A DNA stretch of 46,930 nt from a bacterium (GTDB lineage Bacteria; Patescibacteriota; Minisyncoccia; JAUYLV01): the NCBI GenBank assembly GCA_030649025.1, contig JAUSGO010000034.1:1-46930 (forward strand), in the 5' to 3' direction. The position numbers were made by a program, and so were the translations under genes. Position 1 is the stretch's first letter, and each line of letters starts with the position of its first letter. This document shows, piece by piece, positions 1 through 46,930 of this stretch. The notes under the pieces were generated by a model. That model ran no database searches. It saw only the letters and a list, made by a program, of their open reading frames with translations, and was not told the DNA's origin.

Positions 1-1551
1 AAGCCCGACCCGTTGCCGGAAGAGGCGCTGAACAAGAACGCGGGCCGCATGCTTAGCGCGGGTATTATCGCTCCGTTCCTTTGGGCCGCAAATCCCATCG
101 TTGGCGCGGGAGTCCATATCTTTTCCTTAATCCATTATCGCGGCGCCTTGCGGTCGCAAAAGCGCAAGATGGCCATTGCGGGCGTCATTCTCTGCGTAGC
201 CGGGCTTGTTCTGATGCCCATAGACAGCATCGGCATGGGCAGATTCAAAAAACCCTACGCAAATTTTTATGCCGATGGGCCGGGTTCCTTGGCAAAGACG
301 ATAACGCCTACGGGAAAAGAATCTTTGGAGCTGACATCCTACGTAAGCACCAAAGGAGGTTTCGCAATGCATCAGCCCAAAGGGTGGACGCCGGACGAGA
401 ACGGAACGGAAGATTCGCAATTCGTGTTCAACGGGCCCGAAGACGGTTTGGTTGAAGGCAAACCCTTCCGTCCACAGCTTAATGTTGATTCCGCGCCGGC
501 CCCGTCGCTTGATATTAAAAGTACGCAGGACGCCGTTAGGATGCTTACAAAGTCGCTGGAAGAGGAACATCCGGGCGCGTCTCTTGCGGAAGAACGGATA
601 ATGCTTGCCGGCGGACGCCTTGACGCGAGTTTCCTGGATAGCGCCTACAAAGACAATGGAGCCGATGTTCATATACTTCTTATGGTCGTGATAAAAGACG
701 GCATCATGTATTTTGCGGGGTCCAAAATGCCCCCCGAAAAATGGACTCGTAACGCAGAAACGGTGAAAGACTCGTTGCGCACATTCCACATACGGCAAAA
801 AACATACGTGAATGAGAAGGAAAAATTCAGCATGTCCGTTCCAAAGCACTGGATAGTCGTCGAAAGCGGCAAGCCGGAAACCCCGGTAGCCTTCAGGAAC
901 GCCCTGCCCGACACCGCCGGAGGCGAACCGTTCTTCGCGAACATAAATGTTGCCGTCGGTCCGGCGCAGAAAAACAGCGTGCAGGATATCTACGACACTG
1001 TTGAAGAGGTAAAAAACGCCCTGCCGAAAGTGTTTAAAAACTACAGCATCGTGGAAGATGAAGACCATACCACCGCGGGCGGACAGAATATGCATTTTCT
1101 CGGCGCCGTATTTACCCAGCAGGGCGTTGTTTTCCGGAATCTGCAACTGTTCGCCGTAGGCGGAAACAAGCTCTACGTTGTGACGGCGACCGCCCCCTCC
1201 GAGGTATGGGCTTTATATGGGCAAGTTATAAAAGATGTTTTTGAGACCTTTGATATCGTAGGACCCTCGAATCTGGGGCCATTCGCCGATTGTATTAAAA
1301 GCAAGAGCGTGGTTTTCTACGGGGCGTTCGATTGTTCGCACTGCCAGGCACAGAAAAAACTCTTCGGCGACGCAGCATCCCGCCTGCCGTATGTTGAGTG
1401 CTCCACTCCCGATGGGAAATATCAGACCGGCGTCTGCAGCGACAGGGATATCAAAGCATATCCCACGTGGGAATTCCCCGACGGTTCAAGACAGACCGGC
1501 GAATTGCCTCTGGAGACGCTTTCGGAAAGGACCGGATGCGCATTGCCTTAA
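1..1551 (+). CDS. Membrane-anchored protein: two PsbP-like domains plus C-terminal thioredoxin-like domain (5' partial)
   Basis: The frame is open from base 1, so the gene probably begins upstream; the first ATG inside is at 49. Two hydrophobic segments (about residues 17-40 and 56-74 counted from base 1) are followed by a long extracytoplasmic part. That part holds two similar domains, each opening with an F-x-M-x-x-P-K-x-W pattern (FAMHQPKGW and FSMSVPKHW) and running about 130 residues; this is the look of PsbP/DUF1795-like ligand-binding domains. The last 95 residues read as a thioredoxin-like domain with CSHC at about residues 445-448, followed by 'QKKLFG', 'YVEC', 'CSDRDI', 'YPTWEF' and 'G'. 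That order is typical of the thioredoxin domain fused to bacterial VKOR. The likely role is envelope redox or disulfide handling. The domain calls are pattern recognition; the fusion partner role is inference. Confidence 0.7.
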   Translation, partial: KPDPLPEEALNKNAGRMLSAGIIAPFLWAANPIVGAGVHIFSLIHYRGALRSQKRKMAIAGVILCVAGLVLMPIDSIGMGRFKKPYANFYADGPGSLAKTITPTGKESLELTSYVSTKGGFAMHQPKGWTPDENGTEDSQFVFNGPEDGLVEGKPFRPQLNVDSAPAPSLDIKSTQDAVRMLTKSLEEEHPGASLAEERIMLAGGRLDASFLDSAYKDNGADVHILLMVVIKDGIMYFAGSKMPPEKWTRNAETVKDSLRTFHIRQKTYVNEKEKFSMSVPKHWIVVESGKPETPVAFRNALPDTAGGEPFFANINVAVGPAQKNSVQDIYDTVEEVKNALPKVFKNYSIVEDEDHTTAGGQNMHFLGAVFTQQGVVFRNLQLFAVGGNKLYVVTATAPSEVWALYGQVIKDVFETFDIVGPSNLGPFADCIKSKSVVFYGAFDCSHCQAQKKLFGDAASRLPYVECSTPDGKYQTGVCSDRDIKAYPTWEFPDGSRQTGELPLETLSERTGCALP

Positions 1552-1661
1552 CCCTCCCATCTTCAAAAATTTAATCAGGCAACCTTATAATAGGCCGGTT
1601 AGCGTCACGCGCAACCTCATTTGGATTCTAGCTTTTCGTGGTTTCAAATTAGCCGAAAAAT

Positions 1662-1683
1662 AGTCCCTTGTGGACTTTTTTTT
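1662..1683 (+). terminator. Rho-independent terminator after the PsbP-thioredoxin gene
   Basis: A five-base stem AGTCC / GGACT with loop CTTGT is followed directly by seven T. It lies 110 bases after the stop codon. The rest of 1684-1810 shows no gene. Confidence 0.6.
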
Positions 1684-1811
1684 GTTTCAAATTCTCAAAA
1701 TCGATTGCTCAAGTGGAGGCCAGAGCCTAGAGTATAAAGCACGGACACTAACAGCAAGGCAAATGAACCCGGTGAGCTTGCCCCCCACCGTCACAACATC
1801 ACAAATTCCTC

Positions 1812-1858
1812 ACACAACATCCTTACATACTTGAGTATGTAAGGATGTTGTGTATACT
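1812..1858 (+). promoter_or_regulatory. Promoter with embedded 20-bp-arm palindrome, likely autoregulatory operator
   Basis: A perfect inverted repeat has arms at 1812-1831 and 1834-1853 around the two bases TG; the core is ATCCTTACA..TGTAAGGAT. The -35-like TTGAGT (1831-1836) and -10 TATACT (1853-1858), 16 bases apart, lie inside and at the edge of the palindrome. A bound dimer would cover the promoter. The start codon at 1867 is only eight bases after the -10 box, so the mRNA is probably leaderless. A related palindrome lies just after the gene. Confidence 0.75.
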
Positions 1859-1866
1859 ATAAATAT

Positions 1867-2154
1867 ATGGGAAAAATCAAAACAGCAAAGCAGATGGAGC
1901 GGCATCTTAAGGGAATGGCCAATCACTATCGCATCGAGATACTGCTTTTGATCGCCGCACGCGAAGGGCTTACGCTTGAGGAGATTATTGAGGCGATTGG
2001 AGCCAACGAGAAAACGTTGGGGGAGCACACGCGGCGGCTCTATATTGCCGGGCTAGTCAATAAAAAATACCGCGGCAAATTCGTGGAACACACGCTCTCG
2101 CCATACGGAAAAACATTCGTTGCCTTCCTCAAATCATTCCAACGCATCCAATAA
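1867..2154 (+). CDS. Small winged helix-turn-helix regulator, ArsR-like
   Basis: The 95-residue protein fits a single winged-HTH domain. A first helix (KQMERHLKGMANHYRIEILLLIA) precedes 'LTLEEIIEAIGANEKTLGEHTRRLYIAGLVNKKYRGKFVEHTLSPYG' in pieces: helix, recognition helix around TLGEHTRRL, and a basic wing. Lines such as 'HYRIEILLLI' and 'RLYIAGLV' match the ArsR/MarR-type layout. No metal-binding CxC motif is visible. The gene has its own promoter inside a long palindrome and is followed by a second related palindrome, which points to autoregulation and possibly control of dus downstream. The ligand is unknown. Confidence 0.75.
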   Translation: MGKIKTAKQMERHLKGMANHYRIEILLLIAAREGLTLEEIIEAIGANEKTLGEHTRRLYIAGLVNKKYRGKFVEHTLSPYGKTFVAFLKSFQRIQ

Positions 2155-2184
2155 CATCCTTACAAACTGGAGTTTGTAAGGATG
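2155..2184. promoter_or_regulatory. Second copy of the operator-like palindrome
   Basis: A perfect 14-bp inverted repeat, CATCCTTACAAACT (2155-2168) and AGTTTGTAAGGATG (2171-2184), surrounds GG. It shares ATCCTTACA-(8)-TGTAAGGAT spacing with the palindrome at 1812-1853. It starts immediately at the stop codon of the regulator gene and has no T tract, so an operator is more likely than a terminator. Confidence 0.65.
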
Positions 2185-2294
2185 ATTGTGCAAATGATGA
2201 TGTGTGTTGAATTTCGACGACCTTCTTAAGTTAATAGGTACGGTATAAAACTTCTGAATGAGGTTTTTTTCTCGAATACTCTCTAACTCAAAAC

Positions 2295-3257
2295 ATGCAC
2301 TTCAACTTTTGGGATACATTGGAAAAACCATTCTTTGCGCTCGCCCCGATGGCGGATGTGACCGATGCGGCGTTCCGGCAGATGTTCGTGGAATGCGGGA
2401 AGCCAGATGTGTTCTGGACCGAGTTCGTATCCATTGGGGGGCTTTGTTCAAGAGGCAAAGAAGCGCTTTTGCCCGACCTATGGTTTGGTGAAGGCGAACA
2501 CCCCATCGTCGCGCAGATATTCGGCGTGGAGCCCGAGAAGTACGAAAAAACGGGTGTGCTCATCCGCGAACTTGGTTTTGACGGCGTGGATATCAACATG
2601 GGGTGTCCCTCGCGCGATATTGAAAAACAAAAAGCAGGGGCCGCGCTCATCAAAACTCCAGAACTCGCACGCCTTGCCATCCGAGCCCTGAAGAAAGGAG
2701 CTGGGGATTTACCCGTGTCCGTCAAAACGCGGGTCGGCTATGTATCTAAGGATGAAATGTCGGCATGGCTTCAGGTACTTTTGGAAGAGGATTTGGCCGC
2801 GCTCACCGTGCATTTGCGTACGCGCATGGAAATGTCGGCAGTGCCCGCGCAGTGGGAGCTAGCGCATGAAATTGTGGAACTAAGGAACCGCGTGGCGCCA
2901 AAAACACTTTTAATTGGAAACGGAGACATCACTTCAATGGAAGATGCGCGCGCTCGTCTGAAGGAATCGGGCATGGATGGCGCAATGATAGGGCGGGGCG
3001 TTTTTGGGAATCCCTGGTTTTTTTCCGAGCGGGTGCCCGATGTACGCGAACGACTCGAACGTATGGTGAAACACGCGGAACTATTTGAAAAGAAATTCAA
3101 GGGTATCAAGAATTTCTCCGTGATGAAAAAACACTTCGGATCGTATGCCACGGGATTTGACGGGGCCAAAGAGCTTCGGATACGTCTTATGGGAACGGAA
3201 AAGGCTGAAGACGTGAAAAAAATAACGGAGGAGTTTCTGGGCGCAGTTGAGGTGTAA
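2295..3257 (+). CDS. dus: tRNA-dihydrouridine synthase
   Basis: This is a FMN-dependent enzyme that reduces specific uridines in tRNA D-loops. The TIM-barrel start 'FALAPMADVTDAAFR', the catalytic cysteine in 'INMGCPS' (C104), 'KTRVGY', and the FMN phosphate-binding strands 'IGNGDI' and 'GAMIGRGVFGNPWFF' are all in order. At 320 residues the length is normal. The segment equivalent to HgRt reads 'VHLRTRMEMS', which is a variant. No clear Shine-Dalgarno site precedes the ATG. It lies downstream of the winged-HTH gene and 35 bases before an ABC exporter gene on the same strand. Which Dus subfamily it belongs to cannot be fixed here. Confidence 0.93.
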   Translation: MHFNFWDTLEKPFFALAPMADVTDAAFRQMFVECGKPDVFWTEFVSIGGLCSRGKEALLPDLWFGEGEHPIVAQIFGVEPEKYEKTGVLIRELGFDGVDINMGCPSRDIEKQKAGAALIKTPELARLAIRALKKGAGDLPVSVKTRVGYVSKDEMSAWLQVLLEEDLAALTVHLRTRMEMSAVPAQWELAHEIVELRNRVAPKTLLIGNGDITSMEDARARLKESGMDGAMIGRGVFGNPWFFSERVPDVRERLERMVKHAELFEKKFKGIKNFSVMKKHFGSYATGFDGAKELRIRLMGTEKAEDVKKITEEFLGAVEV

Positions 3258-3292
3258 GATATTCCTATTTAAAGCGTCTTCTTTGCATACCT

Positions 3293-5053
3293 ATGCAGAC
3301 GCTCACAAAACGCACGCTCTCTATATTCTGGGAGCATAGCAAAAAATACCGCCTTCAGGCGGCGGTTTTGGTATTGGGTGTGTTTTTGTTCACCGTATTC
3401 CAAACCTATACCCCATTCCTTTACAGGGACCTTATTAATCTTCTTGCCTCGGGGCGCGTTCCGGAAAATTTAGAAAAGGCCATATATCTTGTGGTGCTCA
3501 TTTTCATCCTGAATTTCGTGAAGATATCTTCCTGGCGCGTGACCAATTTTGTCAACAATTACTTTGAGTCCAAGGTGATGAGGGACCTCACAAACACATG
3601 CTACCAGTATCTGCAGAAACACTCCGTTGGGTTTTTCAGTTCCAGCTTTGTGGGGAGTTTGGTTACCAAGGTGAAGCGCTATGAACGTGCGTTTGAGCAA
3701 ATAGCCGACCAGTTAATTTTCGATCTGGGACGCTCGTTGCTTGATACCGGATTGGTTCTTACCGTGCTTTTGTGGAAGTACCCTACCTTCGGACTCATTT
3801 TGCTTTTTTGGTGCGCGGCCTTTCTGGTCTTCGCCTACTTTTACGCGCGTTTTAAGCTTCCATATGACATCCGTCGGGCCCGCGTTGATACGCACACCAC
3901 GGCTCAGCTTGCCGACAGCTTTACCAATAATACCAACATCAAACTTTTTGCATCCTATGAGCGTGAAAATGAGAGATTCGGCGAGGTGACGAATGAGCAG
4001 TTCTTGGCGCGCAAGAAAAGCTGGGACCTGGGGACGTGGAGCGATGTGGTGCAGGGGTTTTTTATGGTTGGCCTTGAATTCCTGATTATGTACGTTGCCG
4101 TGAAGTTCTGGCTTGCAGGAAAGCTGGACGTTGGTAGCGTAGCGCTTCTTCAGGCCTATGTCATACGGCTTTCCGACAAGCTTTGGAACACCGGGAAGAA
4201 TATCCGCGTTATCTATGAGGCTCTCGCGGACGCAAATGAAATGACCCAGATGCTCTCCACCCCGTTTGAGATAAAAGATGCAACGGGAGCGGGGCGACTG
4301 GAGGTTTCAAAAGGAAGTATCGGATTCCGGAACGTTCTATTCGGCTATTATAAAGAAGCTTCCATACTTAAGGATTTTAATTTCTCAATTTTACCCGGCG
4401 AGCGCGTAGCGCTCATCGGTCCCTCCGGAGGAGGAAAGTCCACCATCGTGAAGCTTTTGCTTCGGTTCTACGACATTCAGGGCGGAGAAATTCTTATTGA
4501 CGGGCAGAATATTGCGAGCGTTACGCAGGATTCTTTGAGGCAGACCGCCTCGCTCGTTCCCCAAGAGCCCATACTTTTTCACCGGACGCTCATGGACAAC
4601 ATCAGGTATGCAAAACCAGACGCAAGCGATGAGGAAGTGATACGGGTTTCAAAACTGGCGCATGCGCATGAGTTCATTTCTTCATTTTCTCGGGGGTACA
4701 ATTCGCTTGTGGGGGAGCGCGGTATCAAACTTTCTGGCGGCGAGCGCCAAAGGGTCGCCATCGCGCGGGCAATTCTTAAAAACGCTCCCATACTCATTCT
4801 GGACGAGGCGACCAGTTCCCTTGATAGCGAAAGCGAGATGTATATTCAGGACGCGCTTAGGCACCTTATGCAGAACCGCACTACTATTGTCATCGCGCAC
4901 CGCCTTTCAACCATTATGCAGATGGACCGCATCGTGGTCGTGGAAAACGGCGTGATCGTTGAAGAAGGAAAGCACGAGGAGCTTCTTAAGGTACAGCAGG
5001 GGCTTTATCAAAAACTTTGGGGAATCCAGGCGGGCGGATTTACTTCGGCCTAG
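3293..5053 (+). CDS. ABC exporter, fused membrane and ATPase domains (MsbA/LmrA-like)
   Basis: This 586-residue half-transporter has about six membrane segments in residues 20-310, followed by a nucleotide-binding domain. Walker A is GPSGGGKST (about 375-383), Q-loop 'SLVPQEP', signature LSGGERQRVAIARA (about 479), Walker B ILILDEATSSLD (about 500) and H-loop IAHRLST. All catalytic residues are present, so it can work as a homodimer. A second, different exporter of the same length follows at 5596, separated by a divergent small regulator; a heterodimer of the two is possible but not shown. The substrate (lipid, peptide or drug) cannot be read from sequence. Confidence 0.92.
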   Translation: MQTLTKRTLSIFWEHSKKYRLQAAVLVLGVFLFTVFQTYTPFLYRDLINLLASGRVPENLEKAIYLVVLIFILNFVKISSWRVTNFVNNYFESKVMRDLTNTCYQYLQKHSVGFFSSSFVGSLVTKVKRYERAFEQIADQLIFDLGRSLLDTGLVLTVLLWKYPTFGLILLFWCAAFLVFAYFYARFKLPYDIRRARVDTHTTAQLADSFTNNTNIKLFASYERENERFGEVTNEQFLARKKSWDLGTWSDVVQGFFMVGLEFLIMYVAVKFWLAGKLDVGSVALLQAYVIRLSDKLWNTGKNIRVIYEALADANEMTQMLSTPFEIKDATGAGRLEVSKGSIGFRNVLFGYYKEASILKDFNFSILPGERVALIGPSGGGKSTIVKLLLRFYDIQGGEILIDGQNIASVTQDSLRQTASLVPQEPILFHRTLMDNIRYAKPDASDEEVIRVSKLAHAHEFISSFSRGYNSLVGERGIKLSGGERQRVAIARAILKNAPILILDEATSSLDSESEMYIQDALRHLMQNRTTIVIAHRLSTIMQMDRIVVVENGVIVEEGKHEELLKVQQGLYQKLWGIQAGGFTSA

Positions 5054-5180
5054 GCGCGTCAAAAAGACAGAATTATCCCAGCAAACAATCCGAATAACCG
5101 CATCCTAAATGAACGGAAAGCATCGGGTGGTCTTTCGTGTATCTTAGAACGAACTCATGCTCGTTCTCTTTCTTATTATA

Positions 5181-5210
5181 AATAAAATCCTCGGACGATT
5201 TTTCCGAGGA
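5181..5210 (-). terminator. Terminator of the minus-strand winged-HTH gene
   Basis: An eight-base stem TCCTCGGA / TCCGAGGA (5188-5195, 5203-5210) reads on the minus strand into a T-rich tail (ATTTTATTTAT). It sits 27 bases beyond the stop codon of the small regulator. The stretch 5054-5180 shows no gene. Confidence 0.6.
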
Positions 5211-5236
5211 GTTTGGCTGCACAAACTTACCACAGG

Positions 5237-5470
5237 CTATAGATTGGCCGTGATTAAGGTGATTCGGGGCAACTTGCGGCCGGCACCCTTTTCCCTTTCG
5301 ATTAGGCCCATTCTTGCGAGCCGCTTAATCGTATGACAAAGAGTCGTAGACTGAAAGCCGCTGCGGAGCGCAAGTTCGTTCAGGTTCACATCGGCACTCC
5401 CGCCGCAAGATCTTACGTGGTCAAGAATAACCTTGTTCGAGCCACTATCAAGGCATGCCGCCTTGCTCAT
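5237..5470 (-). CDS. Small winged helix-turn-helix regulator, MarR-like
   Basis: A 77-residue protein with a typical HTH: 'NLNELALRSGFQSTTLCHTIKRLARMGLIEREKGAGRKL' (in parts) gives helix, recognition helix and basic wing. The start is well supported: GGAGG lies five bases upstream of the ATG. Its promoter is strong (TTGATA, 17 bases, TATAAT at 5509-5537, minus). It is transcribed away from the ABC exporter at 5596, and the two promoters lie within 80 bases, so control of that exporter is the natural guess. Ligand unknown. Confidence 0.75.
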   Translation of the reverse strand: MSKAACLDSGSNKVILDHVRSCGGSADVNLNELALRSGFQSTTLCHTIKRLARMGLIEREKGAGRKLPRITLITANL

Positions 5471-5508
5471 AATTTCCTCCCGTAGACCCGTTTCCGCTTT
5501 CAGCAGAT

Positions 5509-5537
5509 ATTATATATCATATTCAAAAACTTATCAA
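5509..5537 (-). promoter_or_regulatory. Promoter of the minus-strand winged-HTH gene
   Basis: Read on the minus strand: -35 TTGATA (5532-5537), 17-base spacer, -10 TATAAT (5509-5514). This is close to the sigma-70 consensus. The leader to the ATG is about 30 bases and carries GGAGG. Confidence 0.75.
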
Positions 5538-5557
5538 GCCAGTCTTGCCCTTTTCTT

Positions 5558-5586
5558 TTGCCGCAGAATATACAATATGATACACT
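5558..5586 (+). promoter_or_regulatory. Likely promoter of the second ABC exporter
   Basis: TTGCCG (5558-5563), 17 bases, TACACT (5581-5586). The ATG at 5596 lies nine bases after the -10 box, so the transcript would be leaderless or nearly so; no Shine-Dalgarno site is seen. Confidence 0.5.
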
Positions 5587-5595
5587 GGCTTAATT

Positions 5596-7359
5596 ATGCA
5601 TCTTCTTTGGAACTATATTAAACAATATAAGAGCATTCTTTTTGGCGCATTGGCGCTTGCTACAATAAACCAGGGATTCTCGTTGCTGGACCCACAGATA
5701 TTCCGGCTTATTGTGGACCGGTATGCCACGCGTGTTGCCACCTTGCCGCAGGACGAGTTCTTGCACGGCGTTATATTGCTTTTGCTGGCGGCCGTTGGCG
5801 TGGCGTTCGTCTCGCGCGTTGCAAAAAACTTCCAGGACTATTACGTGAATGTCATCACCCAGCGCCTGGGCACGCGTCTGTATGCCGATGGCATCGCTCA
5901 CGCCTTCTCTCTGCCCTATGCGGTGTTTGAAGACCAGCGTTCGGGCGAGCTTCTGCGCCAGTTGCAAAAAGCACGCGATGACGTGCAGAAGCTTATTGTA
6001 AGCGCCATCAACATTCTGTTCCTTTCGTTCGTCGGCGTTATTTTTGTTCTCATCTACGCGTTCTTTGTCCATTGGCTGGTGGGACTGGTGTATTTTCTTA
6101 TCATTCCTTTGCTCGGCGCGGCAACATATTTCATCGGCAGGCGCATCAAGACCATCCAGAAAAATATTGTGGTGCAAACGGGGGAACTAGCCGGTTCCAC
6201 CACCGAAACTCTGCGTAACGTGGAGCTTGTCAAAAGCCTGGGGCTTGAAGCGCAGGAGGTTGGCAGGCTGAATGCCGTCAACGATCAGATATTACAGCTC
6301 GAGTTGTATAAGGTCCGACTCATCCGCAAGCTGAATTTCACCCAGGGAACGCTCATTAACGCCCTACGTTCCTCTTTAATGCTTCTCATGCTCTGGCTTA
6401 TTTTCAACGGGGACATTACGCTTGGAGAATTTTTCAGCCTTCTTTTCTATTCATTTTTTATTTTCAACCCTTTGGGAGAATTGGGTAATGTCTCCGCACA
6501 GTATCAGGAAGCAAGGGGCAGCATGGAGGTACTTGGCAAGGTGCTGGCCACTTTACCGGCGCCGAAACCCGCGCGACCGATTGCAATTGAGGGGGCTATA
6601 CGGGACATCGCGTATGAGAATGTAACGTTTCAGTATGCTTCTGCGGACAAGCCTTCGCTTTCCGGTGTATCCTTCCGCGTTAAGGGCGGAACAACGATCG
6701 CTTTTGTCGGACCCTCCGGTTCTGGTAAGACAACCGTTATGAAACTGTTGTCGGGGCTTTATCAGCCGACGGACGGCAAAATATTTTTCAATGGCGTGGA
6801 CTCGAGCGTTGTGGATTTTGATGCGGTGCGCCTGAAAATGGGGCTGGTGTCGCAGGATACCCAGCTTTTTGCCGGCACCATACGTGAGAACCTCTTATTC
6901 GTTCGCCCGGATGCAACCGACAAAGGATGCGAGGAAGCCCTGGATGCCGCCGCTGCCCGTACCATCATAGAGCGTGGCAACAAGGGCCTTGATACGCGCA
7001 TCGGGGAGAGCGGCATCAAGCTTTCGGGAGGCGAAAAACAGCGGCTTGCCATTGCCCGAGCCCTTTTGCGAAAACCCCATGTTCTGGTCTTTGACGAAGC
7101 GACAAGTTCGCTCGACTCCATAACAGAAAAATCAATCACCGAGACCATAAAAAAAGTGACGGCATCCCGGCAAAACCTCATCACGGTGTTGGTGGCCCAT
7201 CGTCTGTCCACTATCATGCACGCAGATACTATTTATGTTCTTGAGAAAGGAAAGATAGTTGAATCCGGTTCGCATGAGGCGCTGTTGCGTGAAGGCGGGC
7301 TTTACGCCGCGTTGTGGAGAGAACAGAGCGCGAGCACGGAGAACGGAATCAATTCTTAA
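5596..7359 (+). CDS. ABC exporter, fused membrane and ATPase domains
   Basis: The 587-residue protein has an N-terminal six-helix exporter domain and a complete nucleotide-binding domain: Walker A GPSGSGKTT (about 370-378), Q-loop 'GLVSQDTQLF', signature LSGGEKQRLAIARA (about 475), Walker B VLVFDEATSSLD (about 497) and H-loop VAHRLST. It differs clearly from the exporter at 3293 in the membrane half. The small divergent HTH gene directly upstream suggests regulated expression. Substrate unknown. Confidence 0.92.
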   Translation: MHLLWNYIKQYKSILFGALALATINQGFSLLDPQIFRLIVDRYATRVATLPQDEFLHGVILLLLAAVGVAFVSRVAKNFQDYYVNVITQRLGTRLYADGIAHAFSLPYAVFEDQRSGELLRQLQKARDDVQKLIVSAINILFLSFVGVIFVLIYAFFVHWLVGLVYFLIIPLLGAATYFIGRRIKTIQKNIVVQTGELAGSTTETLRNVELVKSLGLEAQEVGRLNAVNDQILQLELYKVRLIRKLNFTQGTLINALRSSLMLLMLWLIFNGDITLGEFFSLLFYSFFIFNPLGELGNVSAQYQEARGSMEVLGKVLATLPAPKPARPIAIEGAIRDIAYENVTFQYASADKPSLSGVSFRVKGGTTIAFVGPSGSGKTTVMKLLSGLYQPTDGKIFFNGVDSSVVDFDAVRLKMGLVSQDTQLFAGTIRENLLFVRPDATDKGCEEALDAAAARTIIERGNKGLDTRIGESGIKLSGGEKQRLAIARALLRKPHVLVFDEATSSLDSITEKSITETIKKVTASRQNLITVLVAHRLSTIMHADTIYVLEKGKIVESGSHEALLREGGLYAALWREQSASTENGINS

Positions 7360-7377
7360 CTATTATGATTTAAACAC

Positions 7378-7944
7378 ATGTCCTTAAAACTTCATGTTAA
7401 GAACGATATTATTGTGTACGACGGAAAATATATACAAACTATTGAACGGCATTTCAGGAACCGCAAAACCGGATATCGTGGCACCTGGGAGATGGTGAAG
7501 CGTAAAACATACGGACGCATCGTTGCGGTTATTGCGCTTACGCCGAAAAAAGAAGTTATCCTGATAAAAATTTTCCGCATACCGTTTAAGTGCCGGATCA
7601 TTGAGGCATGCGCAGGCCTTATGGATAAAAAAGGAGAGAGCGAGCCGGACATGGCGCGGCGCGAACTTTTGGAAGAGACGGGGTATGAAGTTTCTCGCCT
7701 GCGAAAGCTTGTTTCTGGCCCCTTCAACACCAGCATGCTTGAAGACGAGATAGTATATTATCTCGGTACGGGAGCAAGAAAGATTCAAGAACCGGAACTT
7801 GAGGATGCCGAGGATATTGAAGTGCTCAAAATCCCGCTTAAAAAGCTTCGGACATTTCTTCTGCATCCGCCTCGCGGAGTAAAGGCGGATGTGAAGCTTT
7901 TTGGCATTCTGCACCTTCTAAAGAGCAAGGTGCCCATAAGGTAG
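7378..7944 (+). CDS. Nudix hydrolase, ADP-ribose pyrophosphatase-like
   Basis: This enzyme class cleaves nucleoside diphosphates linked to another group, for example ADP-ribose, using Mg2+. The Nudix box is 'AGLMDKKGES' followed by 'EPDMARRELLEETGYEV'; REx2EExGY is intact. There is one more residue between the leading Gly and the first Glu than in the standard Gx5E spacing. The upstream 'RIVAVIALTPKKEVILIKIFRIPF' and the downstream 'SMLEDEIVYYLG' resemble the ADP-ribose group. The length of 188 residues is normal. It begins 18 bases after the ABC exporter, probably in the same transcript, and a strong terminator follows. Substrate is inference. Confidence 0.87.
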   Translation: MSLKLHVKNDIIVYDGKYIQTIERHFRNRKTGYRGTWEMVKRKTYGRIVAVIALTPKKEVILIKIFRIPFKCRIIEACAGLMDKKGESEPDMARRELLEETGYEVSRLRKLVSGPFNTSMLEDEIVYYLGTGARKIQEPELEDAEDIEVLKIPLKKLRTFLLHPPRGVKADVKLFGILHLLKSKVPIR

Positions 7945-7959
7945 AAACTTCGCTCTTCT

Positions 7960-7999
7960 CTATTCCAATGTTCTCAAGAACATTGGAATAGTTTTTTTT
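7960..7999 (+). terminator. Strong Rho-independent terminator
   Basis: Perfect 14-bp stem CTATTCCAATGTTC / GAACATTGGAATAG with loop TCAA, followed by eight T. It ends the ABC exporter-Nudix transcript. Confidence 0.9.
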
Positions 8000-8033
8000 G
8001 ATGCTTAACTCATGATGTCTGGAATACGTGCCC

Positions 8034-8061
8034 TTGTAATTATACGATAGCGCGCTATAGT
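8034..8061 (+). promoter_or_regulatory. Promoter with palindromic operator-like site between -35 and -10
   Basis: TTGTAA (8034-8039), 16 bases, TATAGT (8056-8061). The spacer contains the perfect palindrome ATAGCGCGCTAT (8047-8058), which overlaps the -10 box. Transcription would begin near 8068 and give a leader of about 40 bases with AAGGAGG (8099-8105). A repressor site in a promoter spacer suggests that the three genes downstream are inducible; the repressor is not identified. Confidence 0.55.
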
Positions 8062-8111
8062 TGGTTTTTGGTGATCTATTTTAGCACTTTGACAGAAGAA
8101 GGAGGGCGATG

Positions 8112-9122
8112 ATGATCGCTCAAGTAAATTACGCAGTTTGCGATACCGTCGTTGTCCTTATCACATCTCTCGGCGGATTTCCGGGGGCCAAGGAAGATCC
8201 GGTCAAAATGAGCGTGCCCGCATCCATTCTCGGCACGCTTAACCTTGTTGCGGTTGCCATCAATCACCAGACGACACCTCTTGTAGGAAGGGCGCTTGTC
8301 GGTACGATTGACGGCGCGATATGCAAAGGATGGGATTATCTGTGGCGGCGACTCGTGCGTCTTGCCGAAGAAGATTCAACCTTATTCCTGCCGCCGAATT
8401 TTGCCAACATGACTCCGGAGAAACTTGCGGGGCTTCTCGCCGATGGCAATAGCGGGGGAGTTATCACCGATGTTTCTCGGCGCGCCGCGTTTATCGTAGA
8501 TATCGGGCAAGTTATGCTGGAACGTGGATGGGAGTCTGCTGAAGACCTCTGCCGTGAAGTGGATGGCTGGCTTATTCGGAATGACGACAAGAATGGTCTC
8601 TACGGACTTTTGAAAAAGTTTGTCGCGTACGCGAGCGACCCGCTGGAGAAAAAATCGAACTATTTTCTCGCTCTTCAGCAGGCAAGTTGCAACTGGGAGT
8701 ATTGCGATCCTGAACATCTTGAGGCGCCGGTGAACTACCACGAACAGCGGCTGCATCTGCGCAAGGGCACGGTGGAAATTCTTGATGAAGCACTCGCCGG
8801 GAGGATTCGTCGCAGAGAGCCCGTTACCAAAGAAGAAGACCTTGCTATTCGCGGAGCCGTGAAAGAAGCCATCAGGTATATTGCCGAGGGCTTGGGGGTC
8901 TCTCCCGCGGATACGCACTATGCGTTTTGGAATTATTCCCGCAACTGCTGTTCACGCGACAAGACGCACTGTGAGTCGTGCGGTCCTACCTGCGGTCTTC
9001 CGGAACGGTATAAGGTGCAGGGAGTAACGCAATGTATCTTCGCGCCCATATGTATGTCGCGCGGCAAGCCGGTTTCGGAAATGTTGCTCGAACCAAGCCT
9101 TGATGACACCGATTGGTATTAA
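8112..9122 (+). CDS. Cys-rich protein, possibly HhH-GPD/queuosine-salvage-like N-glycosylase
   Basis: I do not recognise the family with certainty. The start at 8112 (MIAQ) sits six bases after AAGGAGG; 8109 is also possible. The protein is about 336 residues, mostly helical. A central 'APVNYHEQRLHLRKGTVEI' is laid out like the helix after the catalytic Asp in HhH-GPD DNA glycosylases (VDTHxxRxxxRLG), but with Asn-Tyr in place of Asp-Thr. After an 'AIRGAVKEAI' helix comes a cysteine cluster, C-x6-C-x2-C-x3-C around residues 278-291 (NCCSRDKTHCESCGPTC), and CIFAPIC near 308-314; the first part has the EndoIII-type iron-sulfur loop spacing. The order also recalls queuosine-salvage (DUF2419) proteins. 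It is co-oriented with a deaminase fusion and an Ada-type zinc protein. Confidence 0.5.
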   Translation: MIAQVNYAVCDTVVVLITSLGGFPGAKEDPVKMSVPASILGTLNLVAVAINHQTTPLVGRALVGTIDGAICKGWDYLWRRLVRLAEEDSTLFLPPNFANMTPEKLAGLLADGNSGGVITDVSRRAAFIVDIGQVMLERGWESAEDLCREVDGWLIRNDDKNGLYGLLKKFVAYASDPLEKKSNYFLALQQASCNWEYCDPEHLEAPVNYHEQRLHLRKGTVEILDEALAGRIRRREPVTKEEDLAIRGAVKEAIRYIAEGLGVSPADTHYAFWNYSRNCCSRDKTHCESCGPTCGLPERYKVQGVTQCIFAPICMSRGKPVSEMLLEPSLDDTDWY

Positions 9123-9127
9123 AATAT

Positions 9128-9160
9128 TCCGCTGATGCGCGCATGCAGAGGCGGATTTTT
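9128..9160 (+). terminator. Possible terminator after the Cys-rich gene
   Basis: Stem TCCGC / GCGGA (9128-9132, 9151-9155) enclosing an 18-base loop that itself contains GCGCGCATGC, followed by five T. The stem is short and read-through into the deaminase gene is likely. Confidence 0.45.
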
Positions 9161-9261
9161 CTTTGTTGCAAAGTTTGAGAGCGAAGTATACGCTGGAAAT
9201 ACTGTCTTTTACTTTGAAAACAAGAGTGAAATACTCCGGTCACCCAGGGGCTTTTCACGGG

Positions 9262-9288
9262 GCTAGATTCTCCAGTGGAGAATCTAGC
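9262..9288 (+). other. Perfect 12-bp hairpin in the leader of the deaminase gene
   Basis: GCTAGATTCTCC (9262-9273), AGT, GGAGAATCTAGC (9277-9288). No T tract follows. It ends ten bases before the Shine-Dalgarno AAGGAG (9299-9304), so it may be an RNA stability or control element, or a DNA operator. Confidence 0.6.
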
Positions 9289-9312
9289 GGACAACTTCAA
9301 GGAGAAAATGCC

Positions 9313-10314
9313 ATGAGCTGGGAACCTATAACCCCGGAACAATTTAAAGAACTCCTGCCCTCGATTTGTAGCGAGGAGACATCGCAGGATGCAAAAGGAT
9401 GGACGCCGGATAATCCGTTGTGGGGCCATTGCGCGGTTGTATCTTTGGTTGCGCAGAATCTTTTTGGCGGAAAAATTTGGAGAGCCGAATATACCGATCG
9501 CCAAAGCAAGACGAACTCGCACTACTGGAATGAATGCGCAGATGGCGCAGTTGAGGATTTTACGGTAGCGCAATTCGGTTACGCATTTCCCGAAATGCGC
9601 AATCCGGTGGTTCGGGACCGCGTCAGTATGCTGTATCACAAAGAAGGTGATTCGGAAGAACGCAAGAGGATTATCAAAAAAGCGCGAGAGCGCTATAAAC
9701 TTCTCGCGTTCCGTCTCTTGCAAATGCTCTACGGCGCCAATAAAGCCGGTGTGCGAAATCCTTTGTTCTATGATCCTATATACTGCGCCTGCTTTGAAGA
9801 AGCTCTCGATTCGCCATGCCGGAAGATGAAGTTCGGTTGCGTCATAACGCATGAGGGAGCGGTGGTATACCGAGGATGCAACAAGACGATTGAACCCCTG
9901 CACTCTCTTTGCGACCCAGCCTGCATTCGGCTTTCCATTACATCCCGCACCGAACAGATGCTGGGAGCGTGTGGTCACGCGGAGGAATTTGCTTTATGGG
10001 AAGTCGCGCGGAAAGGCATTGCGCTTTATGAGTGCGATCTGTATATCGCCGGTTTTTACCCCAACGGCTTGCCATGGCTGAAAACGTCAGCTGAACATAC
10101 GTGTCTGCGATGTTCGACACAAATGTACCAGGCACAGGTAAGAAAAATCTATGTTCCGATGAATACACGCCTAGAAGAACAGTCGTGGGCGCGATCATCC
10201 AGTGAGTGGCGGAGTATTACTCCCCAGCAAGCGGTTTCTGGCGCTCTCTGCTACGCCATGAAAGAAAAATCCATAGATTCGCCGGAAAAGGATCCAAATG
10301 CACAAGGTTCTTAA
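9313..10314 (+). CDS. YunG-like domain fused to a cytidine/deoxycytidylate deaminase-like domain
   Basis: The start at ATG 9313 is set by AAGGAG eight bases upstream; an open frame to 9163 exists but has no better start. Residues 1-110 resemble YunG-type small proteins: WGHC at 37-40, HYWN with H70, and an Asp-Phe-Thr near 82, which could be a papain-like Cys-His-Asp triad. Residues about 150-310 form a zinc deaminase domain: 'KMKFGCVIT', HAE at 222-224 (zinc ligand and proton-shuttle Glu) and C-x2-C at 264 and 267. These are the catalytic residues of cytidine/dCMP deaminases. Substrate could be a free nucleotide, a modified base or nucleic acid. The gene overlaps the next one by 17 bases. 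Confidence 0.75.
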   Translation: MSWEPITPEQFKELLPSICSEETSQDAKGWTPDNPLWGHCAVVSLVAQNLFGGKIWRAEYTDRQSKTNSHYWNECADGAVEDFTVAQFGYAFPEMRNPVVRDRVSMLYHKEGDSEERKRIIKKARERYKLLAFRLLQMLYGANKAGVRNPLFYDPIYCACFEEALDSPCRKMKFGCVITHEGAVVYRGCNKTIEPLHSLCDPACIRLSITSRTEQMLGACGHAEEFALWEVARKGIALYECDLYIAGFYPNGLPWLKTSAEHTCLRCSTQMYQAQVRKIYVPMNTRLEEQSWARSSSEWRSITPQQAVSGALCYAMKEKSIDSPEKDPNAQGS

Positions 10315-10522
10315 GGGCGGGAAGATAGTTGAAAGCCGAATCCCGGGCAGATATGCCGGGAATAAACCTCGAAAAATATTCGGCAGACTGGATTGTTTGT
10401 CCGGCAAGCGAATGATGAAACCAAAAAACCGGGTTTTTTTCCTGACCTGGCAAGATGCGGTGGAAGCCGGCTACCGGCCGTGCAAGAACTGCAGACCAAT
10501 GCCGAGCGATACCTACGCATAG
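10298..10522 (+). CDS. Stand-alone Ada-type zinc-binding domain protein
   Basis: A 74-residue protein. 'FGRLDCLSGKR', 'KNRVFFLTWQDAVEAGYRPCKNCRP' in parts match the metal-binding domain at the N terminus of the Ada methylphosphotriester repair protein (FxxxxC...NRvxF.s..eAxxaGyRPCkxC). One of the four Ada zinc ligands is not obvious: only C33, C62 and C65 are seen. No methyltransferase or AraC domain is attached. AAAAGGAT lies six bases upstream of the ATG, and the ATG is inside the end of the deaminase gene, so the two are translationally coupled. Role in sensing or repairing alkylated DNA is possible but inferred. Confidence 0.7.
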   Translation: MHKVLKGGKIVESRIPGRYAGNKPRKIFGRLDCLSGKRMMKPKNRVFFLTWQDAVEAGYRPCKNCRPMPSDTYA

Positions 10523-10523
10523 C

Positions 10524-10557
10524 GCCGCGGAATACATGTTCCCGCGGCTTTTCTTTT
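10524..10557 (+). terminator. Terminator of the three-gene locus
   Basis: Stem GCCGCGG / CCGCGGC (10524-10530, 10542-10548) followed by TTTTCTTTTT, immediately after the stop codon of the Ada-like gene. Confidence 0.85.
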
Positions 10558-10576
10558 TCTCATAAATAGGGTAGGC

Positions 10577-10639
10577 TATAATCGGCAGTGAGCCAAACAT
10601 GAAAGCTCGCTTTTGTGTTTGGCGAACGAACCGATTATA
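10577..10639 (+). promoter_or_regulatory. Structured region and likely -10 box upstream of infB
   Basis: TATAAT at 10577-10582 follows GGC and could be the -10 box; no good -35 is seen. Two nested inverted repeats span the leader: TATAATCGG (10577-10585) with CCGATTATA (10631-10639), and GCCAAACA (10592-10599) with TGTTTGGC (10616-10623). A smaller AAAG / CTTT tip lies inside. The outer arm includes the -10 box itself, so it could act in DNA; the inner stem would be in the mRNA. Confidence 0.5.
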
Positions 10640-10656
10640 TCGAAGATATATAGGTT

Positions 10657-12180
10657 ATGACAGGTGAAACGACACAAAAACGCCCACCGGTGGTGGTTGT
10701 GCTGGGTCATGTGGACCACGGCAAGACCACGCTTTTGGACTATATCCGCAAATCGAATGTTGCAGAGAAAGAGAGTGGCGGCATTACCCAGCATATCGGA
10801 GCATATCAGATCGAGCATAATGGCAAGATGCTGACGTTTTTGGATACGCCGGGACACGAAGCATTTTCGGAGATGCGCAGGCGCGGAGCGCATGTTGCCG
10901 ATATTGCAATTCTTGTTGTTGCCGCGGATGAAGGCATTAAACCCCAGACGTTGGAAGCCGCCCGCCACATCGAGAATGCCAAACTTCCTTTTGTTGTCGC
11001 GCTCAACAGAATTGATAAGCCGAATGCAGACTCTCCGCGCATTAAAAAACAGCTTTCAGAGAATAATATTCTTATAGAAGAATGGGGCGGGAAGGTTCCG
11101 GCCCTCGAAGTATCGGCAAAGACGGGTAAGGGCATCCCCGAGCTTTTGGATATGTTGCTCCTGTTGTGGGATCTTGAGGAAATTCCGGCAGAGACAGGTC
11201 TTTCTACCCAGGGAGTAGTTATTGAATCCCGGCTCGATCCGCGCCGGGGTCCTTCGGCAACGATTCTGGTCACCAGCGGGGTATTAAAGAAGAACGATGC
11301 GCTGATCTGCGGGGAGGCGATAGGGAAAATTCGAATTCTTGAGGATTTCAAAGGAGTAGAGATTGCTCAAGCGACCGCATCAACGCCGGTTTTGGTTACC
11401 GGCATGGAGACGGTGCCGGTTCTTGGAGATACCTGCGAGGTTGTGGCAAATGCCGAGGAAGCTATACGGAGATCGGAGGCACTTGTTGAGAAGCGCAAGG
11501 AAGAACAAAAAGCCGCCGATGCGCTACTGCAGGCCGCATCCGCAGGAGTTGTTGCCGCTTCCAAACATATTCTTCCCATAATTCTCAAAACCGACACGAA
11601 GGGTTCTGAAGAAGCCATCATCGAGGCGCTATTGCGCATGACCCACGATGAGGTTGCACTGAAGATCATTGAACATAGCGTCGGAGATATTACCGAAGCC
11701 GATGTTAAATCGGCCGAGAGCACCAGGGCCGCAATTATGGGTTTTCGCGTTACCTTGCCGCGCGCGGTCGAGCAATATGCAAGGGTAAGAGGCGTGCGCG
11801 TGGTGATTCTAGAACTTATTTACGAGTTTATCGAAGGAGTGCGGAAAGAACTTTCCCTTCTGTTGCCGGCAGAGATCGTGAAAACCCAAATGGGCAAAGT
11901 TTCATTACTTGCCATTTTTAAGAGGGAGAAAGATGGCATTATCATCGGTGGCCGTATCACGTCGGGCAAAGTGGTTCGCGGCGCGTGGTGCGACATTGTG
12001 CGAAATGGAGCCATCGTGAGCGAAGGGAAAATACGAGAACTTAAAATCGCAAAAGACGACGCATCGGAGGCGAAAGAAGGGCAGGAATGCGGCATGCTGT
12101 ATGTGGGGAAGGGGGAGGTGCCGCAAGTTGGGGATGCGGTTGAAGTGTATGAACGCTTCGAAAAAAGAAGGGAATTATAG
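10657..12180 (+). CDS. infB: Translation initiation factor IF-2, minimal form
   Basis: This GTPase brings initiator tRNA to the 30S subunit and promotes subunit joining. G1 GHVDHGKTT (about residues 17-25), G2 GGITQHIGAY, G3 DTPGHEAF and G5 SAKTG are present. G4 reads NRID instead of NKID. Domain II, domain III and the C-terminal fMet-tRNA-binding domain ('GKVSLLAIFKREKDGIIIGG', 'GQECGM') follow. The protein is 507 residues against about 890 in Escherichia coli: the G domain begins almost at the start codon and the whole N-terminal region is missing. It is followed by rbfA and nrnA, the usual infB-rbfA order. Confidence 0.95.
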   Translation: MTGETTQKRPPVVVVLGHVDHGKTTLLDYIRKSNVAEKESGGITQHIGAYQIEHNGKMLTFLDTPGHEAFSEMRRRGAHVADIAILVVAADEGIKPQTLEAARHIENAKLPFVVALNRIDKPNADSPRIKKQLSENNILIEEWGGKVPALEVSAKTGKGIPELLDMLLLLWDLEEIPAETGLSTQGVVIESRLDPRRGPSATILVTSGVLKKNDALICGEAIGKIRILEDFKGVEIAQATASTPVLVTGMETVPVLGDTCEVVANAEEAIRRSEALVEKRKEEQKAADALLQAASAGVVAASKHILPIILKTDTKGSEEAIIEALLRMTHDEVALKIIEHSVGDITEADVKSAESTRAAIMGFRVTLPRAVEQYARVRGVRVVILELIYEFIEGVRKELSLLLPAEIVKTQMGKVSLLAIFKREKDGIIIGGRITSGKVVRGAWCDIVRNGAIVSEGKIRELKIAKDDASEAKEGQECGMLYVGKGEVPQVGDAVEVYERFEKRREL

Positions 12181-12262
12181 ATATCTTGCCCCTCTGGGCA
12201 TGCGTAAGGACTGGATTGCCAGCACCAGCTACATAGTACAAGTGGAACGGCGTTTTGTTGCA

Positions 12263-12652
12263 ATGCCTTACCGCCATGAAAAAATCCAAGAGCTTTTGCA
12301 CCACGAGGTTGCGCGGACGCTCCAGCGCGATTTTGCGTTTGCGGGCGTGCTTATCACCGTGACGGGAACGAGAGTTTCAAGCGACGGACAACATGCGGCC
12401 GTTTCTATCAGCGTATTCCCCGAAAATGACAGAGAGAAAGTTCTTGGTATTCTTGAAGGAGCCATTTTCCATATCCAACAGAACATCAATAGACAGCTTC
12501 GCATGCGTCCCGTCCCAAAAATACGGTTCGTGCCGGACCATGCACTCGAGCACCTTGGCCGCATTGACCAGATACTCAAGGCCGTGCACAATGATGAGTC
12601 TTCCCATGCCAAACCAAGATCAAAACCGCGAAGGATTCGAAAGGCTACATAA
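12263..12652 (+). CDS. rbfA: Ribosome-binding factor A
   Basis: RbfA helps mature the 30S subunit at the 16S 5' end. The 129-residue protein starts MPYRHEKIQELLHHEVART, has 'ITVTGTRVSSDGQHAAVSIS', 'GILEGAIFHIQQNINRQL' and the end motif 'VPKIRFVPDHALEH', all as in the KH-like RbfA fold. The final basic tail (PRSKPRRIRKAT) is typical. The reading frame is open further upstream, but ATG 12263 gives the family start. It lies 82 bases after infB and overlaps the next gene. Confidence 0.92.
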   Translation: MPYRHEKIQELLHHEVARTLQRDFAFAGVLITVTGTRVSSDGQHAAVSISVFPENDREKVLGILEGAIFHIQQNINRQLRMRPVPKIRFVPDHALEHLGRIDQILKAVHNDESSHAKPRSKPRRIRKAT

Positions 12653-13589
12653 CCTCATTGCCGGGGCGTCCCACGTATTGCTCGCTACGCATGAGAGGCC
12701 CGATGCAGATGCGATCGGAGCCGTCTATGCCATGGCGCATATCGGAAAGAAGTTAAACCGGCCGACATCCATTTTTCTTCCCGACGGCGTTCCCCAGGAG
12801 CTTCTCTTTCTTCCCGCGGTCACCACGCATCATGCCACGGCGGAAAACTTGCCGGGCGATGTGCTTGTTGCCGTCGACTATGGAGATTTTGCGCGCACGA
12901 AGCTTCATGAATATATTGAGGCCCATCCCATGCGCATCGCGACCATAGACCACCATCCGTCCAGCGATCAAAGGGGCGAAGTGCAGATCGTGGATACCGG
13001 CGCTTCCTCAACGTGTGAACTGGTGTATCGATATTGTGTGTTTGCGAACATTCCTCTGCACAAGGAACTTGCAACATGCCTTCTTGCGGGTATCGTATTC
13101 GACACGGGAGGGCTTCAACATTCCAGCACCTCTCCCGGAACATTAAGGATCGTATCCGATCTTGTGCGGCACGGCGCGCGCATGCACAAGGTGACGCAGG
13201 TGATCCGTCCGAGTCAGGAGGAGAAAAATCTTCGTATCATCGCCGATGCGCTTTCCGCCATAATGTACGATGCCGATATAGGAATGAGCTACGCCGTCGT
13301 TCACCATAAGGACCTTCTGGAGACAGGCGGCGATATCGATCTTTCGCTTGTTACGCATCTCATCAGTACCGGCAAAGAACAAAAATTCGCGGCGTTCTTC
13401 AAAGAAGCCGAGCCTGGCAAGTTCCGCATAAGTCTGCGAAGCGAGAACTTCAAAGGCGTGGACGTGTCGGCGATCGCCAAGCAGCTTGGAGGCGGAGGAC
13501 ACAAATATGCGTCCGGATGCCAGGTAGAGGGAGAGTTCTTGTATGCCTTATTACGCGTTCGTGAAGCGGCAAGAGCTGTGATAAGATAA
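12606..13589 (+). CDS. nrnA: DHH-family phosphoesterase (NrnA-like oligoribonuclease / pAp phosphatase)
   Basis: These Mn2+ enzymes degrade very short RNAs and 3'-phosphoadenosine-5'-phosphate. Motif I is DADAIGA, motif II DYGD, motif III DHH (in 'ATIDHHPSSD'), and the late motif is 'FDTGGLQH'. The C-terminal DHHA1 signature is GGGGHKYASG. The length of about 328 residues is normal. The start is ambiguous: 12606 gives MPNQDQ, and in-frame ATGs at 12591 and 12594 are also possible, with AAGG ten bases before 12591. In every case it overlaps the end of rbfA, as in the common rbfA-nrnA pair. Confidence 0.9.
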   Translation: MPNQDQNREGFERLHNLIAGASHVLLATHERPDADAIGAVYAMAHIGKKLNRPTSIFLPDGVPQELLFLPAVTTHHATAENLPGDVLVAVDYGDFARTKLHEYIEAHPMRIATIDHHPSSDQRGEVQIVDTGASSTCELVYRYCVFANIPLHKELATCLLAGIVFDTGGLQHSSTSPGTLRIVSDLVRHGARMHKVTQVIRPSQEEKNLRIIADALSAIMYDADIGMSYAVVHHKDLLETGGDIDLSLVTHLISTGKEQKFAAFFKEAEPGKFRISLRSENFKGVDVSAIAKQLGGGGHKYASGCQVEGEFLYALLRVREAARAVIR

Positions 13590-13623
13590 AAAGAGGAAAT
13601 GAAATTAAGAGTTGAGTGATGGT

Positions 13624-13926
13624 ATGAAATATAATAAACTGGTGAGAGACAAGATTCCGGGATATATTCGTAAAAAAGGCGGTACGCCAATTACGCATGT
13701 TGCGGATATGGCAGAGTATTGGGAGAAATTAAAGGACAAACTGCTTGAGGAAATTGAGGAGTTCAAAAAAGATGAAAATATCGAAGAATTTGCCGATATT
13801 CTTGAAGTGATCGACGCAATCGCGGACCACAAAGGTTTTGATCGAAAGGAGGTTGGGCAGGTCAGAGATAAGAAGGCAGAAGAAAGGGGAAAATTTAAGG
13901 AGCGTATTATATTGGACGAATCTTAG
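13624..13926 (+). CDS. MazG-like / phosphoribosyl-ATP pyrophosphohydrolase-like NTP pyrophosphatase
   Basis: A 100-residue all-helical protein starting MKYNKLVRDKIPGYIRKKG. The acidic metal-binding residues typical of MazG-like folds are in 'KLLEEIEEF' and 'EEFADILEVIDAI' (ExxE...ExxD). Such proteins hydrolyse NTPs or non-canonical nucleotides to monophosphates. Databases often label this family as phosphoribosyl-ATP pyrophosphohydrolase although no histidine genes are near. ATG 13624 is chosen; a TTG at 13612 is in frame. It precedes two tRNA genes. Confidence 0.82.
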   Translation: MKYNKLVRDKIPGYIRKKGGTPITHVADMAEYWEKLKDKLLEEIEEFKKDENIEEFADILEVIDAIADHKGFDRKEVGQVRDKKAEERGKFKERIILDES

Positions 13927-13948
13927 AAGGCGATCTGTGGGAATATAT

Positions 13949-14021
13949 GGCGCGATACCCAAGTGGTTAAGGGGGGAGTCTGCAAAACTCCTATGCGCGG
14001 GTTCGAATCCCGCTCGCGCCT
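13949..14021 (+). tRNA. tRNA-Cys (GCA)
   Basis: Acceptor stem GGCGCGA / TCGCGCC, anticodon stem GGAGT / ACTCC with loop CTGCAAA (anticodon GCA), T arm GCGGG TTCGAAT CCCGC, discriminator T. CCA is not encoded. Confidence 0.95.
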
Positions 14022-14037
14022 CATATCATTGTCTTAC

Positions 14038-14121
14038 GCCCGGGTGATGGAACTGGTATACATGAGGGACTTAAAATCCCTTGCCCGAAAGGGCTTGCGA
14101 GTTCGACTCTCGCCCCGGGCA
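14038..14121 (+). tRNA. tRNA-Leu (TAA)
   Basis: Acceptor stem GCCCGGG / CCCGGGC with discriminator A; anticodon stem GGGA / TCCC with loop CTTAAAA (anticodon TAA). A long variable arm (GCCCGAAAGGGC) shows the class II form. CCA is not encoded. It lies 16 bases after tRNA-Cys, likely co-transcribed. Confidence 0.95.
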
Positions 14122-14141
14122 CATCTTATTTTTTTATTCCT

Positions 14142-14540
14142 ATGCCACCAGAAGACTCCGAAAACTATACATGGGCGGAATTTGAGGAAGACGCAAAAAA
14201 AATTGCCGTATGGGCGCGGGAAAAGCGTTTCAAAAGCGTATACGGCATTCCCAGGGGCGGACTTATTCTTGCGGTTGTACTCTCGCATCTTCTTGATGTG
14301 CCGGTGTTGCTCTCCAGGGAAGATATTACAAGGGATACGCTTATCGTTGACGATATAGTGGATGGCGGGAAAACGGTACATGGGCTTCTGATGTCTTTGG
14401 GCGGAACGTTTAACATTTCGAGCCTTTTTTTTAATGAAGCATCTCCCGTTAAACCGGATTTTTTTGTGCGCACGAAGAAGAAATGGGTAGTGTTCCCATG
14501 GGAAACCTCGGAGACTTCAAGATACGATAATGTCTCCTAA
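14142..14540 (+). CDS. Phosphoribosyltransferase, purine salvage type
   Basis: The PRPP-binding loop is clear: 'LIVDDIVDGGKT' (about residues 66-77). An upstream 'VYGIPRGGLILAVVLSHLL' is the PPi-binding region of type I phosphoribosyltransferases. At 132 residues it is short, like xanthine-guanine phosphoribosyltransferases, and the end 'KKWVVFPWE' also matches that group (W-V-x-F-P-W). It would recycle a purine base to a nucleotide. It starts 20 bases after tRNA-Leu. Confidence 0.85.
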   Translation: MPPEDSENYTWAEFEEDAKKIAVWAREKRFKSVYGIPRGGLILAVVLSHLLDVPVLLSREDITRDTLIVDDIVDGGKTVHGLLMSLGGTFNISSLFFNEASPVKPDFFVRTKKKWVVFPWETSETSRYDNVS

Positions 14541-14562
14541 AAACTCTTTTTAGAAGCAATAA

Positions 14563-14593
14563 AAAAACCACAGGCTTATGCTCTGTGGTTTTT
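14563..14593. terminator. Bidirectional terminator between convergent genes
   Basis: AAAAACCACAG (14563-14573), nine-base loop, CTGTGGTTTTT (14583-14593). It has A on the left and T on the right, and separates the phosphoribosyltransferase from the minus-strand HD-like gene. Confidence 0.9.
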
Positions 14594-14614
14594 GGCATGA
14601 TGGGCGGAAATACT

Positions 14615-15259
14615 TTACATCGGCAGAGGACGAGGAATAAAGATTTTCTCGAGATTCTTATCGGCGTAGAGCGCGTCGAGCGCGTGGGTAATTTTGGTGT
14701 GCAGGGATAGGCTGGCATCGATTTCTTCTGTCCAGCCGGGTGTCCACCGGCCCAGATGCCAATACACTGCTTCATAAATAAGTTCTTGTGCGTTTTGTGG
14801 GATTGCCAAGTTTCCGGCAGCGGTCTTCCAAAGTTCCGCGGCGATTCGGCCGTGGTTGCGATCGGTTTTCGGTCCCCAGGGATTTCCGCCCTTACAGGTG
14901 TCTGACACGATTGTGGCGGCGTAAATAATGCTTCTCGCCGGCTCGTGCGGTATGCCATCCGCATCGCCCAACTGCCATTCCTGGGTCATGAGCATATCTA
15001 TGGACAGGCAACATTCAACGGTGTTGCGCAGGATGCCGCCCGGATCGTTTTGCCATATGGGATGGTGTTTCCCCGACGGCGAGGCCGGGGCAGAAAAAAA
15101 TTGCCACGGTGCCGTTTTTTGCAGATATAACTCAACAGATTCCCGGATGGCAACATCGCGGATCTCTTCCACGCAATATTTCCAGAACTCCCGTAATCGC
15201 TTCTCAATGATCTCGGAGAGCGCATTTTGGTTTTTTAATCTTTCAATGATCTGTTGCAT
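14615..15259 (-). CDS. HD-superfamily-like protein with altered catalytic residues
   Basis: The 214-residue protein begins with a helical region and has 'SGKHHP', 'GGILRNTVECCLSIDMLM', 'IIYAATIVSDTCKGG', 'HGRIAAELW' and 'AVYWHLGRWTPGW'. That order matches HD-domain phosphohydrolases (GGLLxHT...LLHDxxK...H...HxGRW). The first metal His appears as Asn (RNT), and the HD pair as SD, while HGR and HLGRW remain. It may be inactive or may use another metal arrangement. The start is supported by AGGAG six bases before the ATG. It is alone on this strand with a terminator after it. Confidence 0.65.
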   Translation of the reverse strand: MQQIIERLKNQNALSEIIEKRLREFWKYCVEEIRDVAIRESVELYLQKTAPWQFFSAPASPSGKHHPIWQNDPGGILRNTVECCLSIDMLMTQEWQLGDADGIPHEPARSIIYAATIVSDTCKGGNPWGPKTDRNHGRIAAELWKTAAGNLAIPQNAQELIYEAVYWHLGRWTPGWTEEIDASLSLHTKITHALDALYADKNLEKIFIPRPLPM

Positions 15260-15318
15260 AAGTGCTCCTTTTTGTGTCGGATAATACTATCACGAGGGGA
15301 TTATTTTTTCAAAGCCCC

Positions 15319-15440
15319 CACACTATTAGTGCCCAGATGGCGCAAGGGAGCCACGAACAGTGCCGGTGATAACAGAGCGTTTTTTATATATGTAATTTTG
15401 TGGCACACACATATATTTACTGATCGCGCACTATTAGTGT
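15319..15440. repeat. Inverted repeat pair in the intergenic region before the HD-like gene
   Basis: CACTATTAGTG occurs at about 15321-15331 and 15430-15440; with flanks, CCACACTATTAGTGC and its near reverse complement form an imperfect inverted repeat about 95 bases apart. Between them lies a weak hairpin ATATATGT / ACACATATAT. The right copy overlaps the stop of the minus-strand gene at 15434. It may serve as a terminator or be a remnant of a mobile sequence. Nothing else is seen in 15260-15433. Confidence 0.45.
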
Positions 15441-16552
15441 GGAGGCAAAGCGCTCTCGTAACGATCATACACGTTATGCGGGTTCCAAAGGTAGAACTCG
15501 GTGATGCCGAACTCTTTCAATGCCCGAATTTGCTCCGAGAGCATATAGGCGTTATATATTGCGCCCATATCGAAGGCTTGCAGCCACGGGCGGATTCTTT
15601 CATGAGGAAAGTCGGGCGGAAGTTTGCTAAAACCCTTTTCAAGGGTTTTTTTGATCACGGTGTAGGGATATGCCGCCGGATTCTCAAGGCCGAAATTACC
15701 CGTTGAATAATGAGAAGGATATACCATCGGGGCGATATAGTCGAAATACAGCGCAGCATCTTCCACGCGCTGGCCGATGTTAAGGCCGGTTGAAGTGAGA
15801 AATGTGTATCCGAAAATATCCAGGGATGTTTTGATGTTCGGGTGAGTTTTCTTGAGCTCTTCGTTGAAGTACTTGAAAAACTCGACGATAACTTCGCTCT
15901 TGGGAGTTTTGCCATCCCATACGGGATAACGGATGGAAGAGAGTGCGCCATCGGTGGGGAAGCGGACGTAATCGAGGTTTATTTCCTCAAATCCAATATC
16001 GGCGGCCTGTCGCGCAATGTTCACAAGGTACGCCCAGGAGGCGCGAGAAGCCGGGTCGAGCCATGTGCCGCCGGAAGCGTCGCGCCAAAATGAGCCATTG
16101 GAATATTTCAGCGCCTCTTGGAGATTCTGGCGGGCGAACGAAGCATCTTTAAAAATAACGATACGGGCGATAGGAATGATCTCTGCCTGACGCAGGCGCA
16201 AAACCGCGTCGGTTAAAGACTGTTCAAATTGCGGTCCGTCGTCCTTGGCATTAATGACCATTGCAGTCAGATTCGTTTTTTTGACGAGCTCGATGAGATG
16301 TTCAAGGCGCGCGGGATCTTTGGCGGTGCTGGCCGTGAGATATAAAGCTCGAACTGGTTTTGGAGGTGGAGGGGTGGGTAGAGGGGTCGGTGCGATAATT
16401 TCGGCAAATGGCGAAGGCCGGAAGGGATTAGTCTCGAGTATCGCCCGGTGCAATCCGGACCCCAAGCCATTTTCCGTCGTGGCAACAACAAGGATGGCAC
16501 CAAAGAGCGCGCCGCACAGGATTATCAAAATAATAATGGTGTATCGCTTCAT
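15434..16552 (-). CDS. Secreted or anchored glycoside-hydrolase-like protein (DUF4015 type)
   Basis: An N-terminal hydrophobic segment (MKRYTIIILIILCGALFGAI) is a signal anchor. It is followed by a Pro-rich linker (PTPLPTPPPPKP). The rest is a TIM-barrel-like domain: 'RALYLTASTA', 'AMVINAKDD', 'IPIARIVIFKD', 'WLDPASRASWAYLVNIARQAADIGFEEINLDYVRFP', 'SLDIFGYTF', 'FDYIAPMVYPSHY' and 'FYLWNPHNVY' (each a short piece of the sequence). This matches the putative glycoside hydrolase domain DUF4015 (GHL-type). The Asp in 'NLDYVRFP' is a candidate catalytic residue. Cell-wall or polysaccharide turnover is the likely role. Length 372. Confidence 0.85.
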   Translation of the reverse strand: MKRYTIIILIILCGALFGAILVVATTENGLGSGLHRAILETNPFRPSPFAEIIAPTPLPTPPPPKPVRALYLTASTAKDPARLEHLIELVKKTNLTAMVINAKDDGPQFEQSLTDAVLRLRQAEIIPIARIVIFKDASFARQNLQEALKYSNGSFWRDASGGTWLDPASRASWAYLVNIARQAADIGFEEINLDYVRFPTDGALSSIRYPVWDGKTPKSEVIVEFFKYFNEELKKTHPNIKTSLDIFGYTFLTSTGLNIGQRVEDAALYFDYIAPMVYPSHYSTGNFGLENPAAYPYTVIKKTLEKGFSKLPPDFPHERIRPWLQAFDMGAIYNAYMLSEQIRALKEFGITEFYLWNPHNVYDRYESALPPH

Positions 16553-16596
16553 TAATCACAGTATGGCATATATTCCGGAAAACCGTCAGTACATAA

Positions 16597-16625
16597 TTGA
16601 CTTTTTAGAATATATATGCCAGAAT
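16597..16625 (+). promoter_or_regulatory. Possible promoter of the MoxR-VWA pair
   Basis: TTGACT (16597-16602), 17 bases, CAGAAT (16620-16625). The leader of about 85 bases contains GGAGG (about 16704-16708) before the ATG at 16718. Confidence 0.4.
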
Positions 16626-16717
16626 GTATATCCTACCAAGACTTTACATAAAGTATTCAAAAATAGGCTGGGTAGGCAGGAAGTTCCTTGTAAACTTGAA
16701 ACTGGAGGAAGAAAGAA

Positions 16718-17938
16718 ATGAAGCAAACCAGAAACGGAAAGCCAGTTGTTGATCTTTCGCGTATCGCGGTGATCGGTGAAAAACTCCGGCAGATGGCGGA
16801 CGAACTTATCCTCATCTTCCCCGAGCGGCGTCACCTCATTCAGCAGATCATTTACGCGCTTCTCACCAAAGAACATGTGCTTGTTTGGGGCACCTACGGC
16901 ACGGGGAAAACCGACCTTTTGCGTACGCTCTTCGGAGTCTTTAGGGGAGCGAGGATATTCTCTATTGGATTCTCCAAGTTTATGTCCGAAGCGAGCATCA
17001 TCGGCATCCCCGACCCGAAACGCATGCGTGAGCAGGGAGAAGTGATATACCGTCGTGACGGCGGCATCCTTGATGCGGATTTTGCGGAACTCGACGAGCT
17101 TTTCGATTCGAATGCACCACTGCTCCGAACGTTACTCGGCATCTTAAACGAGCGACAGTTCAAGCGCGGCAGACAGGCTGAAGAGGCCAAGCTTCATACG
17201 GCGGTTGCCTGCACAAATGGCGATCCCATGGAAGAACTGAAAAAGCACCCGGAGCTTGGCGCGGTCGTTGATCGTTTTCTCTTTCAATGCCGCGTCGAAT
17301 ACTTGAAGAGCGCAGAAAGCCGTAGGCGCATGTACGCGAAATTTCTCACCGGTGAGCGGCCCTCGGTAAGCATCGATCTTGACGATCTTAAATACGTCTC
17401 TAGCATCGTGGTGGACGCGAACCAGATCACCGATCCGCATTTCGTCGAGGTATACGACGAACTCATCGGGGCATATCTTAAACAGATACCGACACAGGTC
17501 ATCTCCGATCGCCGGAGATGCAAGCTTTTGCAGCTCGTTGAAGCAAATGCTCTCCTCTACGGCCGCTATGAGGTTGATTTTGAAGACCTCATGGCCATTC
17601 GCTGGGGACTTTGCACAGGCTACGACGATGGCCAGCATGATCCTTTTAAGGCCGTCGCCGACCCCATCATTGCCAAGGCGAAAGAAACGAAGAAACAAAA
17701 CATCGACGAGGTGCAGCTGAAGCTTCTTGCGGAATTTAAATTGAAAATCCCGCCGTGCCCCGACTCCGCCTGTTCCAGCGACAAACTGGTGGAACTCTCG
17801 CGGCAGCTTACCAAGTTGCGTAAGGATGTGAGCGCTGTAAAGCCTCAACTTCCCTCGACCGAGGACGAGAAGAAAAAGATGCTTGCTTCGATCGATGGAA
17901 TTCGCGAGACGGTGAGGAAGCTCACGGAAGGAGTGTAA
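16718..17938 (+). CDS. MoxR-family AAA+ ATPase (RavA-like)
   Basis: Walker A is GTYGTGKT (about residues 63-70, in 'VLVWGTYGTGKTDLL'); Walker B with the acidic pair is 'ADFAELDELF'; 'LLRTLLGILNERQF' is the hallmark of MoxR/RavA proteins; the sensor region 'AVACTNGDP' and the arginine-bearing 'VDRFLF' follow. The C-terminal 120 residues form an extra helical part ending in a coiled region. GGAGG precedes the ATG. The VWA gene starts two bases after its stop, so the two form a MoxR-VWA chaperone pair, known to remodel or insert cofactors into client proteins. The client is unknown. Confidence 0.9.
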   Translation: MKQTRNGKPVVDLSRIAVIGEKLRQMADELILIFPERRHLIQQIIYALLTKEHVLVWGTYGTGKTDLLRTLFGVFRGARIFSIGFSKFMSEASIIGIPDPKRMREQGEVIYRRDGGILDADFAELDELFDSNAPLLRTLLGILNERQFKRGRQAEEAKLHTAVACTNGDPMEELKKHPELGAVVDRFLFQCRVEYLKSAESRRRMYAKFLTGERPSVSIDLDDLKYVSSIVVDANQITDPHFVEVYDELIGAYLKQIPTQVISDRRRCKLLQLVEANALLYGRYEVDFEDLMAIRWGLCTGYDDGQHDPFKAVADPIIAKAKETKKQNIDEVQLKLLAEFKLKIPPCPDSACSSDKLVELSRQLTKLRKDVSAVKPQLPSTEDEKKKMLASIDGIRETVRKLTEGV

Positions 17939-17940
17939 TT

Positions 17941-19023
17941 ATGCCGCTATGGCTACCCGAAGTTCTGCAGTGGGCATTACCGGTCCTTGCCGGAGGAAGT
18001 CTTTTCTATTTTCTCAGCCGCTTCCTGCAACGGCGGAGAAAAAAAACAGATTCGTCCGAAGATAGGGACAACGAAATATCCGACCGCTCCCGGGAAGACC
18101 GAGAGCGCCGAGAACAAGAACGGCTCGGACAGGAGCGTCGCGAACAAGAAAAAAAAGAAGCCAAAGCGCGCGAAGCACTTTCTGCCAATAAAATACTTGC
18201 TCGCCACCTTCTCAAGAAAGCCGGAATTGATAATCGGGACCCGGAAGAGGTGGCGGACGAACCCGAAACGGTACGCCGTGTGGCACGGGCGTTGTCGGAT
18301 CAGGACCTGGAGCTCGCGCGCATCGCCGCAACACAGTCGGACATCGACTTCCAGCTCGAAACACAAGCCGAGCGGCAAGCGGTGCAATACCCTACGAGCG
18401 ACATGGAGCCTGCGCCGCTCACTGCGATCGAACAGTTTCCGGACATCCTGCCCGAACAGATGCTTATGGACGATGAAGAGTTTTACCTCAGGCTTGCGGA
18501 GAACGACCTTCTCATTCTCCAATCGCATGAAACTCACGTCGACCAGAAACTGCTGTATATTCTTCTGGACATTTCGCCTTCAATGAACGAACCCATGACG
18601 AGCGGCTATCCGCGGCATATCTGGGCGCGCGGCGTTATCGTGAACCTGTTGCTTAAAGCCATGGCGGGAAAAGCGAAGTACTTCATGCGCTACTTTGATT
18701 CAGGTCCTGAAAAACTTCAGCAGATCCTCACCAGCCAGGAGGCCGAACAGCTTCTCGACAAACTGCTCTCCAGTCATTCTGTCGGCTCCGGCACGCACAT
18801 CTTCAGCGCCTTTGCGCAGGCGGTGAAGGATATTCGAGAGCTTGGCGGCGACGTATCGCGTTCAGAAATCCTTCTCATCACCGACGGTGAGGACAATTCA
18901 ATGGACAACACCGAAACGGTCAAAGACCTGATGGGCAAAGATATTCGTCTCCACGCGGTACTTATCGGTACGGATTCCAAATCTCTGAAGCAAGTCGCGC
19001 AAACATACCGCAATATCCAGTAA
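17941..19023 (+). CDS. VWA-domain protein paired with MoxR ATPase (ViaA-like)
   Basis: A hydrophobic N terminus (PLWLPEVLQWALPVLAGGSL) can be a membrane anchor; residues 30-85 are an extreme Arg/Glu/Lys coiled coil (DRSREDRERREQERLGQE and on). The VWA domain occupies about 195-360: MIDAS DISPSM, then 'GSGTHIFSAFAQAVKDI' (the Thr of the site) and 'SEILLITDGEDNS' (the Asp). The protein ends within the VWA domain. The start directly abuts the ATPase gene. The MoxR-VWA pairing is established for RavA-ViaA; the membrane anchor plus charged coil is less usual. Confidence 0.88.
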   Translation: MPLWLPEVLQWALPVLAGGSLFYFLSRFLQRRRKKTDSSEDRDNEISDRSREDRERREQERLGQERREQEKKEAKAREALSANKILARHLLKKAGIDNRDPEEVADEPETVRRVARALSDQDLELARIAATQSDIDFQLETQAERQAVQYPTSDMEPAPLTAIEQFPDILPEQMLMDDEEFYLRLAENDLLILQSHETHVDQKLLYILLDISPSMNEPMTSGYPRHIWARGVIVNLLLKAMAGKAKYFMRYFDSGPEKLQQILTSQEAEQLLDKLLSSHSVGSGTHIFSAFAQAVKDIRELGGDVSRSEILLITDGEDNSMDNTETVKDLMGKDIRLHAVLIGTDSKSLKQVAQTYRNIQ

Positions 19024-19032
19024 CAACTCTTA

Positions 19033-19053
19033 GGGCGTCTTCACGCCCTTTTT
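19033..19053 (+). terminator. Terminator of the MoxR-VWA operon
   Basis: GGGCGT CTTC ACGCCC followed by five T, ten bases after the stop codon. Confidence 0.9.
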
Positions 19054-19152
19054 ATTTGCCGTAAAATTTTACAGGTCATTTTACGCATATACCCTGTTCA
19101 AGAATCCTTGAACAAAAGGATATTGCAGTGTTATGCTCATTGGAGATACAAT

Positions 19153-19224
19153 GGCTGCGTAGCTCAGTGGTAGAGCAAGGCTTTCATAAGGCCGTGGTCG
19201 GAGGTTCGAATCCTCCCGCAGCCA
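19153..19224 (+). tRNA. tRNA-Met (CAT), elongator type
   Basis: Acceptor stem GGCTGCG / CGCAGCC, discriminator A, D stem GCTC / GAGC, anticodon loop TTCATAA (CAT), T arm GGAGG TTCGAAT CCTCC. The acceptor stem resembles elongator tRNA-Met rather than initiator; a lysidine-type tRNA-Ile cannot be excluded. One mismatch (A-G) is at the base of the anticodon stem. CCA is not encoded. Its 3' end is duplicated 170 bases downstream. Confidence 0.9.
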
Positions 19225-19395
19225 CAACGAACGAAGTGAGTTCGGGCGGAGCAGGCAAACTGCTTTGCCTGCGTGAGGATGAGAAGCCCGGAGCGATGCC
19301 CCGCAAGCTTGCGGGGCCGCGAGGACAAGGCCCGAAACCCGAGGCATATCGAAGGATATGCCGAGAGGTGAAGTGGCGAATCCTCCCGCAGCCAC
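19207..19395 (+). mobile_element. Structured 170-bp element bounded by a 19-bp copy of the tRNA-Met 3' end
   Basis: CGAATCCTCCCGCAGCCAC at 19207-19225 (T arm and acceptor of the tRNA) recurs exactly at 19377-19395. The DNA between is GC-rich and highly structured: TTCGGGC (19241-19247) can pair with GCCCGAA (19330-19336). That helix would enclose hairpins GCAGGCAAA / TTTGCCTGC (19251-19272) and the 20-base perfect palindrome at 19298-19317. A further hairpin GGCATATC GAAG GATATGCC follows at 19343-19362. This is the arrangement of an attL/attR pair around a very small insertion. No protein is convincing inside. It could also be a tRNA-linked non-coding RNA. Confidence 0.6.
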
Positions 19396-19433
19396 TCTGT
19401 ACCCCAGAAGCTCTTTTCATAAAGGAAATAACT

Positions 19434-19814
19434 ATGCCGACAAAAAAAGGCAATTCGGAGTTTGAGCTTAATGACATTGATTGTTGCGCGCTCGATATGG
19501 CAATGCTTGAGAGCAGAAAAGTGGAGCTTATGCTTTTGCCCCTCCTGAGGCATAAGACACAGGAAGCCTTCCGATTATGCCGCGAGAAGCTGTCGGGCGT
19601 ATTCGGTAACAGTAAATCGAACCCGTTCATTCTGGACATTTCCAGCGACGAAGGAATGGTGTGCAAAGCATACATTGAACGAGAAATAGCAAGGCTTTTG
19701 GATCTTGTAGGGGAAGATCGGAACATGAGGTTGCGATGCAGACATACCGTTGCGGTGCATTTGGGCGCTCTGACAGAAATTTGGAAGCTCTTTCCCAAAG
19801 AGAAAGAGCAATGA
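19434..19814 (+). CDS. Hypothetical protein, 126 residues
   Basis: I do not recognise this protein. The start at ATG 19434 is set by AAAGGA eight bases upstream; the longer open frame runs back through the tRNA and is not real. It is mostly helical, soluble, with 'MLPLLRHKTQEAFRLCREKL' and 'AYIEREIARLLDLVGEDRNM' as main helices, and has five Cys. It lies between the tRNA-Met-linked element and a terminator, so it could be cargo of an older insertion. There is no signal peptide. Confidence 0.6.
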   Translation: MPTKKGNSEFELNDIDCCALDMAMLESRKVELMLLPLLRHKTQEAFRLCREKLSGVFGNSKSNPFILDISSDEGMVCKAYIEREIARLLDLVGEDRNMRLRCRHTVAVHLGALTEIWKLFPKEKEQ

Positions 19815-19825
19815 ACGCGAATTAT

Positions 19826-19849
19826 GTGGTCGTACTTACGACCACTTTT
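19826..19849 (+). terminator. Terminator after the 126-residue gene
   Basis: GTGGTCGT ACTT ACGACCAC followed by TTTTCTT, 11 bases after the stop codon. Confidence 0.88.
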
Positions 19850-19891
19850 CTTGTCAAAGGCGAAAAATAGTGTATAGTGAAAGTTGTTCTT

Positions 19892-19966
19892 GGACCCTTG
19901 GTGTAGCCCGGTTAACACGTCTCCCTGTCACGGAGAAGATCAGGGGTTCAAATCCCCTAGGGTCCG
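19892..19966 (+). tRNA. tRNA-Asp (GTC)
   Basis: Acceptor stem GGACCCT / AGGGTCC, discriminator G; anticodon stem CTCC / GGAG with loop CTGTCAC (anticodon GTC); T arm GGGG TTCAAAT CCCC. CCA is not encoded. Confidence 0.93.
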
Positions 19967-20033
19967 CTCTGTAAAGAATCCTTTTCGAAAGCGTTTACGC
20001 CCGAAACATATAAACTATCATCAAAAGGATATT

Positions 20034-20105
20034 GCCCTCGTCGTTCAACGGATAGGACGCGAGCTTGCGGAGCTTGCAATAGAGGTTCGATTCCTCTCGA
20101 GGGCA
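20034..20105 (+). tRNA. tRNA-Arg (GCG)
   Basis: Acceptor stem GCCCTCG / CGAGGGC, discriminator A; anticodon stem CGAGC / GCTTG with loop TTGCGGA, giving anticodon GCG; T arm GAGG TTCGATT CCTC. Most bacteria use ACG, deaminated to ICG by TadA, for this codon box; here G34 is encoded. CCA is not encoded. Confidence 0.9.
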
Positions 20106-20129
20106 CAATTGTCTGGGGGACAATTGTGC
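20103..20129 (+). terminator. Perfect 11-bp hairpin at the 3' end of tRNA-Arg
   Basis: GCACAATTGTC (20103-20113), TGGGG, GACAATTGTGC (20119-20129). The first two bases belong to the acceptor stem and the third is the discriminator. No T tract follows, so it may be a processing or stability element rather than a standard terminator. Confidence 0.5.
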
Positions 20130-20213
20130 GGGTTGCTACAATGTTTCCAATGAATGAAAAGCCACCCAGAAACACACCGAGGAAATAGTAAATAATTTAA
20201 AGTGACACATTCC

Positions 20214-21263
20214 ATGACACAAAAACAAGTTCAGGCAGTATTCTTTTTCTCTCTCATGGTGCTGGTGGGCATTGTCAGTTTATTTCTTCTTTGGTCCTAT
20301 CTTATCATTCTTTCCGTTGCCCTGGCGCTTGCGATTCTCTTTCGCCCACTCTTTAACTGGTTCCGATTGAAGCTAAGGTTCGGGCGCGGCGTCTCCGCAC
20401 TGTTCGTCACATTTATCGTCTTTTTTGCCGTTGCGCTTCCGCTTTCCGCTCTTCTTATTTTGCTCGGCGTTGAAGTGAGGGGCGTCTACGGAGACCTCCA
20501 GGTTTTTTTAGAAACGGAACGCCTTCGTGGAGCTTCGTCATCTCCATTGCTGCATTGGATAGCCGAGAGTCTGCAGAATAAAATTGCCGATGAAGGGAGT
20601 GTTAATGCGGTGCTATCGTTCGTCTCTAAAAACTTCGTAAGTGTATTTTCTGGCGTTGGCGGTGTTTTTTTCAACGCCTTGCTTTTTTTCATCGCTTTCT
20701 ACTATTTTATGAAGGATGGACACGTGTTCCGTCAGAAGCTTTTTGGCATCAGCCCCTTGTCCGATGCTGCGGAAACAAAAATTTACAACACGGTGCTGGT
20801 GGCAATTAACGCGGTAATGCGAGGGGCGCTCATTATCGCATTCATGCAAGGGGCTCTTGCGGGAATAGGTTTTTGGATATTCGGCATCAATGCTCCCATT
20901 CTGCTTGGTTCCGTAACCATGTTCGCCTCACTTATTCCCATGCTGGGAACTTCGCTGGTACTTGTTCCTTCGATACTGTTCTTGTTTGCAACAGGCTCTA
21001 CCGCCTCCGGTATCGGTTTTGCGCTTTGGAGCGGTATTGCCGTGGGGCTTGTTGATAATATTTTCAAGCCAAAACTCATTGAACAGCGCATGAAAATACA
21101 TCCTCTTCTTATCCTTCTTTCCATCCTTGGAGGTTTGAATATTTTCGGTTTTTTGGGGTTTATAATCGGTCCGTTGGTGCTTGCCGTTGCCTGGGCTCTT
21201 GCTGAAATTTATCGGGAAGAATACCATCCCCACATCGAATCTTCTTTAAAAACGGAAGGCTAA
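20214..21263 (+). CDS. AI-2E transporter family membrane protein (PerM/YdiK/TqsA-like)
   Basis: The family has seven to eight membrane helices and includes proteins tied to export of small molecules or Na+/H+ exchange; the name comes from TqsA. Visible features are two N-terminal helices, 'FRPLFNWFRLKLRFGRGVSALFVTFIVFF' pieces, a soluble loop, the 'FFNALLFFIAFYYFMKDG' helix, 'INAVMRGALIIAFMQGALAGIGFWIFG', 'LIPMLGTSLVLVPS' and the family end motif 'DNIFKPKLIEQRMKIHPLLILLSILGGLNIFGFLGFIIGPL' in parts. ATG 20214 is chosen; GTG 20202 is in frame. No Shine-Dalgarno site is seen. Substrate unknown. Confidence 0.9.
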   Translation: MTQKQVQAVFFFSLMVLVGIVSLFLLWSYLIILSVALALAILFRPLFNWFRLKLRFGRGVSALFVTFIVFFAVALPLSALLILLGVEVRGVYGDLQVFLETERLRGASSSPLLHWIAESLQNKIADEGSVNAVLSFVSKNFVSVFSGVGGVFFNALLFFIAFYYFMKDGHVFRQKLFGISPLSDAAETKIYNTVLVAINAVMRGALIIAFMQGALAGIGFWIFGINAPILLGSVTMFASLIPMLGTSLVLVPSILFLFATGSTASGIGFALWSGIAVGLVDNIFKPKLIEQRMKIHPLLILLSILGGLNIFGFLGFIIGPLVLAVAWALAEIYREEYHPHIESSLKTEG

Positions 21264-21305
21264 TGTTGATAACTTTTTAGAGGCAGAAAGTTGCCTTATT
21301 TAAGC

Positions 21306-21338
21306 CAAAAATCGCTCTATTTACGAGGGCGATTTTTG
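21306..21338 (+). terminator. Terminator after the AI-2E family gene
   Basis: CAAAAATCGC (21306-21315) and GCGATTTTTG (21329-21338) with a 13-base loop; it has A on the left and T on the right. The pheS -35 box begins two bases later. Confidence 0.8.
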
Positions 21339-21339
21339 C

Positions 21340-21368
21340 TTGAATTTTAACCCTATTTTTGCTACACT
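21340..21368 (+). promoter_or_regulatory. pheS promoter, leaderless start
   Basis: TTGAAT (21340-21345), 17 bases, extended -10 TGC-TACACT (-10 hexamer 21363-21368). The pheS ATG at 21375 is only six bases after the -10 hexamer, which places it at the expected transcription start. Confidence 0.7.
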
Positions 21369-21374
21369 TTTCCT

Positions 21375-22463
21375 ATGTCCGAGGAGATAAAAAAGTTAGA
21401 AAACGACGCTACTGTAGAGTTAAAAAAGGTAAAAGATCTTCACGGTCTTGAAGCATTTCGTATTGCATATCTTGGAAGAAAAGGAAGAATTCCGTTGTTT
21501 TTACGGAGTGTTGCAGAGCTGCCTTTGGCAAAACGAAAGGAGGCCGGAATGGCGGGGAATGCCCTGCGCGGAGCCCTGGAGGCGCGGGTTTTGAAGCTGG
21601 AGAAAGAACTAGGACGCAAATTCTCCTTTATTAAAGCTCCGAAAGGCGTGGGACTACGTGCAGGTCGGAGCTTTAATAAAGGCCTGGACGTGACCCGGCC
21701 GGGAAAACGAATTGAGCTTGGGCACGCCCATATTCTTTCCAACACCCTCAAAGATATCAGGGACATTTTTGTGCGTATGGGGTTCGCCGCTGTCTTAGGA
21801 CCTGAAATAGAGAGCGAATGGTATAATTTTGACGCGCTTAATATTCCCGAAGATCATCCGGCGCGAGAAATGCAGGATACGTTTTGGCTGAAGCAGACAG
21901 CCGATACCAAAAAACAAAAAACAAATAATAAAGAAAGGTTATTGATGCGGACGCATATTTCGGGGATACAAGTTCGGTACATGGAGAAGAACCAGCCGCC
22001 GTTCCGCATCTATTACGAAGGGCGGGCTTTTCGTAGGGATGCAACCGATGCGACGCACGAGACGCAATTTCACCAAATGGAAATTCTTTACGTTGATAAA
22101 AAGCTTTCTGTTGCGAACTTCAAGGCCATCATTGAACAATTTCTTAAAGCGTTCTTCAAAAAAGATATTCGCGTGCGCTTGCGCCCGGCATATTTTCCAT
22201 TCGTCGAGCCGGGGTTTGAAATAGATATGACGTGTGTGCGATGCGGCGGCAAGAAGTGCACGCTTTGCACCACGGGGTGGCTGGAGATAGCAGGGGCCGG
22301 TATGGTGCATCAGAATGTATTCCGTGCCGCAGGATATATTCCGGGGGAGTGGCAGGGGATAGCATTCTCGTTCGGTGTGGAGCGGCTCGCGATGCTCAAG
22401 CATCGTATTCCCGATATCCGACTGTTTTTTGGCGGAGATCTAAGATTTATTGAGCAGTTTTAG
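21375..22463 (+). CDS. pheS: Phenylalanine-tRNA ligase alpha subunit
   Basis: The alpha subunit carries the catalytic site that activates Phe and charges tRNA-Phe. An N-terminal coiled coil is followed by the class II core: 'GHAHILSNTLKDIRDIFVRMGF' (motif 1), 'RTHISGIQVRYM' and 'FRIYYEGRAFRRDATDATHETQFHQMEILYVD' (motif 2), 'LRPAYFPFVEPGFEID' and 'GIAFSFGVERLAML' (motif 3), given here as separate pieces. A CxxC-x4-CxxC insertion (CVRCGGKKCTLC) before 'GWLEIAGAGMVH' could bind zinc. A Lys/Asn-rich stretch (TADTKKQKTNNKER) just before the RTH motif looks like a late insertion. Length 362. It is followed about 540 bases later by pheT. Confidence 0.96.
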   Translation: MSEEIKKLENDATVELKKVKDLHGLEAFRIAYLGRKGRIPLFLRSVAELPLAKRKEAGMAGNALRGALEARVLKLEKELGRKFSFIKAPKGVGLRAGRSFNKGLDVTRPGKRIELGHAHILSNTLKDIRDIFVRMGFAAVLGPEIESEWYNFDALNIPEDHPAREMQDTFWLKQTADTKKQKTNNKERLLMRTHISGIQVRYMEKNQPPFRIYYEGRAFRRDATDATHETQFHQMEILYVDKKLSVANFKAIIEQFLKAFFKKDIRVRLRPAYFPFVEPGFEIDMTCVRCGGKKCTLCTTGWLEIAGAGMVHQNVFRAAGYIPGEWQGIAFSFGVERLAMLKHRIPDIRLFFGGDLRFIEQF

Positions 22464-22472
22464 GTGAAATGC

Positions 22473-22586
22473 TATCCAGTGGGTATCTAATTTTTCTTCA
22501 CCAAGGGAGGCGCACTTCTCAACCCTCCCAAAGTTAAAGAATCGATCCCTCCCTTGAGTTCCGAAAAATTAGATACCCGCTGGATA
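22473..22586. repeat. Long inverted repeat (24-base arms) between pheS and pheT
   Basis: Arms 22473-22496 and 22563-22586 match at 23 of 24 positions (TATCCAGTGGGTATC.. and ..GATACCCGCTGGATA). Inside, CAAGGGAGG (22502-22510) can pair with CCTCCCTTG (22548-22556) or, alternatively, with ACCCTCCC (22522-22529). The whole is 114 bases. It resembles a MITE or a leader RNA with two competing folds. No T tract follows directly. The remaining stretch to 22695 shows no gene. Confidence 0.65.
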
Positions 22587-22695
22587 TAGGGTCACGGTGT
22601 CGCGATACATAAGCGAGAGAGAGTATAAAATGGAGTGCGTCGTCTGCCCATCTTCGATGGGACCCCAGCCAGCCGCAGTCTAACAAGTTCTGATT

Positions 22696-23001
22696 ATGAA
22701 CGTGTCATCCCGGACGATGAAATTTATGTTATTAATAGCTGGGGCTCTGGCCCTTGCGGTCATCATTCCGTCCCTTTTCAGTACATACACTGTCTATTCA
22801 GAAACCCACGCCTTACGTTATCCGTTTATTCCTCGTTTCATAAGAAGTTCTTTTTGTGGGAGCAATAACTTTATCTGTAAATCTGATTTTCTTTGCAAGG
22901 CACTGAGTAAGTCCTATAGAAATATTTGTTATAAACCATTGCGTCTTTGTACGTCCGATGATTGTGCAATAGAGATGGATTGGAGAAGTTTTGACTATTA
23001 G
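22696..23001 (+). CDS. Small secreted or membrane-anchored Cys-containing protein
   Basis: The frame gives 101 residues with a clear hydrophobic segment (FMLLIAGALALAVIIPSLFS) near the start and six Cys in the last 50 residues (SSFCGSNNFICKSDFLCK, NICYKPLRLC, DDC). An alternative start at 22720 (MKFMLLIAG) gives a classic signal peptide. No Shine-Dalgarno site is visible and I recognise no family. It ends four bases before the pheT start, so the two could share a transcript. It could be a chance frame; the signal-peptide form and tight junction argue for a real gene. Confidence 0.45.
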   Translation: MNVSSRTMKFMLLIAGALALAVIIPSLFSTYTVYSETHALRYPFIPRFIRSSFCGSNNFICKSDFLCKALSKSYRNICYKPLRLCTSDDCAIEMDWRSFDY

Positions 23002-23005
23002 AAAT

Positions 23006-25072
23006 ATGAAACTCTCATATAACTGGCTAAAAGAATATGTGACGACACTGCCAAAGCCCGAAAAACTGGCGGAGCTTTTGACGTTCCACGTTGCGGAAGT
23101 TGAGAAGGTTGAGCGAATGGGAGGAGACTTTGTATTGAGCATGGACATCCTACCCAATAGGGCGCACGACCTAAATAGCCACATCGGCATTGCACGAGAA
23201 ATTGCCGCGTTTACCGGAAAAAAATTACGATTGCCCGACGCACGTTTCAAAGAAGGCAAAATCAAAAACGCAGACGCTCTCTCGGTACGGATAGAAGACG
23301 TTGAGGGTTGCCCGAGATATATCGGGCGGTATGTGGAGGGTATTAAAGTAGGCCCGTCACCGAAATGGATGCAAGAAAAACTGCTGGCTACAGGAATGAG
23401 GCCTGTTAACAATGTGGTGGATGCGACCAACTTTGTCATGCTGGAGTACGGTCAGCCGCTCCATGCTTTCGATGCGAGCCAGATAGGAAGCAACAAGAAA
23501 CAAACGGAAAAAAAAGGAATTGTCGTGCGGAAAGCGAAAAAAGGGGAAAAATTCACCACGCTCGATGACCAGATATTCGTTCTGGATGGAAGCGAACTGC
23601 TTATTGCAGATAATGAGAAAGCGTTGGCGCTGGCAGGCATCAAAGGTGGAAAGAAGGCAGGCATCACGAGCAAAACAAAGAACTTAATACTCGAAGCGGC
23701 GAATTTCGACTCGGTGCTTATCCGCAGAACTTCCGAAAAACTTGGCATTCGCACGGATTCCTCCAGGCAATTTACGGGGGGGTTGCATCCTGTTCTTGCC
23801 GAGCGCGCAATGGAGCGTCTTTCTTCACTCATCCAACAGCTTGCCGGTGGCGTTATGTATGACGGTGCCGTTGATGCGTACCCCAAGAAATGGCCCGTTG
23901 TGCGGGTTCTCTTTGATTCCACGGCATGTAACGCGATTCTCGGAACGAGCTTGAAAGATTCGGAAATGAAAAAGATGCTTATTATGCTGGGTTGCCGGTT
24001 GTCAGTCGTTGGTCGTAAGTTGTTGGTTGTTGTACCAGCAGAGCGTCTGGACCTTGCTACATCAGAAGATCTTTATGAAGAGATAGGACGGCTTTATGGA
24101 TGGGACAAGATTCAAGCCAAAAGCGCAGAGGCACATCTTGCGCCAGGGAGCCAGGACCCCATGTATGCCCTTTCCGAACTTTCAAGAAAAATCCTTTGTA
24201 GCATGGGATACTCGGAACACATAGGGTATACGTTAATTGGTGAGCAAGTTAGCGCTCTTTTTAGAAAATCCGGCCTGCGTCTTTTGGAACTACAAAATCC
24301 CATGTCCGAGGACGCAAGGTATTTGCGTCCGACCCTGATGCCGAGTCTCCTTGAAGCCGTTGCCGCCAATGCAAAAAAACGGGATGCGGTGCGGATATTC
24401 GAGATCGGAAAGCATTTCATGGAAGTGGGGGGCACAATGAAGGAACATATGGGGCTCGGCATCATGTTTTATTTGAAAAAAGAGATTACTTTGCACGAGG
24501 CCTGGTATGAATTGAAGGGAGTGCTGGATATGTTTTTTGCCTCACATGGACTGGGCGATATGGTATTTGCAGAAATGTCTTCGGAACGCAAAGAAGCCAT
24601 GCGACTGCTGTTGGAGCCGGAAGGTCTTGCGGAGCTGCACATAAATGGCGCACCCATTGGAAGCATAGGCATGGTTACAAAACAACCAAAAGACGTCTAT
24701 GGTATTGAGGGCATGGTGGTGCGGGCGCACGTGGATCTTGCGTCGCTTGAATTTGCGTCAGTGCAGGAACGGGAATTTGCCGATATTCCAAAATATCCCG
24801 CCATTACGCGTGATATCGCGGTGCTGGTGCCCAAAGGCGTGAGGGTTGAAGAAGTGCAGAATGTTATTGAACGCGAAGGAGAGGATTTGCTTTTTGATGT
24901 GGACCTTTTTGATATCTACGAAGGGGAGGGGGTTGGGGATGACAAAGAAAGTTTAGCATTTCATTTGATATTTCAGTCCGCAGAGCGGACGCTGAAAGAT
25001 TTGGAGGTGAATGAAATAATGAAGAGAATCGTAGAGGGATTGAAGAAAGAAGACTGGGAAATTCGGGAATAA
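23006..25072 (+). CDS. pheT: Phenylalanine-tRNA ligase beta subunit, short form without OB tRNA-binding domain
   Basis: The beta subunit recognises tRNA-Phe and edits Tyr-tRNA. ATG 23006 gives the canonical MKLSYNWLKEYV start; a TTG at 22991 is in frame but unlikely. Residue 45 onward goes straight to 'VLSMDILPNRAHDLNSHIGIAREIAAFTG', so the EMAP-II/OB domain normally inserted near residues 40-150 is absent. The B3/B4 editing part ('RPVNNVVDATNFVMLEYGQPLHAFD'), B5 ('DLYEEIGRLYGWDKI') and the C-terminal ferredoxin-like anticodon-binding domain ('YPAITRDIAVLVPKGV', 'FQSAERTL') are present. Length 688 against about 795 in Escherichia coli. gyrB follows 15 bases later. Confidence 0.95.
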   Translation: MKLSYNWLKEYVTTLPKPEKLAELLTFHVAEVEKVERMGGDFVLSMDILPNRAHDLNSHIGIAREIAAFTGKKLRLPDARFKEGKIKNADALSVRIEDVEGCPRYIGRYVEGIKVGPSPKWMQEKLLATGMRPVNNVVDATNFVMLEYGQPLHAFDASQIGSNKKQTEKKGIVVRKAKKGEKFTTLDDQIFVLDGSELLIADNEKALALAGIKGGKKAGITSKTKNLILEAANFDSVLIRRTSEKLGIRTDSSRQFTGGLHPVLAERAMERLSSLIQQLAGGVMYDGAVDAYPKKWPVVRVLFDSTACNAILGTSLKDSEMKKMLIMLGCRLSVVGRKLLVVVPAERLDLATSEDLYEEIGRLYGWDKIQAKSAEAHLAPGSQDPMYALSELSRKILCSMGYSEHIGYTLIGEQVSALFRKSGLRLLELQNPMSEDARYLRPTLMPSLLEAVAANAKKRDAVRIFEIGKHFMEVGGTMKEHMGLGIMFYLKKEITLHEAWYELKGVLDMFFASHGLGDMVFAEMSSERKEAMRLLLEPEGLAELHINGAPIGSIGMVTKQPKDVYGIEGMVVRAHVDLASLEFASVQEREFADIPKYPAITRDIAVLVPKGVRVEEVQNVIEREGEDLLFDVDLFDIYEGEGVGDDKESLAFHLIFQSAERTLKDLEVNEIMKRIVEGLKKEDWEIRE

Positions 25073-25087
25073 AAAATAGTTTATACT

Positions 25088-27319
25088 ATGTCAAAGAATG
25101 TAAAAAAGAAAACAAAAAAGAAGCAAGTCGCAAAAATTGCTCAAAAATTGAAGGCATCTCCAAAACCTGTCAAAGCTTTGACGCCGAGGACGTTGGAAAA
25201 ACACTCGGAACAACTTGTCACCAAGGGGTCCGGGAGTTATGGCGCCAAAGATATTTTTGTGCTTGAGGGGCTGGAGCCGGTGCGCAAGCGTCCAGGCATG
25301 TATATTGGTTCAACGGGTCCTGCGGGGCTTCACCATCTCTTGTGGGAAATTGTAGATAACGGGTTGGACGAGGCGATGGCGGGGTTTGCCAAACATATCG
25401 AGATAACGCTTCTTGCAGGCAATCGAGCGCGGATTTCCGATGATGGACGCGGCATTCCTGTTGAAAAACATCCACAGACGAAAAAATCCACACTGGAGAC
25501 GGTGCTTACCACTTTGCATGCGGGAGGAAAATTCGGAGGCTCTGCCTACAAAGTTTCTGGAGGCCTTCATGGCGTTGGTGCCTCGGTGGTGAACGCACTT
25601 TCAACCCATTTAAAGGCGGAAGTGTGTCGAGACGGCGCTTTGTGGGCTCAGGAATTTTCTCGCGGCAAGCCAACCACGAAAGTGGAGCGCAAGGGACCGT
25701 GCAAAAAAAATGGAACCACCATGACCTTTGAGGCGGACCGTTCGGTTTTCCCGGACGCGGGAGACTTTGACTGGAAGACCATTATTGACCACCTTCGCGA
25801 ACAAGCGTATTTAACCCGCGGGGTGCATATCTCGGTATACGACGAGCGCGAAGGAAGGCCAAAGGACGCAAAGGTCTCGGGGGTGCTGGGCGAGAATGTG
25901 TTCGGTACACAGCATAGTTTCTATTTCGAAGGAGGCGTGGTGTCATATGTGAAATATCTGACGAGACACGAGATATCGCGGCATCAGAATATTTTTTACG
26001 TGGAAAAGGACAGCGAGGACATTCATGTGGAAGTCGCATTCCGCTACACGCAGTCGCTTCTCGGGTACGAATATGGGTTTGCCAACAACATCCATACGCC
26101 GGAGGGCGGCATGCATGTCACAGGGTTCCGCACGGCGCTTACCCGGACGCTGAATGACTACGCGCGCAAACAAGGTTTTGTCAAAGAACAGGATGACAAT
26201 CTGACCGGTGAAGATGTGCATGAAGGGCTTACCGTCATCATCTCGGTGAAATTGCGCGAACCGCAGTTTGAGGGGCAAACAAAATCGAAATTGGGAAATC
26301 CCGAAGCGCGCACCGCGGTTGATGCGGTTGTGGCAGACGCTATCACCACATATCTTGAACAACATCCGCAGGATGCCCGCGCCATTATTGAACAGTGCGT
26401 CATCTCCCAAAAAGCGCGCAAAGCGGCAAAAGCCGCGCGAGATACCGTGCTCCGGAAAGGCATCATGGAGGGGCTTGCGCTTCCGGGAAAGCTCGCCGAT
26501 TGCCAGTCACGAGATCCCGAAGAGTCGGAACTTTATATCGTGGAAGGGGATTCGGCCGGAGGTTCGGCAAAGCAGGCGCGCGACCGGAGGTTTCAGGCGA
26601 TATTGCCGTTGCGCGGGAAAATTCTGAATGTGGAGCGCGCGCGGCTTGACCGGATGCTGACATCGGAGCAGATACGGAACCTGGTCATTGCCATGGGCAC
26701 GGCCGTAGCAGAGGAGTTTGACCTCACCAAGTTGCGTTATCATCGCATTATTCTCATGACCGATGCCGATATTGACGGCGCGCATATCCGAACACTGCTT
26801 CTGACGCTCTTTTGGCGATATTTCCGGCCCATTATAGAAGCGGGATATCTCTATATTGCCGAACCCCCCCTCTATCGCATTCAGTCGGGCAAGCAGGTTT
26901 CCTACGCGTTCTCGGATCGAGAGAAGGACGAGGCGGTAAAATCCTTAAAGGCCGTTAAAGAAGAAAAGAAAAAAACAAAGGGAGACATTTTAACCATAAA
27001 AAAACAGGGGAAGATCACCGGAGAGATCGAGCTGGGAGAGGGCGCTGCTGTATCCGGGGAAGTTTTGGCGAAGGATGGGGAGGAAGCTGTAAAAACGGGA
27101 GGTCCCGCCATTCAGCGTTATAAAGGTTTGGGGGAAATGAATCCCGAACAATTATGGGAGACGACCATGAATCCTCAAAACCGCATCATGCATCAAGTCG
27201 CTTTCGAAGACGCCAAAAAAGCCGATGAGGTTTTTGAAACGTTAATGGGCGATGACGTAGCGCCACGCAAGCGCTTTATTAGTACGCACGCGACGAAAGT
27301 GAAGAATTTGGACGTCTAA
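25088..27319 (+). CDS. gyrB: DNA gyrase subunit B
   Basis: The ATPase subunit of gyrase. GHKL motifs: 'LWEIVDNGLDEAM', 'ISDDGRGIPV', 'LHAGGKFGGSAYKVSGGLHGVGASVVNALS' in parts. TOPRIM: 'LYIVEGDSAGGSAKQARDR', 'LPLRGKILNVE', 'LMTDADIDGAHIRTLLLT'. The C-terminal 'QRYKGLGEMNPEQLWETTM' is canonical. Two additions stand out: about 45 Lys-rich residues before the ATPase domain, and about 50 charged residues (EEKKKTKGDILTIKKQGK and on) between the TOPRIM part and QRYKGLGEMN. Parallel ParE is excluded by overall match, though not fully separable by eye. TATACT ends directly at the ATG, but pheT read-through is also likely. Confidence 0.93.
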   Translation: MSKNVKKKTKKKQVAKIAQKLKASPKPVKALTPRTLEKHSEQLVTKGSGSYGAKDIFVLEGLEPVRKRPGMYIGSTGPAGLHHLLWEIVDNGLDEAMAGFAKHIEITLLAGNRARISDDGRGIPVEKHPQTKKSTLETVLTTLHAGGKFGGSAYKVSGGLHGVGASVVNALSTHLKAEVCRDGALWAQEFSRGKPTTKVERKGPCKKNGTTMTFEADRSVFPDAGDFDWKTIIDHLREQAYLTRGVHISVYDEREGRPKDAKVSGVLGENVFGTQHSFYFEGGVVSYVKYLTRHEISRHQNIFYVEKDSEDIHVEVAFRYTQSLLGYEYGFANNIHTPEGGMHVTGFRTALTRTLNDYARKQGFVKEQDDNLTGEDVHEGLTVIISVKLREPQFEGQTKSKLGNPEARTAVDAVVADAITTYLEQHPQDARAIIEQCVISQKARKAAKAARDTVLRKGIMEGLALPGKLADCQSRDPEESELYIVEGDSAGGSAKQARDRRFQAILPLRGKILNVERARLDRMLTSEQIRNLVIAMGTAVAEEFDLTKLRYHRIILMTDADIDGAHIRTLLLTLFWRYFRPIIEAGYLYIAEPPLYRIQSGKQVSYAFSDREKDEAVKSLKAVKEEKKKTKGDILTIKKQGKITGEIELGEGAAVSGEVLAKDGEEAVKTGGPAIQRYKGLGEMNPEQLWETTMNPQNRIMHQVAFEDAKKADEVFETLMGDDVAPRKRFISTHATKVKNLDV

Positions 27320-27322
27320 AAA

Positions 27323-27348
27323 ACTCGGTTGCCTTACGGCAACCGAGT
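27323..27348 (-). terminator. Terminator between gyrB and the convergent minus-strand gene
   Basis: ACTCGGTTGCC TTAC GGCAACCGAGT, an 11-bp stem. Read on the minus strand it is followed by six T, so it serves the gene at 27361-27909; it can also end gyrB transcripts. Confidence 0.8.
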
Positions 27349-27360
27349 AAACGTCGCGAT

Positions 27361-27909
27361 TTAATGTAGCGACAGTTCTTTTACCGAGACGGTGTTTGCA
27401 ACCGTCCCGTCTACTTTGCGAACAAGACGGTTCGTTTCCTCCGGAGAAGGAAACCTCCCGTTGAGCCGGAAGTAGCTGACGCTAAGATACCCGAGAAGCG
27501 AACTTTTGAATCCCGAATCGTCGGCCTTCAAAAAACTCTTCAGATACACCACATCGTTCAAAATGAGAAGGCCAATCTTTCCCGCCTCTTTTGTTGGATC
27601 CAGTGAATGCAGGCGCATCGCAAAGTCCTTGGGGTCTACGACCCTAATCTCCACATATGTCCTTTCAGGTCCGGTTTCTTTTTTTCCCGCACGAAGCTCC
27701 TCTTGGATAAGGTGGGCGTACTCACGGAGCCGCGTAAGCGAGATTCGCACATACTTCGCTTCGTATTGTCCGCCCTCGCAGTAGACAACGACGTACCTAC
27801 CCCCCTCCGTAAACATCATCTCCTTTGTGGTGTTCTTTGAGTTCGCTGTCCCCACGAAAGCGGAGAACGAAAGCACGAAAAGAAAAATCTTAAGCCATTG
27901 CCCATGCAT
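27361..27909 (-). CDS. Hypothetical secreted protein
   Basis: ATG 27909 is chosen because GGGAGG lies five bases upstream; an in-frame ATG at 27939 lacks this. The first 23 residues (MHGQWLKIFLFVLSFSAFVG) are a signal peptide with likely cleavage after TANS. The mature 160 residues are mixed alpha/beta with no motif I recognise: 'GGRYVVVYCEGGQYEAKYVRIS', 'YAHLIQEELRAG', 'YVEIRVVDPKDFAMRL', 'KIGLLILNDVVYLKSF'. An export role in the envelope is all that can be said. A 17-bp inverted repeat lies upstream. Confidence 0.6.
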   Translation of the reverse strand: MHGQWLKIFLFVLSFSAFVGTANSKNTTKEMMFTEGGRYVVVYCEGGQYEAKYVRISLTRLREYAHLIQEELRAGKKETGPERTYVEIRVVDPKDFAMRLHSLDPTKEAGKIGLLILNDVVYLKSFLKADDSGFKSSLLGYLSVSYFRLNGRFPSPEETNRLVRKVDGTVANTVSVKELSLH

Positions 27910-27944
27910 TGTTGCCTCCCTGCAGCTGAATTCAGCCATCTATT

Positions 27945-27996
27945 GTGAAAAGATGGAAAAAATGCAGCGATTGCCGAACTTTTTCCATCTTTTCAC
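27945..27996. repeat. Perfect 17-bp inverted repeat upstream of the secreted-protein gene
   Basis: GTGAAAAGATGGAAAAA (27945-27961) and its exact reverse complement (27980-27996) enclose 18 bases. It lies 36 bases upstream of the minus-strand ATG at 27909, so it is either an operator covering the promoter or a hairpin in the leader. Confidence 0.7.
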
Positions 27997-28139
27997 TTAT
28001 GTAAACGTACAGCACATGCTATCCTAATATGGCCTTCCGAATGTCCAGATTGAAGCTATTTTGTAGAAAATACTGATCTTTTTTATTCTCTCATGTATAT
28101 AAAAAAATGTCAAGTCATGAATTTTTGACTCAGCAGGAG

Positions 28140-28165
28140 ACATCCTTGTCCCAAGACAAGGATGT
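28140..28165 (+). promoter_or_regulatory. Hairpin that contains the start codon of the VirB2-like gene
   Basis: ACATCCTTGTC (28140-28150), CCAA, GACAAGGATGT (28155-28165). The ATG at 28162-28164 is inside the right arm, so the mRNA start could be masked. The ends ACATCCTT..AAGGATGT resemble the palindromes at 1812 and 2155 but the spacing differs. Confidence 0.5.
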
Positions 28166-28452
28166 TGCTTGCCGGCTTTTTTGTGTCCGACGAAACACTC
28201 ATTCAAAACATCGCCGGTCTTCAGATACAGGATATCTATAATATCTTTGATGCTCTCTCCCAGTGGGCGCTGGTGTTTGGCGTCGTCGGAGCGGTCATCT
28301 CGCTCATGTTTTCCGCGCACATGCTTTTGCGCTCCGCAGGAAATGAGGAGCGCGTGAAAAAGGGCAAGCAGGCACTCACGTGGACGGTAATTGCGCTTGC
28401 GCTTATTGTGATCTCGCGCGGTATTATTATTCTTATTGGGAATTTTTTTTAG
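28162..28452 (+). CDS. Small two-helix membrane protein, VirB2/TrbC pilin-like
   Basis: The 96-residue protein has an N-terminal hydrophobic part, then 'FDALSQWALVFGVVGAVISLMFSAHMLLRSAG' and 'ALTWTVIALALIVISRGIIILIGNFF': two membrane helices joined by a short charged loop (NEERVKKGK). This is the layout of VirB2/TrbC-like pilins and of the Mbov_0395-type proteins common in candidate phyla genomes, which often stand near type IV secretion or pilus genes; none are nearby here. The start is uncertain: ATG 28162 lies in a hairpin and GTG 28183 is also possible. Confidence 0.6.
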   Translation: MLLAGFFVSDETLIQNIAGLQIQDIYNIFDALSQWALVFGVVGAVISLMFSAHMLLRSAGNEERVKKGKQALTWTVIALALIVISRGIIILIGNFF

Positions 28453-28521
28453 CAGAATTCTTTCATCAATGATAAGTTATCCGGCTTTTTAGCCGGTATT
28501 TTTATCTGTGGATAAGTCCTT

Positions 28522-28550
28522 TTGAATATAAAACATACTCTTGCTACATT
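28522..28550 (+). promoter_or_regulatory. Promoter of the first kinase gene of the nucleotide island
   Basis: TTGAAT (28522-28527), 17 bases, extended -10 TGC-TACATT (28545-28550). The leader is about 40 bases and carries AAGGAGG before ATG 28597. Confidence 0.7.
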
Positions 28551-28596
28551 GAGCTCGAGTTCATTTAAAAAATAAAATTACGAAGGAGGTTTTGCC

Positions 28597-29340
28597 ATGG
28601 AAAGTGGAAAAAAGCAAGTTTTTACCGAATTCGAGCGCAGGGCCCAGTTGTTGCGGAGCTACTTAAAGCCAGACCTTCGTCACAACATGGAAATCATTCC
28701 CAGCCCATTTTTTATTGAGATCGATGGGGGGACTTCCAGCGGGAAAAGTACGGTCATACGGGAACTTGATAAGTTCTTCAAGCGCGAAGGTTTCCGCGTA
28801 TTGGCACCTCAAGAGGGACCCGCGGTGATACGCCATATTCCGCGGGATACGCCGGAGTACAATCTCCGAACGGGGATTTACTCACTGCAGATGTTCATAG
28901 ATTTTTCCTGGGGGCATCTGTATGATCTGGTCATTTTCGAGCGCGGGGTTTTTGATCCTTTGCGGTGGATGGAATACTGGAAAGCCAAAGGCTTGCTTAC
29001 CGAGGAAGAAAAGTCCATCATACAGAATTTTTTCCTACTCAATGCATTTACGAAGAAGGTGGATGCGGCGTTCTTTCTTGTGTGCGACCCGCAGGTCGCT
29101 TTTGAGCGGGAGACTCGTTTTGAGCTTTCGAGCAAAGCAGGAGAGAGCACGAATCCTGCAGCCATCAAGGTCGCCAGTGAGCAGTATCGTGTTCTCTATG
29201 AACGTCTATCTCCCGCATATCCGCAACTCGTGCTTGTCGATACCACAAAGCTTACCGAGATCGAGATGACGCAGCATATCACCGGAATTGCGTTGAATTT
29301 TTTGGAAGAACGCGCATTGAATTCGGAAAAAAGGGGGTGA
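28597..29340 (+). CDS. P-loop nucleoside/nucleotide kinase-like protein
   Basis: The Walker A motif GGTSSGKST (about residues 44-52) sits in 'FFIEIDGGTSSGKSTVIREL', the opening used by thymidylate and deoxynucleoside kinases. 'VLAPQEGPA', 'YDLVIFERGVFDPLRWMEYW' (DRS/ERG-type catalytic region), 'VDAAFFLVCDPQVAFERE' (LID-side Arg) and 'AAIKVASEQYRVLYERL' follow the same order. It is 247 residues. AAGGAGG precedes the ATG. It resembles the N-terminal half of the kinase-CYTH protein at 31645, so the two are probably paralogues. Substrate is unknown; a nucleoside or nucleotide is likely from context. Confidence 0.75.
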   Translation: MESGKKQVFTEFERRAQLLRSYLKPDLRHNMEIIPSPFFIEIDGGTSSGKSTVIRELDKFFKREGFRVLAPQEGPAVIRHIPRDTPEYNLRTGIYSLQMFIDFSWGHLYDLVIFERGVFDPLRWMEYWKAKGLLTEEEKSIIQNFFLLNAFTKKVDAAFFLVCDPQVAFERETRFELSSKAGESTNPAAIKVASEQYRVLYERLSPAYPQLVLVDTTKLTEIEMTQHITGIALNFLEERALNSEKRG

Positions 29341-29392
29341 GGCGTTCCGGTAGAGCGCCTCACGGGGGGTTTCGTAAATGTCTTTACGAAAC
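29338..29392 (+). terminator. Two hairpins after the first kinase gene
   Basis: TGAGGCG / CGCCTCA (29338-29344, 29356-29362) begins with the stop codon itself; GTTTCGTAAA TGTC TTTACGAAAC follows (29369-29392). Neither has a T tract, so termination is uncertain; they may separate or stabilise mRNA segments. Confidence 0.45.
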
Positions 29393-29483
29393 GCGGGCAA
29401 CTGCCTTGTTTCCGAAGAATAAAAAGTCACCCGGGAAACTGAAATATTTCGATAAAATGAAAGTCAGCTAGGAGGTTAAGGTC

Positions 29484-30071
29484 ATGCACTTTCAGCAACA
29501 ATGCATCGGATTTACGGGACAGCTTGCGGCCGGAAAAGGAGAGGCGCTGCGGATCTTATGCGGCGAGTTCGGCTTCAAATCCTTCTCGCTCTCCGATCGC
29601 GTTCGGGAGGTGGCAAGGGCGCGGGGGCTTTGCGAGGTGACCCGCGAGATGCTCCAGGATGTGGGAGACAGCCTGCGCCGGGATTTTGGCGGAGAGATTC
29701 TTGCGAAACTTACTGCCGGTATGGCGTTCACCGAAAATCTTCATCGTGTTGCCATCGACAGCATCCGGAATCCTGCAGAAGTCGCGTTTCTTCGCGCTCA
29801 TCCAAATTTTCGGCTTGTTGCCGTTGTTGCCCCGCAAGAAGAGCGCGGCAGGCGGCTTATCGCTCGTGCCCGCCCCAGCGACCCCAAAACCTATGAGGAA
29901 TTTTTGGAGCGCGACGCAAGGGATTTGGGCGTTGGACAGGGGGAGCTTGGCCAGCAGGTAGGCAAATGTATCGAGATGGCCAATTTCATCCTATTCAATT
30001 CCGGAACTCTCGAGCAATTTGAAAAAAACATACACAATATGGCAGATCTCATACTCTCCAACCAGCTGTAA
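29484..30071 (+). CDS. P-loop kinase-like protein, dephospho-CoA kinase / dNMP kinase type
   Basis: A 195-residue P-loop protein. Walker A reads GQLAAGKGEA in 'CIGFTGQLAAGKGEALRIL', with Gly-Glu after GK where GK-S/T is standard. 'FSLSDRVREVARARG', 'REMLQDVGDSLRRDFGG', 'VAIDSIRNPAEVAFLR' and 'FRLVAVVAPQEERGRRLIARAR' follow the dephospho-CoA kinase and phage deoxynucleotide-monophosphate-kinase order. GGAGG stands nine bases before the ATG. A terminator follows. CoA synthesis is less likely than nucleotide phosphorylation given the neighbours, but both are inference. Confidence 0.7.
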   Translation: MHFQQQCIGFTGQLAAGKGEALRILCGEFGFKSFSLSDRVREVARARGLCEVTREMLQDVGDSLRRDFGGEILAKLTAGMAFTENLHRVAIDSIRNPAEVAFLRAHPNFRLVAVVAPQEERGRRLIARARPSDPKTYEEFLERDARDLGVGQGELGQQVGKCIEMANFILFNSGTLEQFEKNIHNMADLILSNQL

Positions 30072-30079
30072 ATATACGA

Positions 30080-30106
30080 GGCGCCTTGTCCAGGGGCGCT
30101 TTTTCT
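30080..30106 (+). terminator. Terminator after the second kinase-like gene
   Basis: Stem GGCGCC / GGGCGC type (30081-30085 with 30095-30099) followed by TTTTTCTTT. Confidence 0.75.
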
Positions 30107-30134
30107 TTGCATAAATAGACTTTTCTGCTAGGCT
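30107..30134 (+). promoter_or_regulatory. Promoter of the HAD nucleotidase-like gene
   Basis: TTGCAT (30107-30112), 16 bases, TGC-TAGGCT (30129-30134). The ATG at 30142 is seven bases after the -10 hexamer, so the mRNA is probably leaderless. Confidence 0.55.
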
Positions 30135-30141
30135 AAGAGGA

Positions 30142-30777
30142 ATGTCGCTTTCTCTTCCAGATGTTGTAAGGAGAAAAAAACAGCCGTTCCGAATCGGAAC
30201 GGATCTTGATGGCGTAGTCATTGATCATACCGAGAATTTTCTTAAAGTATGCAGCGAATTCGGCTGCCGGCTTGAGCCGTGGCAGACGAATTCCAATATT
30301 CTTCACGAATACGTTCCTGAAGAATTTAAAGAACGCATTAAAAAGGAGGTATATGACGTACGTCGGATGAAATCGCGACTTATGCCGGATTTTTTAGATC
30401 TTGATTTCTTGTTTTTCGAAAATCTGATAGTGGCGAGCGTACAGAAAGTGGCAGCAGCGGAAGAAAAAGTATGGCAATGGCTCGGGGAGCAGAAGATTCT
30501 GGACCGTCTTCCAAAATCCAGTATCTCCATTTTCCGGACCCGCCAGGCCAAAATAGAATATTTGAACCAGGTAAAGCCGGATTTTTTTATAGACGACGGT
30601 CTTGACGTGCTTGAGTTTTTGGATACGTCCATAGTACCGATCCTTTTTGATCCGCTCGGCGTTCATGAACGCATTCCCGTACCTAACGATGTACATGTTG
30701 TCAGGGGCTGGCATGAAATACAGCAACTTTTCGGCGCATTTACAAAGGCGAAAGAAGACGCGCCTGTTATGCATTGA
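30142..30777 (+). CDS. HAD-superfamily 5'(3')-nucleotidase-like protein
   Basis: HAD motif I is DLDGVV in 'FRIGTDLDGVVIDHTENFL' (nucleophile Asp and general-acid Asp). Motif II is in 'SSISIFRTRQAK', and the motif IV acid pair is in 'KPDFFIDDGLDVLEF'. The alpha-helical cap lies between, about residues 30-120. This is the arrangement of 5'(3')-deoxyribonucleotidases and related phosphatases, which remove phosphate from nucleotides. It is 211 residues. It lies between kinase-type genes, where it could balance nucleotide pools. Confidence 0.78.
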   Translation: MSLSLPDVVRRKKQPFRIGTDLDGVVIDHTENFLKVCSEFGCRLEPWQTNSNILHEYVPEEFKERIKKEVYDVRRMKSRLMPDFLDLDFLFFENLIVASVQKVAAAEEKVWQWLGEQKILDRLPKSSISIFRTRQAKIEYLNQVKPDFFIDDGLDVLEFLDTSIVPILFDPLGVHERIPVPNDVHVVRGWHEIQQLFGAFTKAKEDAPVMH

Positions 30778-30854
30778 CGGCGTAGGCATCCCGGGTAAAA
30801 TAGTTTCATCAAAATCGAATCTTGTTTTTTGACATCTAGAGAGGAGATGGACCA

Positions 30855-31514
30855 ATGAATATTACCCTGATGGGCACTATGCCCATAGAAGAAGCATTCG
30901 AACGTTTAAGGAACGCGCCGCTGGAGGCCGCAGGAACGGAGAAAATATTTATATACCGAGATGCCACTATGCGTCTTTGCGATTTTTCTCCCGACGAACT
31001 CAATCCCGCGTCGCTCTATGTGTTAAAGAAAAACCTCGAGACGCAGCGGCAGATACGAGCGCATTTTTTGCAAGAGCATGGCATTGACACCTTACAGCTT
31101 TCCCAAGTGCTGCATTTGCGGGTTGCAGGAAAGGACGGGGAACGGCTTGTAGGTATGGCCCCGCCATTCGTGGAGATACAGGAGGAGCGGGTAAAGATCG
31201 TTGCGGGCGAAGGCGAACGTTCTTCTCCGGAAAATCTTGTTCTGCAGATACCAATCTTGCAAGACGGTATCCATAGGGCACATCTTGCAAGAGAGGCGGG
31301 GGTTTTGTTGCGTTGCGTGGTCATTCAAAGCCGCGTGACAGGCTATCCTCTTTATGCCTACCCGAATCATTGGTCGGAAGTAGTATTGTGCGACGAGACG
31401 CCGAAAGTAAAGAAATACTATCGTCGGGAGGATCCCTACACGTTCATGCGCCCGTATACGATACTCCAGCAAATTTCCAATCCGGAAGCGTTCAAGCCCG
31501 AGTGGGGACGATAA
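30855..31514 (+). CDS. DGxHR-motif protein (ParB/sulfiredoxin-like fold suspected)
   Basis: I do not recognise a named family. The central 'LVLQIPILQDGIHRAHLAREAGVLLRCVVI' has the DG-x-HR motif seen in ParB-like and sulfiredoxin-like ATP-binding proteins (DGxHRxxAxxxxG). The part after it, 'YPLYAYPNHWSEVVLCDETP', 'KKYYRREDPYTFMRPYTIL', is aromatic-rich. The first 100 residues are mixed with no motif. It is 219 residues. GAGGAG is placed eight bases before the ATG. It is read with the nucleotide-kinase genes on both sides. A small-molecule or nucleotide-handling role is inference. Confidence 0.55.
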   Translation: MNITLMGTMPIEEAFERLRNAPLEAAGTEKIFIYRDATMRLCDFSPDELNPASLYVLKKNLETQRQIRAHFLQEHGIDTLQLSQVLHLRVAGKDGERLVGMAPPFVEIQEERVKIVAGEGERSSPENLVLQIPILQDGIHRAHLAREAGVLLRCVVIQSRVTGYPLYAYPNHWSEVVLCDETPKVKKYYRREDPYTFMRPYTILQQISNPEAFKPEWGR

Positions 31515-31540
31515 GAGCTGTATCAGCACAGCTCTTTTTT
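31514..31540 (+). terminator. Terminator after the DGxHR gene
   Basis: AGAGCTGT ATCAGC ACAGCTCT with five to six T directly after; its first base is the last base of the stop codon. Confidence 0.85.
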
Positions 31541-31566
31541 CATTTGCCAAAGAGTCCGCAGTACGG

Positions 31567-31595
31567 TTGACAAGAGGCAATGTCCCGCATACCAT
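31567..31595 (+). promoter_or_regulatory. Promoter of the kinase-CYTH gene
   Basis: Consensus TTGACA (31567-31572), 17 bases, TACCAT (31590-31595). Predicted start near 31602 leaves a leader of about 40 bases to ATG 31645, which has GAGGTG seven bases upstream. Confidence 0.65.
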
Positions 31596-31644
31596 AGGGG
31601 CAACAATGTTCTTTAATTTCACATATAAAAGCGAGGTGCAAGAC

Positions 31645-33006
31645 ATGCAAGCTATCCATAAGCTTTCTCAAGTGGATTTTGAGGAACGGGCCAGAGTCCT
31701 GGGGCCGAGGATCTTTGAGACCATTGACATTCCGGCAAGGCGAAGCGAGCCGGCGCCGAAGACCGTTATCGTGGAGGTCACTTCCGTTGTTCCAAAGTCC
31801 GGCAAAACTACGCAGACCCAGCATCTAAGCTCCTCGCTGCGCGCGGTGATGGGGAGTGGCATGCGCGTGGTGGTAACTCCCGAGGGAGCGGAAGACCGGG
31901 CCATTCGCGCCATGAAAAAACAGGAGACGGATTTGGTGCTTGCGCGGTATTTGACGTACGTCATGCAAAATCTCCTCGATCTTTCTCGAAGCCGAGAATT
32001 TCATGTGGCGATACAGGACCGGAGCATCATCGACCATCTTATTTGGTCGGAATTTTATGCCAGAGCCGGAGAGATCACCCGCGAGCATCGGGACCGCGTG
32101 TGGGACTATGTGCTTTCCGGTGCATGGGTGCAGGCCATTGACGCGATCTTCTATCTTTATACGGATATTGATACGGCATTGGCGCGCGAGAAGAAAGGCG
32201 TTTCCATCGACCGGGCGGGTTCCATCATGAATCAGGATTCACTCTCTCGGTTTTGCGAAGCGGCAGAATCAACTCTGGAAGAGGTGTCGCGGCGCATGCC
32301 GGAATTGCCGATATTCCGGCTCGATACGGGAACCACATCCGAAGAAGAAACAAATGCGCAGATGACGCTGGCACTGCTTGAGACGTTGAACGGGCGTCTG
32401 GGCATAAACCTACGGCATACGGTTCCTTATTCCCTTTCCCTTATGCGTAAAGAAGCGGAGATCAACGGCAAACTTCAAGTGCAGATAAAGCTTAAGGGCC
32501 ACCCTTGGCCGGAGGGTGTAGCCGAGCGGGGTTGGGTGCTCAAGGAAGAAAGCGAACAGGTAGATACGTACTGCGTATTTTTGGATGGAGTCCATCCCAC
32601 GATCAAGCCCAGCGAGATCATCCGCATCCGGAAGGTCGGAAGCCAATATTCCTTCGCCTACAAAGGCGTTGGAGTGGAGAACATCGTAACCCGCCGTCCG
32701 CATCTCAATATCCCTATCGATGAGCGCCAAGCGCGGGATCTGATGAATCTTTACACCAGGCTTGCGACCATCACCAAAAAACCGCGTACCATGTATGAAC
32801 GCGAGATCGACCCGTCTATCAGCGCGTATGGAAACATGTTCTTGTGCGTTGATACGGTGGAAGAACTTGGCAAGTTTACGGAACTATCCATGTACGCCAA
32901 TGAATACGAGGAAGCGCGCCAGACGCTTCTTGAAGAAGCTGCTCGCCTTGGATTCGGACTGACGGATGTCGCGGAAGGAAATTATCTCAAAATGGCCGTT
33001 GGCTAA
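31645..33006 (+). CDS. P-loop kinase fused to a CYTH (triphosphate tunnel) domain
   Basis: The N-terminal half (about 1-260) is a kinase like that at 28597: P-loop PKSGKTTQ (about residues 51-58), 'VVVTPEGAED', 'HVAIQDRSIIDHLIWSEFY' and 'AIFYLYTDIDTALARE'. The C-terminal half (about 270-453) has the CYTH order: 'GKLQVQIKLKG' (ExExK-like start, here Q-I-K), 'EESEQVDTYCVF', 'EIIRIRKVGSQYSFAYKG', 'TMYEREIDPS', 'MFLCVDTVEELGKFTELSMY' and 'NYLKM'. CYTH proteins act on triphosphates (CyaB adenylate cyclase, thiamine triphosphatase, polyphosphatase). Plant TTM1/2 also join a P-loop kinase to CYTH. ATG 31645 is preferred; ATG 31606 is possible. The product and substrate are unknown. Confidence 0.72.
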   Translation: MQAIHKLSQVDFEERARVLGPRIFETIDIPARRSEPAPKTVIVEVTSVVPKSGKTTQTQHLSSSLRAVMGSGMRVVVTPEGAEDRAIRAMKKQETDLVLARYLTYVMQNLLDLSRSREFHVAIQDRSIIDHLIWSEFYARAGEITREHRDRVWDYVLSGAWVQAIDAIFYLYTDIDTALAREKKGVSIDRAGSIMNQDSLSRFCEAAESTLEEVSRRMPELPIFRLDTGTTSEEETNAQMTLALLETLNGRLGINLRHTVPYSLSLMRKEAEINGKLQVQIKLKGHPWPEGVAERGWVLKEESEQVDTYCVFLDGVHPTIKPSEIIRIRKVGSQYSFAYKGVGVENIVTRRPHLNIPIDERQARDLMNLYTRLATITKKPRTMYEREIDPSISAYGNMFLCVDTVEELGKFTELSMYANEYEEARQTLLEEAARLGFGLTDVAEGNYLKMAVG

Positions 33007-33027
33007 AAACCCACCACCGACCATAAG

Positions 33028-33051
33028 ACCGCCAAAGGAAGGCGGTTTTTT
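33028..33051 (+). terminator. Terminator of the kinase-CYTH gene
   Basis: ACCGCC AAAGGAA GGCGGT followed by TTTTT, 21 bases after the stop codon. Confidence 0.88.
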
Positions 33052-33056
33052 CATAT

Positions 33057-33087
33057 CAAAAACTCACGGTGTTGCCGTGAGTTTTTG
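33057..33087 (-). terminator. rnpB terminator
   Basis: CAAAAACTCACGG (33057-33069), TGTTG, CCGTGAGTTTTTG (33075-33087). Read on the minus strand it follows the RNase P RNA 3' end and has a T run; it works in both directions. Confidence 0.8.
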
Positions 33088-33095
33088 ACGATGTT

Positions 33096-33498
33096 GAGAG
33101 AGAACCCCGACCTTAACGCGTCAGGCACGTAAGCCGAATTCTGTAATCCCGCCGTGGCGGGAATGAGGATCATCTATCTGTCCGGCTTCTTGTGAAACCG
33201 GATCAAGCGGCACCCCGACCAATGCGTAGCACTGATCGGTACGACCTTGCACCCGGGTAAGGATTTAGCAGGCTGTCTTGTCTCCAAAACAGCGCACGTT
33301 TCACCCTTTGCGTTTCCGCAAAGACTCGTCTCTGTTCGCACCTCTAGCTACCGCGGCAAGCCGCAATAGACCGGCGGGCGTTACCCGCTACCTGTTTACC
33401 CGCCTAAGTTTTGCTTTCGCAAAATTTTGGCGGGTGAGTGTTCGGACTTTCCTCCAACTTGCACGAGCGTGCAAATCAGCGATCCTCTCGGTCTCTCA
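33096..33498 (-). ncRNA. rnpB: RNase P RNA, bacterial type A-like
   Basis: RNase P RNA is the catalytic RNA that trims tRNA 5' leaders. Read on the minus strand, 'GGAGGAAAGTCCGAACAC' (from about 33454 downward) is the universal CR-I region, 'ACAGAATTCGGCTTACG' (about 33148-33132) is the conserved 3' region, and the internal 'GTGCAAGGTCGTACC' and 'TAGCGGGTAACGCC' pieces fit the middle. P1 can form between GAGAGACC at the 5' end and GGTTCTCTC at the 3' end, which sets the ends near 33498 and 33096. This non-coding gene explains most of 33007-33572. Confidence 0.92.
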
Positions 33499-33504
33499 TG
33501 TATT

Positions 33505-33533
33505 ACTTTACACACTTACTTATCACTTGTCAA
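33505..33533 (-). promoter_or_regulatory. rnpB promoter
   Basis: Minus strand: consensus TTGACA (33528-33533), 17 bases, TAAAGT (33505-33510), with the RNA start about seven bases further on. The -35 hexamer overlaps that of the divergent plus-strand promoter. Confidence 0.75.
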
Positions 33534-33555
33534 GAATAAACATTTTAGATATACT
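33527..33555 (+). promoter_or_regulatory. Promoter of the polysaccharide operon, sharing its -35 with rnpB
   Basis: TTGTCA (33527-33532), 17 bases, TATACT (33550-33555). The ATG at 33573 is 17 bases after the -10 box with no Shine-Dalgarno site. Confidence 0.72.
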
Positions 33556-33572
33556 GCAAGAAGCCTTAATCT

Positions 33573-34967
33573 ATGAAACGTTCCGAACTCGTCTTCAGCG
33601 TCATTCTTGTGCCGCTCGATTATCTCATGCTGCTTTCTGCCGCTGTTGCGGCATATTTTTTGCGTCTCTCGGGTCCCATTAAAGCGTGGCGGCCGGCTCT
33701 TTTTACATTTGATTTGCCGTTCTCGAGATATTTTTTTATCGCAGCTATCGTTGCATTATGGTGGCTTGCGGCTTTTGCGCTTGCGGGACTTTATCGCATG
33801 AAGACAAATCGGGCGCGGATCGAGGAATTTTTCCAGATTGTCACCGGAAGTGCTCTGGGAGTGCTTGGTATCATTCTCTACATCTTCCTTACGGGGGAAC
33901 TTTTTAATTCCCGGTTTATTATTCTTGCCGGACTCTTTTTCGCAATCCTATCTGTTACCGTCTCACGCATGCTCATGCGAATGTTGCAGGCGCATCTTGC
34001 AAAAGTTCATGGATACGGCGTTCATCGCATGATTATTATTGGAGGAGACCAAGTTTCCCACACAATCGCAAACAAACTCAACAGCCACCCGGACTTGGGC
34101 TATACGGTAGTAAAACATCTACATACACTGCACATGGATGAAGTTCGAGACGCAATGCAACAAAACGGCAATAGTATCGATGAGGTATTGTTGGCCGATC
34201 CGAACTTTGAGAAAGAACAAGTTTTGGAGCTTATTGATTTTTGTGAGGACAAGCATATCGGATTTCGTTTTATCCCAAATCTTTTCCAAACGCTCACCAC
34301 GAATGTTGTAGTGGATACGTTCACCGGAGTGCCTATCGTGGAGTTGAGACGTACTGCGCTTGAGGGCTGGGGGAAAGTGGTGAAGCGCGTGCTGGATATC
34401 GGGGGTTCCATACTGGGCCTTGTCATACTTTCCCCGATTTTTCTTATTGTTGCCGTTATTGTCAAAGGTGACACACCTGGCTCTGTGTTCGTAAGGCTCA
34501 AGCGCGTCAGCCAGGGCAGGACCTTCGATCTTTATAAATTCCGCTCGATGATCATCGGTGCGCACGAGATGAAAAAAGAACTTCTGGCATACAACGAAAG
34601 ACAAGATGGCCCCCTGTTTAAAATGAAAAATGATCCGCGCATAACCAGAGTCGGACGATGGCTGCGCAAGACCCGCATCGACGAATTTCCACAGCTTTTT
34701 AACGTACTGCGCGGCGAAATGTCGCTTGTGGGTCCGAGACCTCATGAGCCGGAAGAGGTTGCGAAATACCAGAAACACCATAAAAAAGTTCTTGCGATAA
34801 AGCCCGGCATGACGGGCCTTGCGCAGATTTCGGGTAGCTCGGACCTCGCCTTTGAGGAAGAAGTGAAACTCGATACGTATTATGTAGAAAACTGGTCTTT
34901 GCGTCTGGACATATACATATTATTGAAAACCATCATTGTGCTCTTTACCGATAAATCAGCAGCTTAG
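33573..34967 (+). CDS. Polyprenyl-phosphate sugar-1-phosphate transferase (initiating glycosyltransferase, WbaP/CpsE-like)
   Basis: It starts surface polysaccharide assembly by moving a sugar-1-phosphate onto undecaprenyl phosphate at the membrane. Residues 1-130 contain four membrane helices; about 150-240 form a Rossmann-like regulatory domain ('HRMIIIGGDQVSHTIANKL'). The catalytic domain begins with helix 'VKRVLDIGGSILGLVILSPIFLIVAVIVK', then 'RLKRVSQGRTFDLYKFRSM', 'NDPRITRVGRWLRKTRIDEFPQLFNVLRGEMSLVGPRP' (in parts) and 'KPGMTGLAQISG', all hallmarks of the bacterial sugar transferase family. Length 464 is normal. It leads a three-gene operon with a GT4 and a Wzz-like gene. Confidence 0.93.
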   Translation: MKRSELVFSVILVPLDYLMLLSAAVAAYFLRLSGPIKAWRPALFTFDLPFSRYFFIAAIVALWWLAAFALAGLYRMKTNRARIEEFFQIVTGSALGVLGIILYIFLTGELFNSRFIILAGLFFAILSVTVSRMLMRMLQAHLAKVHGYGVHRMIIIGGDQVSHTIANKLNSHPDLGYTVVKHLHTLHMDEVRDAMQQNGNSIDEVLLADPNFEKEQVLELIDFCEDKHIGFRFIPNLFQTLTTNVVVDTFTGVPIVELRRTALEGWGKVVKRVLDIGGSILGLVILSPIFLIVAVIVKGDTPGSVFVRLKRVSQGRTFDLYKFRSMIIGAHEMKKELLAYNERQDGPLFKMKNDPRITRVGRWLRKTRIDEFPQLFNVLRGEMSLVGPRPHEPEEVAKYQKHHKKVLAIKPGMTGLAQISGSSDLAFEEEVKLDTYYVENWSLRLDIYILLKTIIVLFTDKSAA

Positions 34968-35002
34968 TGCGTGAGGAAAGAAGAACCATAAAAAACGACC
35001 GA

Positions 35003-35030
35003 CCTTTATCGCAAGATAGGGCTTTTTCTT
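35003..35030 (+). terminator. Possible terminator between the first two polysaccharide genes
   Basis: CCTTTATC GCAA GATAGGG (one bulge) followed by CTTTTTCTT. A separate promoter for the next gene begins where it ends. Confidence 0.5.
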
Positions 35031-35058
35031 TGTCTTTTAAACCAATTTGCGCTACGCT
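35030..35058 (+). promoter_or_regulatory. Promoter of the GT4 gene, leaderless start
   Basis: TTGTCT (35030-35035), 17 bases, TACGCT (35053-35058), then six bases to ATG 35065. This is the same geometry as pheS. Confidence 0.5.
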
Positions 35059-35064
35059 ACGCAT

Positions 35065-36204
35065 ATGCGAGTGGCGCTTGTTCATGATTATCTTACGGAA
35101 CTTGGAGGAGCCGAGCGGGTTTTGCAGGCGCTCTGCGAGCTTTTTCCATATGCGCCGATATATACGCTGATCTATGACGAGAGATCAACAAGAGGCCTCT
35201 TTAAGGATCGGCGCATCCACACTTCTTTTCTGCAACGCATGCCGTATGCCAAAACGCGCCATCGGAATTACGCATGGCTTATGCCGCTTGCGGCCGAGCA
35301 GTTCGATCTTGCCAAATATGATCTTGTCATCTCCGATTCGGCAAGCTACGCCAAAGGCATCGTAACCAAGCCTCATACGGTTCATATTTCCTATTGCCAC
35401 ACGCCTATCCGCTACGCGTGGGACGATTCCCACCGCTATGTGAAAGAATTCGGCGCACCGCTATTTTTGCGCCATCTCATTCCGTTTTTCTTGAACTACT
35501 TGCGCATATGGGATAAGGAAGCCGCACTGCGCGTAGATGCTTTTATTGCAAACTCATCCTTTGTCAAAGAGCGGATCCGCAAGTACTATAGAGTGGATGC
35601 TCAAGTCATACATCCGCCGGTGGACATCGAGTTTTTTTCGGCAGAGAAAAGGAAGGTGCAGGATTATTTTCTTGCCGCTGGGCGGCTTGTAGCCTATAAG
35701 CGGTTTGATCTGGCAATACGGGCGTTCAATGAGCTCCAATTGCCCCTGGTCGTTGCGGGCGAGGGTCCGGAGCTGAAAAGATTAAAGAATATCTCCGGAA
35801 AAACCATAACATTCGCGGGTCACGTCAGCGACCAAGATCTCCGAAGTCTCTATACAGGAGCCAGAGCTCTCATTTTTCCGCAGGAGGAGGATTTCGGGAT
35901 AACAGCAGTTGAGGCGATGGCTGTTGGTTGCCCCGTTATTGCGTATCGTGGCGGAGGGGCGCTTGAGAATATCGTTGAAGGGAAAACGGGAATATTTTTT
36001 GACCATGAACGACCCGGCACTCTTTCAAAAGCCGTGGAACAGTTCTCAAAGACACAGTTCGACTCCGACGTCATTCGCGAGCATGCGCAGAAATTTTCGA
36101 AGGAGATGTTTAAACAGAAGATGCAGGAAGTTATCGCGAATACACTAAATCCAAATTTCAAAGCTCAAATATCAAATCAAATCCAAAATCCAAAGTTCAA
36201 ATAA
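35065..36204 (+). CDS. Glycosyltransferase family 4
   Basis: A GT-B fold retaining glycosyltransferase. MRVALVHDYLTELGGAERVL is the classic N terminus. 'DLVISDSASYAKGI', 'HISYCHTPIRYAWD' and 'DAFIANSSFVKERIRKYY' lie in the first half. The donor-binding half has 'FLAAGRLVAYKRFDLAIRAFN', 'LVVAGEGPELKRL', 'YTGARALIFPQEEDFGITAVEAMAVGCPVIAYRGGGALE' (in parts) with the E-x7-E motif. The normal protein end is near residue 362; the last 18 residues (NPNFKAQISNQIQNPKFK) are encoded by an A/C-rich repeat and look like a read-in extension. Acts on the lipid-linked glycan begun by the upstream enzyme. Confidence 0.92.
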   Translation: MRVALVHDYLTELGGAERVLQALCELFPYAPIYTLIYDERSTRGLFKDRRIHTSFLQRMPYAKTRHRNYAWLMPLAAEQFDLAKYDLVISDSASYAKGIVTKPHTVHISYCHTPIRYAWDDSHRYVKEFGAPLFLRHLIPFFLNYLRIWDKEAALRVDAFIANSSFVKERIRKYYRVDAQVIHPPVDIEFFSAEKRKVQDYFLAAGRLVAYKRFDLAIRAFNELQLPLVVAGEGPELKRLKNISGKTITFAGHVSDQDLRSLYTGARALIFPQEEDFGITAVEAMAVGCPVIAYRGGGALENIVEGKTGIFFDHERPGTLSKAVEQFSKTQFDSDVIREHAQKFSKEMFKQKMQEVIANTLNPNFKAQISNQIQNPKFK

Positions 36205-36253
36205 TCCATCGGTAGATTGGTTTTGATATTTGGATTTTGACATTGGGATTTTC
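36146..36253. repeat. A/C-rich simple repeat tract running from the GT4 gene end into the spacer
   Basis: The tract is made of units such as CAAATCCAAA and TCAAATATCAAA, with the opposite sense downstream (TTTTGATATTTGG). Arms TCAAATATCAAA and TTTGATATTTG can pair. It supplies the last codons of the GT4 gene. A related tract lies inside miaA at 41828-41863. Confidence 0.65.
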
Positions 36254-36258
36254 AAGTT

Positions 36259-36840
36259 ATGCCAACAAATAAACAAAAACTTCTCATCATTGCATCTCTC
36301 CTTGTTGGCCTTGCCGGAGGAGGGCTTATGAGCCTTTTCCAGGAACCTTATACGGAAGCGTCGCGGTCTTTTTTGGTTCAAAATAAACGTTATGCCGCAC
36401 AAAATGCCTATGACTACGAAGGATACTACGCACTGCAAACGGCAAATGAAAGCGCGAAGGCGCTCTCTTCCTGGCTTACAAGCCCCGGCGGTGTATATGC
36501 GGTATATCGTGATGCGGGTATGAATGCGTCATTTAAAACCCTTCGTAGCTATGAACGAGCCTTTTCGGTACGAGGGGTGGATACGCCATTCTTTGAAATT
36601 CGATACCATGCCGCCATAGAAGAAAATGCAGAAAAGCTTTCCGTATCCCTTGAGAGGGTTTTGAAACAGCAACTCGCATCTTTCCAGGGTTCGGATTCGT
36701 TATCCCTCGCATCTTCCCCCTTAGTACTGGTCGATCGGCAGATTCCACTGGTCCGCAATCTTTTTTACGGCGCGTTATTTGCCGGGGCGCTCGCGCTATT
36801 TGGTATTCTTTTTGACAAAGCCATGAAGGGCGGGTCATAA
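36259..36840 (+). CDS. Wzz-like polysaccharide co-polymerase / chain-length regulator
   Basis: The 193-residue protein has one membrane helix at the N terminus (KLLIIASLLVGLAGGGLMSL) and one at the C terminus (VRNLFYGALFAGALALFGIL), with about 130 extracytoplasmic residues between. That is the topology of Wzz/PCP proteins, which set glycan chain length. The sequence before the last helix ('LVLVDRQIPLVRN') sits where Wzz proteins have their Pro-rich motif. It is shorter than usual and has no kinase domain. Its place after the initiating transferase and GT4 supports the call. Confidence 0.68.
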   Translation: MPTNKQKLLIIASLLVGLAGGGLMSLFQEPYTEASRSFLVQNKRYAAQNAYDYEGYYALQTANESAKALSSWLTSPGGVYAVYRDAGMNASFKTLRSYERAFSVRGVDTPFFEIRYHAAIEENAEKLSVSLERVLKQQLASFQGSDSLSLASSPLVLVDRQIPLVRNLFYGALFAGALALFGILFDKAMKGGS

Positions 36841-36876
36841 AGTTTTATCCACAAGCACCTTCTAAATTTCTTTGTT

Positions 36877-36903
36877 ACAATATCTTCCCAAAGAAGATAT
36901 TGT
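36877..36903 (+). terminator. Perfect 11-bp hairpin before tmk
   Basis: ACAATATCTTC CCAAA GAAGATATTGT, then TGTTTG. The T tract is weak. It may end the polysaccharide transcript or sit in the tmk leader. Confidence 0.55.
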
Positions 36904-36927
36904 TGTTTGACAAAGAAAGGACAACCT

Positions 36928-37527
36928 ATGGACTCTTCTCGAGGAACATTCATCGTATTCCACGGCATCAACAACCTGGGGAAATCCACCCAGGCTACTC
37001 TGCTCGTGGAGCGTATTTTGCGCGAAGGCGGACGGGCAATGTACCTGAAGTATCCGTGCTACGATCTTGAGCCTTCGGGTCCGCTTTTAAACGAATATTT
37101 ACGGAAAAAGAACCCCTACGGCCTTACGCCACGCGAGGCGCAAATGCTGTTTGCCCTCAACCGCACGCAGTTTGAGCCGATTTTGTCTCAAGAATATCTT
37201 GCTCGAGGCATTACGGTTGTTGCGGAAGATTATACCTGCACGGGCATTGCCTGGGGGGTTGGCGCGGGCGTTGACCGGGCTTTCCTTACCCGCGTGAACT
37301 GCCATCTGCTTCGCGAAGACGTCTCGTTTCTTTTTGACGGCAAGCGATTTGCCGACGCAAAAGAACAGGGCCATGCACATGAAATGGATGATGATCTTAC
37401 CGAGCGCGTGCGGCTTGTGCACACCGAACTTGCCAAAGAATTCGGATGGCATGTGGTAGACGCCAACGAGTCTCGCGAAGCCATCCATGAGCAGATCTGG
37501 AATATCACGCAGCCACTGCTGTCTTAA
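36928..37527 (+). CDS. tmk: Thymidylate kinase
   Basis: It phosphorylates dTMP to dTDP. ATG 36928 is chosen because AAAGGA stands eight bases upstream; an in-frame TTG at 36907 is less likely. The P-loop reads HGINNLGKSTQ (usual GxDGAGKSTQ, here without the Asp). 'YLKYPCYDLEPSGPLLNEYL' corresponds to the R-x-P-GGT region and 'VVAEDYTCTGIAWG' to the DRYxxSxxAYQ region, both diverged. It is 199 residues. The double ThyX gene begins 11 bases after its stop, so dTMP synthesis and phosphorylation are coupled. Confidence 0.8.
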   Translation: MDSSRGTFIVFHGINNLGKSTQATLLVERILREGGRAMYLKYPCYDLEPSGPLLNEYLRKKNPYGLTPREAQMLFALNRTQFEPILSQEYLARGITVVAEDYTCTGIAWGVGAGVDRAFLTRVNCHLLREDVSFLFDGKRFADAKEQGHAHEMDDDLTERVRLVHTELAKEFGWHVVDANESREAIHEQIWNITQPLLS

Positions 37528-37538
37528 GGAGATTTATC

Positions 37539-39167
37539 ATGTTCACTCCGGAAGAAAAAACATTACTTGCGCAATACGTTACCTCAACGGAGAATGACGT
37601 TTTTGTCATCAAAAACCTCCAGGGCATTGTGGGAGCGGTGTTCGCCCGTTACTCGCGCGCCAAAGGGACGCTCCGAGAAACATTGCTGAAAGAATTCATA
37701 AAAGAAGGGGTTATTGACCCGAAACATGCAGAAGAGCTCATTGCGCGCGTTCTCATTGCCTATGGAGACGATTCGGTCGGAGAGCTGGAGGGAGCGCATG
37801 CCTCCATCGAGCGCCATTCGATGCTTGTCACAAAAGAATACGAGGACAGGCGCATCAACATATCTCCGATAGAGCAATCGACCAGATACGTCTTTTATGA
37901 CCAAAAGGACGAAGAGGGCAAGTGGCTCTACTGGCGGGGGCCGGAGCTTACCGAATCTTCTTTCGGCGCGGAGTATCTTGCAACAATGGATGCTATCTTC
38001 GAAACGTACGCAAGGCTTGTCGAGCCGATGAAGATTTTTTTTCAGAAACTCAAACCTCTTGAAGAGGCCGAGTATGATATCAACGGGGACGGCAAGAAAG
38101 AGAAGCTATCCGAACTTACCGATGAAAAAGAAAGAAAAGCTTTTGCGGTAACGTATAACACGGATGTTCGCACGAAAGCCTGCGATACCCTGCGGCATCT
38201 TCTGCCGCTCTCAACGCTTACCAACGTCGGACTTTTCGGGAACGGACGTGCTTTCCAGCATCTTTTGACCCATCTTTTTTCCACGGATCTTCCGGAGACG
38301 CACGAAGTCGCGCGCCAGCTTTTTGAAGCGGCTTCCGAGGTAATTCCGGCCTATGTGAAGCGCGCAAGCCGCAATGAATACGTTGTTTCGGTGCGTCGTG
38401 AGATGTTCGCGCTTGCCAGAGAACTTGGTATAGACTACGACAAGGGCAATATTATGCACGAGGAGGTAAAGCTTCTCCCTATGTCGTCTGACCCCGCGAG
38501 CCACGACATTCAAACTGTCGCGGCAATGCTTTTCCCGTATGCGGCACTCTCATTCGGAGAGCTCATTGAGAAAGTATCGGCAATGTCTGACGAAGCAAGA
38601 TTCGGCATTATTCATACCTACATCGGTGCGCGAAAGAGCCGACGAGACCGCCCAGGGAGAGCTTTGGAGCACGGCTATCCGTATACGTTCGATATGCTTA
38701 CCGATTGGGGAGTTTACAAGGACCTCATGCGTCATCGCATGAACACCCAGCAACGACAGCTTTTTACCACGCGACTTGGGTTTTTTATTGCCCCAGAGAT
38801 CAAAGAAGCCGGATTCTTGGCGGATATTCTCGAGTGCGTCCAGAAAGCCGGCGATCTATTCGAACGTATCCATAAAGAAAACCCTTTGCTTGCGCAGTAT
38901 GCCGTGCTCCATGGCAATTTTGTCCGCTGGACCATGGGGCTTAATGACCGGGCGCTCATGCATCTTGCAGAACTACGCTCAACGCCGCAGGGCCATCCGA
39001 ACTACCGTAAAATAGCGCAAGAAATGCACAAGCTTGTCGCCGCCCGCTCTTCTTGGCGCGGAGAGGCAATGCAGTTTGTTGATCACAGCAACTATTACTG
39101 GTCTCGTGCTGATTCGGAAGCGCGCCAGCGTGTCAGAGAGCGAAAGTTAGAGGATGAGAAAATATGA
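37539..39167 (+). CDS. thyX: Flavin-dependent thymidylate synthase, tandem two-domain form
   Basis: ThyX makes dTMP from dUMP with FAD and methylenetetrahydrofolate. Standard ThyX is about 220-250 residues; this is 542 and contains two diverged copies. In the first half the signature region is 'YEDRRINISPIEQSTRYV' (about residues 101-118), equal to RHRxxSxNExSxRY. In the second it is 'LMRHRMNTQQRQLFTTRLG' (about 396-414), which keeps RHR but changes the SxNExSxRY part. The two halves may form one pseudo-dimer with split active sites. AAGGAG lies seven bases before the ATG. It is coupled to tmk and ended by a strong terminator. Confidence 0.87.
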   Translation: MFTPEEKTLLAQYVTSTENDVFVIKNLQGIVGAVFARYSRAKGTLRETLLKEFIKEGVIDPKHAEELIARVLIAYGDDSVGELEGAHASIERHSMLVTKEYEDRRINISPIEQSTRYVFYDQKDEEGKWLYWRGPELTESSFGAEYLATMDAIFETYARLVEPMKIFFQKLKPLEEAEYDINGDGKKEKLSELTDEKERKAFAVTYNTDVRTKACDTLRHLLPLSTLTNVGLFGNGRAFQHLLTHLFSTDLPETHEVARQLFEAASEVIPAYVKRASRNEYVVSVRREMFALARELGIDYDKGNIMHEEVKLLPMSSDPASHDIQTVAAMLFPYAALSFGELIEKVSAMSDEARFGIIHTYIGARKSRRDRPGRALEHGYPYTFDMLTDWGVYKDLMRHRMNTQQRQLFTTRLGFFIAPEIKEAGFLADILECVQKAGDLFERIHKENPLLAQYAVLHGNFVRWTMGLNDRALMHLAELRSTPQGHPNYRKIAQEMHKLVAARSSWRGEAMQFVDHSNYYWSRADSEARQRVRERKLEDEKI

Positions 39168-39175
39168 TAAATTAT

Positions 39176-39202
39176 GAGGCGGGAATTTCCCGCCTCTTTT
39201 TT
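39176..39202 (+). terminator. Terminator of the tmk-thyX operon
   Basis: GAGGCGGG AATTT CCCGCCTC followed by six T. Confidence 0.9.
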
Positions 39203-39231
39203 ATTGTTTCCGGCCATGTTAATCTAGGAAT

Positions 39232-40776
39232 ATGGAAGACGTGTCCAAAAAATATAAGCTCACAGTCGGTGTGGAGGTGCATGCGGAGCTGAAGACAAAA
39301 ACCAAGATGTTCTGCTCCTGCCTGAACGACCCGGATGTATCAAGGCCCAATATAAACGTCTGCCCCATTTGTATGGGGCATCCCGGCACGCTTCCGGTGC
39401 CGAACAGAAAAGCCATTGAAGCGGTTATCAAGGTCGGGATGGCACTTGCGTGCGACATTGCGGAACATTCGCATTTTGACCGCAAGAACTATTTTTATCC
39501 AGACCTGCCCAAGGGGTACCAGATCACGCAGTATGAGGAGCCGTTTTGCAGGAATGGGAAACTGGCCGTCCCGGGGAGCCCGGCTATTGTACGGATAAAC
39601 CGTATTCATTTGGAAGAAGACACCGGAAAATCTATTCACTCCAAAGATGCCACTTTGCTTGATTTCAACCGCGCGGGCGTACCCCTTATGGAGCTGGTAA
39701 CGGAGCCCGATCTGCATAGCGCCACAGATGTAAAGAAATTTTGCGAGGAACTTCAGCTTATGTTGCGGTATCTGGGAGTTTCGGATGCCGACATGGAAAA
39801 AGGACACATGCGGTGCGAGGCGAACATCAGCGTAAGTAAGACCGATGAATTCGGGAAGAAAGTAGAGGTGAAAAACCTCAATTCTTTCAAAGCGGTAGAG
39901 CGGGCAATCGAATATGAATGTAAGCGCCATATCGAAGCGCTGGAAAATGGAGAAAAGGTAGTACAGGAAACCCGAGGATGGGATGATGGGAAGGGAGTTA
40001 CCTATTCCCAGCGCTCCAAGGAAGAAGCCCATGATTATCGGTATTTCCCCGAACCGGACATTCCGCCATTGTCCATTTTCCAGAACGAGCATGCCGCAGG
40101 GGCAGACGAAGAGGCAATTTTTATAGATGCGTTACGATCAGAGCTTCCCGAGTTGCCGGCTTCACGCCGAGAGCGGTTTTTGCGCGAATACGGGCTTGCC
40201 CCAGACCAGATTGAGATTTTTACAGTCCAAAAACCCATAGGCGATTATTTTGAGGGAGTTGCAAGCGAGTTGGCGTCAGAACATGATAGGGGAGAATTCT
40301 CGTCGCTTGATGCCTCGCGCCAGGAAACGGGAGATGATCTTACACATCTTATAGGACTTCATAAACTGGCGGCGAATTATCTTATCAATGATCTTCCGCG
40401 GGCGCTTACGGAAGCAGGAACGGATTTTGCCGATTTAAAAATATCCGCGGAGAATTTTGCGGAGTTCGTGCTGCGTATTGAAAAAGGAGTTCTTTCCTCC
40501 GCAAGCGCGCGGACGGTTTTGACCCAGATGCTACAGACGGGGGCGGATCCGGACGAGATTATACGCGACAAGAATCTTGCGCAGATAAGCGATACGGGGG
40601 AGCTAGAAGTGGTAGTCGCCAAGCTCATTGAGGATAATCCTCTTGTTGTGGAAGATTTCAAAAAAGGGAAACAAAACGCTCTTCAGTTTTTTGTGGGGCA
40701 GGTAATGAAAGAAACGAAGGGCAAGGCGAATCCGAAAGTGGCACAAGAACTGCTGAGGAAGAAATTATCTTCCTAA
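39232..40776 (+). CDS. gatB: Aspartyl/glutamyl-tRNA amidotransferase subunit B
   Basis: GatB activates Glu or Asp on misacylated tRNA-Gln/Asn for amidation by GatA. 'VGVEVHAELKTKTKMFC' is the start motif; the zinc cysteines are CSC and CPIC in 'MFCSCLNDPD' and 'VCPICMGHPG'. 'RKNYFYPDLPKGYQITQYEEP', 'RIHLEEDTGKSIH', 'DFNRAGVPLMELVTEPD' and 'EVKNLNSFKAVERAIEYE' all follow, and the C-terminal helical and YqeY-like tail ends 'FFVGQVMKETKGKANPKVAQELL'. Length 514. gatA and gatC are not in this window. No Shine-Dalgarno site precedes the ATG. Confidence 0.96.
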   Translation: MEDVSKKYKLTVGVEVHAELKTKTKMFCSCLNDPDVSRPNINVCPICMGHPGTLPVPNRKAIEAVIKVGMALACDIAEHSHFDRKNYFYPDLPKGYQITQYEEPFCRNGKLAVPGSPAIVRINRIHLEEDTGKSIHSKDATLLDFNRAGVPLMELVTEPDLHSATDVKKFCEELQLMLRYLGVSDADMEKGHMRCEANISVSKTDEFGKKVEVKNLNSFKAVERAIEYECKRHIEALENGEKVVQETRGWDDGKGVTYSQRSKEEAHDYRYFPEPDIPPLSIFQNEHAAGADEEAIFIDALRSELPELPASRRERFLREYGLAPDQIEIFTVQKPIGDYFEGVASELASEHDRGEFSSLDASRQETGDDLTHLIGLHKLAANYLINDLPRALTEAGTDFADLKISAENFAEFVLRIEKGVLSSASARTVLTQMLQTGADPDEIIRDKNLAQISDTGELEVVVAKLIEDNPLVVEDFKKGKQNALQFFVGQVMKETKGKANPKVAQELLRKKLSS

Positions 40777-40798
40777 AATTATTTATAAACATGAATTC

Positions 40799-40828
40799 TT
40801 GACATTTATATAGCAAGCATGCTATACT
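40799..40828 (+). promoter_or_regulatory. Strong promoter with palindrome over the -10 region
   Basis: Consensus TTGACA (40799-40804), 18 bases, extended -10 TGC-TATACT (40823-40828). TATAGCA and TGCTATA form a 7-bp inverted repeat just before and over the -10 box, a possible operator. Confidence 0.75.
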
Positions 40829-40861
40829 AAATATGTAGAGAATATCATTAACTTTTTTCTT

Positions 40862-41053
40862 ATGTCAAAGGGACCAGAATCGTCAAATGAAACATGCCCT
40901 AATCACCCGGGTGTTCCCGCGTATGCATGCATGGAATGCAAAGGAATCAAGAAATTCGAGCAACCAGATGCAATAGATATAGGGGAAGTGGATGATGTAA
41001 GGCCCATCGAAAAGGCCTCGCAGGGCAGAGAAAACGAGGGACGCCAGATATAG
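40862..41053 (+). CDS. Tiny protein with a zinc-finger-like CxxH...CxxC motif
   Basis: A 63-residue protein with 'CPNHPGVPAYACMECKG' near the start: C-x2-H...C-x2-C, the first half of a B-box or zinc-ribbon-like site. The rest is acidic and probably disordered (IDIGEVDDVRPIEKASQGRE). It has one of the strongest promoters in the window and its own terminator, so it should be well expressed. No family is recognised; no Shine-Dalgarno site is visible. Confidence 0.65.
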   Translation: MSKGPESSNETCPNHPGVPAYACMECKGIKKFEQPDAIDIGEVDDVRPIEKASQGRENEGRQI

Positions 41054-41094
41054 AAAAACATAAAAGCCCGGAAAGGGGCTTTTATGTTTTTTTT
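41054..41094. terminator. Bidirectional terminator shared by the zinc-motif gene and miaA
   Basis: ACATAAAAGCCC (41058-41069), GGAAAG, GGGCTTTTATGT (41076-41087), flanked by A and T runs. The right arm contains the miaA stop codon. Confidence 0.88.
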
Positions 41095-42014
41095 CGATTT
41101 AAAAACCTTTTTACCAGATGCCACGCTTCTTTCGCGACTGATATCCAATGAATATCGCGATTTCTCCCAAACCATGTCATTTGGCGCTTGGCGTAATTTC
41201 TGATTTCACGTTCAAGTTGCCCGATCATTTGTTGTTTTTTAAGATGACCCTCAAGACGCCGGTTAATGTAGCGGTATTCAAGGCCGAGTGATTCAAGGCG
41301 TCGCGATGAGACGCCTTGTTTTTTTAATTTTTTTACTTCCGAGACCATGCCTTGTTTCATGCGGGCAAGAAGGCGTTTGTGAATATTGTGATGAAGTATT
41401 TTTTTGACCGGATTCAATCCGAGCCAAAGCGCTTCGTATCGCGGTTCTTTCTTTGCAAGCGTTGGTACGGGTCTTTTCGTGGTAAGTACGATCTCCAGTG
41501 CTCGAATGAGCCGACGAGAATTATGGGGGTCTATGGTCTTTGATCGTCTAGGGTCAAGTTTTTTAAGCATGTAAAAAAGCTCTTTTATTGGTTTTCTTTC
41601 AAGTTTTTCTCGAAGCTTTCTATTGGGTTTTACCTTCGGGAAGGCGAGGCCATATACTAGGGCATCAATGTATTGTCCCGTCCCTCCGCAGACGATAGGA
41701 ACTTTGTTTTTCCGCAGGATGTCAGAGACAGCTTTTTGCGCAAGCCTCTGGTATTGCACAACCGTAAACTGCCGTTTGGGCGAAGACACATCAATGAGAT
41801 GGTGCGCTATCCCATCTGAAATATATGTTTCGTTTTGATTTTTGACTTTTGATTTATCTCTTGGGGCTTTTCCTGTTCCTATGTCGAGACCAGTATACAC
41901 CTGCCGGGAGTCCGCAGAAATTATCTCGCCATTAAATTTCTTGGCAAGTCGTATAGCAAGAGCCGTCTTTCCAGAAGCAGTTGGGCCTATAATGACGATG
42001 AGGCGATGTTGCAT
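41082..42014 (-). CDS. miaA: tRNA dimethylallyltransferase
   Basis: MiaA adds a dimethylallyl group to A37 of tRNAs reading U-starting codons. P-loop GPTASGKTALA (residues 10-20), 'ISADSRQVYTGLDIGTGK' (substrate Asp and the DSRQVY motif), 'VCGGTGQYIDALVYGL', 'DPHNSRRLIRALEI' and 'YAKRQMTWFGR' are all family marks. Length 310. Between 'GTGKAPRD' and 'IAHHLIDV' is an extra stretch (KSKVKNQNETYISDG) encoded by a TTTTGA-type simple repeat. AAAGGA is very close to the ATG. Confidence 0.95.
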   Translation of the reverse strand: MQHRLIVIIGPTASGKTALAIRLAKKFNGEIISADSRQVYTGLDIGTGKAPRDKSKVKNQNETYISDGIAHHLIDVSSPKRQFTVVQYQRLAQKAVSDILRKNKVPIVCGGTGQYIDALVYGLAFPKVKPNRKLREKLERKPIKELFYMLKKLDPRRSKTIDPHNSRRLIRALEIVLTTKRPVPTLAKKEPRYEALWLGLNPVKKILHHNIHKRLLARMKQGMVSEVKKLKKQGVSSRRLESLGLEYRYINRRLEGHLKKQQMIGQLEREIRNYAKRQMTWFGRNRDIHWISVAKEAWHLVKRFLNRKKT

Positions 42015-42087
42015 ATCCTTTCTTTTGATGGTATGCTGTTACGTGCTTCTTTGACAATCCAGCTAGGCTACGAAAGGTCGGTGTGCC

Positions 42088-42702
42088 ATGCGCGCATTTC
42101 TCCAGCGATACTGGGTTTTACTTTTGGCGGCTTTTATCTTTGCGGCATGGCAATTCCCCATAGTATGGTGCATTGTCAACGCTGAGGCGGGAATCGGTGC
42201 CCTACTGGTTCTCGGCCATACCCAGTTCCAAGCATTTCTTTACGGCTGTATAGCGGGGAACGTTGAATGTCTGATCTGGAACTGGCTCATTGGCAGGAAA
42301 ATTGATCAGAAGCGCAAAGAAATTACCGAAAAAATAAAGTCGGGGAGAGAAGAAGTTCGGGCGGCCGGACTCACCGATTCATTCCGGGATGTCTGGAAGT
42401 TTTTTCTTGATCTTTTCGAGCCGGAACAGTACGTTCGCCACTGGATGTATCGCGCGGTTATGCGGATCCGGAAATACGCCGTACTTGGATTTTTCGCGAA
42501 TGTTGTGCTTCTCGGCTTTATTGCCATCTGCTGCGTCATTCCGGGCGTTATATTTGCCGCTCTCACGCTTGTCCGGCTGACGCGTCTTCGTTTTGGTCTT
42601 GTTGCGATTCTTTTGGGAAATACCGGCAAGATGGCCTTTGCGGCCTATGGATTTTGGCCGATTGTTCTTTCGGCGATAAAAAGCATTTGGTCCTATTTAT
42701 AA
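42088..42702 (+). CDS. Hypothetical membrane protein
   Basis: I recognise no family. The 204-residue protein has two N-terminal hydrophobic segments ('YWVLLLAAFIFAAWQFPIVW', 'QAFLYGCIAGNVECLIWNWL'), a charged cytoplasmic-type middle (IDQKRKEITEKIKSGREEVR), then 'YAVLGFFANVVLLGFIAICCVIPGVIFAAL' and a last segment 'TGKMAFAAYGFWPIVLSAI'. That suggests four to five membrane helices. AAAGG lies about 14 bases before the ATG. It has its own terminator and is divergent from miaA. Confidence 0.7.
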   Translation: MRAFLQRYWVLLLAAFIFAAWQFPIVWCIVNAEAGIGALLVLGHTQFQAFLYGCIAGNVECLIWNWLIGRKIDQKRKEITEKIKSGREEVRAAGLTDSFRDVWKFFLDLFEPEQYVRHWMYRAVMRIRKYAVLGFFANVVLLGFIAICCVIPGVIFAALTLVRLTRLRFGLVAILLGNTGKMAFAAYGFWPIVLSAIKSIWSYL

Positions 42703-42732
42703 AAGCTCACCGTATCACAAGTGGGCTTTTTT
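42703..42732 (+). terminator. Terminator after the membrane protein
   Basis: AAGCTCAC (42703-42710), ten-base loop, GTGGGCTT (42721-42728), with one G-T pair, running into six T. Confidence 0.8.
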
Positions 42733-42763
42733 GTTTTACCATCCGTATTTTCTGACAAACTTC

Positions 42764-44182
42764 CTATGAGAAAAATGGCCGGAAGCCGTAGGAAAGAGGA
42801 GAGAAAAGAATGAATGCGGCCCCAGCTATGGCAAGAAGGATCCAGTATAGATATCGATTTCCATCCGAAGCATCCAGGATTTTTTCCCCATCTTCTCCAG
42901 AAGCTTCGAGCGCAGGCACCAAATTAAAAACAATAAATGCGCCAATCAGAACCGAGGCAATGAGCGACGAGAAATAGTGGTAAAGGAACATGGCGCGCGT
43001 GATGGCCGCAAAGGGCAGCCAATTGATGAAGTAGATGAGCAGCAAGAATTCAAGCGAGTAAATGCGAGCCCTCCACTCATTACTTTTTGCAATGAGCATC
43101 TGTAGCGCTTTCCTGCGGAATATCAGGTAGAGAATACTGCCGAACATCGTAATGGTGCCGAAAAGCCACACGATGGGATTTGCGCGCAGGTAAAGGCGTT
43201 TTAAATTATCCGTTTTATCAACCCAGAAATAGATCTGCTTTCTTCCGATCGGCCACTCGTAAAATCTTGAGGAATCCTGATGAGTGAGCTTCTGTGCGGC
43301 ATTCACATTGAACATTTTTTTGTTGAGTTCAAGGGTTTTTTGAAGGAAAGAAGGCGGAAGGAGTTTCCCGTCTTTTTCTTCCACAGTGCCTTGCAGTGAG
43401 GCGCGGAACCGCTCGGACATGAAAGCGTCTCCCGTCCCCGAAGAAGGCAGAAGCTTGAAATGCAGGGCAAAGAAGGCCATATATACTCCGGCGGTTACGA
43501 CACAGAGCGACAAAAGGCGGATAAAAAACAACTTCAGCAATCTTCTCTCGGCGATTTCCGTGAACATTATAAAGCCGATCACCAGAAGCGCGCCCCCGCC
43601 AGTCCATTTAGTTGCGACTGCCAGAGAACCGGCAATGGCGCTTCCGAAAAGCCACAACCACCACATCTTGCCATACGGTTCCTTCTTTCGATGGTGGGCG
43701 AAACACAAAAGTGCCAAAAAACCGAAGAACGGTACAAAAATATCAATAAGCCCAAAACGCGATTCAGCGAAAATGGCGTTGTCGAGGAGAATAAAAGAAG
43801 CGGCAAAAAAACTCGTTGCAGGAGTAAGATTCAGCGCATTTCCGAAAAGATAAACGACCGCAGGGAGCAGGGATCCGGCGATAGCCGTTGGAACGCGCGA
43901 GGCGACATACGGATACTCCTTGGGGTATTCATTGCCGATGGCGCAATCAAGTTTTTCGGTTGAGGCTCCTTGTGTCTTAAGTCCTGCAAGCAGAAAGAAC
44001 TTTCCCAACGGCGGATGGATGTCAAAAAAATATTTTCCTTCCAAATATCCTTTAGTGAAGTTGCAGAAGTGCTGTTCATCCCACACGACGTTATTGGGAT
44101 GTGAAATCCACAAAAACCGGGTTGCGAACCCGAGAATAAGAATGATGCTTATTTGCAACCATTTTTTCTGAAAAAAGTTCAT
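42764..44182 (-). CDS. PMT-family dolichyl/polyprenyl-phosphate mannosyltransferase-like protein
   Basis: GT39-type membrane enzymes move mannose or another sugar from a lipid-phosphate donor to proteins on the outer face of the membrane. 'WISHPNNVVWDEQHFCNFTKGYLEGKYFFDIHPPLGKF' (in parts) has the catalytic Asp-Glu (DE) after helix 1 and the HPPLGK motif. 'RVPTAIAGSLLPAVVYLFG' and 'FAESRFGLIDIFVPFF' follow as in PMT. About ten membrane helices are visible in 472 residues. It begins five bases after the thrS stop, so it shares the thrS transcript. Protein glycosylation is the inferred role. Confidence 0.87.
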   Translation of the reverse strand: MNFFQKKWLQISIILILGFATRFLWISHPNNVVWDEQHFCNFTKGYLEGKYFFDIHPPLGKFFLLAGLKTQGASTEKLDCAIGNEYPKEYPYVASRVPTAIAGSLLPAVVYLFGNALNLTPATSFFAASFILLDNAIFAESRFGLIDIFVPFFGFLALLCFAHHRKKEPYGKMWWLWLFGSAIAGSLAVATKWTGGGALLVIGFIMFTEIAERRLLKLFFIRLLSLCVVTAGVYMAFFALHFKLLPSSGTGDAFMSERFRASLQGTVEEKDGKLLPPSFLQKTLELNKKMFNVNAAQKLTHQDSSRFYEWPIGRKQIYFWVDKTDNLKRLYLRANPIVWLFGTITMFGSILYLIFRRKALQMLIAKSNEWRARIYSLEFLLLIYFINWLPFAAITRAMFLYHYFSSLIASVLIGAFIVFNLVPALEASGEDGEKILDASDGNRYLYWILLAIAGAAFILFSPLSYGFRPFFS

Positions 44183-44187
44183 GTTTT

Positions 44188-45990
44188 TTATTTTTTCCTA
44201 TTGATTTCTTCTTTTATTTTCTTCAAAAACTTCTCTAGTTTCTCTGCACCGATGTCGCCCCTACCACGCACACGCACGGCCACGGTTTTTTTGGATCTTT
44301 CTTTGTCGCCAACTATGAGCAAATAGGGGATTTTTTGTATTTCGGATTCGCGGATTTTCTTGCCGATGGTCTCGTCATCTTCGCGCAATAATGTTCGGAT
44401 GTTCTCGTGATCAAGCGTTTTTTCGATTTGTTTTGCGTAGGCTTTGTGCCCCTTACCGATGGGAAGTATAGCGACCTGAACAGGGGCAAGCCACAAGGGG
44501 AACGCGCCTGCGTAATGTTCTATAAGGATTGCCATGAAGCGCTCGAGAGAACCTAAGATAGCGCGGTGAATCATAACGATCCGCTCGCTTTCCCCTTTCT
44601 CATTGATACAGGTTAAATCAAATCGTTCAGGCAAGTTAAAATCAAGCTGGATGGTGGCAAGCTGCCATTCTCGGCCGAGAGAATCTTTCGCGATAAAATC
44701 TATCTTCGGCCCGTACATGGCGGCTTCTCCGAGGCCGTCGACATATTTGATTCTACGCTTCTTGATAAGCGTCAAAAGCTGGTCTTCCGCCCTTTTCCAT
44801 ATTTCTTGTGTTCCCAGATATTTTTCCATGTGCGCCGGATCATGCCGCGAGAAACGCACGGTCAGCGGCATTTTGAAGGGTTTATAAAATTTATCGATGA
44901 TATCCCAGATCTTGAAAGCTTCCTTCTCCACCTGGCTTATGCGGCAAAATACATGCGCGTCGTCTTGCGTAATGACCCGGACGCGCGAGAGGCCGGCAAG
45001 TTCTCCGCTCTGCTCGTCTCTATATACGGACGTAACTTCAGAATAACGGATGGGAAGTTCTCGGTAGCTGCGCTTTTTTGCGGCGTAAATTTGGGTGTGG
45101 TGCGGGCAATTCATCGGCTTCATGGCAAATTCGTGTTTCTCCCGGGTCGTAATCTTAAAAAGTTCATCTTTGAATTTCTCCCAGTGGCCGGAGGTGACAT
45201 ATAAATCCCTTTTTGTTATATGAGGAATGCGCACACGCTGGTATCCCAGAGGTTCTTGCAGTGATTGCACGAACTCTTCAAGTTTTTCCCGAATAAGCGT
45301 GCCCTTCGGGGTAAAAAGAGGAAGTCCCGCGCCAACCAGGTCCGAGAAAACAAAAAGATCGAGCTGTGGCCCCAGCTTTTTGTGGTCGCGCTTTTCTGCC
45401 TCGATACGCTGCGCGAGGAACGCGCCCAACTCTTCTTTCTTTTCAAATGCAAGTATGTAAATGCGCTGCATCTGCTCACGCTCAACACTTCCCCGCCAGT
45501 ATGCTCCGGAGGTCTTGTCTACCTTGAATGCATCCGGATTGAGTTCCTTGGTGTTTTCAACATGTCCGCCGCGGCACAGATCAATGAATCCCCCCGTCTT
45601 ATAGAGCGATACCGTAGTCTCCTTTGTTAGACGGTCCTCGTGGGTGATGCGCTGAATGTCTTCAAGGGCCGTTGTGCCGTAGCGTTCAATATCCCGGACA
45701 AGTTCTATTTTGAAGAGCTGCTTCTGTTTCTCGAAAAACTTTTTTGCCTCGGTCGATTTCATCTCCTGTCGTTCAAAGGAGAGGCTGCGGCCAATGATCT
45801 TTTTCATTTCTCGTTCTATGTTTTTGAGGTCGTCCGGCGTAAGCGCTCTATTGAGGAAAAAATCGTAATAACACCCGTTCTCGATGACGGGGCCGACGCC
45901 AAGCTTCGCTTCGGGAAAGAATTTCAATACTGCCACGGCAAGTACATGCGCGAACGAATGGCGGATGTTGTGAAGTTTATCTTCGGGCAT
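44188..45990 (-). CDS. thrS: Threonine-tRNA ligase, form without TGS domain
   Basis: The protein starts MPEDKLHNIRHSFAHVLA, directly at the N2 editing domain (HxxxH in 'HSFAHVLA', 'LCRGGHVE'), so the ~60-residue TGS domain at the front of the Escherichia coli enzyme is missing; length 600 against 642. The class II core has 'PMNCPHHTQIY' and 'VITQDDAHVFC' with the zinc Cys and His, 'EWQLATIQLDFNLPERF' and 'IHRAILGSLERFMAILIE'. The anticodon-binding domain ('LWLAPVQVAILPIG', 'YLLIVGDKER') closes it. The start lies at the foot of a long RNA helix. The PMT gene follows. Confidence 0.95.
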   Translation of the reverse strand: MPEDKLHNIRHSFAHVLAVAVLKFFPEAKLGVGPVIENGCYYDFFLNRALTPDDLKNIEREMKKIIGRSLSFERQEMKSTEAKKFFEKQKQLFKIELVRDIERYGTTALEDIQRITHEDRLTKETTVSLYKTGGFIDLCRGGHVENTKELNPDAFKVDKTSGAYWRGSVEREQMQRIYILAFEKKEELGAFLAQRIEAEKRDHKKLGPQLDLFVFSDLVGAGLPLFTPKGTLIREKLEEFVQSLQEPLGYQRVRIPHITKRDLYVTSGHWEKFKDELFKITTREKHEFAMKPMNCPHHTQIYAAKKRSYRELPIRYSEVTSVYRDEQSGELAGLSRVRVITQDDAHVFCRISQVEKEAFKIWDIIDKFYKPFKMPLTVRFSRHDPAHMEKYLGTQEIWKRAEDQLLTLIKKRRIKYVDGLGEAAMYGPKIDFIAKDSLGREWQLATIQLDFNLPERFDLTCINEKGESERIVMIHRAILGSLERFMAILIEHYAGAFPLWLAPVQVAILPIGKGHKAYAKQIEKTLDHENIRTLLREDDETIGKKIRESEIQKIPYLLIVGDKERSKKTVAVRVRGRGDIGAEKLEKFLKKIKEEINRKK

Positions 45991-46119
45991 ACCCCGAACT
46001 TAACAAGCTTTTATGCTAAAAGAGCATCGCTCTTTTAGCCTTCGGTACGCTTGTTCGTGTGATTTAATATAATTTATCGCGATATGCCTAGCACAGGGAG
46101 TTTGTTAAGTGCGGGGCAT
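45989..46119 (-). promoter_or_regulatory. thrS leader that can pair with its own start codon
   Basis: In the minus-strand RNA, a 5' segment (46119-46100, AUGCCCCGCACUUAACAAAC) can pair with the segment just before and into the start codon (46008-45989) over about 18 of 20 positions, with one G-U pair and one internal mismatch. The A and U of the AUG are in this helix. A perfect 11-bp hairpin GCTAAAAGAGC / GCTCTTTTAGC (46015-46039) and other sequence lie in the loop. A closed state would block translation of thrS. Confidence 0.65.
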
Positions 46120-46127
46120 AATCGTGC

Positions 46128-46156
46128 ATTGTAGCAAAAAAACCAAAGTAGGGCAA
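46128..46156 (-). promoter_or_regulatory. thrS promoter
   Basis: Minus strand: TTGCCC (46151-46156), 17 bases, extended -10 TGC-TACAAT (46128-46133). RNA would begin near 46121, right at the 5' arm of the leader helix. Confidence 0.68.
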
Positions 46157-46209
46157 AGTATGAAAAAATGGCTAACATAACGGATATTTCATAGATATTA
46201 CTCGGGAGC

Positions 46210-46237
46210 TTGACAGGCTCTCCGGTTAGACTATACT
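46210..46237 (+). promoter_or_regulatory. rRNA operon promoter
   Basis: Consensus TTGACA (46210-46215), 16 bases, TATACT (46232-46237), about 250 bases upstream of 16S rRNA. The next 250 bases are untranslated leader. Confidence 0.75.
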
Positions 46238-46307
46238 GGGTGTTGAGGTTGAAAATATATGAAAGACGGCAATTAACATCGCTGTTGAGAGAGAGCGCGC
46301 AAGGCAG

Positions 46308-46328
46308 ATCCGCCTTAAGCGGATTTTT
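46308..46328 (+). terminator. Terminator-like hairpin in the rRNA leader
   Basis: ATCCGC CTTAA GCGGAT followed by TTTT. It lies between the rRNA promoter and 16S, so either transcripts are antiterminated or a short leader RNA is made. Confidence 0.55.
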
Positions 46329-46462
46329 ACTTGTAAGATGGCTGGGAATGATCAGGAAAGAACCTTAACAATCGAATGAGCGAGCATTCATAAGTATGCA
46401 ACGAAATCTTTTCGTTGCCCTGAATATTACAGAATCAAAAATTCTCCCTTCGATTTTGCCGG

Positions 46463-46487
46463 GGCTTGCCCTGAGCTTGTCGAAGGG
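46463..46487. repeat. Copy of the dispersed CTTCGACAAGCTCAG-type motif
   Basis: GCTTGCCCTGAGCTTGTCGA followed by AGGG; the reverse complement CCCTTCGACAAGCTCAGGG is a motif I know as widely dispersed in bacterial intergenic DNA. It forms a short hairpin (CCCT..AGGG) and ends just before the 16S 5' end. Confidence 0.55.
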
Positions 46488-46489
46488 TC

Positions 46490-46930
<441 letters not shown>

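Follow-up and report, generated by a model that had tools for sequence, protein, structure and literature searches.

The window analysed here, a stretch of 46,930 nucleotides of patescibacterial DNA (contig JAUSGO010000034.1), contains three genes that are read in the same direction and encode proteins of 337 (gene 1, 8109–9122, with ATG at 8109 or 8112), 333 (gene 2, 9313–10314) and 74 (gene 3, 10298–10522) amino acids. These genes and all other features described below lie on the forward strand. The three reading frames are open and each has a plausible ribosome-binding site, such as AGGAGG directly upstream of gene 1 and AAGGAG upstream of gene 2, and genes 2 and 3 overlap by 17 nt. The strong flanking terminators proposed in the first-pass annotation were also recovered. 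The upstream intrinsic terminator (7960–7999) consists of a hairpin at 7960–7991 (−18.9 kcal/mol, z −6.9) followed by eight T, and the intrinsic terminator downstream of gene 3 (10524–10559) of a hairpin at 10524–10548 (−15.2 kcal/mol, z −3.4) with a T-rich tail. Directly upstream of the locus, in a transcription unit of its own, is a gene for a NUDIX hydrolase (7378–7944; Pfam PF00293, 4e-9), which is a possible functional neighbor. NUDIX genes also adjoin YunG genes in genomes G292 and G223.

Genes 1 and 2 are separated by 190 nt, in which a GC-rich hairpin with a T-rich tail (9129–9164, the stem being followed by ATTTTTCTTT) is a possible intrinsic terminator with a z-score of only −1.5. 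A second hairpin (9262–9288) with a perfect 12-bp stem and a 3-nt loop, present as a single copy in the window, is located in the leader of gene 2. Given the first hairpin and a gap that holds the second, the two genes need not share a transcript, and they may be transcribed separately here. The candidate sigma-70-like promoter upstream of gene 1 (8034–8061) is weak, with a 9/12 match, and six such sites were identified in the region as compared to 4.2 ± 2.1 in shuffled sequences. The palindrome inside it, ATAGCGCGCTAT (8047–8058), had been pointed out in the first-pass annotation, but 15 perfect 12-bp palindromes were found in the window as compared to about 11.5 expected from base pairing alone; it is therefore unremarkable, and a role as promoter operator was rejected.

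No Pfam match was obtained for the protein encoded by gene 1, not even to PF10343 (Q_salvage). Its AlphaFold2 model (pLDDT 85) adopts an N-glycosidase fold of the DUF2419/HhH-GPD class, in line with the comparison suggested previously, and the Foldseek matches at ranks 1–11 are all DUF2419/Qng1 proteins (best TM-scores 0.71–0.75, E-values from 5e-10). AGOG and EndoIII are found below rank 11, with Mag2 among the weaker matches, and the TM-scores to DNA glycosylases on the query (about 0.39–0.44) are far below that to Qng1 (0.71). A profile match to the DUF2419 entries 7u07 and 7uk3 in PDB (E-value 4e-6) was also obtained. Lys180 (codon 8649–8651) corresponds to Lys199 in Qng1, which is invariant across the clade of gene 1 (P1a) and its sister clade (P1b). 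The catalytic Asp231 of Qng1 is replaced by Asn208 (codon 8733–8735); Asn occupies this position in gene 1 and 8 of the 10 P1a members, while Asp is found in the other two, in all P1b members and in all canonical Qng1 proteins. The D231N mutant of Qng1 has reportedly been crystallized, the change serving to trap the substrate in crystals. Since Asp231 is replaced by Asn while Lys199 is retained, the gene 1 protein is, judging from its sequence, a natural counterpart of this mutant, and it may either bind nucleotides or catalyze an altered reaction.

The cysteine cluster in this protein (8946–9053) is real and conserved, and is absent from canonical Qng1. In the alignment it reads C279, C280-x6-C287-x2-C290-x3-C294 followed by C308-x5-C314. 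The pattern in EndoIII, C-x6-C-x2-C-x5-C, may correspond to C280-x6-C287-x2-C290 together with C308-x5-C314, which an insertion sets apart, and the cluster is a candidate [4Fe-4S] motif of the EndoIII-like kind; the pattern in P1b is C-x7-C-x2-C-x5-C. Of the N-glycosylase with EndoIII-like cysteines that had been proposed, the fold and the cysteine cluster stand, whereas the replacement of Asp by Asn speaks against an active glycosylase.

Gene 2 encodes a fusion of a YunG domain (9334–9723; PF24585, 5e-21, 75.4 bits with a cut-off of 27) and a dCMP/cytidine deaminase-like domain (9754–10167; PF00383, 3e-10, 40.4 bits with a cut-off of 25). The zinc-binding and catalytic motifs of the deaminase, H222-A-E224 and C264-x2-C267, are intact, as previously noted, and the AlphaFold2 model (pLDDT 83) yielded Foldseek matches to cytidine and dCMP deaminases (best TM-scores about 0.63–0.67 on the target). 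In the YunG domain, Cys40, His70 and Asp82, which are invariant across 16 sequences, form a candidate catalytic triad. Deaminase fusions account for 8 of the 18 YunG genes in the Patescibacteria, and in two of these (G063 and G040) the catalytic Glu is lost (HAP); deamination is thus dispensable in some cases. Sequence searches of PDB identified no structural homolog of YunG, and Pfam has no relative of this family besides YunG itself. No function or structure of YunG was on record in the libraries searched, and a literature search for YunG or Qng1 in these bacteria returned nothing useful.

Gene 3 encodes a stand-alone Ada-type zinc finger (Ada_Zn_binding, PF02805, 8e-11) that covers positions 18–64 of the 65 profile positions, including GYRPCKNC. 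The position of the methyl-acceptor Cys is occupied by Gly (IFGRLDC), as in its relatives L108–L111, and the family is present in 53 of 112 genomes of the class. Alkylation sensing, as suggested in the first-pass annotation, was abandoned on both counts, and the gene was rejected as part of the module because of this broad distribution. Gene 3 is probably incidental and outside the conserved module.

Co-occurrence was examined in 384 genomes of the class, in which the gene 1 family was identified in 13 and YunG in 18. Both were present in five genomes, as compared to 0.6 expected (Fisher's test, p = 1.3e-4), and YunG was also found in seven of the nine taxonomic families with gene 1 homologs. 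The distribution is patchy, about 3–5% of genomes; most gene 1 relatives occur without YunG and most YunG genes without a gene 1 relative. The gene 1 family adjoins YunG in three families, represented by the window, by G071 (in the order P1, P1, YunG, with a gap of 24 nt) and by G334 (with a gap of 15 nt). Genes 1 and 2 are real and belong together; co-occurrence, which the first-pass annotation had proposed as a test for the three genes, was observed for this pair, while many genomes of the class have the gene 3 family but not the other two. That the locus is concerned with base chemistry is well supported by the fold of the gene 1 protein and by the co-occurrence and adjacency of genes 1 and 2.

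The neighborhoods contain further enzymes of similar type. A P1b gene is paired with a HAD gene in G159 (gap of 3 nt), YunG and HAD genes overlap in G292 and G353, and G072 contains an array of P1a, HAD and cytidine deaminase genes. The YunG-deaminase gene in G063 is followed by a cytidine deaminase gene after 11 nt, YunG in G051 is located 15 nt from a stand-alone deaminase gene, and in G134 it lies beside genes for a deoxynucleoside kinase and a dCTP deaminase. P1a genes were also found as members of the thymidylate synthase operons TMK-ThyX and TMK-ThyA-DHFR. Other genomes of the phylum link YunG to the uracil-DNA glycosylase (UDG) family, by fusion in G633 and by overlap with a UDG gene in G585. 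Immediate neighbors of the nucleotide-enzyme type were identified for 8 of the 18 YunG genes as compared to 3.0 expected (p = 1.5e-4, with neighbor families picked post hoc). On plasmids of other phyla, YunG is often located beside unrelated genes, for example acetyltransferases.

Several explanations of these patterns were considered. The gene 1 protein could be this bacterium's Qng1, which frees the vitamin-like base queuine from queuosine-5′-monophosphate for TGT, with gene 2 an unrelated neighbor. Its Qng1-like fold and its remote sequence relationship to that enzyme are consistent with this, as is the retention of Asp in P1b, which matches Q_salvage (best E-value 2.1e-8, a member being above the cut-off). 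However, the catalytic Asp231 is Asn in gene 1, its clade has HQTTP in place of the aromatic stretch FCFWG, and the class has canonical Qng1 genes in addition (PF10343, 9e-80), with both kinds in G072. Of the 14 genomes that contain the module, 13 encode TGT and none encodes QueA, but this was rejected as a sign of queuine salvage since QueA was found in only 7 of 112 genomes of the class and is missing from 105. Queuine salvage also offers no explanation for adjacency to YunG, deaminases and thymidylate synthase, and we consider it unlikely. A role in DNA repair, in which the gene 1 protein would be an HhH-GPD/Fe-S-type DNA glycosylase, or a catalytically dead protein of that type that binds DNA lesions, and the gene 3 protein would sense alkylation, could account for the EndoIII-like cysteines, the weaker fold matches to EndoIII, AGOG and Mag2, and the YunG-UDG fusion. 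Such a role is doubtful, as the fold is far nearer to Qng1, gene 3 lacks the methyl-acceptor Cys, and the neighbors are enzymes of the nucleotide pool rather than repair genes.

Coincidence, by which all three genes would be unrelated housekeeping neighbors, has in its favor the terminator-like hairpin and the 190-nt gap, the high frequency of the gene 3 family, and the sister genus G001, in which the gene 1 relative is located on a separate contig. It is the preferred explanation for gene 3, but is disfavored for genes 1 and 2 by their adjacency in two other families and their significant co-occurrence, and is quite improbable for the locus as a whole. Known defense systems use deaminases and nucleotide hydrolases for nucleotide depletion or base removal, and an anti-phage function of this kind would suit the patchy distribution. 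It is nevertheless very unlikely, and the earlier suggestion of a defense module was not borne out: genes 1 and 2 had no PADLOC match and gene 3 had a partial one at most (17.6 bits, 7e-4), no relatives were found on viral contigs, the position of YunG-deaminase upstream of infB is conserved in a sister genus, and the neighbors belong to housekeeping operons. Searches of plasmids and phages returned only partial matches to YunG or the deaminase, and a viral or mobile origin was rejected.

We favor, with a probability of about 0.5, the interpretation that genes 1 and 2 represent one instance of a modular locus for salvage or sanitation of nucleotide monophosphates in the Patescibacteria. Members of these families are repeatedly packed together and with nucleotide phosphatases, deaminases and kinases. 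The deaminase would act on a nucleotide monophosphate, either (deoxy)cytidylate-like or modified, and remove an amino group, and the gene 1 protein would recognize the nucleotide. In its Asp-bearing relatives, the base would be split off the sugar phosphate; the Asn-bearing protein more probably binds the nucleotide or hands it on, or may cleave slowly via another residue. YunG may act as a Cys-dependent hydrolase or transferase on the same substrate or product, and dephosphorylation would fall to HAD phosphatases and NUDIX enzymes where a locus has them; gene 3 is not in the core. More tentatively, this could be an undescribed system in which a Cys-His-Asp YunG protein acts on nucleotide monophosphates with interchangeable base-handling partners (Qng1-like Fe-S protein, cytidylate-type deaminase, UDG family, HAD phosphatases), the Qng1-like partner being a non-hydrolyzing carrier or sensor by virtue of the natural Asp-to-Asn replacement.

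That the same parts recur together in unrelated genomes points to a so far undescribed route by which nucleotide building blocks are handled. Patescibacteria, small bacteria that lean on other cells, probably rely strongly on nucleotide import, and a salvage or clean-up route in this group would lend itself directly to tests with purified proteins. For YunG, which is also present in Bacillus subtilis, the linkage and fusion to deaminases, Qng1-like and UDG-like N-glycosidases, phosphatases and NUDIX enzymes provide a first concrete lead. The Qng1 superfamily gains a putative Fe-S-type branch with similarities to Qng1 as well as to HhH-GPD DNA glycosylases, which includes a natural D231N version.

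Compared to known systems, the gene 1 protein is similar to Qng1 (DUF2419/Q_salvage, the queuosine-5′-monophosphate N-glycosidase) in fold, in Lys199, in the position of the DY/NY motif in the catalytic loop and in a TTxY-like C-terminal tail. It differs in the Asn, in the HQTTP stretch, in the cysteine cluster that precedes the tail, in having no Pfam match and in its context of (deoxy)nucleotide enzymes. With Endonuclease III and AGOG it shares a distant fold, a V-[D/N]-x-H...R...RLG-like segment and, putatively, the C-x6-C-x2-C ... C-x5-C pattern, but Asn replaces the catalytic Asp after the hairpin, the cysteine motif is split by about 17 residues and the structural similarity is low (TM-score 0.39 on the query). 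The profile of the N-terminal zinc domain of Ada is matched over most of its length by gene 3, including GYRPCKNC, but the gene 3 product is a stand-alone protein of a conserved IFGRL(D/S)C subfamily with Gly for the methyl-acceptor Cys. The C-terminal domain of gene 2 shares the fold, HAE and CxxC with dCMP/cytidine deaminases, and C-I-R with dCMP deaminase, but has a long insertion before HAE and is fused to YunG, and two homologs lack the Glu. Its N-terminal domain matches the YunG family and retains the Cys-His-Asp set, but unlike YunG of B. subtilis it is fused to a deaminase, and elsewhere YunG is fused to UDG.

The locus comprises gene 1 (8109-9122, 337 aa), for which neither Pfam nor NCBIfam gives a significant match, gene 2 (9313-10314, 333 aa), with YunG and deaminase domains, and gene 3 (10298-10522, 74 aa), with an Ada-type zinc domain; the source genome, with the window as its contig 34, is 1.23 Mb. 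The strong terminators proposed on both sides of the set were found. The window holds 15 perfect 12-bp palindromes, and the one in the promoter, singled out by the first-pass annotation, does not exceed chance. Gene 1 is followed by a weaker hairpin that ends in a T-rich tail, and a perfect 12-bp hairpin lies in the 190 nt before gene 2, so a single operon for genes 1 and 2 is not assured. The 12-bp stem-loop (9262-9288) lies in the gene 2 leader and is without a T tract.

The AlphaFold model of gene 1 (pLDDT 85, pTM 0.87) agrees with the suggested glycosylase-like fold, with places 1-11 all taken by DUF2419/Qng1 structures (best TM 0.71-0.75), followed by AGOG and EndoIII. With a 12-sequence gene 1 profile, DUF2419 proteins of solved structure were hit at E values near 4e-6. 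The relatives are mostly from Parcubacteria-type MAGs (Sungbacteria, Spechtbacteria, Lloydbacteria), which points to class Paceibacteria of the Patescibacteria for the source genome. They form two clades in the class, P1a, which includes gene 1 (10 sequences, one from a Terriglobia MAG), and its sister P1b (8 sequences, one from a Woesearchaeota MAG). Both branches are fully supported (100/99) and stand together apart from the canonical Qng1-type proteins that this class also has, in a tree whose long branches make the deep order tentative. Canonical Qng1 genes, distinct from the gene 1 clade, occur in the Paceibacteria genomes G374 (L099; 9e-80 to PF10343) and G335 (L100).

With residue numbering inferred from a 32-residue spacing in the profile alignment, Asn208 of gene 1 aligns with Qng1 Asp231, and Lys180 with Lys199, the residue mutated in structure 7u5a. 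According to its title, structure 7ulc is the D231N mutant crystallised with queuosine-5'-monophosphate. The Asp231 position is Asn in 8 of 10 P1a sequences and Asp in the other two, as in every P1b and canonical member. Genome G071 encodes tandem paralogues followed by YunG (L031:930-3986); the two differ at this position, Asn against Asp, which may reflect a division of labour. The Cys cluster noticed earlier is conserved in the alignment, as C-x6-C-x2-C, an insertion and C-x5-C ahead of the C-terminal tail in P1a, and C-x7-C-x2-C-x5-C in P1b; its pattern resembles that of EndoIII, and it may hold iron.

In YunG, the residues Thr23, Asn34, Cys40, Gly52-53, His70, Asp82 and Gln87-Phe88 are invariant among 16 sequences, and a Cys at a helix start followed by His and Asp would be typical of papain/transglutaminase-type enzymes; no sequence relatives of YunG with a solved structure were found. 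The deaminase half is modelled with a cytidine-deaminase fold, and its profile weakly matches dCMP deaminases (E 0.005-0.01), with a common C-I-R motif. Similar fusions occur in G001, G040, G063, G119, G212, G273 and G334. Those of G040 and G063 (L003:1447-2436, L004:1453-2418) have HAP instead of HAE, with the catalytic Glu replaced; the G063 fusion is followed after 11 nt by a cytidine deaminase gene that is intact.

Gene 1 homologues (13, at better than E 1e-30) and YunG (18) coincide in 5 of 384 genomes (p 1.3e-4) and, by family, in 7/9, assuming a total of 110 families. Adjacent pairs occur in the window, in G071 (P1a-P1a-YunG) and in G334 (YunG/deaminase-P1b, 15-nt gap). Against 3.0 expected from shuffling positions within loci, 8/18 YunG genes have an immediate neighbour from the partner families, which were picked after inspection (p 1.5e-4). 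Mere coincidence is unlikely for genes 1 and 2 at p about 1e-4, in a statistic that ignores phylogeny. For gene 3, coincidence is preferred over membership of the proposed three-gene module; of 112 related genomes, 53 have a member of its family (34 over the curated cut-off), and its subtype, IFGRL(D/S)C ... GYRPCKNC, also occurs in genomes without gene 1. With Gly at the methyl-acceptor Cys position, gene 3 is most readily understood as a small zinc protein that stands on its own.

The operons around gene 1 homologues and YunG make or recycle (deoxy)pyrimidine nucleotides. One kind of HAD phosphatase adjoins the former in G072 and G159 and YunG in G292 and G353; a cytidine deaminase lies beside P1a-HAD in G072; deoxynucleoside kinase and dCTP deaminase flank YunG in G134; and NUDIX genes adjoin it in G292 and G223. 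P1a lies within a TMK-ThyX operon (L030:5348-10503) and a TMK-ThyA-DHFR operon (L035:3401-8187), where TMK and DHFR were identified by their sequences. In both, P1a precedes a protein of the DUF6899 family and a small Rossmann-like one similar to nucleoside deoxyribosyltransferases. In other classes of the phylum, G633 encodes a fusion of YunG with a UDG-superfamily domain (L143:943-1893, minus strand; PF24585 3e-28, PF03167 8e-12), and in G585 a YunG gene and a UDG gene (1e-13) overlap (L144:1459-2462, minus strand); this is an independent link between YunG and base glycosylases. The loci L049 (G159), L081 (G334) and L083 (G273) represent a single chromosomal site between a shared conserved ORF and a divergent cytidine deaminase, and the site contains P1b-HAD, P1b-YunG/deaminase or YunG/deaminase alone; within this one family it is a hot spot of exchange. 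Since plasmid-borne YunG of other phyla often has unrelated neighbours, the linkage may be lineage-specific. On the Streptomyces violaceusniger plasmid pSTRVI01 (L138), a YunG homologue adjoins an adenosine deaminase gene (add).

Given that the Qng1 substrate is a nucleotide 5'-monophosphate, that the deaminase is of dCMP/cytidine type, that HAD proteins are often nucleotidases, and given the operons, the common thread of the locus and its neighbours is nucleotide monophosphates. We give nucleotide-level processing by the locus about even odds (0.5), and each single step less. Gene 2 is proposed to deaminate a nucleotide of this kind, which gene 1 would bind; Asp-bearing relatives may cut the base off, which the Asn form probably does not, and YunG would most likely be a cysteine hydrolase or transferase. 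Queuine salvage by gene 1 fails on the replaced catalytic Asp and on a genomic context that does not fit, and the TGT/QueA pattern carries no information on it. A role in DNA repair agrees with the Cys cluster, but not with the fold ranking. No positive evidence was found for the suggested defence module.

None of the three genes has a new fold. We found no description in the open-licence papers searched of the Fe-S-type Qng1 branch, the YunG fusions or the neighbourhood. As far as seen, the fusions of YunG to a deaminase and to UDG are new, and so are the neighbourhood that recurs around these genes and an Fe-S-type branch of Qng1 marked by a natural D-to-N change; its clades P1a and P1b carry a Cys cluster that canonical Qng1 lacks.

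Follow-up and report, generated by a model that had tools for sequence, protein, structure and literature searches.

Which function unites five adjacent genes for kinases, a nucleotidase-like protein and a DGxHR protein in a patescibacterial genome? The question is raised by a stretch of 46,930 nucleotides (the window), located on contig C34 of a genome of 1.23 Mb in 40 contigs. Five plus-strand genes, here called K1, K2, N, D and K3, occupy positions 28597-33006. This five-gene set recurs in distantly related, ultra-small Patescibacteria as a real group. With some reservation, we favor its interpretation as a Patescibacteria-specific module for deoxynucleotide salvage and pool balancing that is centred on pyrimidine and thymidylate precursors. 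The features are as follows.

K1, 28597-29340, plus strand: predicted P-loop kinase of the thymidylate kinase/deoxynucleoside kinase (TMK/dNK) fold, 247 aa
K2, 29484-30071, plus strand: adenylate-kinase-like / UPF0200-type P-loop NMP kinase, by sequence, 195 aa
Terminator-like hairpin 3' of K2, 30078-30102, plus strand
N, 30142-30777, plus strand: HAD-fold 5'(3')-deoxynucleotidase-like protein, NT5C type
D, 30855-31514, plus strand: DGxHR protein of probable ParB/sulfiredoxin fold without helix-turn-helix, short subfamily
Terminator-like hairpin 3' of D, 31513-31536, plus strand
K3, 31645-33006, plus strand: K1-related kinase with a CYTH/triphosphate-tunnel domain fused at its C-terminal end, ~453 aa
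tmk (contextual partner), 36907-37527, plus strand: thymidylate kinase, PF02223 7.6e-18
thyX (contextual partner), 37539-39167, plus strand: long ThyX-type thymidylate synthase with two Thy1 stretches, PF02511 1.8e-31

Gene boundaries and surroundings

An earlier reading of the window from the letters alone (the sequence-only reading) had assigned to each gene its own promoter or hairpin boundary and a similar leader with a strong ribosome-binding site, as in cassettes. Only part of this picture was confirmed. Hairpins resembling terminators follow K2, D and K3, the last at ~33031 as judged by eye. Between N and D no terminator-like hairpin was seen, and promoter-like sites were not above chance (3 found, 5.1 expected from shuffled sequence). 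Strong Shine-Dalgarno sequences precede K1 and K2 (AGGAGG) as well as D (GAGGAG), in contrast to the weak one in the leader of N. Cassette-like boundaries are thus supported by the hairpins and strong leaders, not by promoters or by N. K3 most likely starts at 31645, with a GAGG box upstream, rather than at 31567.

The GC content is 0.505 in the island and 0.492 in the window (sd 0.013), and an attempt to derive a recent foreign origin of the island DNA from base composition failed. The surroundings in the window read as housekeeping genes and include pheT, gyrB (from sequence reading) and the RNase P RNA.

Linkage of the genes in related genomes

We surveyed 285 genomes of the same class with an own profile for each family, excluding K3-type matches from the K1 count. 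K1 was present in 19 genomes from 13 families and N in 35 genomes, among them 17 of the 19 K1 genomes, which represent 11 families. The hypergeometric probability of this co-occurrence is 7e-16, a value that treats genomes as independent and serves as a guide only. In 15 of the 17 genomes with both genes, N lies on the same contig as K1, either beside it or one to two genes off; in the other two, G085 and G182, N, D and K1 come together where contigs end. Completeness is 86-87% in the two K1 genomes that lack N. The K1-N pairs are divergently oriented in 19 of 22 loci with a spacer of ~60 bp, typically below 90 bp, or with D in between. K1 and N distances are correlated (Mantel r 0.59, p 6e-4).

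D was found in 18 of the 285 genomes. It occurs together with N in 12 of these (p 2e-8, genomes treated as independent), close by in 11. Four loci carry N-D pairs without K1 (L100, L103, L105 and L106), four others show an N-D-K1 layout (L023, L064, L083 and L087), and N-K1 and D-K3 come together at L016 of the distant genome G072. Only the window and G072 have K3 adjoining D. As an argument for linkage, the spread over 11 families with changed gene orders outweighs the p-values. Since families mostly differ in the genes that flank the module, it is not one inherited chromosome block. It is also dispensable, as K1, N and D are all absent from G001, a genome of the same family as the window genome. 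These data are best read as a cassette in circulation, its genes only loosely arranged. The earlier proposal of a nucleotide-metabolism island with a common context is therefore well supported by the survey; the scattered, context-free homologues that would have spoken against it were not what the K1-N linkage revealed.

Predicted functions of the encoded proteins

The AlphaFold2 model of K1 (pLDDT 89.8) matched TMK with Z 16.9 (2.7 A, 180 aligned residues), AbmG with 16.8 and human dCK with 15.6 among PDB structures. The TMK/dNK match spans residues 35-239 and hence the whole domain. In the K1 family, the G and K of the P-loop are invariant and the R of the DR/ER motif is conserved. Orthologues share 29-53% identity in an alignment of 25 sequences. 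According to its predicted structure, K1 is a P-loop kinase of the TMK/dNK fold. The leading matches, TMK and AbmG, are tied, and a shared fold does not show the substrate. A single-sequence search of a genome contig collection with K1 gave no match; the alignment-based scan of this collection yielded 24 loci, and all those with a taxon name belong to Patescibacteria. They are Parcubacteria-type lineages (Yanofskybacteria, Giovannonibacteria, Terrybacteria, Azambacteria, Sungbacteria and others), among which the window genome can probably be placed as well.

The nucleotidase proposed by the sequence-only reading finds support mainly in its orthologues. N of the window scored 15.3 bits and thereby below the cut-off of 24.8 for Pfam NT5C (PF06941), and the three orthologues scanned all passed with 25.1-29.3 bits. 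HAD motifs I (DxDG), III (K) and IV (DD) are invariant in 14 sequences of the family. An SRR motif, which stands where characterised NT5C members have the usual motif II, is found in 13 aligned orthologues and is absent from N of the window, which deviates from its family at motif II.

Two kinase paralogues had been claimed, and K1 and K3 are indeed related (tblastn E 1.9e-14). For K3 itself the earlier description as a kinase holds, but its C-terminal CYTH/TTM domain had been missed. The profile of this region matched SaTTM at 1.2e-9, with TTM1 7z66 among the profile matches, and CYTH was above the cut-off at L017. The domain has kept DxY, RxR and YKG, and carries QVQIK for ExExK and ELS for ExE. 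Relatives of K3 have ExQxK or a degenerate sequence at the ExExK position, and K3 of the window lacks this N-terminal motif. The CYTH domain of K3 would bind phosphates, and it probably no longer has canonical triphosphatase chemistry. K3-profile matches at L069-L075 comprise the CYTH half only, without a K1-like kinase, and were set aside as other CYTH proteins.

K2 passed the Pfam cut-off of PF13207, and its profile matched PDB entries 3lw7/3h0k at 8e-15. From these comparisons K2 is assigned to a P-loop kinase type distinct from K1 and K3, in agreement with the second kinase type noted before. The window-type subfamily exceeded 300 bits in 3 of the 285 genomes, every time within the module, the next best score being 125 bits. 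Its three sites are the window, L067 next to K1, and L114, where it takes the K1 position next to N.

The DGxHR protein was likewise recognized correctly. D scored 59.5 bits with Pfam ParB-CE (PF24392), and its box reads DGIHR. P..E and DG.HR are invariant in the family; in 18 sequences D137, G138 and R141 never vary. The D model, which is of moderate quality (pLDDT 72), had top matches nearly all of the ParB/sulfiredoxin fold (Srx, SerK, SbnI, ParB) at Z 4-6.3. PF24392 alone was too narrow for D, detecting it in 1 of 116 phylum genomes and in 0 of 14 controls, and own profiles were used instead.

Association with thymidylate metabolism

Thymidylate and dCTP/dUTP metabolism is the recurring theme among the neighbours. 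The tmk and thyX genes of the window lie ~4 kb downstream of the module; their nearness had been pointed out before, and the link recurs in other genomes. Four genomes of one family carry D in an operon of the order SHMT-TMK-D-HAD-dCTP deaminase, HAD being a phosphatase gene (L108, L109 and L111; without TMK in L110). At L018, dCTP deaminase (DCD) adjoins K1-N. The order at L067 is K2-K1, a Fic-motif protein, an HD protein, D, TMK and ThyX, and at L023 N-D-K1 is followed by the HD protein, the Fic-motif protein and TMK.

The Fic-motif and HD proteins join the module in three genomes. The Fic motif (IHPWxDGCGR) occurred in these three and weakly in one other of the 285 genomes. As the profile search of the PDB with this protein gave no match and the Pfam Fic score was 13.9 bits (cut-off 24), the assignment to Fic is based on the motif. 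The HD protein is nearest to MESH1 and small alarmone hydrolases.

Relation to phages and defence

The sequence-only reading had also considered transfer from phage and a tie to phage defence. A tblastn search of 50,697 phage records returned nothing for K1, K2, K3 and D. In 2.9 million viral contigs, scans detected no K1, D or K3 and matched N once, weakly and in part. A phage origin is not supported by these searches and was rejected. PADLOC gave no match for K1, N, D and K3. The sole match among the five was that of K2 to the kinase-like part of an anti-phage dCTP deaminase (NF041025, PADLOC dCTPase), covering only residues 105-213 of the model's 437 positions; a deaminase domain is missing from K2. 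Phage defence is not supported and is retained as a minority reading in view of the Fic and HD partners and the ParB-fold NTP switches.

Proposed role and alternative explanations

CPR bacteria are often unable to make their own nucleotides, as has been established (PMC7304191). The data above show homology, the fold of K1, physical linkage and a thymidylate context. For substrates, flux direction, regulation and the role of D in the favored salvage and pool-balancing module, we infer the following scheme. K1 would phosphorylate a salvaged deoxynucleoside or dNMP, and K2 would act on a second substrate or stand in for K1. N may strip the 5'-phosphate when pools overshoot and thereby limit them. 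A short intergenic region mostly lies between the divergent K1 and N genes, which makes their co-regulation probable. D would bind an NTP or nucleotide and serve the pathway around the dUMP-dTMP step, either as an accessory enzyme or as its sensor, and K3 would be a further kinase, regulated by or coupled to its phosphate-binding CYTH domain. The products would go to TMK and ThyX. Uptake of host nucleosides, suggested previously for a parasitic lifestyle, is plausible in host-dependent bacteria. Kinase and nucleotidase together could also amount to a futile cycle, or their substrate could be a non-canonical nucleotide. Against simple salvage, the Fic-motif protein and the MESH1-like HD hydrolase in three modules point to signalling. 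We regard as possible, though doubtful, a form of dNTP homeostasis in which D as a ParB-fold NTP sensor controls the antagonistic K1 and N, some lineages add the HD protein, the Fic-motif protein and the kinase-CYTH fusion, and thymidylate is matched to delivery by the host.

A nucleotide-signalling or conflict system seems rather unlikely. Here D would sense NTP, the kinases K1, K2 and K3 together with N would produce or eliminate a nucleotide that is modified or has a regulatory role, and the HD and Fic proteins would serve as effectors or safeguards. ATP/GTP binding has been reported for a DndB-like protein of the ParB fold, and proteins with this fold have been described as NTP switches and proposed as nucleotide-degrading antiviral effectors (PMC12704722, PMC10853773). 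The near-confinement of the Fic-motif protein to module genomes, the affinity of the HD protein to alarmone hydrolases and the likeness of K2 to the kinase part of the deaminase fit such a system. However, most modules consist of just K1 and N or of K1, D and N, D occurs in plain SHMT-TMK-DCD operons, four of the five proteins lack a PADLOC match, and the genes surrounding the module in the window read as housekeeping genes. The equal nearness of K1 to TMK and to AbmG, a cytidine kinase of a nucleoside-antibiotic pathway, could instead indicate synthesis of an unusual deoxynucleotide, the kinases, the phosphatase and D raising a non-canonical nucleoside to the triphosphate level for use in DNA. 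Several kinases of differing type in one place and the link of ParB-fold DndB to DNA modification would agree with this, but the neighbourhoods examined contain no recurring base-modifying enzyme, and we consider it improbable.

Healing of polynucleotide ends, with K1 and K3 as 5'-OH kinases and N as phosphatase in analogy to T4 Pnkp, has the right parts on paper, namely a P-loop kinase, a HAD phosphatase and a CYTH/TTM fold, which includes RNA triphosphatases. Since K1 fits TMK/dNK across its full domain, no ligase recurs and the linked genes are concerned with free dNTPs, this very improbable reading was rejected. A chance grouping of unrelated housekeeping genes is hardly credible at all. 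Terminators divide the genes of the window and gene order is variable, but the linkage in 11 families goes far beyond chance and refutes such a grouping of K1, N and D; in the case of K3, the survey offers the two adjacencies to D described above.

Comparison with known systems

Patescibacteria form a large share of bacterial diversity; they are often without nucleotide synthesis and live at the expense of other cells. This conserved gene set for handling deoxynucleotides, which had no name so far, offers concrete candidates for their means of obtaining DNA precursors. Every fold is known already; neither the combination, nor its restriction to Patescibacteria, nor D in thymidylate operons was found described in the literature searched.

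K1 shares with the TMK/dNK superfamily (PF02223, PF01712) the fold (Z 15-17), Walker A and the R of DR/ER. In contrast to the superfamily, K1 of the window lies below the Pfam cut-offs with identities of 11-20%, carries an N-terminal helix of its own as well as the conserved motifs PQEGAEVIRH and W..YW, and is confined to Patescibacteria in our searches. N agrees with the NT5C-type 5'(3')-deoxyribonucleotidases in DxDG, K, DD and the Pfam scores of its orthologues, and differs in the replacement of motif II by SRR, itself missing from the window copy. K2 (195 aa) matches the kinase-like domain of the anti-phage dCTP deaminase and lacks the deaminase domain, so that kinase and deaminase are not combined in one protein.

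D resembles the ParB/sulfiredoxin/SerK proteins in its DGxHR box and probably in its fold, but has neither HTH nor dimerisation domain and is encoded in nucleotide-metabolism operons, not next to parA or dnd genes. It would place a ParB-fold protein in nucleotide metabolism, outside chromosome segregation. Plant AtTTM1/TTM2 consist of a P-loop kinase fused to CYTH, an architecture paralleled by K3. ExExK is a defining motif of CYTH/TTM proteins; plant TTM1/TTM2 are devoid of ExExK and ExE and keep DxY and RxR (PMC8233210). K3 has lost and kept the same motifs; unlike the plant proteins, it is bacterial, has a TMK/dNK-like kinase part near K1 and sits in the module.

Neighbors and relatives of the module genes

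In the window, K1, the first kinase gene of the module, is immediately preceded by a gene for a small type IV secretion pilin-like protein, and an RNase P RNA lies beside the module:

28162-28452, pilin-like gene (29.4 bits to PF18895)
33114-33499, class A RNase P RNA on the minus strand (Rfam)

The latter matches the full-length model at 86.6 bits and is overlooked by default scans because this is below the Rfam gathering score of 100. K1 of genome G049 (L025:3828-4535) is interrupted by the stop codons TAG and TAA, reflecting either gene decay or an assembly error.

Two ThyX proteins, each with two Thy1-matching stretches, exceed the usual length more than 2-fold:

37539-39167 (window), 542 aa
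L067:13424-15163, 579 aa

An unnamed family is marked by the Fic-like motif IHPWxDGCGR and paired with a MESH1-like HD protein at all three loci:

L023:10425-11162
L067:10319-11041
L101:2047-2781

Of the 285 genomes, strong matches to it were limited to these 3, each of which carries the module.

Proteins related to D, the DGxHR protein, are encoded in SHMT-(TMK)-D-HAD-dCTP deaminase operons at L108-L111, a context that could reveal the function of D.

Six loci encode long proteins, of about 400-600 aa, that carry a CYTH domain at the C-terminus:

L070:10368-12158
L071:9670-11466
L072-L075

They share the ExQxK-type CYTH with relatives of the kinase-CYTH fusion K3 but, in contrast to K3, carry another kind of N-terminal part.
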